DNA of 50,230 nucleotides from SAR202 cluster bacterium (GTDB lineage: Bacteria; Chloroflexota; Dehalococcoidia; Lucifugimonadales; GCA-2712585), in contig VGZZ01000015.1 of assembly GCA_016872285.1 (NCBI GenBank), forward strand, positions 1 to 50,230, in the 5' to 3' direction. Shown here piece by piece: positions 1 to 50,230 of this stretch. The number at the start of each line of letters is the position of its first letter. Position 1 is the first letter of the stretch. The translations under genes and the position numbers were made by a program. The notes under the pieces were generated by a model that was not told where the DNA came from, did no database searches, and was given only the letters and a program-made list of their open reading frames with translations.

Positions 1-1044
1 ACGCTAAGGTCGATAGCAAGGGAGGGCGACGGTGTGCTGTACGGGGGCAGGCTGGGGGAGGAGGTGGCGGAGGATATGGCGCAGAATGGGGGGCTGGTGA
101 CGCTTGAGGACCTGACGTCGTACGAGGTAAGGGAGAGGAAGCCGGTGCGGGGGGCGTATCGTGGGCACGAAGTGGTGTCCATGGGGCCGACGAGCTCGGG
201 CGGGGTGCATATTATCCAGGCGCTGAATTTGCTGGAAGGGTTTGATGTTAAGAGGATGGGATACGGGAGTGTAGAGTATTTCCATCTGTTGCTGGAGGCG
301 CTGAAGGTGTGCTGGGCGGACCGGTTCGCGTTCCTGGGAGATCCGGAGCAGGTGCCGGTGCCTGTGGAGGAGTTGACATCGAAGGAGTATGCGGAGAAGC
401 GGCGAGGGGAGCTGGATATGGAGCGGGCGAGGGCGTATAAGGCAGGGGACTTGGCACCGGTGGAGTCAGCGAACACGACGCACCTGACGGTGGCGGACTC
501 GGAGGGGAACGTGGTGACGATGACGCACACGCTGAATGACGCTTTCGGCAGCAGGGTGATGGTCCCGGGGATGGGGATGCTGATGAACAACTGCATGGCG
601 CTGTTCGACCCGCATGCGGGGAGGCCGAATTCGGTAGGGTCTGGAAAGCGGATGGTGAGCAGCATGTCGCCGTCGATTATTTTCAAGGATGGGAAACCCT
701 GGTTTGCGCTGGGGACGCCGGGCGGGATTCGGATATTCGCGTCGGTGTTGCAAGGGATTGTGAACGTGATAGACCATGGGATGTCCCTTCAGGAGGCGGT
801 GGAGGCTCCCCGGATATGGACACAGGGAGGTGTAGTGGAGGTGGAGAGTGGGGTGCCGGAGCCGGTGAGGGAAGGGCTTCGGAGGAGGGGGCACAAGGTG
901 TCGGTGGTGGAGAAGGTGGCGGGTGGGATGAACGGGGTGATGTTTGGGGAGGATGGGATGATTCAGGGGGTGGCGTGCTGGCGGGCGGACGGGAGCCCGG
1001 CGGGGTTCAGCGGGGGGCCGGCGAGGGGAGGGGGAGGGTACTAG
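1..1044 (+). CDS. ggt: Gamma-glutamyltransferase, 3' part only
   Basis: Gamma-glutamyltransferase hydrolyses gamma-glutamyl bonds (for example in glutathione) or transfers the gamma-glutamyl group. The proenzyme cleaves itself just before a conserved Thr, which becomes the nucleophile. The reading frame is open from base 1, so the 5' end lies outside the window; about 347 residues are visible. The motif NTTHLTVAD (nt 472-498) carries the expected catalytic Thr, at nt 475-477. Downstream SSMSPS (nt 658-675) and GTPGG (nt 712-726) match the substrate-binding and oxyanion segments. The visible part therefore covers the end of the large subunit and the whole small subunit. The GTG at nt 34 is an internal codon, not the start. 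Secretion cannot be judged because the N terminus is missing. The related acylase (cephalosporin acylase) branch of the family is an alternative function. Confidence 0.93.
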   Translation, partial: TLRSIAREGDGVLYGGRLGEEVAEDMAQNGGLVTLEDLTSYEVRERKPVRGAYRGHEVVSMGPTSSGGVHIIQALNLLEGFDVKRMGYGSVEYFHLLLEALKVCWADRFAFLGDPEQVPVPVEELTSKEYAEKRRGELDMERARAYKAGDLAPVESANTTHLTVADSEGNVVTMTHTLNDAFGSRVMVPGMGMLMNNCMALFDPHAGRPNSVGSGKRMVSSMSPSIIFKDGKPWFALGTPGGIRIFASVLQGIVNVIDHGMSLQEAVEAPRIWTQGGVVEVESGVPEPVREGLRRRGHKVSVVEKVAGGMNGVMFGEDGMIQGVACWRADGSPAGFSGGPARGGGGY

Positions 1045-1515
1045 GGGGAGGGGAGACCATAGGGAGGGTGCTAGCAGTCACGGCGATTAGATTCCCTTCG
1101 ACCAGGCTCAGGACAGGCTTCGACTGCGTCTCAGAATGACACTTAAGCTTCTAATTTATTAACCACAGTCCTCAAATAGCACCGGGCGTTTAGTGGAGAG
1201 AGGTCTGGAGGGTTCAAGATGAAGCGCCATACTATGTAGTCTTGTATAACACAACTCAGGCAGGTAGAACCATGGGGTGTTGCGGGTGGGATTGCGTGTA
1301 TTTATCATCCTCAATGGCCCAGTTTATATTTTCGTAATTGCTTCTTAGCTCTTCCTTAAGGAAAATACCCTTAGTTTTTAGATTTCAAGTGTAGAGTCCC
1401 GTCTGAAGAGTCAAGCAGGGCTAAGAAGAAAGTAAATTCCTGGGCTGGGTTGGTGCGGCGGTGCAGTCGGCGGAGTTACAAACAAATCAAATACCAGAGT
1501 GAGAAGGAGACGGAA
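1045..1515. other. Non-coding gap with repeat remnant
   Basis: No convincing gene is present in these 471 bases. Nt 1090-1140 holds a short element (CCCTTCGACCAGGCTCAGG and flanks) that recurs in other gaps of the window. Nt 1300-1440 is AT-richer and contains a small palindrome around CCTTAAGG, but no strong promoter could be picked. Confidence 0.6.
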
Positions 1516-2945
1516 ATGGCGGACGTACTGGCAATCACTGGGACTGGCGCAAAGGCTACTTTGGGAGAAAAGGCCCTCGAAGAGTTCAAGAAGAGTGTCC
1601 ATGGTGGAGTGATAATGGCAGGGGACCCAGGCTATGACGAGGCCAGGGCCGTGTGGAATGGGATGATCGACAAGCGGCCGGCGGCGATAGCTCGCTGCAC
1701 AGGCACGGCGGATGTAATCGCGGCGGTGAGCTTTGCGAGGGAGAGCAACCTGCTGGTGGCGGTACGGGGCGGAGGGCATAACGTATCGGGCGCGGCCACA
1801 TGTGACGGTGGGCTGGTGATAGACCTGTGGCCGATGAAGGGTGTGCACGTGGACCTGGAGAAGAAGACGGTGCGGGCGCAGGGTGGCTGTACGCTGATGG
1901 ACGTGAACAGGGAGACGCAGATATATAACATGGCTACGCCGCTGGGTGCAGTGTCGGAGACGGGGATAGCGGGGCTGACGCTGACGGGAGGCATGGCTGG
2001 CTGACGCGGACGTACGGGCTGTCGTGCGACAACCTAGTGTCAGCGGACGTGGTGACGGCGGAGGGGAAGGTGGTGAAGGCCAGCGAGTCGCAGAATGCCG
2101 ACCTGTTCTGGGGGATTCGAGGCGGGGGCGGGAACTTCGGTGTCGTGACATCTTTTGAATACAAACTGTACCCGGTGGGGCCGGAGCTGTTTATGTGCCT
2201 GGCCTTCTACCCGGCCGGGAAAACTAAGGAGATCCTGCGGAAGTACCGGGAGTTTATGGCCAAGGCGCCGGATAAAGTAAACTCCATAGCCATAGGCGGG
2301 AATATTCCCCCTGCGCCATTTTTCCCGGCGGAGATTCACGGCAAGCCGTTCTTTTTAATCGCCGGCTGCTACGCGGGGGCGGTTGAAGAGGGTGAGAAGG
2401 CGCTAGCGCCGTTGAGACAGTACGGTGAAACGCTGGCGGACTTGAGCGGGCCGATGCCGTACCTGGTGTCGCAGACGCTGTTCGACGAGGACTACCCGGC
2501 GCACAAGCTTCGCTACTACTGGAAGTCGATTTACATAAACGGGCTGACGGATGGGGCGATTGACGTGATAGCCGACCAGTCGGCCAAGAGGCCGTCGCCA
2601 ATTAGCACATTGGACGTGTGGAGTCTGGGAGGGGTGATGGCAAAGGTGAGTCCTGAGGCGACGGCCTTCAGAAATCGGAAGTCGCCGTTTTTGATAGGCA
2701 TAGAGGCGAACTGGCCGGAGGCGAAGGACGACCAGGCAAACATCAAGTGGGTGCGGGAGTGTATAGAACGGCTGCAGCCGTTCTCGGACGGCAGCCAGTA
2801 CCTGAACTTCCCTGGATTTTACGAGGATGGCGACAAAACGCTTAGGGCGACGTATGGATCGAATTACGACCGGCTGGTGGCGCTGAAGAAGAAGTACGAC
2901 CCGAAGAACCTTTTCAGGCTGAACCAGAATATCAAGCCTACGTAG
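1516..2945 (+). pseudogene. FAD-linked oxidase, berberine-bridge type, frameshifted
   Basis: Flavin-dependent oxidase of the FAD_binding_4 plus BBE family, which oxidises sugars, alcohols or secondary metabolites. The start is ATG at 1516, preceded by GAGAAGGAG (1501-1509). The N-terminal part contains RGGGHNVSG, whose His is the expected 8-alpha-histidyl FAD attachment site, and ends in GLTLTGGMAG followed by TGA at 2002-2004. The expected continuation WLTRTYGLSCDN lies in another frame from nt 1998. Inserting one base near 1996-1997 (GGC for the present GC) would restore GMGWLTR, so a single-base deletion is the lesion. The C-terminal half runs to 2945 and ends with the usual BBE signature YDPKNLFRLNQN. 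The 6-S-cysteinyl attachment motif is not evident, so attachment is probably mono-covalent. Both halves are otherwise well conserved, so either a recent mutation or a sequencing/assembly error is possible. Confidence 0.85.
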
Positions 2946-2980
2946 GGCGCTGCGCGAGTAATAGAAGCCAACGAATATAA

Positions 2981-3020
2981 AGAAGGATGCCAGGCATAGC
3001 CTGGCATCCTTCTGCTTTTA
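2981..3020. terminator. Bidirectional intrinsic terminator
   Basis: A perfect 14-bp inverted repeat (2981-2994 with 3000-3013, loop 2995-2999) lies between two convergent genes. It is followed by GCTTTTA on the plus strand and preceded by A-rich sequence, which gives T-rich sequence on the minus strand. It can terminate both the FAD oxidase and the amidohydrolase transcripts. Confidence 0.85.
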
Positions 3021-3029
3021 GGATGGGGG

Positions 3030-4457
3030 TTAGATGGGGCGGTTGAGGACGCGGGAGTCGATTTTGCGTTTGATTAGCTGGCCGTCGGTGGGCTTGGCGA
3101 GGAGCTTGCCGTTGTCGATCATGACCTTGCCTCGCAGGGTGACGGTGGTAGGCCAGGCGCGGACCTCCCAGCCTTCCCAGGGGGTGTAGTCGTTGAGGTG
3201 GAGGTCTTTGGGGGAGATCTTTTTCTTGACAGTGGTGTCCAGGACGCAGAGGTCGGCGTCGCTTCCGGCGGCGATGGCGCCTTTACGGGGGTAGAGGCCC
3301 AGGAGCTTGGCGGGGTTGGAGCAGGCGATGGCAACGAATCGCTCCAGGGACATACCCTGGTTGACGACGGCGGTGGTGTAGCCGACGGGGATTCGGATTT
3401 CAATGCCGTTGTTGCCGCCCTGAACGTCCAGCACCGTGCGGCCTTTTATCTTGTTGGCGTAGGTGGTGCCGATGGCGTCGGTGGCGAGGATATTGAGCTC
3501 GCCGCGATGGAGGGCCTGCCAGAGACGCTGGCGGTCGGTCTCGGACTTGGTGGAGGGGTAGGTGTGGTGCTTCATGCCGTCGGGCTTCTTGTAGTCGTCG
3601 GAGTTGAAGGAGCAGTAGAGCAGGATAGTCTCGCCGTCCACGGGGTGGCCCTTGGCGCGTGACTCGGCGATGGCCTCGACGCCCTCCTTGGCGCTGGTGT
3701 GGACAATATACATGGCGGCGCCGGTATGCTCGGCCACGGCGACGCATCGGCGGACGGACAGCATTTCGGAGAGGTTGGAGCGAATCTTGGGGAGGTAGTA
3801 CCACTCCATCTCCTCATTCTGCCGCGCCTTCTCGTAGTTCCACTGGACGATTTCATCTTCCTCGGAGTGGATAGCGACGATGCCGCCGTATTTGGCGCAG
3901 GCTTCCATGACGTCCACGAGCTGGCCGGTGCCGATCATGGTCAGGGGACGGCCGGGCTTAGGGGCGTGGTTAGTCGTATAGACCTTGATGCTGGGGAAGC
4001 CTTCCTGGACCAGCTCTTTGATCTGATCGATGTTGCCTACGGTAATAGTGGGGCCGTAGTAACTGGCGTGGGCGGAGTAGTCGATATACATGCGGCCCTT
4101 GAAATGGGCCATGTGGTCGTTCATGGCTTTGGCGACGTTTTTGGGGTCGTCCATGGTGACCTTGGCGAAGTCGAACATGGTGGTGGTGCCGCCCCAGAGG
4201 GCGCCGAGGGACAACTCCTCGGGGCCGGAGGTGACGCTGCCCCAGACGGAGACGAGGTGGGGAAAGCCGACGTGGGTGTGGGCCTCGACACCGCCGGGTA
4301 TGACGGTCTTGCCTGTGGCGTCGATGGTCTTTTTGGCTTCTGTGAGAGTGCCCGGGAGGGCGACGGAGACGATTTTTTCGCCCTGGATGCCGATGTCCCA
4401 GAGGCCGGCGCCGCCCGGAGTGACGACGGTGCCGCCTTTAACGATGAGGTCAAGTAT
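3030..4457 (-). CDS. Dihydropyrimidinase / hydantoinase-like amidohydrolase
   Basis: Cyclic-amide hydrolase of the amidohydrolase superfamily (dihydropyrimidinase, D-hydantoinase, allantoinase group), about 475 residues, which opens cyclic imides or ureides. Metal-site motifs are in order: EAHTH for the HxH pair, SIKVYTTN with the lysine that is carbamylated in this family, VAIHSEED, YIVHTS, and ATDAIGTT with the catalytic Asp. The start is unusual. The frame is open to a TTG at 4496, but that codon lies inside the -10 box of the only good promoter. A strong AAGGAG (4464-4469) sits six bases before an in-frame ATA (4455-4457), exactly where homologues begin (MDLIVKGG-like). I therefore place the start at ATA; a miscalled ATG is equally possible. 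It is a single-gene unit, divergent from a solute-binding lipoprotein gene. Exact substrate is unknown. Confidence 0.85.
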   Translation of the reverse strand: MLDLIVKGGTVVTPGGAGLWDIGIQGEKIVSVALPGTLTEAKKTIDATGKTVIPGGVEAHTHVGFPHLVSVWGSVTSGPEELSLGALWGGTTTMFDFAKVTMDDPKNVAKAMNDHMAHFKGRMYIDYSAHASYYGPTITVGNIDQIKELVQEGFPSIKVYTTNHAPKPGRPLTMIGTGQLVDVMEACAKYGGIVAIHSEEDEIVQWNYEKARQNEEMEWYYLPKIRSNLSEMLSVRRCVAVAEHTGAAMYIVHTSAKEGVEAIAESRAKGHPVDGETILLYCSFNSDDYKKPDGMKHHTYPSTKSETDRQRLWQALHRGELNILATDAIGTTYANKIKGRTVLDVQGGNNGIEIRIPVGYTTAVVNQGMSLERFVAIACSNPAKLLGLYPRKGAIAAGSDADLCVLDTTVKKKISPKDLHLNDYTPWEGWEVRAWPTTVTLRGKVMIDNGKLLAKPTDGQLIKRKIDSRVLNRPI

Positions 4458-4495
4458 AGCTAGCTCCTTGAGGATGCATGTGCGATTCGTGGACA

Positions 4496-4524
4496 AACAT
4501 AGATGGGGAGGGAGGCGTTGTCAA
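4496..4524 (-). promoter_or_regulatory. Sigma-70-like promoter of the amidohydrolase gene
   Basis: On the minus strand TTGACA (4519-4524) is followed after 17 bases by TATGTT (4496-4501). Transcription should start near 4489, giving a leader of about 30 bases before the proposed ATA start at 4457. This rules out the upstream TTG as initiation codon. Confidence 0.65.
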
Positions 4525-4551
4525 ATCGGGATTGGGAATGCTACGGAGTCC

Positions 4552-4580
4552 TTGACTGCGGGACAAGTTGGGAGTAGGCT
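4552..4580 (+). promoter_or_regulatory. Possible promoter of first solute-binding gene
   Basis: TTGACT (4552-4557) and TAGGCT (4575-4580) are 17 bases apart. The -35 is good and the -10 weak, so this is only a candidate. It would give a leader of about 100 bases before the GTG start at 4689. Confidence 0.3.
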
Positions 4581-4688
4581 TCACGGCTACAACGCAGGCA
4601 GTTGTTGCGCTGCGGAGTAGTGTCGAACTTGGAATCGGCTAGGATGGACAGTATACGGCGAAAACAATCGTATATAGGAGGAAAGGTA

Positions 4689-6527
4689 GTGAAAAGCGTA
4701 TCAAGGTTTGTTAGGGTTCCCGGGCTACTAGGGATGGCGTTGCTGGCGGTCTTGACGCTGTTCGTAGTGGCCTGCGGAGACGATGAGACGCCTACGGCGA
4801 CGACGAGGCCAGGGGTCACGACGACACCCACGGCCACATCGGCCCCTCAGCCGACGTCGACGCCGACAGCGGTGGCCAAGGTGCCGGTGCAGCCCCGGCT
4901 GAGGGTGGCGCTGCTGGTGCCGGGGGAGCAGGTGCAGATGGCTCACGGTCAGAGCCTGGCGTCGCAGAAGATGAACGCCCAGTACGAGCACCTGGTGGGT
5001 CGAGACCCGAAGACGAATACTGAGGTGCCGCAACTGGCCACGAGATGGTCGATGGCGGCGGACGGCAAGACTTACACCTTCGACCTGAAGCAGAATGTGC
5101 CGTGGTATAGCCGAGACGGCAAGCCCAACGGAACGACCTTTAATGCTCACGATATTGTGCTGACATGGGACCTGTTCAACGGCCCCGCGGGCACGGTGAA
5201 GACGGACAAGGCCCTGACCGCGGGCCTGTGGACTAACAGGTTAGGCACGCCTGAGAACTGGGAAGTGGTGAACGATCACAAGCTTATTGCCCGTTTCCCG
5301 AATTTGAACCTGGACATGGTGTACTTCCTGTCGGACGAGTGGGAAGTGGCGATGATGAGCAAGGCCCACTGGGACAAGACAGGCGGGGAGGCCGGGTATT
5401 CGGCAGACCCGATAGGGACAGGCCCATGGGTGTACCAGGAGAACAAGATAAACCAGCACTTCCTCCACAAGAGGGTGATGAACCATTGGAGGCAGACGCC
5501 TGGGTTTGAGGAGATGCAGTTCCTGTTTGTGCCCGAGGCGGCGACCCGACTGGCGCAGCTTCTGGCCGGCGAAGTCGACATCATTCCACTGATTCGAACG
5601 CAGCGGCAGACGATCACGGACGCCGGCATGAAGACCTATAGGAGCACGCTGCCTAGCACGCACCAGGCCATCGGCATAATTTACTATCGCAATCAGGCCT
5701 ACTGTCCGGACGCCACCAAGGCCAAGTCGGCGGGCGACCAGCCGTGCGGGCCGTCCAAGGGGCACGACCCCAACGACCCGATGCGCAAGGTGGAAGTGCG
5801 CAGGGCGTTGAACATGGCGGTAAACCGAGCAGAGTTCAACAGCGTTTACTACAAGGGGCTGGCGTTCCCGGCGGTAGACTACTTCCCGCCGTGGCGGGCT
5901 GACTTCAAAGATTCTTGGACGCCGCACCCCGGGCTGAACGGGCGCACGGGGAAGGACGGCGGCTACCCGTACCAGTTTGATGTAAACGGGGCGAAGCAGC
6001 TGCTCACGCAGGCGGGCTACCCGAACGGGTTTACGACGACGTTGAACTGCTTAAAAGACCATCGCGTGATCCCTGAGTGGCCGCAGATGTGCGAGACGGT
6101 GGTGCAGTACTTCCGGGCCATTGGAGTGACTGCGACGCTGGAGATGGAGAACGACTTCTTCGCGTTCCGCAGCCGGGCCAACCTGAGGGAGAGGCCGAAC
6201 TGGACATGGTCAGCGTCGCCGTCGCCGGTGCTGCCGTGCCAGGCCATCACCTTCCAGAGCGTCTGGGAACTGGGTAATGGATATCGCGAGTTTGAGGAGA
6301 TATCCGATTACTGGAAGAAGTGCACCGGCACCACCAGCCTGGAGGAGCGGACGAAGCTGGACAGCGAGCTGGGCACGGAGTGGGTAAACAAGGCCTTCAG
6401 CATTCCGCTGTTCTGGGTCTATGCCGAGACGGGCGTAAACCCCAAGACGGTAGAGAGCTATGAGGTGAACTACCTGAACATTGGGCCGGTGCGCTATCAC
6501 GAGCACACGAAGCCTGTGTATAAGTAG
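4689..6527 (+). CDS. ABC transporter substrate-binding lipoprotein, family 5
   Basis: Extracytoplasmic solute-binding protein of the peptide/nickel/oligopeptide type (SBP_bac_5), 612 residues. The GTG start at 4689 is chosen because AGGAGG (4676-4681) precedes it by seven bases and it gives a clean lipoprotein signal: hydrophobic stretch at residues 11-28 and lipobox FVVAC with Cys29. A Thr/Pro/Ala-rich linker follows (about residues 33-60), typical of surface lipoproteins that hold the binding domain away from the membrane. The binding domain runs from KVPVQPRLRVA to the end. It is a close paralogue of the genes at 6802 and 15132: shared blocks include SDEWE, CGPSKGHDPNDP and VDYFPPWRAD. No permease or ATPase gene is next to it, so it probably serves a transporter encoded elsewhere. 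The ligand cannot be deduced; oligopeptides are the family default. Confidence 0.92.
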   Translation: MKSVSRFVRVPGLLGMALLAVLTLFVVACGDDETPTATTRPGVTTTPTATSAPQPTSTPTAVAKVPVQPRLRVALLVPGEQVQMAHGQSLASQKMNAQYEHLVGRDPKTNTEVPQLATRWSMAADGKTYTFDLKQNVPWYSRDGKPNGTTFNAHDIVLTWDLFNGPAGTVKTDKALTAGLWTNRLGTPENWEVVNDHKLIARFPNLNLDMVYFLSDEWEVAMMSKAHWDKTGGEAGYSADPIGTGPWVYQENKINQHFLHKRVMNHWRQTPGFEEMQFLFVPEAATRLAQLLAGEVDIIPLIRTQRQTITDAGMKTYRSTLPSTHQAIGIIYYRNQAYCPDATKAKSAGDQPCGPSKGHDPNDPMRKVEVRRALNMAVNRAEFNSVYYKGLAFPAVDYFPPWRADFKDSWTPHPGLNGRTGKDGGYPYQFDVNGAKQLLTQAGYPNGFTTTLNCLKDHRVIPEWPQMCETVVQYFRAIGVTATLEMENDFFAFRSRANLRERPNWTWSASPSPVLPCQAITFQSVWELGNGYREFEEISDYWKKCTGTTSLEERTKLDSELGTEWVNKAFSIPLFWVYAETGVNPKTVESYEVNYLNIGPVRYHEHTKPVYK

Positions 6528-6547
6528 CCCGAAACTTAGATTATCAG

Positions 6548-6585
6548 GAAGGCCTCCAGATGAATCTGGGGGCCTTCTCTTTTCA
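6548..6585 (+). terminator. Intrinsic terminator after first solute-binding gene
   Basis: A 14-bp stem (6548-6561 with about 6564-6577, one G-U type mismatch) is followed by CTCTTTTC. It lies 20 bases past the stop codon. Confidence 0.85.
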
Positions 6586-6676
6586 GCGCTGGTTCATAGA
6601 CACGATTCGATATTTCAGGTCGAGGAGACGTTGTTATGCGCATATCGAGTTGAGATAGATAGGTTTACAGTAAAGA

Positions 6677-6705
6677 TTGACTCGAAAGGAGGACTTAGGT
6701 AAAGT
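6677..6705 (+). promoter_or_regulatory. Candidate promoter of second solute-binding gene
   Basis: TTGACT (6677-6682) and TAAAGT (6700-6705) are 17 bases apart, about 95 bases upstream of the GTG start at 6802. The preceding gene already has its own terminator, so a promoter is required in this gap. Confidence 0.5.
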
Positions 6706-6801
6706 TACGCAGTATCTCAGGATGGAGAGGCGTGGCAAAACGAGCCGAACGGCTTAAAGCGGAAGACTGAGAGCGCGAAAGATCTTTTAAGGAGCGAAAA
6801 A

Positions 6802-8709
6802 GTGATAGGGAACCGGAAAGTATGCATACCGACTCCGATATTTACGCTGGTAATTATTGCCCTGCTTGCCATACTGGCGGCAGCCTGCGGGGATGAGGCT
6901 ACGCCCACGGCCACCGGCGCGCCGCAGGCCACCAACACGCCGACCACAGCCCCGACCGCCACGGCGGCGTCCGTCGCGACGGCTACGCCCACTGCCAGGC
7001 CCGCGGCGACGGCGACGGCGACGGCAACCCGGGCGCCTACCTCTACACCGACCGCTGTCCCCAAAGTGCTGGTGCAGCCCAGGCTGAGGGTGGCGGTGCC
7101 CGCGCCGGCGGAGCAGGTCACCATGCCTCACCCTACCAGCCAGGTCTCTGAGAAGTTGATGCCTATATATGAACATTTGATAGGCAAGCACCCTTTGACT
7201 TATGCGGAGGGGCCGCAGCTGGCTGAGTCGTGGTCGGTGGCGGCGGACGGAAGGACCTGGACGTGGAACTTGAGGCAGGGGATACCGTTTTACAACAAGG
7301 AGGGGCGTCCCACGTCCTTCACTTTCAGCGCCAAGGACGTGGTGTTGACCTGGGACTTGCTGAACGGTCAAGAGGGCAGCGTGAAAACCACCAAGGCCAG
7401 GACGCCGGGGGTGTGGCACGCCCGCCTGGGCGGTCCGGAGTTGTGGGAGGTTGCCGGCACCCACAAGATTGTGAACCACCTGCCGAGAGTAAACCTGGAC
7501 ATGACGTACTACTTCTCGGACCACTGGGAGACGGGAATTGTCAGCAAGGACCACTGGGATGCGGTGGGCGGCGAGGATGGGTACTCTGCCAACCCAATAG
7601 GGAACGGCCCGTGGACTTACATCAGGCATGCGATAAATGAAGGGTTTTTGCACAAGAGGGTAGACAACCACTGGAGGAAAACGCCGGAGTTCCAGGAACT
7701 GGAGATAGTGCTGGTAAAAGAGGACGCAACGCAGTTGGCGATGCTGCTGGCGAAAGAGGTGGACATTATCCCGCTGGTGCGGACCAACCGCGCCACTGTG
7801 GAGGCGGCGGGGATGAAGACGGTGAAGGGGCCGCTGCCCAGCGTTCACATGGCGCTGGGGATCATTTACTACCGGCCGGAGGCATACTGCGTAGACGGGA
7901 AGCCGCCCACCGGAGGGTCGCCGTGCGGGCCGTCTAAGGGGCATGACGTCAACGACCCGATGAGGAACGTGACGGTCAGAACGGCCTTAAATCACGCTGT
8001 GGACAGGCAGACTATAAACCAGGCCTTCCTTCAGGGAACGGGCTTTCCGCTGGTGGACTATTTCCCGCCATGGCGGGCGGACTGGCGGGACCAGTGGGCG
8101 CCGCACCCCGGGCCTGAGGGCAAGACCGGCGCGGCCGGCGGCTGGCCCTACGATTACAACCCCACCAAGGCCAAGCAGCTCCTCACGCGGGCCGGATATC
8201 CCAACGGATTCAACACCGTCCTCAACTGCTTGCGGGTGCATACGGTGATTCCGGAGTGGCCGGACATTTGCGAGAAGCTGGTGCAGGACTTCAAGGCGGT
8301 GGGCGTAACGGTGAAATTGGAGATGGAGCAAGCCTTCGGCACCTTCCAGCGCAAGGCGGTGGCCCGGGACAGGGCCAACTGGATGTGGTCATCCTCGCCC
8401 TCCTGGGGATCGCACCCGTGCGAGAACGTAACATTCTCTGCGATATGGGAGCTGGGCAACGGCTATCGAGAGTTTGAGGAGGCCTCCGAGTTCTACAAGA
8501 AGTGCGGTGAGACAAGGGACATTGAGGTAAGAAACCAGCTTACCAGGGAGTTTGGCGATGTCTGGTATCAGAACGCCTTCAGCATTCCTTTGCTGCACGT
8601 CTTCGCCGAGGTGGCCTACAATCCGAACACGGTAGCCGAATACCGCGTTCACATGGCGCACATGGGGCCGGTGAGGTTCCACGAGTTCACAAAGGCGATG
8701 TATAAGTAG
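6802..8709 (+). CDS. ABC transporter substrate-binding lipoprotein, family 5 (second paralogue)
   Basis: Second SBP_bac_5 protein, 635 residues, closely related to the preceding gene. The GTG start has AAGGAG (6788-6794) seven bases upstream. The signal is lipoprotein type: hydrophobic residues about 12-28, lipobox LAAAC with Cys29, then a long linker of TAT/TPT units to about residue 90. Conserved core blocks such as CGPSKGHDVNDP and VDYFPPWRAD are shared with both paralogues. Tandem arrangement with separate promoters and terminators suggests duplication followed by independent regulation. Ligand specificity may differ, because the region before the CGPSKG block (GKPPTGGSP here) varies between copies. 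No permease genes are nearby. Confidence 0.92.
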   Translation: MIGNRKVCIPTPIFTLVIIALLAILAAACGDEATPTATGAPQATNTPTTAPTATAASVATATPTARPAATATATATRAPTSTPTAVPKVLVQPRLRVAVPAPAEQVTMPHPTSQVSEKLMPIYEHLIGKHPLTYAEGPQLAESWSVAADGRTWTWNLRQGIPFYNKEGRPTSFTFSAKDVVLTWDLLNGQEGSVKTTKARTPGVWHARLGGPELWEVAGTHKIVNHLPRVNLDMTYYFSDHWETGIVSKDHWDAVGGEDGYSANPIGNGPWTYIRHAINEGFLHKRVDNHWRKTPEFQELEIVLVKEDATQLAMLLAKEVDIIPLVRTNRATVEAAGMKTVKGPLPSVHMALGIIYYRPEAYCVDGKPPTGGSPCGPSKGHDVNDPMRNVTVRTALNHAVDRQTINQAFLQGTGFPLVDYFPPWRADWRDQWAPHPGPEGKTGAAGGWPYDYNPTKAKQLLTRAGYPNGFNTVLNCLRVHTVIPEWPDICEKLVQDFKAVGVTVKLEMEQAFGTFQRKAVARDRANWMWSSSPSWGSHPCENVTFSAIWELGNGYREFEEASEFYKKCGETRDIEVRNQLTREFGDVWYQNAFSIPLLHVFAEVAYNPNTVAEYRVHMAHMGPVRFHEFTKAMYK

Positions 8710-8729
8710 CCCTGGAGCGATACACCAGA

Positions 8730-8770
8730 AGAAGGCCCTCCCAGATCTGGGAGGGCCTTCTCTTTTCTTT
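8730..8770 (+). terminator. Intrinsic terminator after second solute-binding gene
   Basis: A perfect palindrome (8730-8761, centred on AGATCT) is followed by CTTTTCTTTC. It lies 20 bases past the stop and resembles the terminator of the first paralogue. Confidence 0.9.
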
Positions 8771-8823
8771 CGGCGGCGGCGCATTTAAGATAGCGGCGTC
8801 GAAATTAGAGGCAGGAGGGCGCG

Positions 8824-9615
8824 ATGCCGTACCTAGTAAGCCATGACCAGGTGCCGCTTTACTATGAGGACCACGGCCCGAGGAAGAACTCGGCCATATT
8901 TCTTATTCACGGGGAGCCGTTCAACACCAAGTTCTGGGTAAAGAACATACCGGAGATGTCGAAGCAGTACCGGACTGTGTCGATAGACGTGAGGGGGAGA
9001 GGGGAGTCGGGGAAGACGGACGACGGGCAGACGCTGGCGGAGATGGCGCGGGATTTTCGCTTTTTCTTGGAGCAATTGAATCTGCAGAAGGTGGTGGCGG
9101 TGGGATGGTCCATGGGAAGCGCGATTATTTGGGACTACATCAAGCAGTTCGGCGAGGACAGGATTGCGGGTTTTGTGGACGTGGACCAGAGGCCATATCG
9201 ATTTACGGGGCTCGAGAACTTGCAGGCGCGGCTGGAGGTGATAAAGTCCGGGCGGCTGGCGTACCACATCAAGGGGGTGAAGGAGTATTTTGGGCCGGAG
9301 ACAATGGGAGACCAGGAGACGGTGAACTGGATGGCCTACGAGTGCATGAAGACGCCGACGACGATACATCGCGCGGCGGCGATTGAGAGTTTTTTGAATG
9401 ATTACAGGCCGGTGCTGGGGACGATGAAGGCGCCGTCGCTGATTATGTGGGCAAAGTATGGAGGGGTGGATAAGGAGTGCGCGGAGTTGCTGCATAACGG
9501 GATAAAGAAGTCGAGGCTGGTGTTTTTCGAGAAGAGCGGACATTTGCTGCCGTGGACGGAGGCGGAGAAGTTCAATCGGGAGATTATGGGGCTGGCGAAG
9601 GAGGTTTTGGGATAG
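8824..9615 (+). CDS. Alpha/beta hydrolase
   Basis: Alpha/beta hydrolase-fold enzyme, 263 residues, the usual length for small esterases, lactonases or peroxidase-like members. The start ATG follows AGGAGGGCGCG. The nucleophile elbow is GWSMG (nt 9103-9117) and the catalytic His is in KSGHLLPW near the C terminus. HGEPF near residue 29 replaces the usual HG-[GF] oxyanion segment. The acid is probably the Asp in GGVDKE. No signal peptide, so cytosolic. It is alone between a terminator and a repeat-containing gap. The substrate cannot be inferred. Confidence 0.88.
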   Translation: MPYLVSHDQVPLYYEDHGPRKNSAIFLIHGEPFNTKFWVKNIPEMSKQYRTVSIDVRGRGESGKTDDGQTLAEMARDFRFFLEQLNLQKVVAVGWSMGSAIIWDYIKQFGEDRIAGFVDVDQRPYRFTGLENLQARLEVIKSGRLAYHIKGVKEYFGPETMGDQETVNWMAYECMKTPTTIHRAAAIESFLNDYRPVLGTMKAPSLIMWAKYGGVDKECAELLHNGIKKSRLVFFEKSGHLLPWTEAEKFNREIMGLAKEVLG

Positions 9616-9879
9616 GGAAAGGGGGCAGCCCCTACCTAACCTTCCACCGCTAAGCGGTAGAAGGAATGAAAGCAACGAGGGGTTATTCTAATACTCGCAT
9701 TGTGTATATAAGCCTCACCCCTCTTCTATTCTCCCCCATCGAAGGGGAGACGAGGCAACTGGCGGAGCGTGGTTGTAATGCACGTCTCATAGTACCAAGT
9801 GTCTACACCGCATTCTAACCTTCTCCTCCTTCAGCTACCCTCAGGACAAGCTTCAGGGGAGAAGGGATTTTTCGGGCGG
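9616..9879. repeat. Gap with palindromic repeat fragments
   Basis: No gene is seen. Nt 9708-9760 has the CCTCACCCCTCTTCT-type module and CTCCCCCATCGAAGGGGAG hairpin. Nt 9824-9868 has a hairpin whose arms are CTTCTCC and GGAGAAG, enclosing CCTCAGGACAAGCTTCAG. Both resemble modules of the dispersed repeat family found in later gaps. Confidence 0.55.
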
Positions 9880-10575
9880 TTAGCGGTACTTGTAAAAGCA
9901 GGGCGTACAAAGAGGTTTGGCGTGAGTAGTGGGGAACAAAGTGCCACATGCGTGGCAGAACTCCTCGATGTAATCCTCATTCTCATACTCCGACCAACTG
10001 TCAAAACAGCTCTCACAGAGCGGTCTAGCACGATCAAAGGGAATTGATCTTTTGCAACGAATACACATGCCTCTGTCTGAAATAACATTAGAAACGGTTC
10101 TAGTAACTTGCTGAATGAAGTTGGGGACGGCGCTTCCGCCAACTTGCCTGGACAATTTCATCAGCCGATTCTCGACATAGTCTCGTATTTCACGTTCCGT
10201 TTGCTCATCTCTTATAGCTAGAGCGATCTCTTTAGAGTTCTGTGTAGAGTAGTTAGTGAAATTCATTGAGCTTACGAGTACATCATTCTCGTTTAGGTAA
10301 ATTTTGGCATGCAAACGATCAACTGCGAGGACTTTAATCCCAGATTGTGAGAGTTCTATCACCTGAGGACTTTCAATGATTTTGGGCTCATTGCGAACAA
10401 TTACAGTGACTTTCACTTTGTTTTTGAGGGCTAAAACTAGGTCATCTACTGCGTGTCCCCAATACTCAAAGTACGGGGATACGATGGTCACTGATTTTTT
10501 TGCTTGCCTGATGATATTAAGTACCTGAGAGGCTACTTCGTCGTCTGTGAAGACGGCCTTGACATATGGTGCCAT
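9880..10575 (-). CDS. PLD-like protein with two C-terminal zinc ribbons
   Basis: Phospholipase D-superfamily protein of 231 residues with one HKD-type motif: H89-A-K91, then D98 and the downstream SSMNF/Asn segment. A single motif per chain suggests a dimeric nuclease of the Nuc/bacterial endonuclease type rather than a lipase. The C terminus has two Cys4 clusters, C171/C174/C187/C190 and C207/C210/C223/C226, which look like paired zinc ribbons for nucleic acid or protein contact. The start ATG at 10575 is chosen because GGGAGG lies five bases upstream; the frame extends to a TTG at 10590 that overlaps no ribosome site. No signal peptide. It is divergent from an amidase and stands alone. Its base composition is more AT-rich than its neighbours, suggesting acquisition. 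Possible roles are DNA repair, restriction or RNA processing; none is proven. Confidence 0.8.
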   Translation of the reverse strand: MAPYVKAVFTDDEVASQVLNIIRQAKKSVTIVSPYFEYWGHAVDDLVLALKNKVKVTVIVRNEPKIIESPQVIELSQSGIKVLAVDRLHAKIYLNENDVLVSSMNFTNYSTQNSKEIALAIRDEQTEREIRDYVENRLMKLSRQVGGSAVPNFIQQVTRTVSNVISDRGMCIRCKRSIPFDRARPLCESCFDSWSEYENEDYIEEFCHACGTLFPTTHAKPLCTPCFYKYR

Positions 10576-10585
10576 GGAACCTCCC

Positions 10586-10614
10586 TTCAACAGGTGGTTG
10601 GCGGTGAGTATAAT
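10586..10614 (+). promoter_or_regulatory. Candidate promoter of the amidase gene, overlapping the divergent one
   Basis: TATAAT (10609-10614) is a consensus -10 on the plus strand; TTCAAC (10586-10591) is a weak -35 at 17 bases. The -10 boxes of the two divergent promoters overlap on opposite strands, so polymerase could not occupy both at once. Confidence 0.45.
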
Positions 10615-10635
10615 TCGGCACCTGTGGTGTGTCTA
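10607..10635 (-). promoter_or_regulatory. Promoter of the PLD-zinc-ribbon gene
   Basis: On the minus strand TAGACA (10630-10635) is followed after 17 bases by TATACT (10607-10612); each box differs from consensus at one position. The predicted start point lies near 10600, about 25 bases before the ATG. Confidence 0.65.
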
Positions 10636-10662
10636 TGAAAAATTGCCTGAGGGAGATTAGAA

Positions 10663-12072
10663 ATGGCAGGAATTGATTTGAAGGAGGCGACGATTGCGGG
10701 GGTTAGCGAGCTGATTAAGGCTAAGAAGGTGTCGCCGGTGGAGGTTACGGAGGCGACGCTGCGTCGCATAGAGAAGTTGAACCCGATACTGAAGTGTTTC
10801 ACGACGGTGACGGGCGAGTATGCGATGTCGAAGGCAAAGGAGGCGGAGAAGGAGGTGATGGCGGGGAGGTATAAGGGGCCGCTGCACGGGATACCATACA
10901 CGCTGAAGGACTTAATCGATACAAAGGGGATAAGGACGACGTATGGGTATTCGAGCCACCAAGACTACGTGCCAAATCGCAGCGCGCGGGTGCACGAGCT
11001 GATGGAGGAGGCGGGCGGGATTTTGGTGGGAAAGGTAGACTGCCATTTCAGGCGCGACGTGGCAGTACAGTGCTACAACCCGTGGGACCTGGAGAGGTCG
11101 CCGGGGCATTCCAGCTCGGGGTCGGGGTCGGCGGTGGGGGCGTCGCTGGGGCTGACATCGATAGGGAGCGACACAGGGGGGTCGGTGAGGATACCGGCGG
11201 CGTGGTCGGGAGTGGTGGGGATGAAGACGACGTTTGGGCTGATGACGCGTCACAATCTATTTGGGCCGTCGTGGTCGTTCGACCAGGCGGGGCCGCTGGC
11301 GAAGACAGTGGAGGATACGGCGATTGTTCTGCAGGCGATAGCGGGATATGACCATGAGGACCCGGTGAGCATCGCGGGGGAGAGGCCAGACTATCGAAAG
11401 GGGCTAAAGGGAGGGATCAAGGGGCTGAGGGTGGGGGTGCTGGAGGAGTATGTGGGTTCGCACTCCACGGAGGAGGTAGAGGCGTCGGTGCGGGAGGCGG
11501 TGAGAGTGTTGGAGAGGTTAGGGGCGACGTCGAGGGCGGTGGAGATAGCGGAGGTGGGCGAGTTTCCGAACGTACACAACACGATTGTCGATTTAGAGTC
11601 GGCGGTGTACTACTACCAGCAGTTCCCGCCGGAGCGGATGGAGCAGATCAACCCCGATATGAAGGGGCGGCTGAAGCGGGGCTTTGAGATTACCATGTCG
11701 CAGTACATAAAGGCGCAGGAGAAGCTGGCGTTCTTGCGACGGGAGGTGGAGAGGGTGTTCCGAGAGGTGGACGTGGTAGTGTCGCCGACGTGCCTGACGC
11801 CGCCGCTGAAGGTGGGGCAGACAAGGAGCAAGATAACGGTGCGTGGGAAAGAAGTGGACGCGCGGACGCTGACGCTTCGGAACACGTCGATATCCAGCGA
11901 TTGCCACTTGCCTGCGATAAGCGTGCCGTGCGGGTTTGCGGAGGGGCCAAGGGGGCCGCTGCCCATTGGGCTGCATATCATAGGGAGGCGGCTGGAGGAT
12001 GCGCTGGTGCTTCGGGCGGCGTACGCATACGAGCAGGCGACGGAGTGGCATAAGCGGAGGGCGCCACTGTAG
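10663..12072 (+). CDS. Amidase (amidase signature family)
   Basis: Amidase-signature hydrolase of 469 residues, which cleaves carboxylic amides to acid and ammonia. The Ser-cisSer-Lys triad is visible: K82 in YTLKDLID, cis-Ser S150 in GHSSSGSGSA, and nucleophile S174 in SDTGGSVRIP, with the normal 24-residue spacing. The glycine-rich block starts GH instead of GG, a minor departure. The GatA subunit of aspartyl/glutamyl-tRNA amidotransferase is a paralogue, but there is no gatB or gatC nearby, so a stand-alone catabolic amidase is more likely. The start ATG has GAGGGAG upstream. It is one of three amidases in the window. Confidence 0.9.
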   Translation: MAGIDLKEATIAGVSELIKAKKVSPVEVTEATLRRIEKLNPILKCFTTVTGEYAMSKAKEAEKEVMAGRYKGPLHGIPYTLKDLIDTKGIRTTYGYSSHQDYVPNRSARVHELMEEAGGILVGKVDCHFRRDVAVQCYNPWDLERSPGHSSSGSGSAVGASLGLTSIGSDTGGSVRIPAAWSGVVGMKTTFGLMTRHNLFGPSWSFDQAGPLAKTVEDTAIVLQAIAGYDHEDPVSIAGERPDYRKGLKGGIKGLRVGVLEEYVGSHSTEEVEASVREAVRVLERLGATSRAVEIAEVGEFPNVHNTIVDLESAVYYYQQFPPERMEQINPDMKGRLKRGFEITMSQYIKAQEKLAFLRREVERVFREVDVVVSPTCLTPPLKVGQTRSKITVRGKEVDARTLTLRNTSISSDCHLPAISVPCGFAEGPRGPLPIGLHIIGRRLEDALVLRAAYAYEQATEWHKRRAPL

Positions 12073-12257
12073 TCTTCACCCATTCTTTTGTTCTCTCTTA
12101 ATTAAGAGGCAGGTCTGAATTGAGTATGAGGTTCCCTACCGCACCCCGAAGAGTGCGGCATAGGCCTCGTCGGTAGCCTTGCATTGCATAATCGGGATGA
12201 CTGGTAAGTAGGTAATATCTGCCTCAGGAGCAGGCGAAGGCTGTATAATGCCTGCCG
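12073..12257. promoter_or_regulatory. Gap with -10 box directly before a leaderless MFS gene
   Basis: TATAAT at 12244-12249 is followed by eight bases and then the ATG at 12258, with no Shine-Dalgarno sequence. Transcription would start one or two bases before the ATG, which predicts leaderless mRNA. No clear -35 is seen. The rest of the gap holds no recognised element. Confidence 0.5.
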
Positions 12258-13544
12258 ATGTTTGCTCGCCGCGGCCCCAAGACGCCCGCCACCCAAGCGC
12301 GGCCCTCAAAGCTGTATTACGGCTGGATCATTGTAGTATTCGCGGGGATGGTCCAGTTTCTTTCGGCTCCCGGGCAGAACCATTCGATTTCAGTGTTCTT
12401 CGATCCGATGATAGAGGGGTTGGGGCTGTCTCGGACAATGATGTCCAGCATGTACGCGGCGGGGTCTATGACGGCGGCGCTGACGGTGGTGGGGCTGGGG
12501 AAGCTGCTGGACCGGTACGGCGCGCGGGTGATGATGGGAATATGCACGGCGCTGTTTGTGGCGTCAGTGGTGGTGATGGGGCTGGTGGAGAACCCGTGGC
12601 AGCTTTTCCTGGCCTTCGCGTTCTTGAGGAACATGGGGCAGGGGGCCATGCTGCTGATACCGACGACGCTGCTGGCCCTGTGGTTTATCCGGCTGCGGGG
12701 AAGGGTAATGTCGCTGGCGGCGCTGGGGCTGGTGGCAAACCAGGCGGTGGTGCCGCCTTTCAACAAGTGGCTTATCGACTCGTTCGGGTGGCGGGAGGCG
12801 TGGTTTATCTGGGCGGGGATAGTATTCCTGACGCTGCTGCCGACATCGATTATCCTGGTGCGCCGGTCGCCGGAGTCCATGGGGCTGCTGCCGGACGGGG
12901 CGAAGGCGCCGCCGATAGTGATTGGGGCTGAGAAACCTGTACCAGTGGTGAGAGAGGACACGTGGACGCTGTCCGAGGCGCTGCGGACTCGTACGCTGTG
13001 GCTGCTAGTGGCGGCGGGGGTGGCGCAGCCGATGATATTTTCGGCGCTGGTACTGCACAACACGTCGATACTGGGTACGCGGGGGCTGGACCCGGACATC
13101 GCGCCGCTAGTGCTGACGATGATCGCGCCGCTAGTGCTGTTCGGCAACTTTCTGGGGGGCTACTTAATCGACAAGGTAGAAAATCGTTATGTGCTGGCGA
13201 TAACGCCGGCGGTGATGGCGCTGGCGCTGGTGTGGAACTTTGCGCTGGGGTCGACGTGGCAGGCGCTGGTATACGGCGGACTGATTGGACTCAGCATAGG
13301 CATGGGGTCCATAGCGAGTAACGTGATATGGCCGAACTATTTCGGCAGGGCGAACCTGGGGGCCATTAGAGGGGTAGGGACGACGACGATTGTGGTGTTT
13401 TCCGCCATTGGGCCGCTGCCCTTTGGAGCGCTTTACGATTTGACGGAGTCGTACAACATGTCGCTGGTGGTGTTTATGGCGCTGCCGGTGATGTCCATAG
13501 CGGCGGCGTTTTTGGCGAGGCCGCCGTTGAAGGGCGGCCGATAA
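12258..13544 (+). CDS. MFS transporter, oxalate/monocarboxylate-like
   Basis: Major facilitator superfamily permease, 428 residues, with about twelve hydrophobic segments in two halves separated by a charged loop near residues 205-235. The N-terminal YYGWIIV and the loop GKLLDRYGARV (the A-like motif between TM2 and TM3) are typical of the MCT/OFA-type branch, whose members carry monocarboxylates or oxalate. The second half repeats the motif as GGYLIDKVENRYV. The gene appears leaderless. It stands alone between an amidase and a convergent small gene. The substrate is unknown; organic acids produced by neighbouring amidases are a plausible guess only. Confidence 0.88.
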   Translation: MFARRGPKTPATQARPSKLYYGWIIVVFAGMVQFLSAPGQNHSISVFFDPMIEGLGLSRTMMSSMYAAGSMTAALTVVGLGKLLDRYGARVMMGICTALFVASVVVMGLVENPWQLFLAFAFLRNMGQGAMLLIPTTLLALWFIRLRGRVMSLAALGLVANQAVVPPFNKWLIDSFGWREAWFIWAGIVFLTLLPTSIILVRRSPESMGLLPDGAKAPPIVIGAEKPVPVVREDTWTLSEALRTRTLWLLVAAGVAQPMIFSALVLHNTSILGTRGLDPDIAPLVLTMIAPLVLFGNFLGGYLIDKVENRYVLAITPAVMALALVWNFALGSTWQALVYGGLIGLSIGMGSIASNVIWPNYFGRANLGAIRGVGTTTIVVFSAIGPLPFGALYDLTESYNMSLVVFMALPVMSIAAAFLARPPLKGGR

Positions 13545-13600
13545 ATGGGACTGCCCGACTGAATAGCAGGCTGTGTGGCATTTGTGGTGGAGGAGCAGGG

Positions 13601-13634
13601 GCGGTGAGGGGCGAACTACTTCGCCCCTCACCGC
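13601..13634. repeat. Perfect 15-bp hairpin between convergent genes
   Basis: Arms 13601-13615 and 13620-13634 are exact complements with a four-base loop. No T-run follows on either strand, so it is either a factor-assisted terminator or a member of the palindromic repeat family. Confidence 0.6.
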
Positions 13635-13690
13635 TGAAGCGTGACACGCAGGTATACAAGACCAGTTGTGGTGTCTGGGCGCCCCAAAAG

Positions 13691-14209
13691 TTAAAACCTC
13701 TGGAAGAAGAAAGTGATGTCGTTGGCTTTGGGCGGAACCTTGACCTCTTCCACCCGCCTGCCATCCTCGCTCTACCAGACTTTGGTGATCTTCTGCGCTA
13801 CCAGTTTGAAGTCGTTGGCGCCCTCCGGCACTGGCACGGGCTGGTCATGAGTACCAACCCCCCAACTGCCTTCGGTTATGACACCCCTCAGGTCATCCCA
13901 CTTGGCCTTGAAACGGTGGGCGCCATTGGGCGAACCTATGGGGTCGCCGAGTTTTTCGCCATCCTTGGTGAACTGGAGCCGCGCCCTGCCACCGAACCAG
14001 ATTTCTATGTCATTAGCGTCGGTGTTACAGATGCGATCGCCGATAGGCTGCCCGTCCTCGGTGAACTGGATGCAGGCGATAGGTATTCCCTCCTGGCCCT
14101 GGACGCTGGATGCCAATGCAAGCCAGGAAGTAAACAACAAGATGCCCAGAATTAGGGCTAAGACAGGGAACCGAAGGAACACAGCGACGGACGTTTGACC
14201 GGTACTCAT
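13691..14209 (-). pseudogene. Small secreted protein interrupted by in-frame TAG
   Basis: Not a recognised family. The start ATG at 14209 has GGAGGAGG seven bases upstream. The protein has a signal peptide (hydrophobic about residues 9-30, probable cleavage after Ala-rich ASSVQG) and ends at TAG 13772-13774 after 145 residues. The same frame stays open for 26 more codons to TAA at 13691-13693. That tail, containing VEEVKVPPKANDITFFF, resembles the upstream VPVPEGANDFKLV segment, so the original protein probably continued through the TAG. Internal duplication is also seen in QFTEDGQPIGD and QFTKDGEKLGD. Two cysteines in the mature N-terminal part (IACIQF and RICNT) could form a disulfide. Either the amber stop truncates a two-repeat protein or it is a sequence error; the 145-residue form could still be functional. 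Confidence 0.6.
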
Positions 14210-14286
14210 TTTAACCTCCTCCCACAAAGTACCCCCGCTATGATACCGAGCGCCGTCCAGAATCAGGCTACAAACGGAGCAAATCC

Positions 14287-14314
14287 ATTATAATTTAGGT
14301 TTTGCCTCTGTCAA
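14287..14314 (-). promoter_or_regulatory. Consensus promoter of the small secreted protein
   Basis: On the minus strand TTGACA (14309-14314) and TATAAT (14287-14292) are both perfect consensus boxes, 16 bases apart. The leader to the ATG at 14209 would be about 70 bases. The rest of the 14315-14534 gap shows no gene. Confidence 0.8.
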
Positions 14315-14534
14315 TAGACCTAAAGATTCAATTCTTTTACGTATAACGCTACATATAGTGCTTAAGTTTGCGCTTTGCGTAAATATGCTGCTCATCGTCG
14401 GCAAATAGAGCTGTGGCTGGCATTGAGCGGCCACATTGGGGCCGCTGGTGAGACGTGGGGCGAAGCATCCCTCCCGATTAATGGAGGGTTTGCGGGGTGT
14501 TTGCCGGGGAGGGGTATCAGGCTGAGGGCGGCGG

Positions 14535-14798
14535 TCAGGTGTTGAGAAGGGCTTCGCCTTCAGAGGCTGCCCTCAATAAATCTATCAACCTGCGCACAGG
14601 CACAGTGTCAAATTCGGGGGCTTTCATGGGGAGGGTAGCGGTTACGCGGTAGTGGTTGACACGGCCAACCAGGCGTTTGCTGACGTATCCAGCGTCCATG
14701 AGCTGCGAAATAATCCTTCTTATTGAAGGCTCGGCGATACCTAAGGAATCTGAAATCACACGCACAGTTACCTTTTCGTGTTTATCGATAAATACCAA
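14535..14798 (-). CDS. Small winged-helix (MarR-like) regulator, start uncertain
   Basis: Winged helix-turn-helix protein of about 87 residues as annotated. The recognition region includes DSLGIAEPSIRRIISQLMDAGYV and the wing GRVNHYRV, matching a common small family of regulators in Actinobacteria and Chloroflexota. The only canonical start in frame is TTG at 14796-14798. Upstream the frame remains open to about 14894 and encodes WRFLTNHARVLV, which is the normal N terminus of this family, yet it has no ATG, GTG or TTG. The gene has therefore either lost its start codon, uses a rare one (ATT at 14841-14843 is in frame) or contains an error. The region is AT-rich. Confidence 0.6.
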   Translation of the reverse strand: MVFIDKHEKVTVRVISDSLGIAEPSIRRIISQLMDAGYVSKRLVGRVNHYRVTATLPMKAPEFDTVPVRRLIDLLRAASEGEALLNT

Positions 14799-14930
14799 GA
14801 CCCTAGCGTGATTAGTTAAAAACCTCCATCTTGATGACTTAATAGTGCTTATTTTCGATAACTTATTTAAAAGCGTATATGAAACCGTCTTGTTTTACTT
14901 CTGGGATTCTAGCACTATGCCAAACATAAG

Positions 14931-14987
14931 TTCAAGACTGGCTTTCCAATTGGATTTTTCTTATTGAGTCTTGAAAGCCCTATTTTT
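14931..14987 (+). promoter_or_regulatory. Attenuator-like mutually exclusive hairpins
   Basis: TTCAAGAC (14931-14938) can pair with GTCTTGAA (14968-14975), while GGCTTTC (14940-14946) can pair with GAAAGCC (14973-14979). The right arms overlap, so only one hairpin can form. The second is followed by a six-T run (14982-14987), as in a terminator. Stems are short and loops long, so this is only suggestive. Confidence 0.25.
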
Positions 14988-14999
14988 TAGCAGGAGACA

Positions 15000-15074
15000 A
15001 TGGCAAGCAGTAATTTACTGTTAGATTCAGGAGCTATCCAAAATGCTGCTTTCCCTCAAACTCATTCCTGCTGA
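15000..15074 (+). CDS. Possible 24-residue leader ORF
   Basis: An ATG at 15000 is preceded by CAGGAGA (14990-14996) and opens a 24-codon frame ending TGA at 15072-15074. It lies between the attenuator-like hairpins and the third solute-binding gene. The peptide has no recognisable feature. It could be a leader peptide, a short gene or chance. Confidence 0.2.
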   Translation: MASSNLLLDSGAIQNAAFPQTHSC

Positions 15075-15131
15075 CGTTTGAGATCTAAGGGCTTCAGGCC
15101 AATCCAGTCCCAACTTTTTAGGAAATGCATC

Positions 15132-17051
15132 GTGGATTTACGGACTCTCAGACCTTTGGTTCGTCTCTTCATTCCGCTCTTAGCCCTGGCGGGGCTAGCC
15201 TTTTTCATCGTCGCCGCAGGCAGCGATGAAACCCCCACCACCGCCGCCACCTCTACCCCCACCAGGCCCGCCACCACCAACACGCCAACACAGGGTGCTA
15301 CTACCGCGGGGCCGACGGCTACGCCGACGCGAGGGGCTACTACAGGCGCACCGACAGCTACGCCCACCCGCGCGGCGCCTACCGCGACAGCTACTACTGC
15401 GTCTAAAGTTCCAGTGAAGCCCCGGCTGGTTATAGCCCTTCCCGCTCCGGCTGAGCAGCAGACCGTTCCTTACACCCAGTCCCAGGTCTCGGAAAAGCTC
15501 AACGGCCAGTACGACCACCTCATAGGCCGTAACATCACCACCAACGAGGAGCAGCCTGAGCTGGCCACCACCTGGTCTGTGGCTCCCAATGGCAAGGACT
15601 GAACCTTCAACCTGAGGCAGGGCGTTCCTTTCTACAAGGACGGCAAGCCCATCCCGGGCTATACCTTCACCAGCAAGGACCTCAGGCTAACATGGGAATT
15701 GCTTAACGATGAAGGCGGACCTTATGGCTCCAAGGACACCAGAAGCCCCGGCGAGTGGACCGCTCGTATGGGCGGCGCCGACAACTGGGAGTTCCCCAAC
15801 GACCAGACCGCCATCATCAAGGCTCCCGACATTATCCTGGACCTGGGCTTCTTCATGTCTGACGAGTGGGAGTCCGGCGTCATGAGCCTCCAGCACTGGG
15901 CCGCGGTCGGTGGCGAGGCTGGATACAAGGCCGATCCCGTCGGCAACGGCCCCTGGACCTACGTTAAGCACTCCGTCAACCAGGAATTTCTGCACAAGCG
16001 TGTGGAGAACCACTACCGCAGGACTCCTGAGTTCCATGAGCGCCACATACTCCTGGTACAGGAAGCCGCCACCCGAATGGCCGCTCTTCTAGCCAAGGAA
16101 GTGGATATCATTCCCTTAATCCGCAACCAGCGCCAGACCATCACAGCCCAGGGCTTCAAGACTGAACTTTCCACCTTCCCGTCGGTGCACCAGGGCATCG
16201 GCATGATCTACTACCGCCCTGAGGCCTACTGCCCGCAGGGAGGGGAGAAGACCAAGGCCGGCCAGCCCTGCGGCCCGAGCAAGGGCTACGACCCCAACGA
16301 TCCCCTGCGGAAGCCTGAAGTCCGCCTGGCCCTGAACCATGCTCTGGACCGCAACTCCATGAACACCGCTTTCTACCAGGGCAACGGGTTCCCCTCGGTG
16401 GACTACTTCCCGCCATGGCGGTCCGACTTCCTAGATTCGTGGGCGCCGCATCCTGGCCCCAATGGAAAGACCGGCAAGGCTGGCGGCTATCCGTATAACT
16501 ACGACGTCGCCAAGGCCAAGCAGCTCCTGGCCCAGGGGGGATTCCCCAACGGCTTCAATACCATCCTCAACTGCCTGCGCTCTCACAACGTCATACCCGA
16601 GTGGCCTGACATCTGCGAGAAGATTAAGCAGGACTTTGCGGCCATTGGCGTCAATGCTGAGCTTGAGATGGTCAACGCCTTTGGCGAGTTCCGCAACCTG
16701 GCGTACCAACGCAACCGCGGCAACTGGATGTGGTCCGCGTCTCCTTCTCTTGACCCGGTCTGCCATGCCGTCGAGTTCTCGCTCATCTGGGAGCTGGGCA
16801 ACGGCTATCGGGAGCACGAGGACGCCTCCGCGTTCTACAATAAGTGCTTGGTGACCACTACGTTTGCCGCGCGTGACAAGATATCCCAGGATTTCGGCAC
16901 CATTTGGGTACAGAAGGCTTTCAGCATACCGATGTTCTGGGTCACCGCTGAAGTCGCTTTCAACCCCGCTGTAGTGGCAGAGTACAAAGTTAACATGCTA
17001 CACATGGGCCCGGTTCGCTACCACGAGTACACTAAAGCCGTGACAAAGTAG
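15132..17051 (+). pseudogene. Third solute-binding protein gene, in-frame TGA and lost lipobox Cys
   Basis: Third SBP_bac_5 paralogue. From GTG 15132 the signal sequence aligns position for position with the other two copies, but codon 29 (GCA, 15216-15218) encodes Ala where they have the lipobox Cys, giving FIVAAG. The TPT/ATT linker follows. At 15600-15602 the codon TGA replaces the TGG (Trp) found in the paralogue block RTWTWNLRQ. Beyond it the frame is fully open to 17051 and well conserved (CGPSKGYDPNDP, VDYFPPWRSD). TGA is used as a normal stop elsewhere in the window, so Trp recoding is unlikely. The combined lesions suggest a recently inactivated gene. Its synonymous codons favour C-ending forms more than the other copies, hinting at a different origin. 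The start is uncertain because only a weak AGGAAA precedes the GTG. Confidence 0.8.
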
Positions 17052-17083
17052 TAGCTGACACCTCCGTCGGGCCCTTTCTGGGA

Positions 17084-17124
17084 CGAAGCAGCGCTCCGAG
17101 CCGTCGGGGCGCTTCTTCGTTTTG
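17084..17124 (+). terminator. Intrinsic terminator after third solute-binding gene
   Basis: An imperfect GC-rich stem pairs about 17085-17099 with 17104-17117 (one bulge), followed by CTTCGTTTTG. Confidence 0.7.
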
Positions 17125-17204
17125 TGAGGTTTTGGTGTCAAAATGTTTCGTCCTTTTCAAGATTCAAGTTATGATAGGGCGAAGTTTGAGGGTTGGAGAG
17201 TGCA

Positions 17205-18062
17205 ATGACGGAACGCAAGGGCAGGCTGGAAGGAAAGGTTGCAATTGTGACGGGGGCGGGGTCCAGCGGGCCGGGGGTGGGCAACGGCAAGGCGACGGCG
17301 ATACTATTCGCGAGGGAGGGGGCCAAGGTGCTGCTGGTAGACGCACTTCAGGAGAGGGCGGAGGAGACGCTGGGGCTGATTCGGAAGGAGGAAGGCGAGG
17401 TCCGACACGTCGGACTGCCCCGAATTATGGGCGATGGTGGGGCAGCGTCGGTGTTTCAGGCGGACGTGACGAAGGCCAGCGACTGCGCGGGGATGGTGGA
17501 GGCGGCGGTGAGTCGATACGGTCGATTGGACATTTTGGACAACAACGTTGGCATATCGCAGAGGGGGACGGTGCTGGAAGTGAGCGAGGAGAAGTGGGAC
17601 CAGGTGATGGCGGTGAACGTGAAGACTATTGTGCTGGCGAGCCGATACGCAATACCGGCGATGAAGAGGACAGGCGGCGGGTCGATTATCAACATATCGT
17701 CGATAGCAGGGCTAAGGGCGGGCGGGACGACGCCCTACAGCGCGTCCAAGGCGGCAGTGATAGGGCTGACGTTTTCCATGGCGGCGGACCACGGTCGGGA
17801 CGGGATTCGGGTCAACTGCATCGCGCCCGGGCTGCTGTACACTCCGATGGTGGCGCCTCGGATGGATGCGGACTTGAGGGAGCGCCGCAAGATGGCGGCG
17901 CCGCTGGGGACGGAGGGGACGGCGTGGGACGTGGCATGGGCGGCGGTGTTTTTGGCCAGCGACGAGTCGAGGTGGATAACGGGGGTGGTGCTGCCGGTGG
18001 ACGCGGGGCTGAGCGTGACGACGCCGATTTCGCAGACGCCGCTGGCGCAGCAGAGGCATTAG
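17205..18062 (+). CDS. SDR family oxidoreductase with palindromic insertion
   Basis: Classical short-chain dehydrogenase/reductase, 285 residues, NAD(P)-dependent. The start ATG has GGAGAG four bases upstream. The cofactor loop is TGAGSSGPGVGNGKA, with extra residues relative to the common TGxxxGxG. NNVG (113-116), Ser165/166 in INISSIAG and the YSASK pair Y178/K182 give a complete active site. Residues about 67-79 (VRHVGLPRIMGDG) appear to be an insertion before the usual ASVFQADVT. The DNA there contains two adjacent inverted repeats: GTCCGAC with GTCGGAC (17400-17415) and CTGCCCC with GGGGCAG (17415-17445). The enzyme may tolerate it because this is a surface loop in the fold. The substrate is unknown. 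Confidence 0.88.
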   Translation: MTERKGRLEGKVAIVTGAGSSGPGVGNGKATAILFAREGAKVLLVDALQERAEETLGLIRKEEGEVRHVGLPRIMGDGGAASVFQADVTKASDCAGMVEAAVSRYGRLDILDNNVGISQRGTVLEVSEEKWDQVMAVNVKTIVLASRYAIPAMKRTGGGSIINISSIAGLRAGGTTPYSASKAAVIGLTFSMAADHGRDGIRVNCIAPGLLYTPMVAPRMDADLRERRKMAAPLGTEGTAWDVAWAAVFLASDESRWITGVVLPVDAGLSVTTPISQTPLAQQRH

Positions 18063-18112
18063 ATTTTAGGGACTTCAATTTTTAAGCTTTTACGGTAATA
18101 GCTGAAAAAAGA

Positions 18113-18141
18113 TTGCAAAAGTCTCTAAGTATCCCTAATCT
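18113..18141 (+). promoter_or_regulatory. Candidate promoter of the GHKL-ATPase operon
   Basis: TTGCAA (18113-18118) and TAATCT (18136-18141) are 17 bases apart, about 75 bases before the GTG start at 18218. The surrounding sequence is AT-rich compared with flanking genes. Confidence 0.45.
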
Positions 18142-18217
18142 CTAGGGGTTTTCGTCGTATTTGGGCCATTTTCTCGTCAGCTTGTTGTCCTCTTTAGTCT
18201 TTTCTGGAGGAACAAAA

Positions 18218-19744
18218 GTGGTATTCCACCAAAGTAGTGTTAACTATCAAAATCTCATTCGTGATCTAGCCGAGATGTATCCCATCGAGGTCCCAGAGGT
18301 AGTAGTTATCGAGCTAATCGCAAATTCTCTGGATGCGAAGGCAACGCGGATTAGCGTTGAATACAACGCTCAACAGAAAGTGTTGGTCATTACGGATGAT
18401 GGACATGGAATGACTGCAAACCAATTTGGGGAATACCACGATTTTGCCGCAGGTCTAAAGTCTCGTGGCACTGGAATTGGGTTCGCTGGGGTGGGTGCAA
18501 AGATAAGCTTCAATGTGGCAGATAGAGTAATAACCGAAACTAGAGGGGATAGTTTCAGCGGAGGATCAGATTGGTATTTAGAATCAGCAAAGAAATTGGT
18601 TTGGAAAGAAATACAACCGTCACGTCTAAGGCTAAACGGTACGAGGGTGGAAGTTCAATTTCGGAAAGATGTGCAACCTCCTTACGACTCCACCGAGGAC
18701 TTAGTTAACTTAATTGCACGTAACTATTTGCCCTTACTAGATACCAAGTTTCTCCAACTATACGGGGCGCTGAAGCTGTATCCTGGCGGCCTCAGATTTG
18801 TCGTTAATGGACAAGAGATTGCTCCCAGCGATATCGCAAATACTTATCGGTTGGACAAGGTACACAGGTTTTACCCTGAAAAGAGCCGTAAGCGTTACGG
18901 GCATGGTATTTTTGGAATCGGCCTATCTGATTACCCGATAGGAGCCGGAATTTGTGGTGTTCTACTCTGCACTCGTGGGAAGGTCGTTAAAGCCGACTTT
19001 CTAGGGCAGTTTCCAGGTGCCCTAGGTACGAGGATATTGGGGATAGTTGAGGTTCCACCTTTTGTGGACTATCTCACGACTGCAAAAACTGACTTTATCC
19101 GCAGTAGAGGAAAGTTAAAGGAATTTGAGTCGTTTTATGACCCCATCCGACAGGAATTCAAAGCATGGCTCAAGGATGTGGGTGTAGAACAGCCAGAAGT
19201 AGCCGCACCAGATGAGGCTGCAAAGTTGGAGAGAGAGCTTAGAAAAATTATAGATGAAGTTCCAGAACTGTCCGAGTTTTTTGGTTTTAGAGTCAGAAGA
19301 GAAGTACCTCATAGTGATGAGAACGGTTCCATGAAGGCCGAGACACATGAAGGTATTCAGCACACTTTTCCTATGGGAGAGGGAGAAAAAGGGGACAATC
19401 CAGGGCCGTTAGACATTGGGGAAGATCCTGGACAGACTTTAGAGGAGGCAAAAGATACAGGAACGCAGAAGGCTACACCAATAGGAAGAACTTCAAAAAG
19501 AGGGCCGAAGATCGCGTTTGCATCGGCTCCTGAGCGTATTGATCTCGCTTGGGCAGATGGGAACACTGTGATGATAAACACTGGGCATCCCGGCTATGAA
19601 AAATCGCGTTCCAATCCATCAGCACGGAATTTGCACAACATATTCTCCATAGCTGGCGCAGTCCAAAAAGTGTTAGTAAGTCCAGATGGGAAAGTTGATG
19701 CAGTTTTTGTGGACAGAATGATTGCAGCCTGGGGCAGGAAATGA
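18218..19744 (+). CDS. GHKL ATPase, MutL/MORC/Hsp90-like
   Basis: ATP-binding protein of 508 residues. The GTG start is chosen because GGAGG (18206-18210) lies seven bases upstream; the frame also extends to a TTG at 18161 without a ribosome site. GHKL motifs are clear: N-box with E32 and N36 in IELIANSLDA, G1 motif DDGHGM (60-65), G2 motif GTGIGFAGVGAK (84-95). The middle region ends with VPPFVDYLTTAKTDF, matching the S5-type transducer domain with its catalytic Lys loop in MutL/MORC proteins. A charged linker (about 330-430) leads to a C-terminal block containing VMINTGHPGY and RNLHNIFSIAGAV, seen in prokaryotic MORC-like ATPases. No nuclease motif is visible. It is the first gene of a three-gene operon, overlapping the next by ATGA. 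The operon is AT-richer than flanking genes, consistent with horizontal transfer. A role as ATP-driven clamp on DNA or protein complexes is inference. Confidence 0.82.
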   Translation: MVFHQSSVNYQNLIRDLAEMYPIEVPEVVVIELIANSLDAKATRISVEYNAQQKVLVITDDGHGMTANQFGEYHDFAAGLKSRGTGIGFAGVGAKISFNVADRVITETRGDSFSGGSDWYLESAKKLVWKEIQPSRLRLNGTRVEVQFRKDVQPPYDSTEDLVNLIARNYLPLLDTKFLQLYGALKLYPGGLRFVVNGQEIAPSDIANTYRLDKVHRFYPEKSRKRYGHGIFGIGLSDYPIGAGICGVLLCTRGKVVKADFLGQFPGALGTRILGIVEVPPFVDYLTTAKTDFIRSRGKLKEFESFYDPIRQEFKAWLKDVGVEQPEVAAPDEAAKLERELRKIIDEVPELSEFFGFRVRREVPHSDENGSMKAETHEGIQHTFPMGEGEKGDNPGPLDIGEDPGQTLEEAKDTGTQKATPIGRTSKRGPKIAFASAPERIDLAWADGNTVMINTGHPGYEKSRSNPSARNLHNIFSIAGAVQKVLVSPDGKVDAVFVDRMIAAWGRK

Positions 19745-20226
19745 CGAATAGAAAATTAACATTCATTTCGTTTGAGCCCGTTCAGGGCCATTTTAGAGGA
19801 CTGCTTTCTTTGGATGGGATTCTGTCAAAATCCTGGGATGCAGAGAAAATCACAAGCCAGGCGGCGACTGTGTATGAAAACCATATTGCGAAAATGCGTC
19901 AGGTATTTGCCGAAATATATGGCCTCCGAAAGGCACGTAGGCTTACACCCGCTCGAAAGGTCTGGGAGATGGGGGACTATATTTTTGCTCTAAGAAATTC
20001 TTTGGATTCTATGTCTTTGGAAATCGACAGTATTTACCACCATCTCGAACGAGATTTAGGTGCAAAGCGAAAGTGGCTTGAAAAGGCGATTATCCTGAGG
20101 CGTTATGTGCATAGGGCAGACATGATACCTGAGGATCTAAACTGGGGAAGACTTGAGAAGGGAACGAGGAAAGCTGCGGAGATGATTTCAAAGGGCCTGG
20201 CACTGCCCAAACGTGGAAGGAAGTGA
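19741..20226 (+). CDS. Unrecognised 161-residue helical protein of the GHKL operon
   Basis: I do not recognise this family. The start ATG overlaps the stop of the GHKL ATPase gene in ATGA, so translation is coupled. The protein is basic, lacks signal peptide, membrane segment and cysteine pairs, and from about residue 35 onward looks almost entirely alpha-helical, with a motif-like stretch around LGAKRKWLEKAIILRRYV that could be a helix-turn-helix or an interaction helix. The first 30 residues (ISFEPVQGHFRGLLSLDG) may form a small strand-rich portion. It most likely bridges the ATPase and the DNA-binding protein encoded after it. That role is inferred from operon position only. Confidence 0.7.
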   Translation: MTNRKLTFISFEPVQGHFRGLLSLDGILSKSWDAEKITSQAATVYENHIAKMRQVFAEIYGLRKARRLTPARKVWEMGDYIFALRNSLDSMSLEIDSIYHHLERDLGAKRKWLEKAIILRRYVHRADMIPEDLNWGRLEKGTRKAAEMISKGLALPKRGRK

Positions 20227-21758
20227 TGGATGACCTTGATTTAAGTTACTACCTCTCAGAGTTCTCGTCATATAACCACGCATTCCAGATTTCTGATGTC
20301 CTTGACCGCGTTGAGTCTAGTGGAAGTGAAGAGATTTTAAGGCACTTTTTCTGGAATGATCCCCGGTTCATCCGCTTAGGCGAGAGGGATAAAGGGCAGG
20401 AATACTTCATAACTGACAAAGCATTATTTCTTTGGCTTGCTAACCTGAACATTAGAATTGCGGAAACTAAACCCTTTATTCAGCACACAAAACTGACATT
20501 AACTCAACTGAAGCCCAAGCTGTCTTCGTTGCTTATTCGGGATGGTAGCCTGCCAATAATAAATCAGGTCATAGAATATGGATCGCAATATGGGTTGATA
20601 AAACGTTCGATAAATCCTGAATGCGTAGTTTTTCCTATTGCTCACTTTTTGTCTCTTTTTAGTGATAAGACGAGGTGCAGAGCCGCCCGCTTAATGTTGG
20701 CATTGGCTGATAAGGAGACGAGACAGAAACTCTTGAGTCGGTTACTTGTGGATCATATGGAGCTTGCCTTTTCAAAGCTTGATGCGAGAACGGTTCTAAT
20801 CGTAAAGCAGCGGGAAGGCATTTTTAATCATCCAACGAGAACACTCGAGGAAATTGGCAAGGACTTGTCTGTGACAAGGGAAAGGGTAAGGCAAATCCAG
20901 GCCAAATTTTTTAAGAAGATGAAGCATCCAACACGGAGAACCCCATTACTGCTCCAATTTGAGTGTGATTTGATACAAAATAGGGGCACTCTATTGGTAG
21001 ATACAAACACTGTAGAAGGTTCTCTGAGAAGATTTGTGACTAAGTGCCTTGACGTCCCACACGCAGATTTTGACGAAATAGGGGTATCGTTGTTGGGGGC
21101 CAAATGGTTTGATATTAGCAATTTCAAAAACTCTTTCTGGCGGATCAAACCCGTGGAGGCACTAGGGTTATTTGGAGAGCTACTAGAGGCTAAAAGCGGT
21201 CTATCTCTAGCAGATACGGACGTTCAGGAATTATTTGATAGGATGAATTTACGTAAGGTACACGAATTGACGCGTGGACAAAGGGTGCACCTTGTCCTCA
21301 AACAGATTGGGCGTCCTGCTCACTACTCGGAAGTCACTGAAATACATAACAAGATGTTTCCAGACAGTGCGACAACGCAACGCAACATTCATGCGACTCT
21401 TTCTTATGAACAGCATGGCGTAGTCTGGATTGGAATGCGCGGAACGTTTGCGTTAGAGGAGTGGGGTTACGAAAAACCCGCAAAGGGTCTATATGAAACA
21501 GTCGCAGATATAGTTAATGAAATCTATATGGACACAGAAAAACCCGTGTCCTTTGCAACCATTGTTGCGGAGATGGGTAAATACCGCAAACTGGTTAATC
21601 AATCGAGCCTTGTCTTTGCGGCTCACTTTAATCCTCAGGTCAAACGTGTTGCTAAAGATGCATTTGTTCCTAAGGGCCTGGAAGATGACGTAGTGTCTGA
21701 CATGTCGGAGGACGAGCTGGATAATTTACTCCGGGAATTTGAAGATAAAGTGGCTTGA
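20226..21758 (+). CDS. Sigma-region-4-like HTH plus HARE-HTH DNA-binding protein
   Basis: Multi-HTH protein of 510 residues. The start ATG at 20226 overlaps the previous stop (TGATG) and has GGAAGG five bases upstream; a GTG at 20223 is the alternative. An N-terminal segment (about 20-80, including FFWNDPRFIRLG) looks like a winged helix. Residues 185-235 are very close to sigma-70 region 4: TLEEIGKDLSVTRERVRQIQAK is split here by convention at residues 207-227. Residues 350-414 fit a HARE-HTH winged helix, with GRPAHYSEV and the strand GMRGTFALEEWG. There is no region 2, so it is not a normal sigma factor. HARE-HTH domains are known from restriction, DNA-modification and chromatin contexts. 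As last gene of the GHKL operon it is likely the DNA-recognition component. The C terminus is acidic. Confidence 0.8.
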   Translation: MDDLDLSYYLSEFSSYNHAFQISDVLDRVESSGSEEILRHFFWNDPRFIRLGERDKGQEYFITDKALFLWLANLNIRIAETKPFIQHTKLTLTQLKPKLSSLLIRDGSLPIINQVIEYGSQYGLIKRSINPECVVFPIAHFLSLFSDKTRCRAARLMLALADKETRQKLLSRLLVDHMELAFSKLDARTVLIVKQREGIFNHPTRTLEEIGKDLSVTRERVRQIQAKFFKKMKHPTRRTPLLLQFECDLIQNRGTLLVDTNTVEGSLRRFVTKCLDVPHADFDEIGVSLLGAKWFDISNFKNSFWRIKPVEALGLFGELLEAKSGLSLADTDVQELFDRMNLRKVHELTRGQRVHLVLKQIGRPAHYSEVTEIHNKMFPDSATTQRNIHATLSYEQHGVVWIGMRGTFALEEWGYEKPAKGLYETVADIVNEIYMDTEKPVSFATIVAEMGKYRKLVNQSSLVFAAHFNPQVKRVAKDAFVPKGLEDDVVSDMSEDELDNLLREFEDKVA

Positions 21759-21784
21759 GCAGTTCAGCCAGATAGCGGTGCAGA

Positions 21785-23203
21785 ATGTCATTGAACAAAG
21801 AATTGGCGTTTAAGCCGGCGTGGGAGCTGAGGGGGATGCTGGCGGCGCGGAAGGTGTCGTCGGTGGAGGTGACGGAGGTTTATCTGCGGCGCATCGAGGC
21901 CATGAACTCGAAGCTGAACGCGTACTTGACGGTGGACGGGGAGGGAGCAATGGCGCAGGCCCGGGAGGCGGACAGGCGGCTGGCGAAGGGCGATAAGGCG
22001 CTGCTGCTGGGGGTGCCGATAGCGATTAAGGACCTGGAGTTGACGAAGGGGCTGAGGACGACGATGGGGTCGCTGGTATATAAGGATTTTATGCCGGACT
22101 GGGATGGGGCGGTGAGCGAGCGGGTGAAGAGGGCGGGGGCGGTGGTGCTGGGGAAGACAAACACGCCGGAGTTTGGGTTTGCGGGGACGAATGAGAACCG
22201 GCTGGGAGATGCGTGCCGCAACCCCTGGGACGTGTCGCGGACTAGTGGGGGGTCCAGTGGGGGGAGCGCTGCGGCGGTGGCGTCGGGTCTGTGTGCGCTG
22301 GCGACGGGGAGCGATGGCGGAGGGTCGATTCGCATACCGGCGAGCTTCTGCGGGATTTACGGAATAAAGCCGACGCTGGGACGGATACCTCGGTTCGGTG
22401 GGTTGGGGAAACCGGCGCCGAACCTGACGTCGCAGTCGGGGCCGCTGACTCGGACGGTGCGGGACTCGGCGCTGTTATTGCAGGCGCTGGCGGGGCCTGA
22501 CGAGCGGGACGTCATGTCGATGCGGGAAACGCCGCCGGACTTTGTCGCGTCGCTCAAGCAAGGAGTCAAGGGACTGAGGGTGGCGTGGAGCGGGGACCTG
22601 GGGTACGCAGCGGTGGAGCCGGAAGTGGAGGCTATCGCGAGGAAGGGGGCGATGGCGCTGGGAGAGCTGGGGTGCGAGGTGGAGGAGCCTGGGCTGTCGT
22701 TGGAGTACCCGCTGCTGGACTTCGTGAGCATTTTTTCGACGGGCGGGTACGCGTCGTACGGGCACTTGCAATTGGAGCATGAGGATAAGTTGACGGACTA
22801 TGTCATTGAGAACTTTGAGCGGGGGAAGAAGGTCAGCGGGTTGGAGTACGCGAGGTCGCTGAACGCGGTGATGAGGATGACGGCGCAGGTTAGCCAGTGG
22901 ATGGATAAGTACGACTTGCTGGTGACGCCGACGATGGCGGTGGCGGCGTTCGCCGTGGGGAAGAACCCGGCGGAGATAGCGGGGAGGAAAGCGTACCCTC
23001 GATGGGACTTTATGCCGTACACGCCTGTGTTCAACCTGACGGGACAGCCGGCGGCTAGCGCGCCGTGCGGGTTTACGTCAGGTGGGCTGCCGGTGGGACT
23101 TCACATAATAGGACGGCGAGGGGCGGAGGCTACGGTACTTAGGGCGTCGGCGGCGCTGGAGTCGGCGAGGCCGTGGTCGGGGCAGGCGCCGGCGGTGTCG
23201 TAG
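21785..23203 (+). CDS. Amidase (amidase signature family)
   Basis: Amidase of 472 residues with a canonical triad: K82 in IAIKDLEL, cis-Ser S157 in [10 protein letters not shown], and nucleophile S181 in [11 protein letters not shown], where the usual DTGGS is DGGGS. It belongs to the same family as the genes at 10663 and 29735 but is not their closest duplicate, because the substrate-binding region after residue 200 differs strongly. It follows the GHKL operon by 26 bases and returns abruptly to GC-rich codon use, so it is probably a chance neighbour marking the edge of the acquired segment. There is no clear Shine-Dalgarno sequence before the ATG. Likely substrates are carboxamides; GatA is excluded only by lack of gatBC. 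Confidence 0.9.
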
Positions 23204-23300
23204 GTGTGAGGGAAGCGAGATAGGGGTTTTGATATCGATAGGGCGGCGGCGATGACGCGGTCCAGATTAGGAAGTGCGCCTATCGTACAGTCGTTTTGTA

Positions 23301-23330
23301 TTGACTTTATCAAGCACAGTGTGGTATGTG
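23301..23330 (+). promoter_or_regulatory. Weak candidate promoter of the surface protein gene
   Basis: TTGACT (23301-23306) and TATGTG (23325-23330) are 18 bases apart, about 100 bases before the start of the surface protein. The -10 is poor. Confidence 0.3.
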
Positions 23331-23431
23331 ACGCTGGCTCTAAAAGGACTAGTACATTTGGACTATTAGTAACAGACCTAGAGGGATGGTTTGTCGAACA
23401 GAAATAGGAAAGCCTAGCTGGTAGCGTGCAA

Positions 23432-25852
23432 ATGAAAAATATTTCATCGGTAGCGAGATGGGCCGCCACCTCAAGAGGGGTGGCGCTTTCTATTGCCCTG
23501 GCAGTGGCGTTGACGGTAGTCCTAATCTTCACGTCGGACAGCGCCAGCGCGGTAAATCTAACGGTTAACAACCTGCCGAACAGCGTGACCCAGGGCCAGT
23601 CGCTTCAGTTCAAGCTTAACCTGGATATATCTCCGACGGAACTGATTCCTGTTCAGAGCCTGGAGATGGTGATTGATGGGCCAGGGACCACTTCCGATAT
23701 AACAGTTACCTTTACCCCCTATGGAACCGTGACGACGGGCGACCCTCACGTTTCACTGGCGCTATGCTCTTCATGTCTTGGGGGAGCGGGCACGGGGTAC
23801 GGGCTTCTACAAGGGACTAGAGTAGGATATCAAAGCAGCAGCACGTTCAATTTTGGTTATGGCTACGGTTATGGATTTGGGACTGTAAATCCAGTAGTTA
23901 CCAAATTTGAGTACAACGTAACGTTAAACACCGGCGCGGCCCCGCAGATGACTACTGGATCGTACGGCGTTACATTCAAGCTGAATACGGGAGACATAGC
24001 TAAACCGAACTTTACCTCCAGCGTCTCCAACTTCCAGATTACCGCCCCGCCGATTATACCTCCTACGCCGACGAACACACCGCTGCCGCCCCCGGCGGCC
24101 CAGGTGGAGGACGTAGCCGATACAGTGCAGGACCTGCCGCTTGAACAGGCTGCCAAGGTGGTGGGAGGACTGAGCGGCGAGCTGGCGGCGGCGGTTATCA
24201 CCGACATCGCCGAAAATGTAAGCGCGCAGCAAGCTGCTGAAATAGTGTCAAGCTTGACTAACATAAAGGCGGCGGAGGTGATACAGAACGTCACCCCTGA
24301 AGTGGCCACCAAGGTGGCGGAAGAGATGGCCAACACTAACGCCAAGGCCGCCGCGACGATATTGGAGACGGTGCCGCCTGAGAAGGCTGCCCAGGTCATA
24401 GAAAAGACCACCATTGACGCAGCTACCAAGATCATCGACCAGGCCAGCGACGTAGGGGCCGGCGCAATACTGAGCAAGGCGTCGGCGCTGGCCGGCGCGG
24501 ACATTGTGGAGGCGCTGGATATTGAGAAGGCCGCGCCGGTCATGGACAACGTAGAACCGAAGAAGGCCGGCGCGATTATGGCAACGGTGGACACGGAGAC
24601 CAAGGTGAACCTGGTTAAGAACATGTCGAAGTTCGCTCTAATAAACACGCTGTCTGAAACGCCGATTCTAGCCATAAAAGAGATAAGCATAGATCTCTTG
24701 TTACAGACCCTGCCGCAGTTGCCAGCCTCGCAACTGGTGATAACGGACCCGCCGAAGTTGAACCCGTTCCTGCCGCCTCAGGCGCCGTTCTCGGAGCCGA
24801 CGAATCCGAACCTGGTGACCTACTCTGCGCAGACGTCAGAAGGGGACTGGGGCACCCTGGTAAGTAGCCCTGCGCCCCTTCATAAGATTCTCGGCAAGTT
24901 CAACAAGAGCCTGTCCTCTGTGAAGATTGGTGTGGAGAACGTGATCTTCCGGCCGACAAACGTGCCCAACCTTCCTGATGGGGTCACGCCGGTGGAGTTC
25001 TTCAGGCTGACTATGGAGAACGCGCAGCCCCAGGACCTCGTGGCCAGCCACGTGACGTTCTTTGTAACACAGCAGGTGATGGCGGCCAACCAGTTCCACA
25101 AATGGGGCATTCTGCTGCACCGGTATAACGAAGCCACTGGAAAGTGGGAGACGCTGGAGACCACCCGTATAGCTGAAGATTCAGCGAAGGTGTACTACAG
25201 CACCGTGGTGCCCGGGTTCTCGCTCTTCGCGATATCCGGCACTAAGACAGCAGCAACAACACGGTTTGAGGTGACTAACCTCCAGGTGCCATCACAGGTC
25301 ATCGTCGGCCAGACGGCAAATATAAGCGCCGACATTAAGAACGTCAGCGCCGAGGAGCGCAGCTATACAGCCGTACTTTACCTGGACAACGCGGCGGAGG
25401 CGGTGCAGACGGTGCAGATTGGCGCCGGGAAGAGCTTGAAGGTGAGCTTCGGCGTGCAGGCGCCGCTGGGACAGCACACCGTGCGTCTAGAGAAGCAGAG
25501 CGCCAGCTATAGAGTCACTACTCAGCCGGCTGCCACCGCGACCCCGACACCGACCCGGACGCCCACGGCGACGCTGCCCGGGCCCACGGCCACCCCAACG
25601 GCTACCATGCCTGCGCCCACGGCGACGCCGACGACGGCCCCAGTCGCGACAGCTACTCCTACGGCTACAACGGCCCCGGCGCCTACACCTACGCCGACGG
25701 TCACGCCTACTACGCCGCCCGAAGAGGACGACGGAGGGATAAGCGCGGGCGCGGTGATACTGATAGTGCTGGTGGTGGCCGGAGGGGCGGCTCTCGCCTA
25801 CGGCGGATACACACTGTACCGCCGCCGCCAGGGCGGAGCGGCCGGGCCGTAG
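23432..25852 (+). CDS. Modular surface protein: helical repeats, PGF-pre-PGF-like and CARDB-like domains, TM anchor
   Basis: Secreted, membrane-anchored protein of 806 residues. The signal peptide has a hydrophobic core about residues 17-34 and likely cleaves after SASA (about 40). A beta-rich N-terminal domain (to about 205, with Gly/Tyr-rich FGYGYGYGFG) is followed by a short Pro/Thr linker. Residues about 225-440 form many short helical repeats of the type AA-x-hh-x-x-h (EQAAKVV, QQAAEIV, EKAAQVI), like a superhelix of the MgtE-N kind. Residues about 530-615 match a PGF-pre-PGF-like domain, ending in VVPGFSLFAISGT. A CARDB-like Ig domain follows (about 615-690), then a TPT/ATA linker and one C-terminal TM helix (about 770-795) before a short basic tail. 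The ATG at 23432 or the GTG at 23426 could be the start. It probably spans the cell envelope as a structural or adhesive protein. Confidence 0.82.
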   Translation: MKNISSVARWAATSRGVALSIALAVALTVVLIFTSDSASAVNLTVNNLPNSVTQGQSLQFKLNLDISPTELIPVQSLEMVIDGPGTTSDITVTFTPYGTVTTGDPHVSLALCSSCLGGAGTGYGLLQGTRVGYQSSSTFNFGYGYGYGFGTVNPVVTKFEYNVTLNTGAAPQMTTGSYGVTFKLNTGDIAKPNFTSSVSNFQITAPPIIPPTPTNTPLPPPAAQVEDVADTVQDLPLEQAAKVVGGLSGELAAAVITDIAENVSAQQAAEIVSSLTNIKAAEVIQNVTPEVATKVAEEMANTNAKAAATILETVPPEKAAQVIEKTTIDAATKIIDQASDVGAGAILSKASALAGADIVEALDIEKAAPVMDNVEPKKAGAIMATVDTETKVNLVKNMSKFALINTLSETPILAIKEISIDLLLQTLPQLPASQLVITDPPKLNPFLPPQAPFSEPTNPNLVTYSAQTSEGDWGTLVSSPAPLHKILGKFNKSLSSVKIGVENVIFRPTNVPNLPDGVTPVEFFRLTMENAQPQDLVASHVTFFVTQQVMAANQFHKWGILLHRYNEATGKWETLETTRIAEDSAKVYYSTVVPGFSLFAISGTKTAATTRFEVTNLQVPSQVIVGQTANISADIKNVSAEERSYTAVLYLDNAAEAVQTVQIGAGKSLKVSFGVQAPLGQHTVRLEKQSASYRVTTQPAATATPTPTRTPTATLPGPTATPTATMPAPTATPTTAPVATATPTATTAPAPTPTPTVTPTTPPEEDDGGISAGAVILIVLVVAGGAALAYGGYTLYRRRQGGAAGP

Positions 25853-25874
25853 GGCCTAAACAACGGAATGAATG

Positions 25875-25911
25875 AGTGACGCCCCGTGCAAACGGGGCGT
25901 CACTGTTTTTT
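25875..25911 (+). terminator. Intrinsic terminator after the surface protein gene
   Basis: A perfect 13-bp stem (25875-25887 with 25892-25904, loop GCAA) is followed by GTTTTTT. Confidence 0.92.
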
Positions 25912-25975
25912 GGAGGTTGACCTATACCGGGCAATCGATTAGGTTGGTGGCTAACCTTATCGAGAGTATCTACAG

Positions 25976-26920
25976 ATGGAAAAACTAGTGAAGGATTTAA
26001 ACGCTCTGTGCGACCGTTACTCGTTTCATACAGGCTGGTACTTGAAGGACCTGCGCAGCGAAAAGGAGGCAAACAGGCTGGGGGGTGTGGTAGTGCCATC
26101 GGCGAGCGTGAGGAAGATAGCTATACTCATGGCAGCGATGAAGGCGTCGCACGAGGGGCGACTGTCGCTGGGCCAGCGGGTGCCTATAGAGGCTCGATAT
26201 CAAAACAATGATTCGGGGTGCTTCCAGCATCTGACGGCGGACTTTTCGATATCGCTGAGGGATGCGCTGGTAATGATGATAATTGTGAGCGACAACACTT
26301 GCACCGGGGCAGTCGCCGACCTGCTGGGGCTGGAGTATATAAACTCGTTCAGCAGGTCTATGGGGATGAAGGGGACGACGCACCGTCACGGGTTTCCTCC
26401 GCTGCCGGTGCCGAAGGACCATCCGGTGGAGTACACCAACGCCACCACGCCCAATGACGTAGGGCTGCTTCTGGACTTGATGCTGAAGGGGTCAGAGGAT
26501 GCGGCGTCGGCGAAGAGACTAGGATGCACATCCGATCTGTGCCGGCTGGCGCTGGATATTTTGAGCTGGCAGAAGCTGAAGACCCGACTGCCGTCGCTGC
26601 TGCCACCGGGGACTAAGGTAGCGCACAAAACGGGCACGGGAGTGAGGAATCATAACGACGCGGGGATTGTGTATCTGGGGGAGGAGCCGCTCTTTATCCT
26701 ATCGGCGTTTACGGAGCACGTGCCGCCGGAACTGGAGGACGGGACGCCGGGCCACGCGGCGGCAGCTAGGCTGATTGGGGAGATGAGCCGGCTAGCCTTC
26801 GACACGCTGTCGGGGAGAAAGCCGATGGCGGCGTCTGGGCGGGTGAAGGGCAAGCAGGGGGTTTTACCAAATCGGTCTAGAGACGGCGGTTATGCTGTGA
26901 GAGGAAGTGGCGCCGCGTAA
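25976..26920 (+). CDS. Serine hydrolase with class A beta-lactamase fold
   Basis: Protein of 314 residues with all three active-site elements of the class A beta-lactamase/penicillin-binding fold: S44-V-R-K47, S105-D106-N107 and K218-T219-G220. There is no signal peptide or lipobox, so it is predicted cytosolic, which argues against a resistance enzyme. The class A Glu166 omega-loop motif (ExxLN) is not evident. Related cytosolic proteins are annotated as serine hydrolases of unknown substrate. About 40 residues after the fold, rich in Arg/Gly, form an unusual tail. It lies alone between a terminator and a repeat-rich gap. Confidence 0.82.
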   Translation: MEKLVKDLNALCDRYSFHTGWYLKDLRSEKEANRLGGVVVPSASVRKIAILMAAMKASHEGRLSLGQRVPIEARYQNNDSGCFQHLTADFSISLRDALVMMIIVSDNTCTGAVADLLGLEYINSFSRSMGMKGTTHRHGFPPLPVPKDHPVEYTNATTPNDVGLLLDLMLKGSEDAASAKRLGCTSDLCRLALDILSWQKLKTRLPSLLPPGTKVAHKTGTGVRNHNDAGIVYLGEEPLFILSAFTEHVPPELEDGTPGHAAAARLIGEMSRLAFDTLSGRKPMAASGRVKGKQGVLPNRSRDGGYAVRGSGAA

Positions 26921-26934
26921 TTGCGGTTGGTGAC

Positions 26935-27030
26935 AGGGAGACCCTCCCTACCACACTTCCACCCCGACCCCCCCTCTTTAACTCTCCCTCCCTCGGGGGA
27001 TACTCGGGACAGGCTCTAAAGGGGGGAGAG
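26935..27030. repeat. Dispersed intergenic repeat, fragment
   Basis: A pyrimidine-rich stretch followed by CTCGGGGGATACTCGGGACAGGCTC-type sequence (about 26993-27016). The same module, with the GGTACTCGGGACAGGCTC core, is found at 43255-43275. Confidence 0.55.
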
Positions 27031-27095
27031 GACCGGAAGGAACGCCTCGGTAACATCCCATACCTAATTCCTGCCTCTATTCCGCCGATCTGGTA

Positions 27096-27152
27096 TAACA
27101 CCTCATATCTGCTTCCGGACTAGGGGCGCACCGAGTTTTCGTGCAGAGCTGG
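27096..27152. repeat. Second repeat type, copy 1
   Basis: About 55 bases beginning TAACACCTCATATCTGC and containing CCGAGTTTTCGTGC. It is about 80 percent identical by eye to 33274-33332. No gene is seen in the surrounding gap 26921-27253. Confidence 0.7.
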
Positions 27153-27253
27153 GGGCACCAGATGAGAATCCTATACCCTGCCTGGCAGGTAACATTCTCA
27201 GTAAATGAAGCCGTTTACAGGCAATAGCGGTGCGTATGGCGAAGGTGGTGGTG

Positions 27254-29338
27254 TCAGGCGGAGGGTTGGGGTTCTAGTTGTTTTGCCAGGTCTTCAGGAG
27301 TGGTCACGGGGAGGAGGCAGGCGTAGTTTTCGCAGACGTAGGCGGCGGGCTTGCCCTGGACTTGCGTGCGGAACTTGAAGAGGGGCGAAGGATTGGTGCC
27401 CATGGGGTCGTCATGCTCAAGGCCGGCGAGGACTTTGTGGGGCAGGTAACGAGTGTGGACGGTGGTCAGCAGGGCCCTGGCGGCGGGATGGTTCCGAGGG
27501 CCGACGATGACGATTTCATTGGGCCGGGCGAGGTAGAAGTCCAGGGCGACAAGCCATCTGCCCATGCCGGTGACGTATTGGGCGGGCATATTGCCCATAG
27601 AGTTGAGGAGCCGGCCAGCCTTGGCTTTGTAATCATCGCTGCCGGCGAGAAGGGACACGCGCAGCAGGACGTCCGCGGCGACGGAGGAGCCGCAGGGCAT
27701 AGCGTTGTCGAAGAGTTCGCGGGGACGCACAAGTAGGGCTTCGTGGTCTTTGCCGGTGTCGTAGAAGACGCCGTCGGCATCGTCCCAGAAGAGATCGAGC
27801 ATGGAATCGGTGAGGCGGCGGGACTGGTCCAGCCAGTGCGGGTCCAGGGTCAGCTCATAGACGGCGATAAGGCCGTCGATGAGGAAGCTATAGTCCTCCA
27901 GGTATCCTTTGAGCCGCGCCTGGCCAGCCCTGAGCCCAGTCGAAGGGCTGGTCTTATAGGTGCGGAGGAGCCTGCCGTTGTCCACCAGGCTGGTGGTGAG
28001 GAATTGAGCGCCAGCGACGGCGGCTTCCCGGTATTGGGGGTTGTCCAGGGCCGCGGCGGCCTCAGCGAAGCTGCGGAGCATGAGGCCGTTCCAGGCGGTG
28101 AGGACCTTATCATCGCGGCCCGGGTGGATGCGCTTCTCGCGGGCTTCCAGGAGGAGCTTTTTGCCTTTCTGAATAGCCAACGCCAGCTTTTCGATGTTCG
28201 CGCCGATTTCGCGGGCGACGGAGGCGGCGTCGCTGGGGACGTTGAGGATGTTCTTGCCTTCGAAGTTACCCATATCGGTAACGTCATAGTAGGCGGAGAA
28301 GAGGGCGGCGTCCTCCTTGCCGAGGAGAGATTCTATCTCCTGAGGAGTCCAGACAAAGAACTTGCCTTCCTCACCCTCGCTGTCCGCGTCCTGGGAGGAG
28401 TAGAAACCGCCCTCTGGGCCGGTCATTTCGCGTAGGACGTAGGAGAGGGTTTCTTCGGCAACACGGCGATAGAAAGAGCGGCCGGTGACCTTGAAGGCAT
28501 CAAGATAGAGGCGGGAGAGGAGGGCGTTGTCATAGAGCATCTTCTCGAAATGGGGGACGAGCCATCGAGCGTCGGTGGAGTAGCGGTGGAAGCCGCCGCC
28601 GAGCTGATCGTAGATGCCGCCGCGTGCCATCTTCTGAAGGGAAAGCTCCACCATGTGAAGGGCCTTGGCGTCGTGGGTGGTGTGGTAGTAGCGGAGGAGG
28701 AAGTCTAGGGTCATAGGCTGAGGGAACTTGGGGGCGTCAGCGAAGCCGCCTTCGTAGCCGTCAAAGGCGCCGTCTAGGCCTTTAAGGGCCTGGTCCAGCA
28801 TCTCGCGAGTGATGAGGGCGGGCATGGCTCGCATGGAGGCGCCTTGCTTGAGGCGTGATACAAGCTCGGCAGTGGCCTGTGTGACCTCATTGCGACGGGT
28901 CTGATATGCCTGGGACATGGCGAGGAGGACGCGAGGGAAGCCAGGCATAGACCCACGGTCCTGGGGAGGGAAGTAGGTGCCGCCGTAGAAAGGCTCACCG
29001 CTGGGAGTGAGGAAGACGGTCATGGGCCAGCCGCCGTGGCCGGTGAGTGCGAGGACGGCCTGCATGTAGATGGAGTCAAGATCGGGGCGCTCCTCGCGGT
29101 CGACCTTGATGTTAACGAAGTTGTCGTTCATGAGGCGGGCGGTGTCATCGTTCTCGAAGGACTCGCGCTCCATAACATGGCACCAGTGGCAGGCGGAGTA
29201 GCCGATGCTGAGGAGGATGGGCTTGTCTTCGGCGCGGGCGCGCTCCAGGGCCTCCTGGCCCCAGGGGTACCAGTCCACGGGGTTATGGGCGTGCTGGAGG
29301 AGGTAGGGGCTGGTCTCGGAGGCGAGGCGGTTAGGCAT
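27254..29338 (-). CDS. Thioredoxin-domain DUF255 protein (YyaL/SPATA20-like)
   Basis: Protein of 694 residues, the usual length for this widespread family. The N-terminal DUF255 thioredoxin-fold domain carries C50-H-W-C53 in SACHWCHVM and the signature NPVDWYPW. The remainder is an alpha/alpha-toroid similar to N-acylglucosamine epimerases. Function is unsettled; a role in redox or sugar processing is proposed in general. Its start ATG has AAGAGAG upstream. Around nt 27921-27952 the protein reads [21 protein letters not shown], where relatives have a short TYKDGxARLxGYL-type loop. The extra nine to ten residues are encoded by sequence closely matching the intergenic CCCTTCGAC-GGCTCAGG element, kept in frame. 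Confidence 0.9.
27921..27952 (-). repeat. Repeat-like insertion inside the DUF255 gene
   Basis: On the minus strand this segment contains CCCTTCGACTGGGCTCAGGG, close to CCCTTCGACCAGGCTCAGGA at about 1093-1112. Its ends CAGCCC and GGGCTG can pair. It adds roughly ten residues without breaking the frame. Confidence 0.65.
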
Positions 29339-29473
29339 GGGGCGCTCTCTTTTGTGGGGCTATGTTTCCATTGTCACAAAAAAGGGAGGGGGACGCTAGC
29401 TGGAGCAGAAGACAGGGAACCCATGACATTTGATGGTTAACGACGCTTTACACGAAATGCCTGACTTGTTCTC

Positions 29474-29650
29474 ATTCGGGATACCATCCCCTTAATCCCC
29501 TTCCCCGACTGCATCGGGACTGAGTACAGCCTGCTGGAAGGGGAAGAGAAATAAGATCACCTCATCATCCCCCTTCGGCAAGCTCAGGACAGGCTCTAGC
29601 CCCTTCTTCTCCTTTGCAATAGGAGAAGAAGGGGGATCTGAGGGCACACC
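29474..29650. repeat. Dispersed mosaic repeat, full copy A
   Basis: Order of modules: GGGATACCATCCCCTTAATC; hairpin CCCGACTGCATCGGG; GTACAGCCTGCTGGAAGGGG; CACCTCATCATCCC; TTCGGCAAGCTCAGGACAGG; and an inverted repeat of CTTCTTCTCCT with AGGAGAAGAAG. The same order is found at 31188, 35875 and 46551. Confidence 0.85.
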
Positions 29651-29734
29651 ACCCGCTTTCTGGTGTGGGGCTTTGCTCTCGCTAGACCCTCCCAAAATCG
29701 CCAACTGAGTTTACGTGCAAAGGTAGTTAAAGCC

Positions 29735-31141
29735 TTAAACTGGGGGACGGTTATTGTAGAGTTGGGCGTGCTGCTGCCAGGCGTAGGCGATTCGGAAGAC
29801 GGTGGGTTCATCAAAGGGCTTGGCAGCGATTTGGAGGCCTACGGGCATTTTATTTTTGTTGAAGCCGCAGGGGAGGCTGAGGGCCGGCATGCCGGTCTGA
29901 TTGTAGGGAGAAGTGAAGCTGGGGGTGACGGCGATAGTAGTGGCGCTGAATTTTTCGAAAGGGACGGGAGGGGAGGAGGATGTGGGGGAGACGATAACGT
30001 CCACCTTCTCAAGGGCCTGGGCAAATTCGCGCTGGAGGCGGCTTCGAGCGCGCTGGGCCTGTACGTAGTCAGCGCCGGAGAATACGCCGCCGAGATAAAC
30101 TCGGTTGAGGAAGTTATCGCCGTAATTCTGAGGCTGGGTTTTAAAATTGGGCAGATGGTAAGCAAAAGCCTCAGCGGACAGAATGACAAAGTTGGAAACG
30201 TTGACGTGTTCGAGGCTGGGGATTTTCACGTCCTCAATCTTCGCGCCCATGTCTTCCAGCGAAGTTACAGCTTTCTTAACTATGGCGATGGCCTCGGCGT
30301 CGGCGCCACCCTTGCTGGTGAAGAAATAGTGGGACGGGATACCCACAACCATCCCTTTGATGTCCTCCCTCAGGGACTTGGAATAGTCCGGCACAGGGGC
30401 GCGGGAAGTGGTAGGGTCCTTAGGGTCGTGGCCAGCTATGGCCTGGAGCATATAGGCGCAGTCCTCGACGGTCCAGGTCATAGGGCCCGCGTGGTCTAAG
30501 GACCAGGAGAGTGGAAAGACGCCGTATCGGCTAATAAGACCGTAGGTGGGCTTGAGACCGACGATGCCGCAGTAGGAGGCGGGGCCGCGGATGGAGCCGC
30601 CGGTGTCGGAGCCAAGGGATCCCATGCAGAGGCCAGCCGCCACAGCGGCACCGGAGCCGGAGGAGGAGCCGCTGGTGGTGTAAGCCAGATTCCAAGGATT
30701 GCGGGGCTGCTCCAGGAAGGGAGTGGTTGGACCGCCCATGGCAAATTCGTACATAGCCAGCTTGCCGAGCATCACGGAGCCGACCTGCTTGAGGCGGGAG
30801 ATGACGGTGGAGTCGATGGCGGGGACGCGGTGTTCGTGGACTCTGGATTGGGCGGTAGTGCGGATGTCCCTGGTGTCGAAGAGGTCTTTGTGGGCCAGGG
30901 GGATGCCATGGAGGGGGCCGCGATAGCGACCGTGGAGGATTTCGGCCTCGGCGGCGCGAGCTTCGGCAAGGGCGGAGTCGGCGGTGAGGGTGATGTAGGC
31001 CTTGGTTTTCTTGTCGACTTTATCGATGCGATCAAGGAAAGCGCGGGTAAGCTCCACGGGGGAGAGGTCACGCTTTTTTATTAGCCGGGCGGCGTCACGG
31101 ATGGACATGAAGTGGAGGGGTTGAGGTGATTTTGTGGGCAT
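29735..31141 (-). CDS. Amidase (amidase signature family)
   Basis: Amidase of 468 residues. The triad is K85 in LAHKDLFD, cis-Ser S159 in TSGSSSGSGAA and nucleophile S183 in SDTGGSIRGP, 24 residues apart. The block SGSSSGSG is closest to that of the amidase at 10663, so these two are the nearer relatives among the three copies. The start ATG at 31141 has GAGAGG upstream; the frame reaches 31177 with a weaker start. The first ten residues are a short polar extension. No gatB/gatC is nearby. It stands alone, flanked on both sides by full copies of the dispersed repeat. Confidence 0.9.
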   Translation of the reverse strand: MPTKSPQPLHFMSIRDAARLIKKRDLSPVELTRAFLDRIDKVDKKTKAYITLTADSALAEARAAEAEILHGRYRGPLHGIPLAHKDLFDTRDIRTTAQSRVHEHRVPAIDSTVISRLKQVGSVMLGKLAMYEFAMGGPTTPFLEQPRNPWNLAYTTSGSSSGSGAAVAAGLCMGSLGSDTGGSIRGPASYCGIVGLKPTYGLISRYGVFPLSWSLDHAGPMTWTVEDCAYMLQAIAGHDPKDPTTSRAPVPDYSKSLREDIKGMVVGIPSHYFFTSKGGADAEAIAIVKKAVTSLEDMGAKIEDVKIPSLEHVNVSNFVILSAEAFAYHLPNFKTQPQNYGDNFLNRVYLGGVFSGADYVQAQRARSRLQREFAQALEKVDVIVSPTSSSPPVPFEKFSATTIAVTPSFTSPYNQTGMPALSLPCGFNKNKMPVGLQIAAKPFDEPTVFRIAYAWQQHAQLYNNRPPV

Positions 31142-31187
31142 ATGGGCCTCTCTACGGACGTGTAATAGACAACACATACCTGATCAT

Positions 31188-31410
31188 AAGCGGGATACCA
31201 TCCCCTGGCCCCTTTCCCGACTGCATCGGGACTCAGTACAGCCTGCTGGAAGGGGAAGAGAAAAAAGGATCACCTCATCATCCCCTAGCCCCTTCTTCTC
31301 CTTTGCAATAGGAGAAGAAGGGGAACCAGAGGGAACATCCCAGCTCCGTCTTTTCAAAAGGCTCGTGTTTTTCATAAGTCAAGCCGTAGACATAGAAGAG
31401 GAGGGGATAT
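31188..31410. repeat. Dispersed mosaic repeat, full copy B with long tail
   Basis: The same modules as copy A, except that the CTCAGGACAGG module is missing and the sequence goes directly from CCCCTAGCCCC to the CTTCTTCTCC inverted repeat. The tail after GGGGAACCAGAGGG (CCGTCTTTTCAAAAGGCTCG and on) is shared with 43310-43375. The gap 31142-31765 has no gene; nt 31590-31650 carries another small palindrome, GTCGGAGTACCGACTCCG. Confidence 0.8.
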
Positions 31411-31765
31411 CGAGCTTTCCTTATAGTTCATGACCCATTACAGAGGGGAGTATAGGTTGGGAGGAAAGGGAGGGCAAGGACCTGGGGTTTTTGGCGGGGC
31501 TGTGTCCACAGTCATGACATTGAATGGGAAAACGGACTAGCGCAGCGTGTTTTCTGCTCAATAAAACTATGATGCATTCAAATCAGATTCCTAGACTGCG
31601 TCGGAGTACCGACTCCGCCGGAATGACAAATAGGTATCATTGTTATGGGTCATGGTTCCCAAGGAAATGTTAGACGATTATGAATGAGGTATTAAATGGG
31701 GCGGTGCTAGGGGCAGGAGCCTTTGATATACTGCTGGCTTAGAGGAACAGGCAGGAGGGTACGGC

Positions 31766-32968
31766 ATGAAATGGGCTTCCGCCGCATCTGACAACCCGTC
31801 GCTGGATGAGGCGCTGGATAAATGTGTGGCGTCGCTGAAGGAGCAGTTGGGGATTGGGGAGGTGGACCTGGCGGTGGTGTTTGTTTCGGCGCACCACGGG
31901 CAGGGGTACGACGAGATACCCAGGCTGCTGCAACAGCGGTTGAAGGTGAAAAACCTGGTGGGATGCTCGGCGGGGGGTGTGATAGGCGGAGGGCACGAGA
32001 TTGAGCAGAGGCCGGGGCTGTCGGTGACGGCGGCGGTGCTGCCGAATGTGGAGATGGCGCCATTTCATATAAACGAGGAGAGCCTGCCGGACCTGGACGC
32101 GAGCCCGGACAAGTGGCACACGGCGGCGCGGACGTCGCCGGAGAAGAAGCCGCAGTTCCTTTTGCTTACGGACCCGTTCAGCATTCGCAGCGAGAACTTG
32201 ATTTTGGGGCTGGACTACGCCTTTGATGGGGCGGTGAAGATTGGTGGGATGGCCAGCGGTGGGAGGCAGCAGGGTGGCAACGCGCTGTTTTTGGGCGATA
32301 AGGTGTATCACGACGGCGCGGTGGGCGTGGCGTTCCACGGGGACGTGGTCATAGACCCTATTGTGGCGCAGGGGTGCCGGCCTGTGGGGAAGCCTATGCG
32401 CATCACCAAGGCACAGAACAACATTTTGCTGGAGTTGGACGGGCGGCCCACGCTGGAGGCGCTGCAGAACGTGTATAAGGGGCTGAGCGAACGGGACCAG
32501 CAGCTCGCGAGGCACTCGTTATTCCTGGGCATTTGCATGGACGAGTTTAAGGACGAGCCGAAGCAGGGGGACTTTCTGATTCGGAATATTGTGGGGATGG
32601 AGCCGAAGCTGGGAGCGCTGGCCATAGGGGAGATGCTGCGGGAGGGGCAGATAGTGCAGTTCCATTTGAGGGACGCGCATACTTCGGCGGAGGACCTGTC
32701 GCAGCTGCTGAGGCGCTATACCGAGGGCGGCGGCGCGGCGCAGGCGACGGGGGCGCTGTTGTTTTCTTGCCTGGGGCGCGGGATGTATTTATACGGCCGG
32801 CCCGACCATGACACGGACCTGTTTCGCGGCGCGGTAGGGAATGTGCCGCTGGGCGGGTTTTTCTGCAATGGGGAGATAGGGCCGGTAGGCGGGGTGACGT
32901 ACTTGCACGGGTACACCAGCTCCTTTGGGATTTTCCGGCCCAGGAAGGGGGAGAAGGGCAAGGGGTAG
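31766..32968 (+). CDS. FIST domain protein
   Basis: Protein of 400 residues with FIST_N (about 1-215) and FIST_C (about 220-370) domains, a proposed small-ligand sensory module usually found in signal transduction proteins. Recognisable blocks are GCSAGGVIGGG near residue 70, GGMASGGRQQ near 170, and the C-terminal GALLFSCLGRG followed by GGFFCNGEIGPVGG, the most conserved FIST_C signature. It has no transmembrane, kinase or GGDEF output domain, so it is a stand-alone FIST protein. The ATG start has CAGGAGGG six bases upstream. A possible -10 (TATACT, 31727-31732) lies 34 bases before the start with no -35. Ligand unknown. Confidence 0.88.
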   Translation: MKWASAASDNPSLDEALDKCVASLKEQLGIGEVDLAVVFVSAHHGQGYDEIPRLLQQRLKVKNLVGCSAGGVIGGGHEIEQRPGLSVTAAVLPNVEMAPFHINEESLPDLDASPDKWHTAARTSPEKKPQFLLLTDPFSIRSENLILGLDYAFDGAVKIGGMASGGRQQGGNALFLGDKVYHDGAVGVAFHGDVVIDPIVAQGCRPVGKPMRITKAQNNILLELDGRPTLEALQNVYKGLSERDQQLARHSLFLGICMDEFKDEPKQGDFLIRNIVGMEPKLGALAIGEMLREGQIVQFHLRDAHTSAEDLSQLLRRYTEGGGAAQATGALLFSCLGRGMYLYGRPDHDTDLFRGAVGNVPLGGFFCNGEIGPVGGVTYLHGYTSSFGIFRPRKGEKGKG

Positions 32969-33000
32969 GGGGGCTTTGCATGGAAATTGGGGTGTGGCCT

Positions 33001-33332
33001 CATTCGGGGCCACCATCCCCTGTGCCCCCTTCCTTTCAACGCTTGATGCAGATTACATTTCTCTTCATAAGCGCAGCCCCCTCATCACCCTTTGTCTCGC
33101 CACGGCGAGCTTGCAGCCCTCTTCTCCCGACTACGGGAGAAGAGGGAAAGAAAAAAGAACTACCACAACCCCCTCCTTCGACATACTCAGGACAGCGTCT
33201 AACTCCCCCTTCGCCTTCCAGGCCGAATGGGGAGGACCAGATGGGAGCAGGCCCAAAGGCCCTCTCTGGGATGTAACGCCTCATATCTGCTTCCGGACCA
33301 GGGGTACACTGAGTTTTCGTACAAAGCCAGTA
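33001..33332. repeat. Dispersed mosaic repeat, rearranged copy C
   Basis: Starts with ATTCGGGGCCACCATCCCC, then CCCTCATCACCCTTTGTC, a TCGCCACGGCGAG palindrome, the inverted repeat CTCTTCTCCC with GGGAGAAGAG, the CTTCGACATACTCAGGACAG module and GGGGAGGACCAGATGGG. It ends with the second repeat type (33274-33332), matching 27096-27152. The gap 32969-33506 contains no gene. Confidence 0.75.
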
Positions 33333-33506
33333 GGAGGGGAGAATTGACATGTCCCTGATGCGCCGTTTTTCACGCGACGGCATGAAGTGTCGTTGACAGA
33401 CTTGCTTTGGGATTTCTTGAGTGCGCGGGAAATGACGGATAAAAAAGGCGCCGCGACCGCGCCCTTACACAATAAGGCAGGACTTGGCCCTGGGGATGAC
33501 TAACCT

Positions 33507-34562
33507 TTAGCTAGGTTTGCCGACTTTGGATACCAGCTTTAATTCCTCGACGAGGCTCCAGAGCTGATGCCATGTCTCGTCCTCGATGAAGATGCCGTCT
33601 GTGAGGCGCTGCTGCTCGGTAAGATACTCGATTTCGCCGGGGTAAAGGACGCGTTCGAAACCCTGGGCCGGCTTGGAGCTTTTGACGAATCGTGCGAAGT
33701 CTGATATTTCGCGTTTGAAGTCGTCCAAGGGGCGGAAGTTGGCGACGTTGAAGACGGCGATGAACCAGCCGTCGTTGTGCTTGCCCTGAGGGTCGAGGCC
33801 GAAGCCCAGGCCGGTGAGGATGCCGGAGAACATTTCGACCATGAAGGAGAGGCCGTAGCCTTTGTGGCCCTGGTCGGCGCCGACGGGGAGGATGGCGCCG
33901 CCGTCGAAGTAGTCGTGGGGGTTGGTGGTGGGATTGCCGCGCTTGTCGATAACCCAGCCCTGGGGGATGGGTTCATTTCGGTTGATGGCGAGGCTTATTT
34001 TGCCGGCGGCGACGGCGCTGGTGGCCATGTCCAGGATGATAGGGCCGGGGAGGTCGCTGGGGACGGCGATGCAGAGGGGATTAGTGCCGAGGCGCCGCTC
34101 GCGGCCGCCAAAGGGGGCGACGGCCTTGGGGCCTCGACCGGAGTCGGCGGTGATCATGCCGATCATGCCCTGAGCGGCGGCCATGGCGGGGTAGTCGCCG
34201 AGTCGTCCGATGTGGCTCTGGTAGAAGACGGTGAGGGCGGCGACACCGGTCTTTTTAGCCTTGTCGATGGCCATCTGCATTGCCCGCTCGGTGACGACGT
34301 AGCCGAAGCCCCAGTGGCCGTCGATGCGGGCGGTGGAGGGGGTCTCGTCGAGGACTTCGAAGGGAGCGCCGGGGACGATGTGGCCTTTTTTGATTCGGTC
34401 GGCGTAGGTGGGGACCTGGATGACGCCGTGGGAGTCGTGGCCGACGAGGTTGGCTTTGACAACGTGGGTGGAGACGGTGTGGGCTTCGTGGTGGGAGGCG
34501 CCGAGGGCGCGGAAGATGTGGTAGGAGAGGGTGTGGAGATAGGTGTGGGTCAGAGTGGGCAC
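33507..34562 (-). CDS. Malate/L-lactate dehydrogenase family (Ldh2) oxidoreductase
   Basis: NAD(P)-dependent 2-hydroxyacid dehydrogenase of the Ldh2/YlbC family, which is unrelated to the classical Rossmann LDH/MDH; 351 residues. Diagnostic motifs are GHDSHGV with catalytic His45, a GTNPLCIAVPS block and DMATSAVAAGKI. The GTG start at 34562 is chosen because CAGGAGG lies five bases upstream; the open frame extends to 34643 without ribosome site and homologues begin here. Possible substrates are malate, sulfolactate, ureidoglycolate or 2,3-diketogulonate, which motifs alone cannot resolve. It could complement the glycolate oxidase genes further along. Confidence 0.9.
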   Translation of the reverse strand: MPTLTHTYLHTLSYHIFRALGASHHEAHTVSTHVVKANLVGHDSHGVIQVPTYADRIKKGHIVPGAPFEVLDETPSTARIDGHWGFGYVVTERAMQMAIDKAKKTGVAALTVFYQSHIGRLGDYPAMAAAQGMIGMITADSGRGPKAVAPFGGRERRLGTNPLCIAVPSDLPGPIILDMATSAVAAGKISLAINRNEPIPQGWVIDKRGNPTTNPHDYFDGGAILPVGADQGHKGYGLSFMVEMFSGILTGLGFGLDPQGKHNDGWFIAVFNVANFRPLDDFKREISDFARFVKSSKPAQGFERVLYPGEIEYLTEQQRLTDGIFIEDETWHQLWSLVEELKLVSKVGKPS

Positions 34563-34991
34563 GAGGGCCTCCTGCGAGTGTCGGTTTAATAGTACCAGCC
34601 ATCGTCCATGAGGGACACCATGCCCTTCCTCCACGACCCCCATCCCCTCGGCAAGCTCAGGGCAGGCTCTAATCTAACCCCAGAAACCGAGCAAATGAGG
34701 AAAGATAGCAGTGGCAGGCGGCATTGATACAGCATCGTTGAGCTAGGGTTTCACCCTCATCTCGCCACGGCGAGTCTTCGACCTTCACCTTGTCTCGTCA
34801 AGGGAGAAGGAAGTTTCTTAGAAGCAGTCAGTACTTACATACGCCTCTAACCTCAATTAACACCAGTCGTTCAGAGGAGGAAGGAATCACAGGAGATGTC
34901 GTACAGACATGACTAGGATGTAATAGGGGCCCTCGTCCACAAGGAGAGGGCCCCTTTATAATCCGTCAACAAGTAATTGAGAAGGCGATGC
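34563..34991. repeat. Gap with repeat modules and terminator-like hairpin
   Basis: Nt 34633-34680 holds CCTCGGCAAGCTCAGGGCAGG. Nt 34745-34815 has GGGTTTCACCCTCATCTCG, CCACGGCGAGTCTTCGACC and an AAGGGAGAAGGAAG tail, closely repeated at 38638-38712. Nt 34925-34955 is a 10-bp hairpin (arms AGGGGCCCTC and GAGGGCCCCT, 11-base loop) past the end of the next minus-strand gene; T-runs are short on both sides, so termination is only probable. Confidence 0.65.
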
Positions 34992-35810
34992 CTAGCCGTG
35001 GGAGGTGGCGCCGGCGGCCATTTGGGCTAGCATGGCTTGGAGGGCGGCCTGGTCGGGGCCGACGAAGGGTTCCACGTTGGGGATGTTGGCCATGGCCTTG
35101 AGGAGTTCCTCGGTGTGGCCGTGGGCGGGAGGCAGGTGGGTGCTGAGGATGGTCTTGACGTTCAGCTTTCGGATGCCTTCTAGAAGGCTGGCGAACTTCT
35201 TCTGGTCGACGTTGACGGACCAGGGGTGGTTGGAGTTGTTCCAAGTGTTGAAGCCCCGAATGAAGTCCGGCTGTGGGACGGTGAAGGGGTCTTCGGTGGG
35301 GGAAGGGAGGAAGGCGCCGAAGGAATCCACAGTGAAGATGGAGGAGGTCTTGGCGTCGTAGAGGCCCTGGGTGGCGGCGGAGTCGAAGAGGGGAGGCCGA
35401 AGGGCGGTGAGATGGCGATCGCCGGCGCTGAAGGACTGGCCGTGGTTGAGGAGGTAGACGCGGGGCAGGGGGACCTCGAACTCGGCGGAAAGCTTGCCGA
35501 CGCCGACGAAGTTGGTGACGAGGCGGGCGTTAGGGAAGTTATCCAGGACGGCCTTGACGTTTCCGCCGTGCTCGCCGTCCTCGTGGGTCATGAAGAGCCA
35601 CTTGAGGTCTTTGGGGTCGATGAGGGACTTGAGGGCGGAGAGGAATTGCTCTCGGACGACAGGGGCGGAGGTGTCGACGAGAACAGGCTCCTTGGCCTTG
35701 ATGAGGTAGGCGTTAATTGGCAAGGCGCCGAGCATGGGGATAGGGAAGAAAAGAGGGATAACGTAGGTATCGGCGTTAGCCTTGTAGGGCTTGGAAATTT
35801 GGGGCTGCAT
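34992..35810 (-). CDS. Metallo-beta-lactamase-fold protein with variant metal motif
   Basis: MBL-fold protein of 272 residues. The start ATG has GAGGAG seven bases upstream. The metal motif is THEDGEHGGN with H76, D78, E80 and H81, so the pattern is HxDxEH rather than the common HxHxDH. That is closest to the HxExDH of flavodiiron oxygen reductases, but with the acidic residues exchanged. The second half has an ALRPPLFDSAATQGLYD block resembling the oxygen-reductase ODP family and LSTHLPPAHG near the end. There is no flavodoxin domain. It may be a di-iron oxygen/NO or persulfide enzyme or a lactonase-like hydrolase; I cannot choose. Confidence 0.82.
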   Translation of the reverse strand: MQPQISKPYKANADTYVIPLFFPIPMLGALPINAYLIKAKEPVLVDTSAPVVREQFLSALKSLIDPKDLKWLFMTHEDGEHGGNVKAVLDNFPNARLVTNFVGVGKLSAEFEVPLPRVYLLNHGQSFSAGDRHLTALRPPLFDSAATQGLYDAKTSSIFTVDSFGAFLPSPTEDPFTVPQPDFIRGFNTWNNSNHPWSVNVDQKKFASLLEGIRKLNVKTILSTHLPPAHGHTEELLKAMANIPNVEPFVGPDQAALQAMLAQMAAGATSHG

Positions 35811-35874
35811 GCGGAACTCCTCTATTAATGGTTATTAGTCGACAAACTATGCACGTAAATCTGTCCTTTACTTA

Positions 35875-36085
35875 ATCGGGATACCATCCCCTTAGTCCCT
35901 TTCCCGACTGCATCGGGACTGAGTACAGCCTGCTGGAAGGGAAAGGAAAAGTAAGAGCACCTCATCCCCCTCCTTCGGCCAGGCTCAGGACGGCGTCTAA
36001 CTCCCTTCCCGATTGGCATCGGGATTTCGGTCGCTTGGGCGACCTCAACTTCTTCAAGGTAGGAGAAGAGGGAGAACCAGATGGG
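35875..36085. repeat. Dispersed mosaic repeat, full copy D
   Basis: Modules in order: GGGATACCATCCCCTTAGTC; hairpin CCCGACTGCATCGGG; GTACAGCCTGCTGGAAGGG; CACCTCATCCCCC; TTCGGCCAGGCTCAGGACGG; an extra hairpin CCCGATTGGCATCGGG (36009-36024) plus GGTCGCTTGGGCGACC; and the tail GGGAGAACCAGATGGG. Gap 35811-36213 has no gene. Confidence 0.85.
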
Positions 36086-36213
36086 TGAAGCTGGAAGCGC
36101 ACTGCAGCGATCGGCAGCGTGAGGCAAGAATTGCGTGTTCTTGGAACTCATCCGTTTGTAAGGCCGGGGCGGATTTGTAAAGGTCAGGTATTAATGCAAA
36201 GTGCCACAAGAAA

Positions 36214-36948
36214 TTATACGGGCCAATCCTCCAATCGAAGAGACATATCCCAGAACTGATATTCGTAGCGTAGGCTGGTGAGGTAAGCGTCTTCCATGAG
36301 CTGCAGGACTCGCGGGCTTTGGGCCTTGGCGACGTCGTTGGTATGGCGTCGGAGCCAGTAGCCGAGGGTTTTGAAATCGGGGGAGGAGTACATTTCGATC
36401 CACTGGTGATACAGGTCCTTCGGCTGCGTCCGAGCACGGCCTTCGCTCAGGACTCGCCCCGATTGCATTGGGGCTCGGCCCCCGCCCTGATGAGCGGAAG
36501 TGGATTTTGTGAGGTGATGGCCGATTTCCCAGTAGCCCCACTGGCAGGGGAGTAGGGCGGCGACGAGTTCGGCGTACGTACTATGGTAGGCGACGGCGAG
36601 GAGGAAGTTAACGTAGGCGAGGGTGGTGGGAGCGATGGGGGTGGCCTCAAGCTGGCGCCGGGAGATGCCAAACTGGGCGCAGTACTGGCGGTGGAGGTCC
36701 ATCTCGGTGTTGAGGGTCTCGTGGAGGAGTTTGGCGAACCAACCCTGGGCGTTCAGGGTGGGGGCTTTGGCGGAGGCGAGAGCGAGGACGCGGCTGTAGT
36801 CGATGAGGTAGAGGTAGTCCTGGCGGACATAGAACTTGAACTTTTCGACATCCAGGTCGCCGCGGCCAATGCCAGTGATGAAGGGATGTTTGAGGATGGC
36901 GCGGCGAAGGCGGGAGGCTTTTTTCTCGATGGCGGCGGTGAAGGACAT
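36214..36948 (-). CDS. TenA/PqqC-type protein with in-frame repeat insertion
   Basis: Helical TenA/THI-4 superfamily protein, thiaminase II type, 244 residues against the usual 215-225. TenA hydrolyses aminopyrimidine precursors in thiamine salvage. Conserved positions visible are D44 in RQDYLYLIDY, C135 in LLPCQWGYWEIG and E229 in RYEYQFWDM. Between GHHLTK and LYHQWIEMY there is an unexpected Gly/Arg-rich stretch of about 27 residues (149-176). The DNA of that stretch contains CCCCGATTGCATTGGGGCTC, like the repeat hairpin CCCGACTGCATCGGGACT. The start ATG at 36948 is favoured because homologues begin at MSFTA and a TATAAT lies six bases upstream (leaderless). No other thiamine genes are near. 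Activity with the insertion is uncertain. Confidence 0.82.
   Translation of the reverse strand: MSFTAAIEKKASRLRRAILKHPFITGIGRGDLDVEKFKFYVRQDYLYLIDYSRVLALASAKAPTLNAQGWFAKLLHETLNTEMDLHRQYCAQFGISRRQLEATPIAPTTLAYVNFLLAVAYHSTYAELVAALLPCQWGYWEIGHHLTKSTSAHQGGGRAPMQSGRVLSEGRARTQPKDLYHQWIEMYSSPDFKTLGYWLRRHTNDVAKAQSPRVLQLMEDAYLTSLRYEYQFWDMSLRLEDWPV
36417..36500. repeat. Repeat-like insertion inside the TenA gene
   Basis: On the plus strand CCTTCGCTCAGGACTCG is followed by the hairpin CCCCGATTGCATTGGGG and then CTCGG. Both resemble modules of the intergenic family (CTTCGGCCAGGCTCAGGA and CCCGACTGCATCGGGACTG). The insertion keeps the frame open. Confidence 0.65.
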
Positions 36949-36954
36949 GGGGGG

Positions 36955-36960
36955 ATTATA
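36955..36960 (-). promoter_or_regulatory. -10 box immediately before the TenA start (leaderless)
   Basis: TATAAT on the minus strand is separated by six C residues from the ATG at 36948, so transcription should begin at the start codon itself. No convincing -35 or ribosome site is present. Gap 36949-37047 also contains the upstream region of the divergent glcD. Confidence 0.55.
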
Positions 36961-37047
36961 AGGGATGGGTAGGAGGGAAGCGCTACAGGCTGGACTGGCT
37001 TTGGGAGCCATCGCTAAACGTTGCAAAGGTGGATGGGCTAACCTAGT

Positions 37048-38532
37048 ATGAGGATGGCTAGGGGGTATGGTTTGGTTAGAAAGCCATCAATATTTAAGAA
37101 GCTGGAGACCGTGGTGGGAAAGGGGTATGTGATTTCCCATCCCGACGACCTGCTGGTCTTTGAGTATGACGGGTCGATAGATAAGGCTGTGCCGCAGGCG
37201 GTGGTGTTTCCGGTGTCGATGGAGGAGGTGAGGAGGGTGGTGGCGGTGGCGCAAGAATTCGACGTGGCGGTGGTGGGAAGGGGGTCGGGGACGGGGCTGA
37301 GCGGCGGGGCCATCGCGTCGGCGGGCGGGTTGCAGGTGGCGCTGACTCGGATGAACCGGATATTAGAGATGGACGTGGAGAACCGGCTGGCGGTGGTAGA
37401 GCCGGGGGTTATTAATCTACAGCTCGATGAGGCGGCGCGGAAGCACGGGTTGAGATATGCGCCGGACCCGTCGAGCCAGCGGGCGTGCAGCATCGGCGGG
37501 AACGTGGCGGAGAACGCGGGCGGGCCGCACTGCCTGGCCTACGGCGTGACCAGCAACCACGTGCTGGGGCTGGAGGTGGCGCTGGAGGACGGGAGCGTTA
37601 CGTGGCTGGGGGGTCGGACGAGGGAGACGGTGGGGTATGACTTGCGGGGCGTGTTCGTGGGGTCGGAGGGGACGTTTGGAATCGCGACCAAGGCTGTCGT
37701 GCGGCTGCTGGCGGCGCCGCCGTCGATTAAGACCTACATGGCGGTGTTCAGGGACATAGAGTCGGCGTGCGAGGCGGTGTCGTCGGTCATCGGCAAAGGG
37801 ATGGTGCCGGCGGCGATGGAGATGATCGACGCGCTAACTATCAAGGCGGTGCAGAACTTGCACGACATGGGGCTGCCGAAGGACGCGGGGTGTGTGCTGC
37901 TGGTGGAGGTGGAGGGGCTGCGGGAGGAGGTGGAGGAGATGGGTGGGGAAGTGGAGGGGGTGCTGAGGAAGTCGGGGTCGAGGGAGGTACGGTGGGCGGA
38001 GTCGGCGGCGGAGAGGGAGCGGCTGTGGAGGGCGAGGAAGGGTGCGCTGGGGGCGCTGGGGAGCCTGGCGCCGAACTATTATTTGGTGGACGGAGTGGCG
38101 CCTCGGACGAAGCTAGCATCGGTGTTGCGGCAGGTGTCGGAGATAAGCGAACGGTATAAGACGCCTATCGCCAACGTATTTCACGCGGGAGATGGGAACT
38201 TGCACCCGTGCATACTGTTCGACGAGCGGGAGGCGGGGTCGGTGGAACGGGTTATCGAGGTGGGCGGCGAGATATTGAAGGTTTGTGTGGAGGCGGGAGG
38301 GAGCCTGAGCGGGGAGCACGGGATAGGGTTGGAGAAGAAGGCGTATATGCCGCTGGTGTTCAGCGAGGAGGATATGTCGGTGATGCGGCTGGTGCGGGAG
38401 GGGTTTTCGCCGTCGGGGAGGTTTAATCCGGGGAAGATTTTCCCGGGTGGACCGATGGATGGGGACGATATAGATGTGAGGGCGATGCAGAAGCGGGCGG
38501 TGTCGGTGGCGGGGCCAGGGGCGCATGTGTAG
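37048..38532 (+). CDS. glcD: Glycolate oxidase subunit GlcD, FAD-linked
   Basis: FAD-binding catalytic subunit of the membrane-associated glycolate/D-lactate oxidase, 494 residues. It oxidises a 2-hydroxyacid and passes electrons on through GlcF. PCMH-type FAD motifs are present: GRGSGTGLSGGAI, PDPSSQRACSIGGNVAENAGG (split at residues about 139-160) and YDLRGVFVGSEGTFGI. The C-terminal catalytic block is FHAGDGNLHP followed by SGEHGIG. The ATG at 37048 is used; an ATG two codons later is equally possible and no ribosome site is evident. The downstream glcE and glcF complete the three-subunit enzyme, though a repeat-containing gap of 191 bases separates glcD from glcE. D-lactate or 2-hydroxyglutarate are alternative substrates. 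Confidence 0.92.
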   Translation: MRMARGYGLVRKPSIFKKLETVVGKGYVISHPDDLLVFEYDGSIDKAVPQAVVFPVSMEEVRRVVAVAQEFDVAVVGRGSGTGLSGGAIASAGGLQVALTRMNRILEMDVENRLAVVEPGVINLQLDEAARKHGLRYAPDPSSQRACSIGGNVAENAGGPHCLAYGVTSNHVLGLEVALEDGSVTWLGGRTRETVGYDLRGVFVGSEGTFGIATKAVVRLLAAPPSIKTYMAVFRDIESACEAVSSVIGKGMVPAAMEMIDALTIKAVQNLHDMGLPKDAGCVLLVEVEGLREEVEEMGGEVEGVLRKSGSREVRWAESAAERERLWRARKGALGALGSLAPNYYLVDGVAPRTKLASVLRQVSEISERYKTPIANVFHAGDGNLHPCILFDEREAGSVERVIEVGGEILKVCVEAGGSLSGEHGIGLEKKAYMPLVFSEEDMSVMRLVREGFSPSGRFNPGKIFPGGPMDGDDIDVRAMQKRAVSVAGPGAHV

Positions 38533-38637
38533 GACGAGAGGGGCATGAGAGTTAACCCCCCATCCTTTATCCTTCCCCCACAAGGAGGGAAGATAAGAAG
38601 CCTAGAGACGCGTTGGCGTGATACCTGTCTCCTGTTC

Positions 38638-38712
38638 ATAGGGTTTCACCCCTCATCTCTCCACGGCGAGTCTTCGACCTGCGCCTTCTCCCACAAGGGG
38701 AGAAGGAATGTT
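38638..38712. repeat. Repeat fragment between glcD and glcE
   Basis: GGGTTTCACCCCTCATCTC, CCACGGCGAGTCTTCGACC and CAAGGGGAGAAGGAA are nearly identical to 34745-34815. It sits inside what would be one operon. The gap 38533-38723 contains no gene. Confidence 0.75.
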
Positions 38713-38723
38713 GTGGCTGGCTA

Positions 38724-39977
38724 ATGCAACGTCCCTCCCTATTGCAATCCTTAAAGACTGCTCTACAGGGGAAAGAGGTTATTTATCAGAAGAAGCGCGC
38801 CGACTATTCCGTCGATGGGGTGGAGGCGGGAGTGGTGGTGATGCCGGGGTCGGTGGAGGAGGCGGCCAGTGTTGTGGAGGCGGCAGGTCGGGAGGGAGCG
38901 TCGGTGGTGGCGTATGGAGGCGGGACGAAGATGGGGATGGGGAATCGGCCTCGGGGAGTGGATGTGGTGCTGGGGATGGAGAGGCTGAATCGGATGGTGG
39001 ACCACCAGCCCGGAGACATGACGGCGACGTTTGAGGCGGGGGTGCCGCTGTCGGAGGCTAATCGGAGGCTGGGGGAGAAGGGGCAATGGCTGCCGCTGCA
39101 GTCGCCGATGCCGGAGAGGGCGACTATAGGCGGCATACTGGCGACGGCGTACAGCGGGCCGATGGCGTTGGGGTATGGGCTGCCTCGGGACTGGGTTATC
39201 GGCATGAGGGTGGTCAACGCCGACGGGCGGGTGACGAAGAGCGGGGGCAAGGTGGTGAAGAACGTGACGGGGTACGACCTACATAAGCTATATACGGGAT
39301 CGTTGGGGACGCTGGGGATAATCTTAGAGGCGACTTCTAAGGTGGCGCCTCGGCCACAAGTGAGCCGGACGCTGGTGGCGAGGTTTGGTTTTTGCAGGGA
39401 GGCGTTGGAGGCGAGTCGAGGGCTGCTGAAGGATTACGCGTCGCCGCAAGCTTTGGTGGTGGTGAATGGAGTGGTGGGTAATCTGGTGGGCCTGGGGGAT
39501 GGGTGGACGGCGGTGGTGATGGTGGAGGGGAGGAGTGTTGGGGTGGAGACGAGGGTGGTGAAAGCGAGGGAGTACCTGGGAGAAAGAATGGAGGAGGTGG
39601 ACGAGGGCATTTGGCAAAGGCTGGTGGACATGCCGTGGCGTGAGAAGGACGGGCCGACGGTGTGCGTGAGATATAACGTGACGACATCGAAGGTAGGGGA
39701 GGCGATGGAGAGCGCGGGAGCAGAGGATGGTGTAATAGTGGATGTAGGTATGGGGGTAGTACGGCGGCTGTGGTGGATGGAGGGAGATATTTCAAAGAAT
39801 GACTTGAATATGGTCGCGGGAAGAGGAGAGTGGGTGGTGGAGCGGTGTCCGCCGGGGCTGAAGGAGGGGATAGATGTATGGGGCGAAGCGGCATCGGTGG
39901 AGCTGATGCGTCGAGTGAAGGCGAAGCTGGACCCGAAGGGCATTCTTAGCCCGGGCCGGTTTGTGGGAGGGATTTAG
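38724..39977 (+). CDS. glcE: Glycolate oxidase subunit GlcE, FAD-binding
   Basis: Second FAD-binding subunit of glycolate oxidase, 417 residues. PCMH motifs are AYGGGTKMGMGN near residue 63, a TIGGILATAYSGP block and GGKVVKNVTGYDLHKLYTGS, which is diagnostic for GlcE. It lacks the second half of GlcD, as in the family. Its stop codon TAG directly abuts the GTG of glcF with no spacer, so the two are translationally coupled. The start ATG has only a distant GAAGGA upstream, making the exact start uncertain by a few codons. It may still be read from the glcD promoter if the intervening repeat does not terminate. Confidence 0.9.
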   Translation: MQRPSLLQSLKTALQGKEVIYQKKRADYSVDGVEAGVVVMPGSVEEAASVVEAAGREGASVVAYGGGTKMGMGNRPRGVDVVLGMERLNRMVDHQPGDMTATFEAGVPLSEANRRLGEKGQWLPLQSPMPERATIGGILATAYSGPMALGYGLPRDWVIGMRVVNADGRVTKSGGKVVKNVTGYDLHKLYTGSLGTLGIILEATSKVAPRPQVSRTLVARFGFCREALEASRGLLKDYASPQALVVVNGVVGNLVGLGDGWTAVVMVEGRSVGVETRVVKAREYLGERMEEVDEGIWQRLVDMPWREKDGPTVCVRYNVTTSKVGEAMESAGAEDGVIVDVGMGVVRRLWWMEGDISKNDLNMVAGRGEWVVERCPPGLKEGIDVWGEAASVELMRRVKAKLDPKGILSPGRFVGGI

Positions 39978-41282
39978 GTGGTCGAGGTCAAGAAGGCACC
40001 CTTGATTGAATTTGGGCCGAGGGAAGAGGACTTATATCGCTGCGTGCATTGCGGACTGTGCCTGAGCGCGTGCCCGACGTATATGGAGACGGGGTTGGAG
40101 ACGGAGTCACCGAGGGGTCGGATTGCGCTGATGAAGGCGGTGAAGGAGGGCCGGCTGGGAGTGACGCCTCGGGTGGCGTCGCACTGGGAGATGTGTCTGG
40201 CGTGCCGGGCCTGCGAGGCGGTGTGTCCTTCGGGGGTGCCGTATGGTCGGCTTATCGAGGACACACGGGCGGAGGTGGTGCGGCAGGGGAGGCTATCGTG
40301 GCGCGCGAGGCTGGCACAGGCGATATTTTTACGAGGCGTGCTACCGAGGCCGTGGCTGCTGAGGGCAGGGATGAGGGCATTGTGGCTGTATCAGAGGTTA
40401 GGGTTGCAGTGGGTGGTGAGGAGAAGCAGAGTGTTGCGGGTGATGCCGGGTGGAGTGGCGGAGATGGAGGAGCAGCTGCCCAAGATACCCTCTCGGTTTT
40501 TTGAACCCCGACGGGAGGTGCATGGGGCGATGGGGGAGAAGAGGATGCGGGTGGGGCTGCTATCGGGGTGTGTGATGCCGCTGATGCAGTCGGGGGCGAT
40601 GGATGCGTCGGTGCGGGTGCTGCAGAGGAACGGCTGCGAGGTAGCAGTGTCGATGGGGCAAGGGTGCTGCGGTGCGCTGAATCTGCACAGCGGGGACGTG
40701 GAGACGGCGCGTCGGATGGCGCGTCGAAATATCGACGTGTTTTTGGAAGCGGGGGTGGAGAAGGTAGTGGTGGCGTCGGCGGGATGCGGCTCGACGATGA
40801 AGGAGTACGGGCAGTTATTTGAGGGCGACGCCGAGTACGCCGAGAGGGCGCGTCGGTTGGGGAAGATGACAGTTGACATAACGGAGCTGCTGGCGTCGCT
40901 GCCGCTGAAGGGGCCGTCGCGAGAGATGAAGGTGCGGGTGACGTACCAGGACCCGTGTCACCTGGCCCACGCGCAGCGGATTACGGAGGTGCCCCGGCAG
41001 GTGCTGAGGTCGATACCGGGGTTGGAGCTAGTGGAGATGGAGAACGCCAGCCGGTGCTGCGGGGCGGCCGGGATATATTCGGTGACGCAGGCGGAGATGT
41101 CGAGGCGGCTGGTGGAGCGAAAGGTGGAGTGGGTGAGGGCGTCGGGGGCGGAGGTGGTGGCGACGGCGAACCCGGGGTGCATGATGCAGTTGGAGGCGGG
41201 GCTACGAAGGACGGGGTCGAAGGCGCGGGTGCGGCACGTGGTGGAGGTGGTGGAGGAGGCGTACGGGGGAGGAGAGAGCTAA
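39978..41282 (+). CDS. glcF: Glycolate oxidase iron-sulfur subunit GlcF
   Basis: Iron-sulfur subunit, 434 residues, which takes electrons from the flavin subunits. Two 4Fe-4S ferredoxin motifs lie near the N terminus: CVHCGLCLSACP and CLACRACEAVCP. Two CCG (heterodisulfide-reductase-type) domains follow, seen as QGCCGALNLHSGD with ASAGCGS, and DPCHLAHA with SRCCGAAGIYSV, then NPGCMMQL. The GTG start directly follows the glcE stop. The set glcD-glcE-glcF is complete; no glcG or lactate permease gene is adjacent, but the MFS gene at 12258 could import substrates (inference). Confidence 0.93.
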   Translation: MVEVKKAPLIEFGPREEDLYRCVHCGLCLSACPTYMETGLETESPRGRIALMKAVKEGRLGVTPRVASHWEMCLACRACEAVCPSGVPYGRLIEDTRAEVVRQGRLSWRARLAQAIFLRGVLPRPWLLRAGMRALWLYQRLGLQWVVRRSRVLRVMPGGVAEMEEQLPKIPSRFFEPRREVHGAMGEKRMRVGLLSGCVMPLMQSGAMDASVRVLQRNGCEVAVSMGQGCCGALNLHSGDVETARRMARRNIDVFLEAGVEKVVVASAGCGSTMKEYGQLFEGDAEYAERARRLGKMTVDITELLASLPLKGPSREMKVRVTYQDPCHLAHAQRITEVPRQVLRSIPGLELVEMENASRCCGAAGIYSVTQAEMSRRLVERKVEWVRASGAEVVATANPGCMMQLEAGLRRTGSKARVRHVVEVVEEAYGGGES

Positions 41283-41510
41283 GTGGGGGGTTGGTGGTGA
41301 GCATAGATCCTTCGCAGGCTCAGGATGACAGGACTTGTTTTATTATCTGACCTCGGAATGATTGGCCGACGCTTATGGGAAGATGTGGGTGGCGGGAATG
41401 GAATGTAATGTCAGCGGACGGCACGGTGAGGTTTCTCGACTTCGCTCGAAATGACTTAAACGCAATCTGACGACTGCTTGAGCAGCGAACTTAGCAGCTA
41501 AGGCGACTTG
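41283..41510. repeat. Gap with short repeat remnants
   Basis: ATCCTTCGCAGGCTCAGGAT (about 41308-41327) and TCTCGACTTCGCTCGAAATG (about 41434-41453) are short elements related to those in other gaps. No gene is visible. Confidence 0.5.
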
Positions 41511-42251
41511 CTACGCGCTGGCGCCAGCCTTTTTCTCCAGTTGGGTGATGCGGTCCTGCAGGGCTTTTACTTCCTTGTCGGAGGGGGCTGGCTGCTCTTT
41601 GATTTTTGCCTCGACGTACTTTTGAAGCAGGGCGGCGGCGTGGTCCATGGTCTTTTGTACTTCAGCGTTGACTTTTTTGATGGTGTCGAAGTCGTGGGAG
41701 TCGTTGGGGGCGAGGACTTCGGTGCGCCAGTTGGCGAGCTGGGTCCAAAAGCCAAAGACGACGGTGCGGAGCTGGGACTGGTCGGACGCGGCGTTGGAGA
41801 TGCGCTTGAGAGGGTCGATGAAGAAGAGGCCGAGGGTAGTGGCGAGGCCGCCGGCGCCGAACATGGCGGTGAACTGCTCCTGGCCTTTGAAGAGGCCGAC
41901 GACGGCGGCTAGAACTAACAGGCCGATGCCGACGCCGAAGAGAGACACGTTAAGCCAGGTAAAGATTGTGAAGGAGCTTTTAGGGAGGTCCAGGGAGGAG
42001 AGGAGCATAACCTTGGCTTCCTCTCGGGACAGGCCGGGGAAGACCTCTTCGACCTCCTGGACTTTGCGCTTGACCTCGGCTTTGGCCTGCTCCTGCTCAG
42101 CCTTTGGCAGGTCTTTCAGCAACTCGTCCAGTATTTTGTTGGGGTCTTCGCGGTACTCCTGCCGAAGGGACTTGTTGGTAAGAATGTCCCCGACGGTGGA
42201 CTGCACTCTCATCTGGCGCATGTCGAGGCGGGGGTCATCCTGTGGCGGCAT
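41511..42251 (-). CDS. Two-TM protein with flanking coiled coils, possibly TRADD-N-associated type
   Basis: Hypothetical protein of 246 residues. The start has GGAGG nine bases upstream. The N-terminal 90 residues are charged and helical (coiled coil about 40-70). TM1 is about 96-121 and TM2 about 128-146, joined by a short loop, followed by FFIDPLKRISNAASDQSQL, a helical region and a second coiled coil at about 215-245. The pattern of two TM helices with a conserved post-TM block resembles the TRADD-N-associated 2-TM module described in bacterial conflict-type proteins, but I cannot confirm family membership. No enzyme motif is visible. It is a likely membrane scaffold or sensor. Confidence 0.6.
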   Translation of the reverse strand: MPPQDDPRLDMRQMRVQSTVGDILTNKSLRQEYREDPNKILDELLKDLPKAEQEQAKAEVKRKVQEVEEVFPGLSREEAKVMLLSSLDLPKSSFTIFTWLNVSLFGVGIGLLVLAAVVGLFKGQEQFTAMFGAGGLATTLGLFFIDPLKRISNAASDQSQLRTVVFGFWTQLANWRTEVLAPNDSHDFDTIKKVNAEVQKTMDHAAALLQKYVEAKIKEQPAPSDKEVKALQDRITQLEKKAGASA

Positions 42252-42288
42252 GATTCATAACCTCCAAAGGGACCAATTAGCGTCTGTA

Positions 42289-43086
42289 CTATACCACTGA
42301 CGAAGAGCCGCCATCTATGTTCATGGATGTGCCAGTGAGGTAACTGGCGCGGTCGGAGGCGAGGAAGGCGATGACATCGCCGGCCTCGGCGGCCTCGCCG
42401 ACGCGGCCCAGGGGGACGCCGCGCTGCTTGGCCTGCTGGGCGTAGAAGTTGTCGAGGGTGAGGCCGGGGTCTTTCTTCTGCATTTCGCGAAATCGACGCT
42501 CCTGCTGGCCGCTTTTTATAACGCCGATGCAAACAGTATTTACCAGAATGTTGTCTTTGGCGAGGTCTTTGGAGAGGGCCTTGGTGAGGGCAATGCCTGC
42601 GGCGCGGCTGACGGAGGTGGGGACGGAGGCGGCGGTGGGGGCCTTGCCGCCGATGTTGGTGACGTTGATGATTCGACCGCCGCCAGCCTTTCGCATGTGG
42701 GGGAGGGCGGCGCGGGCGAATCGGACGGCGGCCATGAGCTTGAGGTCCAGGTCGTCGGACCAGGCCTGGTCGTCGACGCTTTCGAAGGTGCCGCCGGCGG
42801 ACTGGCCGGCGTTGTTAACGACGATGTCCAGGCGGCCGAAGGCTTTCACCGTCTCGTTGACGATACGCTTAACGTCATCGGCCTTGGAGACATCGCCGGA
42901 GACGGGGTGGACCTTGCCGCCGGTCTTTTTCTTTAGCTCGTCGGCGGCCTGCTGGAGGACATCTTTTCGCCGGGCGCAGATAACGACGCTGGCGCCTTCC
43001 TGGGCGAGGCGGGCGGCGGCGGCCTTGCCGATGCCTTCGCTGCCGCCGGTGATGATGGCGACTTTGCCTTTGAGTCCTAGGTCCAT
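42289..43086 (-). CDS. SDR-family protein lacking the YxxxK pair
   Basis: Short-chain dehydrogenase fold, 265 residues. The start has GGAGG seven bases upstream. Cofactor motif TGGSEGIG (13-20) and NNAG (91-94) are intact. At the active-site position it has TSVSR (157-161) instead of YSASK, so both catalytic Tyr and Lys are replaced, and the usual Ser region reads NVTNIGG. It may bind NAD(P) but is probably not a standard dehydrogenase. The SDR at 17205 has a complete site and is a useful contrast. The gene stands 37 bases from the convergently ordered two-TM gene and may be co-transcribed with it, being upstream on the same strand. Confidence 0.85.
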   Translation of the reverse strand: MDLGLKGKVAIITGGSEGIGKAAAARLAQEGASVVICARRKDVLQQAADELKKKTGGKVHPVSGDVSKADDVKRIVNETVKAFGRLDIVVNNAGQSAGGTFESVDDQAWSDDLDLKLMAAVRFARAALPHMRKAGGGRIINVTNIGGKAPTAASVPTSVSRAAGIALTKALSKDLAKDNILVNTVCIGVIKSGQQERRFREMQKKDPGLTLDNFYAQQAKQRGVPLGRVGEAAEAGDVIAFLASDRASYLTGTSMNIDGGSSSVV

Positions 43087-43149
43087 GGCGGGGCCTCCTT
43101 AGCGTCTTATCAGATGTAATCGTTTATTACGAAGCAAGCGTCGCTTCTA

Positions 43150-43380
43150 TACGGGACCACCTCATCACCCTTTATCCCTCTTCTACTTTCTGAGAAGAGG
43201 GAAGAGAAAGATAAAACACCACAACCCCCTCTAACTCCCCCTTCGTCCCTCGGGGGGGTACTCGGGACAGGCTCTTCCAGGCCGAAGGGGGAGAACTAGA
43301 CCAGCCCCCACCCCGTCTGATTGGATGGCTCGTAGCTTCTCATAAATTAGCCCATCATGGAAGAGAAGAAGGCTCATGGC
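43150..43380. repeat. Dispersed mosaic repeat, rearranged copy E
   Basis: Contains CACCTCATCACCCTTTATCC, the inverted repeat CCTCTTCT with AGAAGAGG, CACCACAACCCCCTC shared with copy C, the GGTACTCGGGACAGGCTC module, and CCGTCTGATTGGATGGCTCG with a tail also seen in copy B. Gap 43087-43492 has no gene. Confidence 0.75.
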
Positions 43381-43492
43381 TTTCTTCAATGTGTATCAGG
43401 CGTTTAAGGGAGAAAGGACTAGATGTGAGAGGAGGCCTCACCGCTCTACGAGTTCTAATACCCGCAAGCAAAATAAGATCTTCAGGCTGTTG

Positions 43493-44503
43493 TCATAGAT
43501 TGAATTGGGGTTCTGTGTAACCCCTCTCTTTTCTGTATATCTGGATACGACTGCACAGGGAGTCCATCACCAGAATGTTGTCGTCAGGGTCGATGGCGAT
43601 GGCGATGGGGCGCCGGAAGGGCCACTCCACCGAGGTGTCGGCGTGGCGGCGGGCTTTTAGCATGTCAGGACTCGCTGATATGTACCGTGCGCCGAACTTG
43701 GAAAGCTCGCGGGCGTCGCCGTGGAGGGAGGTTATGAACTCGGCATCAGGATTGAAGATCTGGACGCGGTTGTTTCCCCAATCGGCGACGTAGACGTCGC
43801 CGTCGCTGTCAACAGCCACTCCAGTGGGGGAGCGCAACTGGCCCGGGCCGGGCCCTGACGCGCCGAACTGGAGCAGGAAAGCGCCATCGGGTGAGAACTT
43901 CTGGACTCGATCGTTGCCCCAGTCGGCGACGTACACATTGCCCTGGCGGTCTAGGTGGATGCCGAAGGGGCTGTCGAGATCCCCCGGCCCGCTGCCCTTG
44001 CCTCCCCATACGGCTAGATGCTGGCCGTCTTTGGAGAACTTTTGAATTCGATGGTTGCGGCTTTCCGAAATATAGACGTTGTCGTCATCATCAAGCCGAA
44101 TGCCTGCCGCGCCTCCAAGCTGCCCCGGGGCGCTTCCGGCCTCTCCCCATTTTGTTACGAAGGCCCGGTCCCTGGTAAATACCGACACCCTGTTCAAATA
44201 CTCGTCGGTTACGTAGACATTGCCTGAGCTGTCTCGGGCGATGCCGGCGGGCCAGATGAACTGGCCATCCCCGCTGCCTATGGCGCCGGTCTCGCCGATT
44301 TTCGAGTCGTTTTCCAAATCCCACTGGGTCCATCGTTGGAAGAAGGTGCCGAAATAGGTGTCGGCGCCGGTGCTTCGGCTCACCACATAGACGACGCCTT
44401 TTTCCGCGAGGGCGATGTCCATAGGGCCGTTGCACATCTGAAGCCCGCCGACGCAGTGGCTGTAGGAGTAGGTGCGTCCGGCGACGGTCTTAGTCAGAGC
44501 CAT
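43493..44503 (-). CDS. NHL-repeat beta-propeller protein
   Basis: Protein of 336 residues built almost entirely of NHL repeats (about six blades). Repeated units read WPAGIARDSSGNVYVTDEYLNRVSVF-like, split over residues; the core GxVYVADWGNDRVQKF-type segment occurs at least five times. NHL propellers bind RNA, proteins or sugars, or act as peptidyl-lyases; no catalytic residues can be assigned. No signal peptide is predicted, which is uncommon. The start ATG has GAGGAAAC upstream. It lies 37 bases downstream of the DUF1800 gene on the same strand and is probably in one operon with it. Confidence 0.88.
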   Translation of the reverse strand: MALTKTVAGRTYSYSHCVGGLQMCNGPMDIALAEKGVVYVVSRSTGADTYFGTFFQRWTQWDLENDSKIGETGAIGSGDGQFIWPAGIARDSSGNVYVTDEYLNRVSVFTRDRAFVTKWGEAGSAPGQLGGAAGIRLDDDDNVYISESRNHRIQKFSKDGQHLAVWGGKGSGPGDLDSPFGIHLDRQGNVYVADWGNDRVQKFSPDGAFLLQFGASGPGPGQLRSPTGVAVDSDGDVYVADWGNNRVQIFNPDAEFITSLHGDARELSKFGARYISASPDMLKARRHADTSVEWPFRRPIAIAIDPDDNILVMDSLCSRIQIYRKERGYTEPQFNL

Positions 44504-44540
44504 GTTGTTTCCTCATCGGATTGCGAGATGTAAAAATGCC

Positions 44541-45953
44541 TTAGCAGAACTGGTATTCCCTGGTGGACGCTATAAGTTGCAGCATCTCGCCGACTCGCTG
44601 CTGGAAGGCGTGGCGGTCGGCGGCGGTGACGCCTTTGGGGAGAGGCCCCGCGGCTTTGGCGTGGGCGACCAGCTCTTTTCGGGTTTCCTGGCCCACCCTG
44701 ACCTCGCCAAGGAGCCTAAGACATCCGTCCACCAGACCCTCCTCGCTGAGCGGACGCTCTTTGCTCAGGCTATCCACAATAGAGCCAACGCCGGGGTAGG
44801 AGGTGTTCCCTAACCTTTCGGCCATGAAGTTGACCCTGCGCACCAGGGAGCCGGTGTTAATCCACTCGGCGCCGGTGTGCCAGCCCTCTACGCTGGGAGG
44901 GTCCAGGACTTCCTGCCCTTGATAGCCGGTCTCGAAGGCCAACTGCATGTGGCTGGGGTCCGGCCCGTCGACACCGCCGGCTATCTTGGTGGTGCCGACG
45001 ACGACTTCGATGGGACTCTTAACTTTGGCAAACCACACTTTTTCATCTTTAAAAAAGTCCGAGTTAAACAGGAAGCGAAGGGTAGGTTTTAGCTCAAAAT
45101 TTGAGTCTTTAAACACCTTAGCAATGGCGTCCACAGCCTTGGGGTTCTTGGAAGGAATGTCCAGCCAGGAAGGGACCTGCACTTCATCTTCCACAAAGAA
45201 GTTGTACAGGTGACGGGCTATGAACTTATGGCAGGAGGTCTCTTCCAGGATGATGTTTATGATGTCCTCGCCGTTGAAGCGGCCGGTACGTCCAAGGAAG
45301 GTTTTGTCGCCGTTGTCATGGTCCTCAGCCCGGTACTCGAACTCCCAGTACCACCTTCCGTAGGGATTGCGAGGAAGCTTGGGCTTCATGGTCCAGCCGG
45401 TAAAGGCCGTGGCTGCCATCTTGACGTCGTCTTCGGTATAGTGGCCTTGTCCCATGGAGAAGAGTTCCAAAAGTTCCCTGCCCCAGTTCTCGTTGGGGGC
45501 AGTCCGATGGTTCTGATTGTTGTCCAGCCAGTAAAGCATGGCGGGGTCTTTGGAGAGGCGGATGAGGATGTCTCGATAGTTGCCCATGCCTTGATGGCGG
45601 AACATGTCTAGCTGGCGAAGCATCTGAGGCGGGTTGTCTACCTTTGCGTTACCTGTGGCAAAGACCATGTGCCAAAAAAGGGTCATCTTCTCCTCGAGAG
45701 GTCGAGGGGAGTTCATAAAACAGTAAAGAACCGCCATCTGAGCGGAGGGAGGGTTCTCCGGTTTCTCGGCCAGGGGGTGGTATCGGTGGAGAAGCCTGGT
45801 ATCTATGCCGGGTATGCCGTGGGACGCCGGGTCTACCAGCTCCTCCACCGTGGCCTCATAGCCTTTGGCGGCATAGGACTTAATCATCTCGTAAGGAGCG
45901 CCAAATCCAGCCCGCCTTATCAGGTGAGCAATCAGTCCAATGTCTCTTCCCAT
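44541..45953 (-). CDS. DUF1800 family protein
   Basis: Protein of 470 residues of the DUF1800 family, common in Planctomycetes, Bacteroidota and Chloroflexota. Characteristic blocks are HLIRRAGFG at the N terminus, MTLFWHMVF with surrounding Pro/Trp-rich region, NENWGRELLELFSMGQGHYTEDDV (spread at about 155-178) and VEGWHTGAEWINTGSL. Usually it is followed by a DUF1501 gene; here it is followed by an NHL-repeat gene instead. Function of the family is not settled; secretion is often reported but no signal peptide is visible here. The start ATG has a GAGG upstream. Confidence 0.9.
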   Translation of the reverse strand: MGRDIGLIAHLIRRAGFGAPYEMIKSYAAKGYEATVEELVDPASHGIPGIDTRLLHRYHPLAEKPENPPSAQMAVLYCFMNSPRPLEEKMTLFWHMVFATGNAKVDNPPQMLRQLDMFRHQGMGNYRDILIRLSKDPAMLYWLDNNQNHRTAPNENWGRELLELFSMGQGHYTEDDVKMAATAFTGWTMKPKLPRNPYGRWYWEFEYRAEDHDNGDKTFLGRTGRFNGEDIINIILEETSCHKFIARHLYNFFVEDEVQVPSWLDIPSKNPKAVDAIAKVFKDSNFELKPTLRFLFNSDFFKDEKVWFAKVKSPIEVVVGTTKIAGGVDGPDPSHMQLAFETGYQGQEVLDPPSVEGWHTGAEWINTGSLVRRVNFMAERLGNTSYPGVGSIVDSLSKERPLSEEGLVDGCLRLLGEVRVGQETRKELVAHAKAAGPLPKGVTAADRHAFQQRVGEMLQLIASTREYQFC

Positions 45954-46112
45954 AAGCCAACCTCAGAGTCAGATATAATAGCTGAGGGAAAGCTAGCATT
46001 GGGCGACTCACAGTGTCAATCAGGGGGATTACCGCACAGGCGCTGGGCTTGACGCTTTTGTGGGGCCTATGCTAAAAACAGATTCAGACAAATCAAGTTG
46101 CTGGCAGGAAAG

Positions 46113-46454
46113 ATGCCTTTAATAGAGTACGGGTGTTACAAATGCCGGGAGGTGAGTGAGGTCCTGGTGAAGGACCGGAACAACATACCTGACACCGCTA
46201 AATGTGAATACTGCGGCAGCGAGGAGACTACTCGTCTAATATCGCAGGTGAACTACAAGGTGCAAAAGAAGGCGAAGTATAACGACGACTTCCTGGGGAA
46301 GGCTTTGCCGGCGATGCGGAAGAAGAAGGAGACGGCGGAGTTTTTTGCCGAGGGGAAGGGGTCTGACGACTCGAAGATGTTTGAGCTAGGGGAACAGATT
46401 GGGGGGAAGATAGATAACATGATTGAGAAGAATATTTTTAGACGGAAGAAGTAG
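46113..46454 (+). CDS. FmdB-type zinc ribbon protein
   Basis: Small protein of 113 residues starting with MPLIEYGC, the standard beginning of FmdB/CxxC_CxxC_SSSS regulatory proteins. One zinc ribbon is formed by C8, C11, C31 and C34. The remaining 80 residues are charged and helical, with a long Lys/Glu-rich tail. Family members are proposed regulators or RNA-associated proteins. The ATG at 46113 has CAGGAAAG upstream; the frame starts at a TTG at 46098. It is a single gene with its own terminator. Confidence 0.85.
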   Translation: MPLIEYGCYKCREVSEVLVKDRNNIPDTAKCEYCGSEETTRLISQVNYKVQKKAKYNDDFLGKALPAMRKKKETAEFFAEGKGSDDSKMFELGEQIGGKIDNMIEKNIFRRKK

Positions 46455-46471
46455 ACGCTGGGTCTTGCCAA

Positions 46472-46508
46472 GGAAGCGCCCCGATTTTTGTCGGGGCGCT
46501 TCCTTTTT
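46472..46508 (+). terminator. Intrinsic terminator after the zinc ribbon gene
   Basis: A 13-bp perfect stem (46472-46484 with 46491-46503) is followed by five T residues (46504-46508). Confidence 0.93.
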
Positions 46509-46550
46509 GGAATTGCTTAGCAACCTTAAACAGGGAAGCCAGCCTTGTTT

Positions 46551-46732
46551 CTAATCGGTATACCATCCCCTTTGTCCCCTTTCCCGACTGCATCGGGACA
46601 GAGTACAGCCTGCTGGAAGGGGAAGAATAAATTAGGCTCACCTCATCACCCTCCTTCGGCCAGGCTCAGGACGGCGTCTAGCTCCCTCTTCTCCTTGGAC
46701 AACAGGAGAAGAGGGAGAACCAGATGGGAGAA
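46551..46732. repeat. Dispersed mosaic repeat, full copy F
   Basis: Modules: CGGTATACCATCCCCTTTGTC, hairpin CCCGACTGCATCGGG, GTACAGCCTGCTGGAAGGGG, CTCACCTCATCACCC, TTCGGCCAGGCTCAGGACGG, CGTCTAGCTCCCTC, the inverted repeat CTTCTCCTTGGAC with AGGAGAAG, and GGGAGAACCAGATGGGAG. It is closest to copy D. No gene lies in 46509-46747. Confidence 0.87.
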
Positions 46733-46747
46733 TTACAGCACTGAGCG

Positions 46748-49700
46748 CTATTCGTATCGGAGGGCTTCGGCGGGGTGGATGCCGGCGGCCTGGCGGGCGG
46801 GGAGGATGGTGGTGATGACGGAGAAGATGTAGGCGATGCCGACGATGAGGCTTACCTGGAGCCAGGGGACGGAGAAGGTGACGCCCTGGAAGTCGTCTTG
46901 GATGTCCTCGACGATGTTGTAGGAGATGATGCTGCCCAGGGCTATGCCAAGGGCGATGCCCAAGAGGGCTATGAAGGAGGACTCCAGGAAGAAGCCAAAC
47001 TGGATCATGCCTTTTCGATAGCCGATGGCGCGGAGGACGCCGATTTGCTGCCGGCGCTCCACCACGGCGCGCAGGCTTATGACGCCCAGGGCGGCCACGC
47101 CGACGACGAGGCCGAGGCCCATGAAGGCGGTGAAGAGGTTGTTAAAGGCTCGGTTGGCGGACACCTGGTCGTCGATGAGCTCTTCCAGGACATCGGACTC
47201 CATGCCGTTGGACAGGAAAGCGGATTCAAGTTTTCTAGCAGTGGAGGGGATGTCTACGCCGGGGGAGGTCCTGAAGCGGTAGGTGGTGACGGGTATGGGG
47301 AAGGGCAAAGCGTCGTCGACAGCTTGCTTGGAGACGATGAGGCCGCTGGGGTTGTCGGTGGTGAAGTCCAGGACGGCGATGATGGTCAGGTTGAGGTCAA
47401 TGTCAGTGCGGGGCTCGAGGACCTCAATCTGGATAGGCTGCATAGAGGTGTCTTCTATAAAGAGGCCTTCAATGCGGAAGGTGCCGAAGCCCTCCTCGAA
47501 CTCGCCGCCGGTGTCGCTAGGGACGATGGAGGAGTCGGCGACGGCGAGGGTGGGGTCTCGGCGTAGGGCCTCCCAGACCTCTTCGGCGGAGCTGTAGTCC
47601 GGCGACAGGATTTTGAATTCGTACCTGGTGGCGGCGAGGAAACCGTCGTCGACGGCCTGGATTTCGAGGCCGCGGAAGCGCTGCTCATCGGCGCCGGTCT
47701 GGCGGACCTGGGCCGGGGCGGTGACGTATCCGCCGATGGCCTCGAAATCGTTGATGTTCAGGTCTGGGTTGGCGGCGATGGCGGCATCGATGTCGTCGAT
47801 GGGAGAAGTCGGGGCCACGGAAGCCTCGATATCCCAGTGGCCGGTGATCTCGTCAGCGTTGGCGAAGGCGTTGCCAAAGACGTTGGTGAGGATGGAGATA
47901 ACGATGAGGGTGAAGATGACGAGGGCGAACATGGCGAGGGTGAGGCCGGTGCGGAACTTGGCGCTCATAGGATAGGCGACGGCGGTGACCAGGACGGGAC
48001 GCAGCTTGCTAAATCGTCCCGTGAGAGCGACGGCAGCGCGCATGAGGAGGTCCGCGTTGTACATAACGGTCCAGACGGCGGCGGCGACCATGGAGATGCC
48101 GGAGATGAAGAACATCTCGAAGTCGGAGTCCAGGACACCGAGGACGGGCTCCATGGTGTCGAAAGGAAGTATCCAGTAGCCCAGCATGATAACGCCGATG
48201 AAGGTGAAGGCGAGACGGTCTATGACCTCGGGGCGGGGGACGGCGCGGCGGAAGGCGATGGGGAGGGTCATGGAGGCGCCGCAGATGAGGAGGAGGACGC
48301 CGATGATGCCGCCGGCGAGGCTTGAGTCGACGAAGGCATTGATAAGGACGGCAGTACCTCCCGCGAGGGTGAGGAGGCCGAAGGTGAGGGCGATGGAGGG
48401 CCATCTGAGAGCGGTGAGGCGGAGCATTAGGCCCAGGCCGACGATCATCAGGGAGCTGCCGATGGCGAAGGGGGCGAGCTGATCGCCGCTGATGCCGGCC
48501 CAAACGAGGAGGAGGCCGAGGAGGAGGGTGAGCCAGCCGCGTCGCAGATAGGGCCAGGAGACCCTGAAAAGGGCGGCAATGGCGTCGATTATCCAAATAG
48601 GGAAGGCAAGGACCCAGGCAAGGGCGGCACCGAGGAAGAGCAATCCCCTGGAGAACTGCTTGTGGACCAGGTCACGGGAGCCGTAGACGAGGAAATAGAA
48701 GGGGCGCAGGAGGGCTTTCAAGAGGCTGTAGGCGCGGCGGCCCAGGGAATCCTCGCCCTTGAGGACTATGGTCTCGGGGAGGTCACGGACGGCCTCGACG
48801 ATGTTCATGCGGCTGACTCGATAGGCGGAGACGGCCACGGTGGCGAAGGTGATTATCATGCCGAGGCAGTAGGCGACGATGGCGCTGCGGGGTTCGACGT
48901 GATAGGTGAGGCTGAAGCCCTCCTCGATATCGGATAAGATGCGGTTGGCGAGGGCGACAATGCCGGCGCTTATAGCCAGTCCGATGGCGGTGCCGACGGC
49001 GGCGGCGAGGAGGTTATAGGCGGTGCCCTCAAAAACAAACATCTGAATCAAGTGGCTGCGCTTAGCGCCGACGGCGCGGGCCATGCCCATTTCGACACGG
49101 CGGGCGGCGGCTAGCATAACGAAGATGAGGAAGATGAGGAGGATGCCGACCATAACTGAGAAGAGGCCCATGATGATAAAGAAGGTGGTGACGCCGCTGC
49201 CAACCTCGTCAGCCAGGTCCAGGAAGCGGCGCTTAATCTCGAAGACGCTCATGTCCGAGAGGTCTTTGAACAGCAGGTCTGCCCTGGACTGGAGTTCCGG
49301 CTGGACGCCGGTGTCTAGCACGTCCAGGGCCTCGTCAGAAACGTCCTGATCGGAGAGGAGGCTGACGAGCTGACTGGAGACGATGGGGCGCTGCAGTTCC
49401 TCACGCAGAGAGGCGAAGTCTGATTTAAGCTCACCGCTGAGGGTCTGCTCTCGCGCTTGAATCAAGGCGAGGACGTCCTGGGAGGACAAGAGAGCCTTTA
49501 GCTGCTCTGCGACCTGGGGGTCGGCGAAGATGCCGCGAAGCCTGCGGGCGACGGCCTCGCTATGCTCGACGCCGGAGCGCTCGCCGCCCCGGTTGGAGAC
49601 GGCGATGGCGTTAATCTGGCCTGGTTGATTAAGAAGTGCCTGTCCCTGGGCCAGGGTCATGACTACGGTAGAGTCTATGCCGGCAAGGCCGCCGTCCAGG

Positions 49701-50230
49701 ATTATCGCGGCGACCTTGTAGTCGGCCTGGCGGCCACGGGCGAAGAGGCGGACGGTGTCGCCGGGTTGGGCGTCCAGCTCCTTAGCGGCCTCCTCGTTGA
49801 TAAAGACGGAGTCGGGTGACAAGGCTTGGAGAGAGACGGGCTGGCCGGTTGGATCCAGGAAGTCGCCGAAGCCGACCGTGCGGGCGGGGTCGACGGCGGC
49901 GATGCGGCCCTGGCCTTCGGACAGGGAGGTGCGGGGGTTGAAGAGGGGGACGATCTCAGCGATATAGGGAACGAGGCCGTCGATGTCGTCGGAGCCTTCA
50001 AGCTGACGCTCGAGATCATCAAAGGTCTGGACAGGGAAGTAGGCCTCCTGTCCTCGACCGAACTGATCGGTGGCGCGGGTGGAGGCAAGGACCTCGTCGA
50101 TAGTCCCGAGGCCGGTGACGGTCTCGTTGCGGATGGAGTAGCTGATGGTGTCGCCGGTGCCGAAGGCGGCGGCCATGATAAGGGCGCTGAGCATAGAGCC
50201 GACGACGATAAGGACGGTCTGAGCAGGCCT
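46748..50230 (-). CDS. Large FtsX-type ABC transporter permease, N terminus missing
   Basis: Membrane protein of at least 1160 residues, open to the window edge; the visible start codons near 50194 are probably internal because the frame upstream continues as a TM-like start (QTVLIVVGSM). It carries two FtsX-like permease domains of MacB/LolC type: the first near FFIIMGLFSVMVGILL followed by ARRVEMGMARAVGAKR, the second near the C terminus with VVERRQQIGVLRAIGYRKG. Between them lie about eight further hydrophobic helices and a long extracytoplasmic section. An N-terminal periplasmic MacB_PCD-like region precedes the first FtsX domain. The ATPase partner is expected just upstream, outside the window. 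Substrates of such permeases include lipoproteins, antibiotics and peptides; none can be assigned. Confidence 0.88.
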   Translation of the reverse strand, partial: RPAQTVLIVVGSMLSALIMAAAFGTGDTISYSIRNETVTGLGTIDEVLASTRATDQFGRGQEAYFPVQTFDDLERQLEGSDDIDGLVPYIAEIVPLFNPRTSLSEGQGRIAAVDPARTVGFGDFLDPTGQPVSLQALSPDSVFINEEAAKELDAQPGDTVRLFARGRQADYKVAAIILDGGLAGIDSTVVMTLAQGQALLNQPGQINAIAVSNRGGERSGVEHSEAVARRLRGIFADPQVAEQLKALLSSQDVLALIQAREQTLSGELKSDFASLREELQRPIVSSQLVSLLSDQDVSDEALDVLDTGVQPELQSRADLLFKDLSDMSVFEIKRRFLDLADEVGSGVTTFFIIMGLFSVMVGILLIFLIFVMLAAARRVEMGMARAVGAKRSHLIQMFVFEGTAYNLLAAAVGTAIGLAISAGIVALANRILSDIEEGFSLTYHVEPRSAIVAYCLGMIITFATVAVSAYRVSRMNIVEAVRDLPETIVLKGEDSLGRRAYSLLKALLRPFYFLVYGSRDLVHKQFSRGLLFLGAALAWVLAFPIWIIDAIAALFRVSWPYLRRGWLTLLLGLLLVWAGISGDQLAPFAIGSSLMIVGLGLMLRLTALRWPSIALTFGLLTLAGGTAVLINAFVDSSLAGGIIGVLLLICGASMTLPIAFRRAVPRPEVIDRLAFTFIGVIMLGYWILPFDTMEPVLGVLDSDFEMFFISGISMVAAAVWTVMYNADLLMRAAVALTGRFSKLRPVLVTAVAYPMSAKFRTGLTLAMFALVIFTLIVISILTNVFGNAFANADEITGHWDIEASVAPTSPIDDIDAAIAANPDLNINDFEAIGGYVTAPAQVRQTGADEQRFRGLEIQAVDDGFLAATRYEFKILSPDYSSAEEVWEALRRDPTLAVADSSIVPSDTGGEFEEGFGTFRIEGLFIEDTSMQPIQIEVLEPRTDIDLNLTIIAVLDFTTDNPSGLIVSKQAVDDALPFPIPVTTYRFRTSPGVDIPSTARKLESAFLSNGMESDVLEELIDDQVSANRAFNNLFTAFMGLGLVVGVAALGVISLRAVVERRQQIGVLRAIGYRKGMIQFGFFLESSFIALLGIALGIALGSIISYNIVEDIQDDFQGVTFSVPWLQVSLIVGIAYIFSVITTILPARQAAGIHPAEALRYE

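What the first reader, a model, noticed from the sequence alone, without database searches (positions are those of the whole stretch)
18218..21758. Three-gene GHKL-ATPase / unknown / sigma4-HARE-HTH operon, candidate undescribed defence or DNA-sensing system
Seen: three genes overlap by 1 to 4 bases, use a more AT-rich codon style than their GC-rich neighbours, and end abruptly at ordinary genes. Known: MutL/MORC-like GHKL ATPases are linked to restriction-modification in prokaryotes, HARE-HTH domains to DNA modification and conflict systems, and sigma region 4-like HTH to promoter recognition. Inference: the ATPase could be a DNA clamp loaded by a protein that recognises promoter-like or modified DNA, with the 161-residue protein as adaptor. 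I do not know a described system with exactly this composition.
Basis: partly seen in the sequence, partly recalled or inferred. Interest (0 to 1): 0.8.

Follow-up and report, generated by a model that had tools for sequence, protein, structure and literature searches.

The report
Mobile three-gene MORC-like ATPase/promoter-binder cassette
A real, previously unnamed three-gene set that travels as one unit between Chloroflexota bacteria pairs a MORC/MutL-like ATP-driven clamp with a protein carrying the promoter-recognising part of a sigma factor, and may silence foreign DNA, though its function is untested.

Summary
Three co-directional genes (18218-19744, 19741-20226, 20226-21758; GC3 0.41-0.46 against 0.81-0.83 in the flanks) encode a GHKL+S5 ATPase with intact motifs, a 161-aa protein of no known family, and a ~510-aa protein with sigma-70 region 4 embedded among predicted winged-helix domains. 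The set is a genuine unit: it recurs, in the same order and strand, in four other Chloroflexota genomes at unrelated sites. In 343 genomes of the class, independent profiles for the three proteins found the same four genomes; their divergences correlate (r 0.93-0.96). Congeners of one carrier lack it. A divergent two-gene form (ATPase + small protein) and one decayed remnant also exist. Flanks are housekeeping genes (one copy sits between gatC and gatA); no defence island, nuclease, helicase or methylase was found. It is not MZA, the nearest named system: only region 4 and the ATPase motif match. The sigma-like part keeps the -35 recognition helix (TRERxRQ) almost unchanged but no region 2 was found, so it should mark promoters rather than start transcription. 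Best guess: an ATP-driven DNA clamp targeted to promoters of incoming DNA (silencing/defence), confidence about 0.4. HARE-HTH is suggestive only.

The parts
18218..19744 (+). Gene 1: 508-aa GHKL+S5 (paraMORC-like) ATPase. Motif I E32/N36 (ELIANSLDA), motif II D60/G62/G64 (DDGHGM), motif III G88..K95 (GFAGVGAK), motif IV G141-T142, S5 lysine K290 (TTAKTDF); flexible Gly/Pro-rich linker ~358-430; conserved C-terminal domain 431-508 with IN-x-GHP-x-Y motif
19741..20226 (+). Gene 2: 161-aa small protein, no known family, conserved core RDLxxxRKWLEK...WGxxEKGTR; a homologue accompanies the ATPase in every copy including the two-gene form
20226..21758 (+). Gene 3: ~510-aa protein: two predicted N-terminal winged helices (~1-135), sigma-70 region 4 (~172-245), further winged-helix-like domains (~235-290, HARE-like 349-412, C-terminal 420-483). 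Alternative GTG start at 20223
20850..20932 (+). Within gene 3 (approximate limits): region 4.2 recognition helix, ...LSVTRERVRQIQAK..., matching housekeeping sigma factors; T, R, E, R, R, Q invariant in all five copies

Best explanation
An accessory, horizontally moving three-component DNA-binding machine. Protein 3 binds DNA through its sigma-region-4 helix (-35-like promoter elements) and its winged helices; because it has no detectable sigma region 2 it cannot open promoters, so it acts as a promoter/RNA-polymerase marker rather than as a sigma factor. Through the small protein 2 it recruits the GHKL+S5 ATPase, which dimerises on ATP and closes around DNA like MORC or MutL. The result would be promoter-directed clamping or compaction that blocks transcription of incoming DNA (plasmid or phage), without needing a nuclease. 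Shown: conserved three-gene unit, intact ATPase motifs and fold, conserved -35 helix, no nuclease/helicase/methylase domain found, sporadic distribution and foreign composition. Inferred: complex formation, order of recruitment, silencing, anti-phage or anti-plasmid purpose.
For: Same order and strand in five genomes at unrelated sites. In a 343-genome class sample the small protein, ATPase C-terminal and protein 3 (without region 4) profiles each hit the same four genomes; protein 3 also hits a C-terminal remnant in G122 and gives weak short hits in G552. Pairwise identities correlate at r 0.93-0.96. Five congeners of carrier G221 lack it. Cassette GC is 0.44-0.54 in hosts whose neighbouring genes are 0.6-0.7, except G509 whose whole locus is 0.475. 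ATPase model matches MORC2, MORC3, Hsp90 and GyrB GHKL+S5 modules, Z 15-17 over residues ~14-324. Region 4 aligns to SigA with an unbroken VTRER(V/I)RQI helix and structural Z about 10 over 74 residues. MORC2 is described as a DNA compaction machine that suppresses transcription (abstract of PMC12216690, listed); prokaryotic MORC/paraMORC genes mostly sit in restriction-type operons (PMC2292703).
Against: No copy lies in a defence island; several sit among or inside housekeeping operons. No phage, plasmid or viral-contig homologue of the cassette was found. A divergent form lacks protein 3, so promoter targeting may not be the core function. No functional data. Complex formation was not modelled.
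Confidence: 0.4

Rival explanations
1. A transcription-regulating or RNA-polymerase-directed switch: protein 3 competes with sigma region 4 on the beta flap or at -35 elements to reprogramme host genes, and the GHKL ATPase acts as an Hsp90-like chaperone that loads or removes it.
For: Region 4 is the only clearly identified domain of protein 3; the ATPase model is structurally tied between Hsp90/TRAP1 and MORC; no defence context.
Against: A host regulator would be expected to be fixed in a lineage and of host composition; here it is sporadic and compositionally foreign.
Confidence: 0.22
2. A reduced restriction-type system: ATPase, adaptor and DNA reader act like paraMORC modules in restriction systems, with the cutting enzyme supplied elsewhere in the genome.
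For: paraMORC genes are mostly found in restriction-modification neighbourhoods (PMC2292703); a related GHKL ATPase fused to a nuclease protects Vibrio (VcSduA, PMC12137116); a PLD-fold protein lies 7.6 kb upstream in another low-GC patch.
Against: No nuclease, helicase or methylase next to any of the copies examined; the conserved unit ends after gene 3.
Confidence: 0.17
3. A DNA repair or recombination module using a MutL-like clamp.
For: MutL-like motif I scores; the two-gene form in G311 lies between recR and recO.
Against: Other copies lie beside tRNA synthetase, gatA and SDR/amidase genes; sporadic presence; no repair domain; protein 3 resembles promoter-recognition factors.
Confidence: 0.1
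4. A selfish cassette kept by its own addiction or mobility rather than by benefit to the host.
For: Precise placement between operon genes without obvious harm (gatC-cassette-gatA); foreign composition; sporadic.
Against: No transposase, integrase, terminal repeats or toxin found.
Confidence: 0.08

Closest known systems
MZA anti-phage system (MzaABCDE)
   Same: Has a protein with sigma-70 region 4 near its end (MzaA) and an associated ATPase whose family weakly matches gene 1 (MzaB); region 4 of all five gene-3 copies matches MzaA.
   Different: Match limited to MzaA positions 596-662 of 683 (PADLOC) or 639-710 of 726 at 52 bits against a cut-off of 800; MzaB 14.6 bits against 850. No Z1, AIPR or other Mza gene beside the cassette.
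Prokaryotic MORC / paraMORC1-5 (Iyer et al. 2008, PMC2292703)
   Same: GHKL followed by S5 with intact motifs; mobile, sporadic distribution.
   Different: Published ones mostly accompany SF2 helicases, nucleases and methylases; here the partners are a small unknown protein and a region-4/winged-helix protein. Assignment to a named paraMORC subfamily was not tested.
VcSduA (GHKL-Shedu, type I-D; PMC12137116)
   Same: GHKL ATPase with clamp-like middle domain used in phage defence.
   Different: VcSduA is a single protein with a DUF4263 nuclease; no nuclease domain is detected here.
Sigma-70 family factors (SigA/RpoD region 4)
   Same: Region 4 fold and -35 recognition helix.
   Different: No region 2 or other sigma region detected; flanked by predicted winged helices instead.
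HARE-HTH proteins (Pfam PF05066)
   Same: Winged-helix-like stretch 349-412 with a weak HARE match.
   Different: 14.3 bits against a cut-off of 25.9, in one of five members.

Membership tests
MZA system | MzaA over its full length | tested here: not met
   Only the ~70-residue region 4 aligns; 52 bits against cut-off 800
MZA system | MzaB ATPase family | tested here: not met
   14.6 bits against cut-off 850
MZA system | Z1, DUF and AIPR genes adjacent (composition recalled from memory) | tested here: not met
   Flanking genes examined by Pfam: SDR and amidase in the window, GcpE, a class II tRNA synthetase and pheT in G509, HI0933-like in G311, gatA in G512
GHKL+S5 (MORC/paraMORC-type) ATPase | GHKL motifs I-IV intact | tested here: met
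   Pfam HATPase_c_3 4.2e-15; motifs kept in the complete copies; N-terminal part missing from the G221 contig and partly N-masked in G512
GHKL+S5 (MORC/paraMORC-type) ATPase | S5 transducer domain after GHKL | tested here: met
   Model me0a58310bfc1 (mean pLDDT 62.7) aligns to GHKL+S5 of MORC2/3, Hsp90, GyrB, Z 15-17, about 265 residues; does not single out MORC
GHKL+S5 (MORC/paraMORC-type) ATPase | Restriction-type gene neighbourhood (typical, not universal) | tested here: not met
   No nuclease, helicase or methylase beside the copies
MutL mismatch-repair protein | Full-length MutL | tested here: not met
   TIGR00585 41 bits against cut-off 180, residues 23-69 only
Sigma-70 factor | Region 4 with -35 helix | tested here: met
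   Sigma70_r4 in all five copies; VTRERxRQI aligns to SigA
Sigma-70 factor | Region 2 (core binding, -10 melting) | tested here: not met
   No sigma region other than region 4 in Pfam, NCBIfam or solved-structure sequence searches
HARE-HTH | PF05066 above gathering score | tested here: inconclusive
   13-14 bits against 25.9
Shedu (DUF4263) | PD-(D/E)xK DUF4263 nuclease | tested here: not met
   No DUF4263 match in any of the three proteins
Anti-phage defence system | Demonstrated phage protection | not testable with these tools
   Needs an experiment

The most novel reading that the evidence does not exclude
A bacterial counterpart of MORC-based gene silencing: a nuclease-free immune system that recognises promoters (the -35 element or polymerase-bound promoters) on incoming DNA with a sigma-region-4 reader and locks them with an ATP-driven clamp.
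Probability: 0.25. Interest if true: 0.88.

Novelty: new variant of a known kind. Interest (0 to 1): 0.55.

Why it matters
Bacterial MORC-type ATPases are known mostly beside nucleases, and what their clamp does on its own is unclear. A compact natural set of three proteins, with no nuclease and with a built-in promoter reader, offers a direct way to ask whether the ancestral job of MORC-like clamps was to silence foreign DNA. It also suggests that sigma region 4 is used, as in MzaA, as a DNA or polymerase reader outside an ordinary sigma factor.

Tried and rejected
MZA membership: rejected. HARE-HTH: kept only as 'HARE-like'; the HARE stretch found no HARE structure in solved-structure sequences and residues 1-174 of protein 3 found nothing. 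Protein 2: no family or solved relative (best E 0.023, unrelated). Protein 3 searched whole against genomes mostly returns ordinary sigma factors through region 4, so region 4 was removed for the co-occurrence test. An amidase lies just downstream in both the window and G512, but they are only 36% identical and the G512 one looks like GatA, downstream of gatC: judged coincidence. Mobility signals: no transposase or terminal repeats, and promoter/terminator-like sites no more than chance; no Rfam match in the window. Viral-contig scans, phage and plasmid tblastn found no cassette homologue; six weak plasmid ATPase hits are annotated HtpG, histidine kinase or ATP-binding protein. The two genome-contig scans used narrow patterns that would not have matched even the known copies in G509, G311 and G512, so absence outside Chloroflexota is untested. 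G552 hits are short weak winged-helix matches and were not followed. The Foldseek list for protein 3 has no match below E 0.001; MORC was not singled out from Hsp90 or GyrB by structure.

Full report
OBSERVATION. Gene 1 (18218-19744) starts at GTG behind a GGAGGA site. Gene 2 (19741-20226) overlaps it by ATGA. Gene 3 begins at GTG 20223 or, more likely from its relatives, ATG 20226, and ends at 21758. Third-position GC is 0.41-0.46, against 0.81-0.83 in the SDR gene before and the amidase gene after; the drop is sharp on both sides.

WHAT THE PROTEINS ARE. Protein 1 is a GHKL ATPase (HATPase_c_3 4.2e-15) with all four motifs: E32/N36, D60-x-G62-x-G64, G88xxGxGxK95, G141-T142. It is followed by an S5-type domain with the invariant TxKxDF lysine. 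The AlphaFold2 model (mean pLDDT 62.7) matches the GHKL+S5 modules of MORC2, MORC3, Hsp90 and GyrB at Z 15-17 over about 265 residues, which does not choose between them. A poorly predicted, Gly/Pro-rich linker (358-430) leads to a conserved C-terminal domain (INxGHPxY) of unknown fold. Protein 2 has no family or solved relative. Protein 3 (model mean pLDDT 79) is predicted to consist mainly of helix-turn-helix and winged-helix units; only region 4 is identified by sequence and clearly by structure (Z about 10 over 74 residues). Its recognition helix VTRERVRQI aligns without a break to SigA, and T, R, E, R, R, Q are invariant in five copies. In housekeeping sigma factors this helix reads the -35 element (established knowledge; structure 1ku7, SigA region 4 on -35 DNA, is in the match lists). 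No other sigma region was found. The HARE-like stretch is below Pfam's threshold.

THE UNIT IS REAL. Using the small protein as the most specific probe, the set was found in G221 (phylum sample) and in G509, G311 and G512 (class sample). Every copy carries ATPase, small protein and region-4 protein in that order on one strand; in G221 the contig starts inside the ATPase. Identities to the window are 47-59, 45-52 and 28-38%. In the same 343 genomes, profiles of the ATPase C-terminal half and of protein 3 without region 4 recover the same four genomes (the window's own among them); protein 3 alone also finds a 133-residue remnant in G122, and weak winged-helix hits in G552. Pairwise identities of the three proteins correlate at 0.93-0.96 (only five carriers, so ten non-independent pairs). 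Four carriers share the 4-base overlap of genes 1 and 2. Five other genomes of G221's genus lack it. The cassettes are low in GC in hosts of high GC, with G509 the exception because its host locus is itself 0.475 GC. This points to movement as a unit, though no mobility gene or terminal repeat was seen.

A TWO-GENE FORM. G311 carries, about 10 kb from its full copy, a divergent ATPase (29%) and small protein (22%; profile E 1.9e-4) with no region-4 protein, between recR and recO. So ATPase + small protein may be the core and protein 3 a targeting part; this is inference. A search with this divergent ATPase again found only the same carriers, apart from one marginal hit in G484 (E 8e-4).

CONTEXT. 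Flanks are ordinary: SDR and amidase (window); a class II tRNA synthetase of the proS type and pheT (G509); HI0933-like, with seryl- and lysyl/asparaginyl-type tRNA synthetases nearby (G311); gatC and gatA (G512; gatC read from the ORF at 11923-12228 of L045, by its sequence rather than by a Pfam hit). There is no defence island, which is evidence against a defence role but not decisive.

HOW IT PROBABLY WORKS. Protein 3 has the DNA-reading end of a sigma factor without a detectable melting/core-binding part, so it should be able to sit at -35-like sites or touch the polymerase flap but not start transcription. GHKL+S5 ATPases close as dimers around DNA or client proteins (established for MutL, MORC, GyrB and Hsp90). 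The simplest joint reading is promoter-directed loading of an ATP-driven clamp, through protein 2, to block expression of incoming DNA. The anatomy and inheritance are shown; binding, complex formation and purpose are inferred. Rivals are a host-directed transcription switch with an Hsp90-like ATPase, a restriction-type module lacking its nuclease, a repair module, and a selfish cassette.

KNOWN RELATIVES. PADLOC and NCBIfam link protein 3 to MzaA, but only through region 4, and the ATPase to MzaB at 14.6 bits against a cut-off of 850; the other Mza genes are absent. Prokaryotic MORC/paraMORC genes mostly accompany helicases, nucleases and methylases (PMC2292703), and VcSduA fuses a GHKL ATPase to a nuclease (PMC12137116). 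No paper found by the searches describes this composition, with the limit that most subscription papers are not held; the HARE-HTH paper was not held and no MZA paper was found.

LIMITS. Distribution outside Chloroflexota was not properly tested. All carriers are draft genomes, but the same set in five assemblies at different sites argues against contamination.

Noticed in passing
window 9880-10590 (-): 236-aa PLD-fold protein (PLDc_2 3.9e-15) with C-terminal double zinc-ribbon-like cysteines in another low-GC patch, 7.6 kb upstream of the cassette; possible further acquired gene.
   Followed up: partly
window 14535-14798 (-): 87-aa winged-helix (MarR/IclR-like) ORF in a third low-GC patch.
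   Followed up: partly
L048 2290-4343 (G311:C51): Divergent ATPase + small protein pair without the region-4 protein, between recR and recO, about 10 kb from a full cassette.
   Followed up: yes
L005 1483-1884 (G122:C11:15255-15620): Isolated C-terminal remnant of protein 3 (49% identical) with no partners: a decayed copy.
   Followed up: yes
L045 8104-12228 (G512:C48): Cassette sits exactly between gatC and gatA, its last stop codon overlapping the gatA start.
   Followed up: yes
window 10663-12072 and 21785-23203: Two amidase-family genes in one window, hinting at an expanded amidase family in this genome.
   Followed up: no
L060-L063 (G552:C109:5024-5233, C371, C183, C552): Several weak short matches to the HARE-like winged helix of protein 3 in one genome; possible related DNA-binding family.
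   Followed up: no
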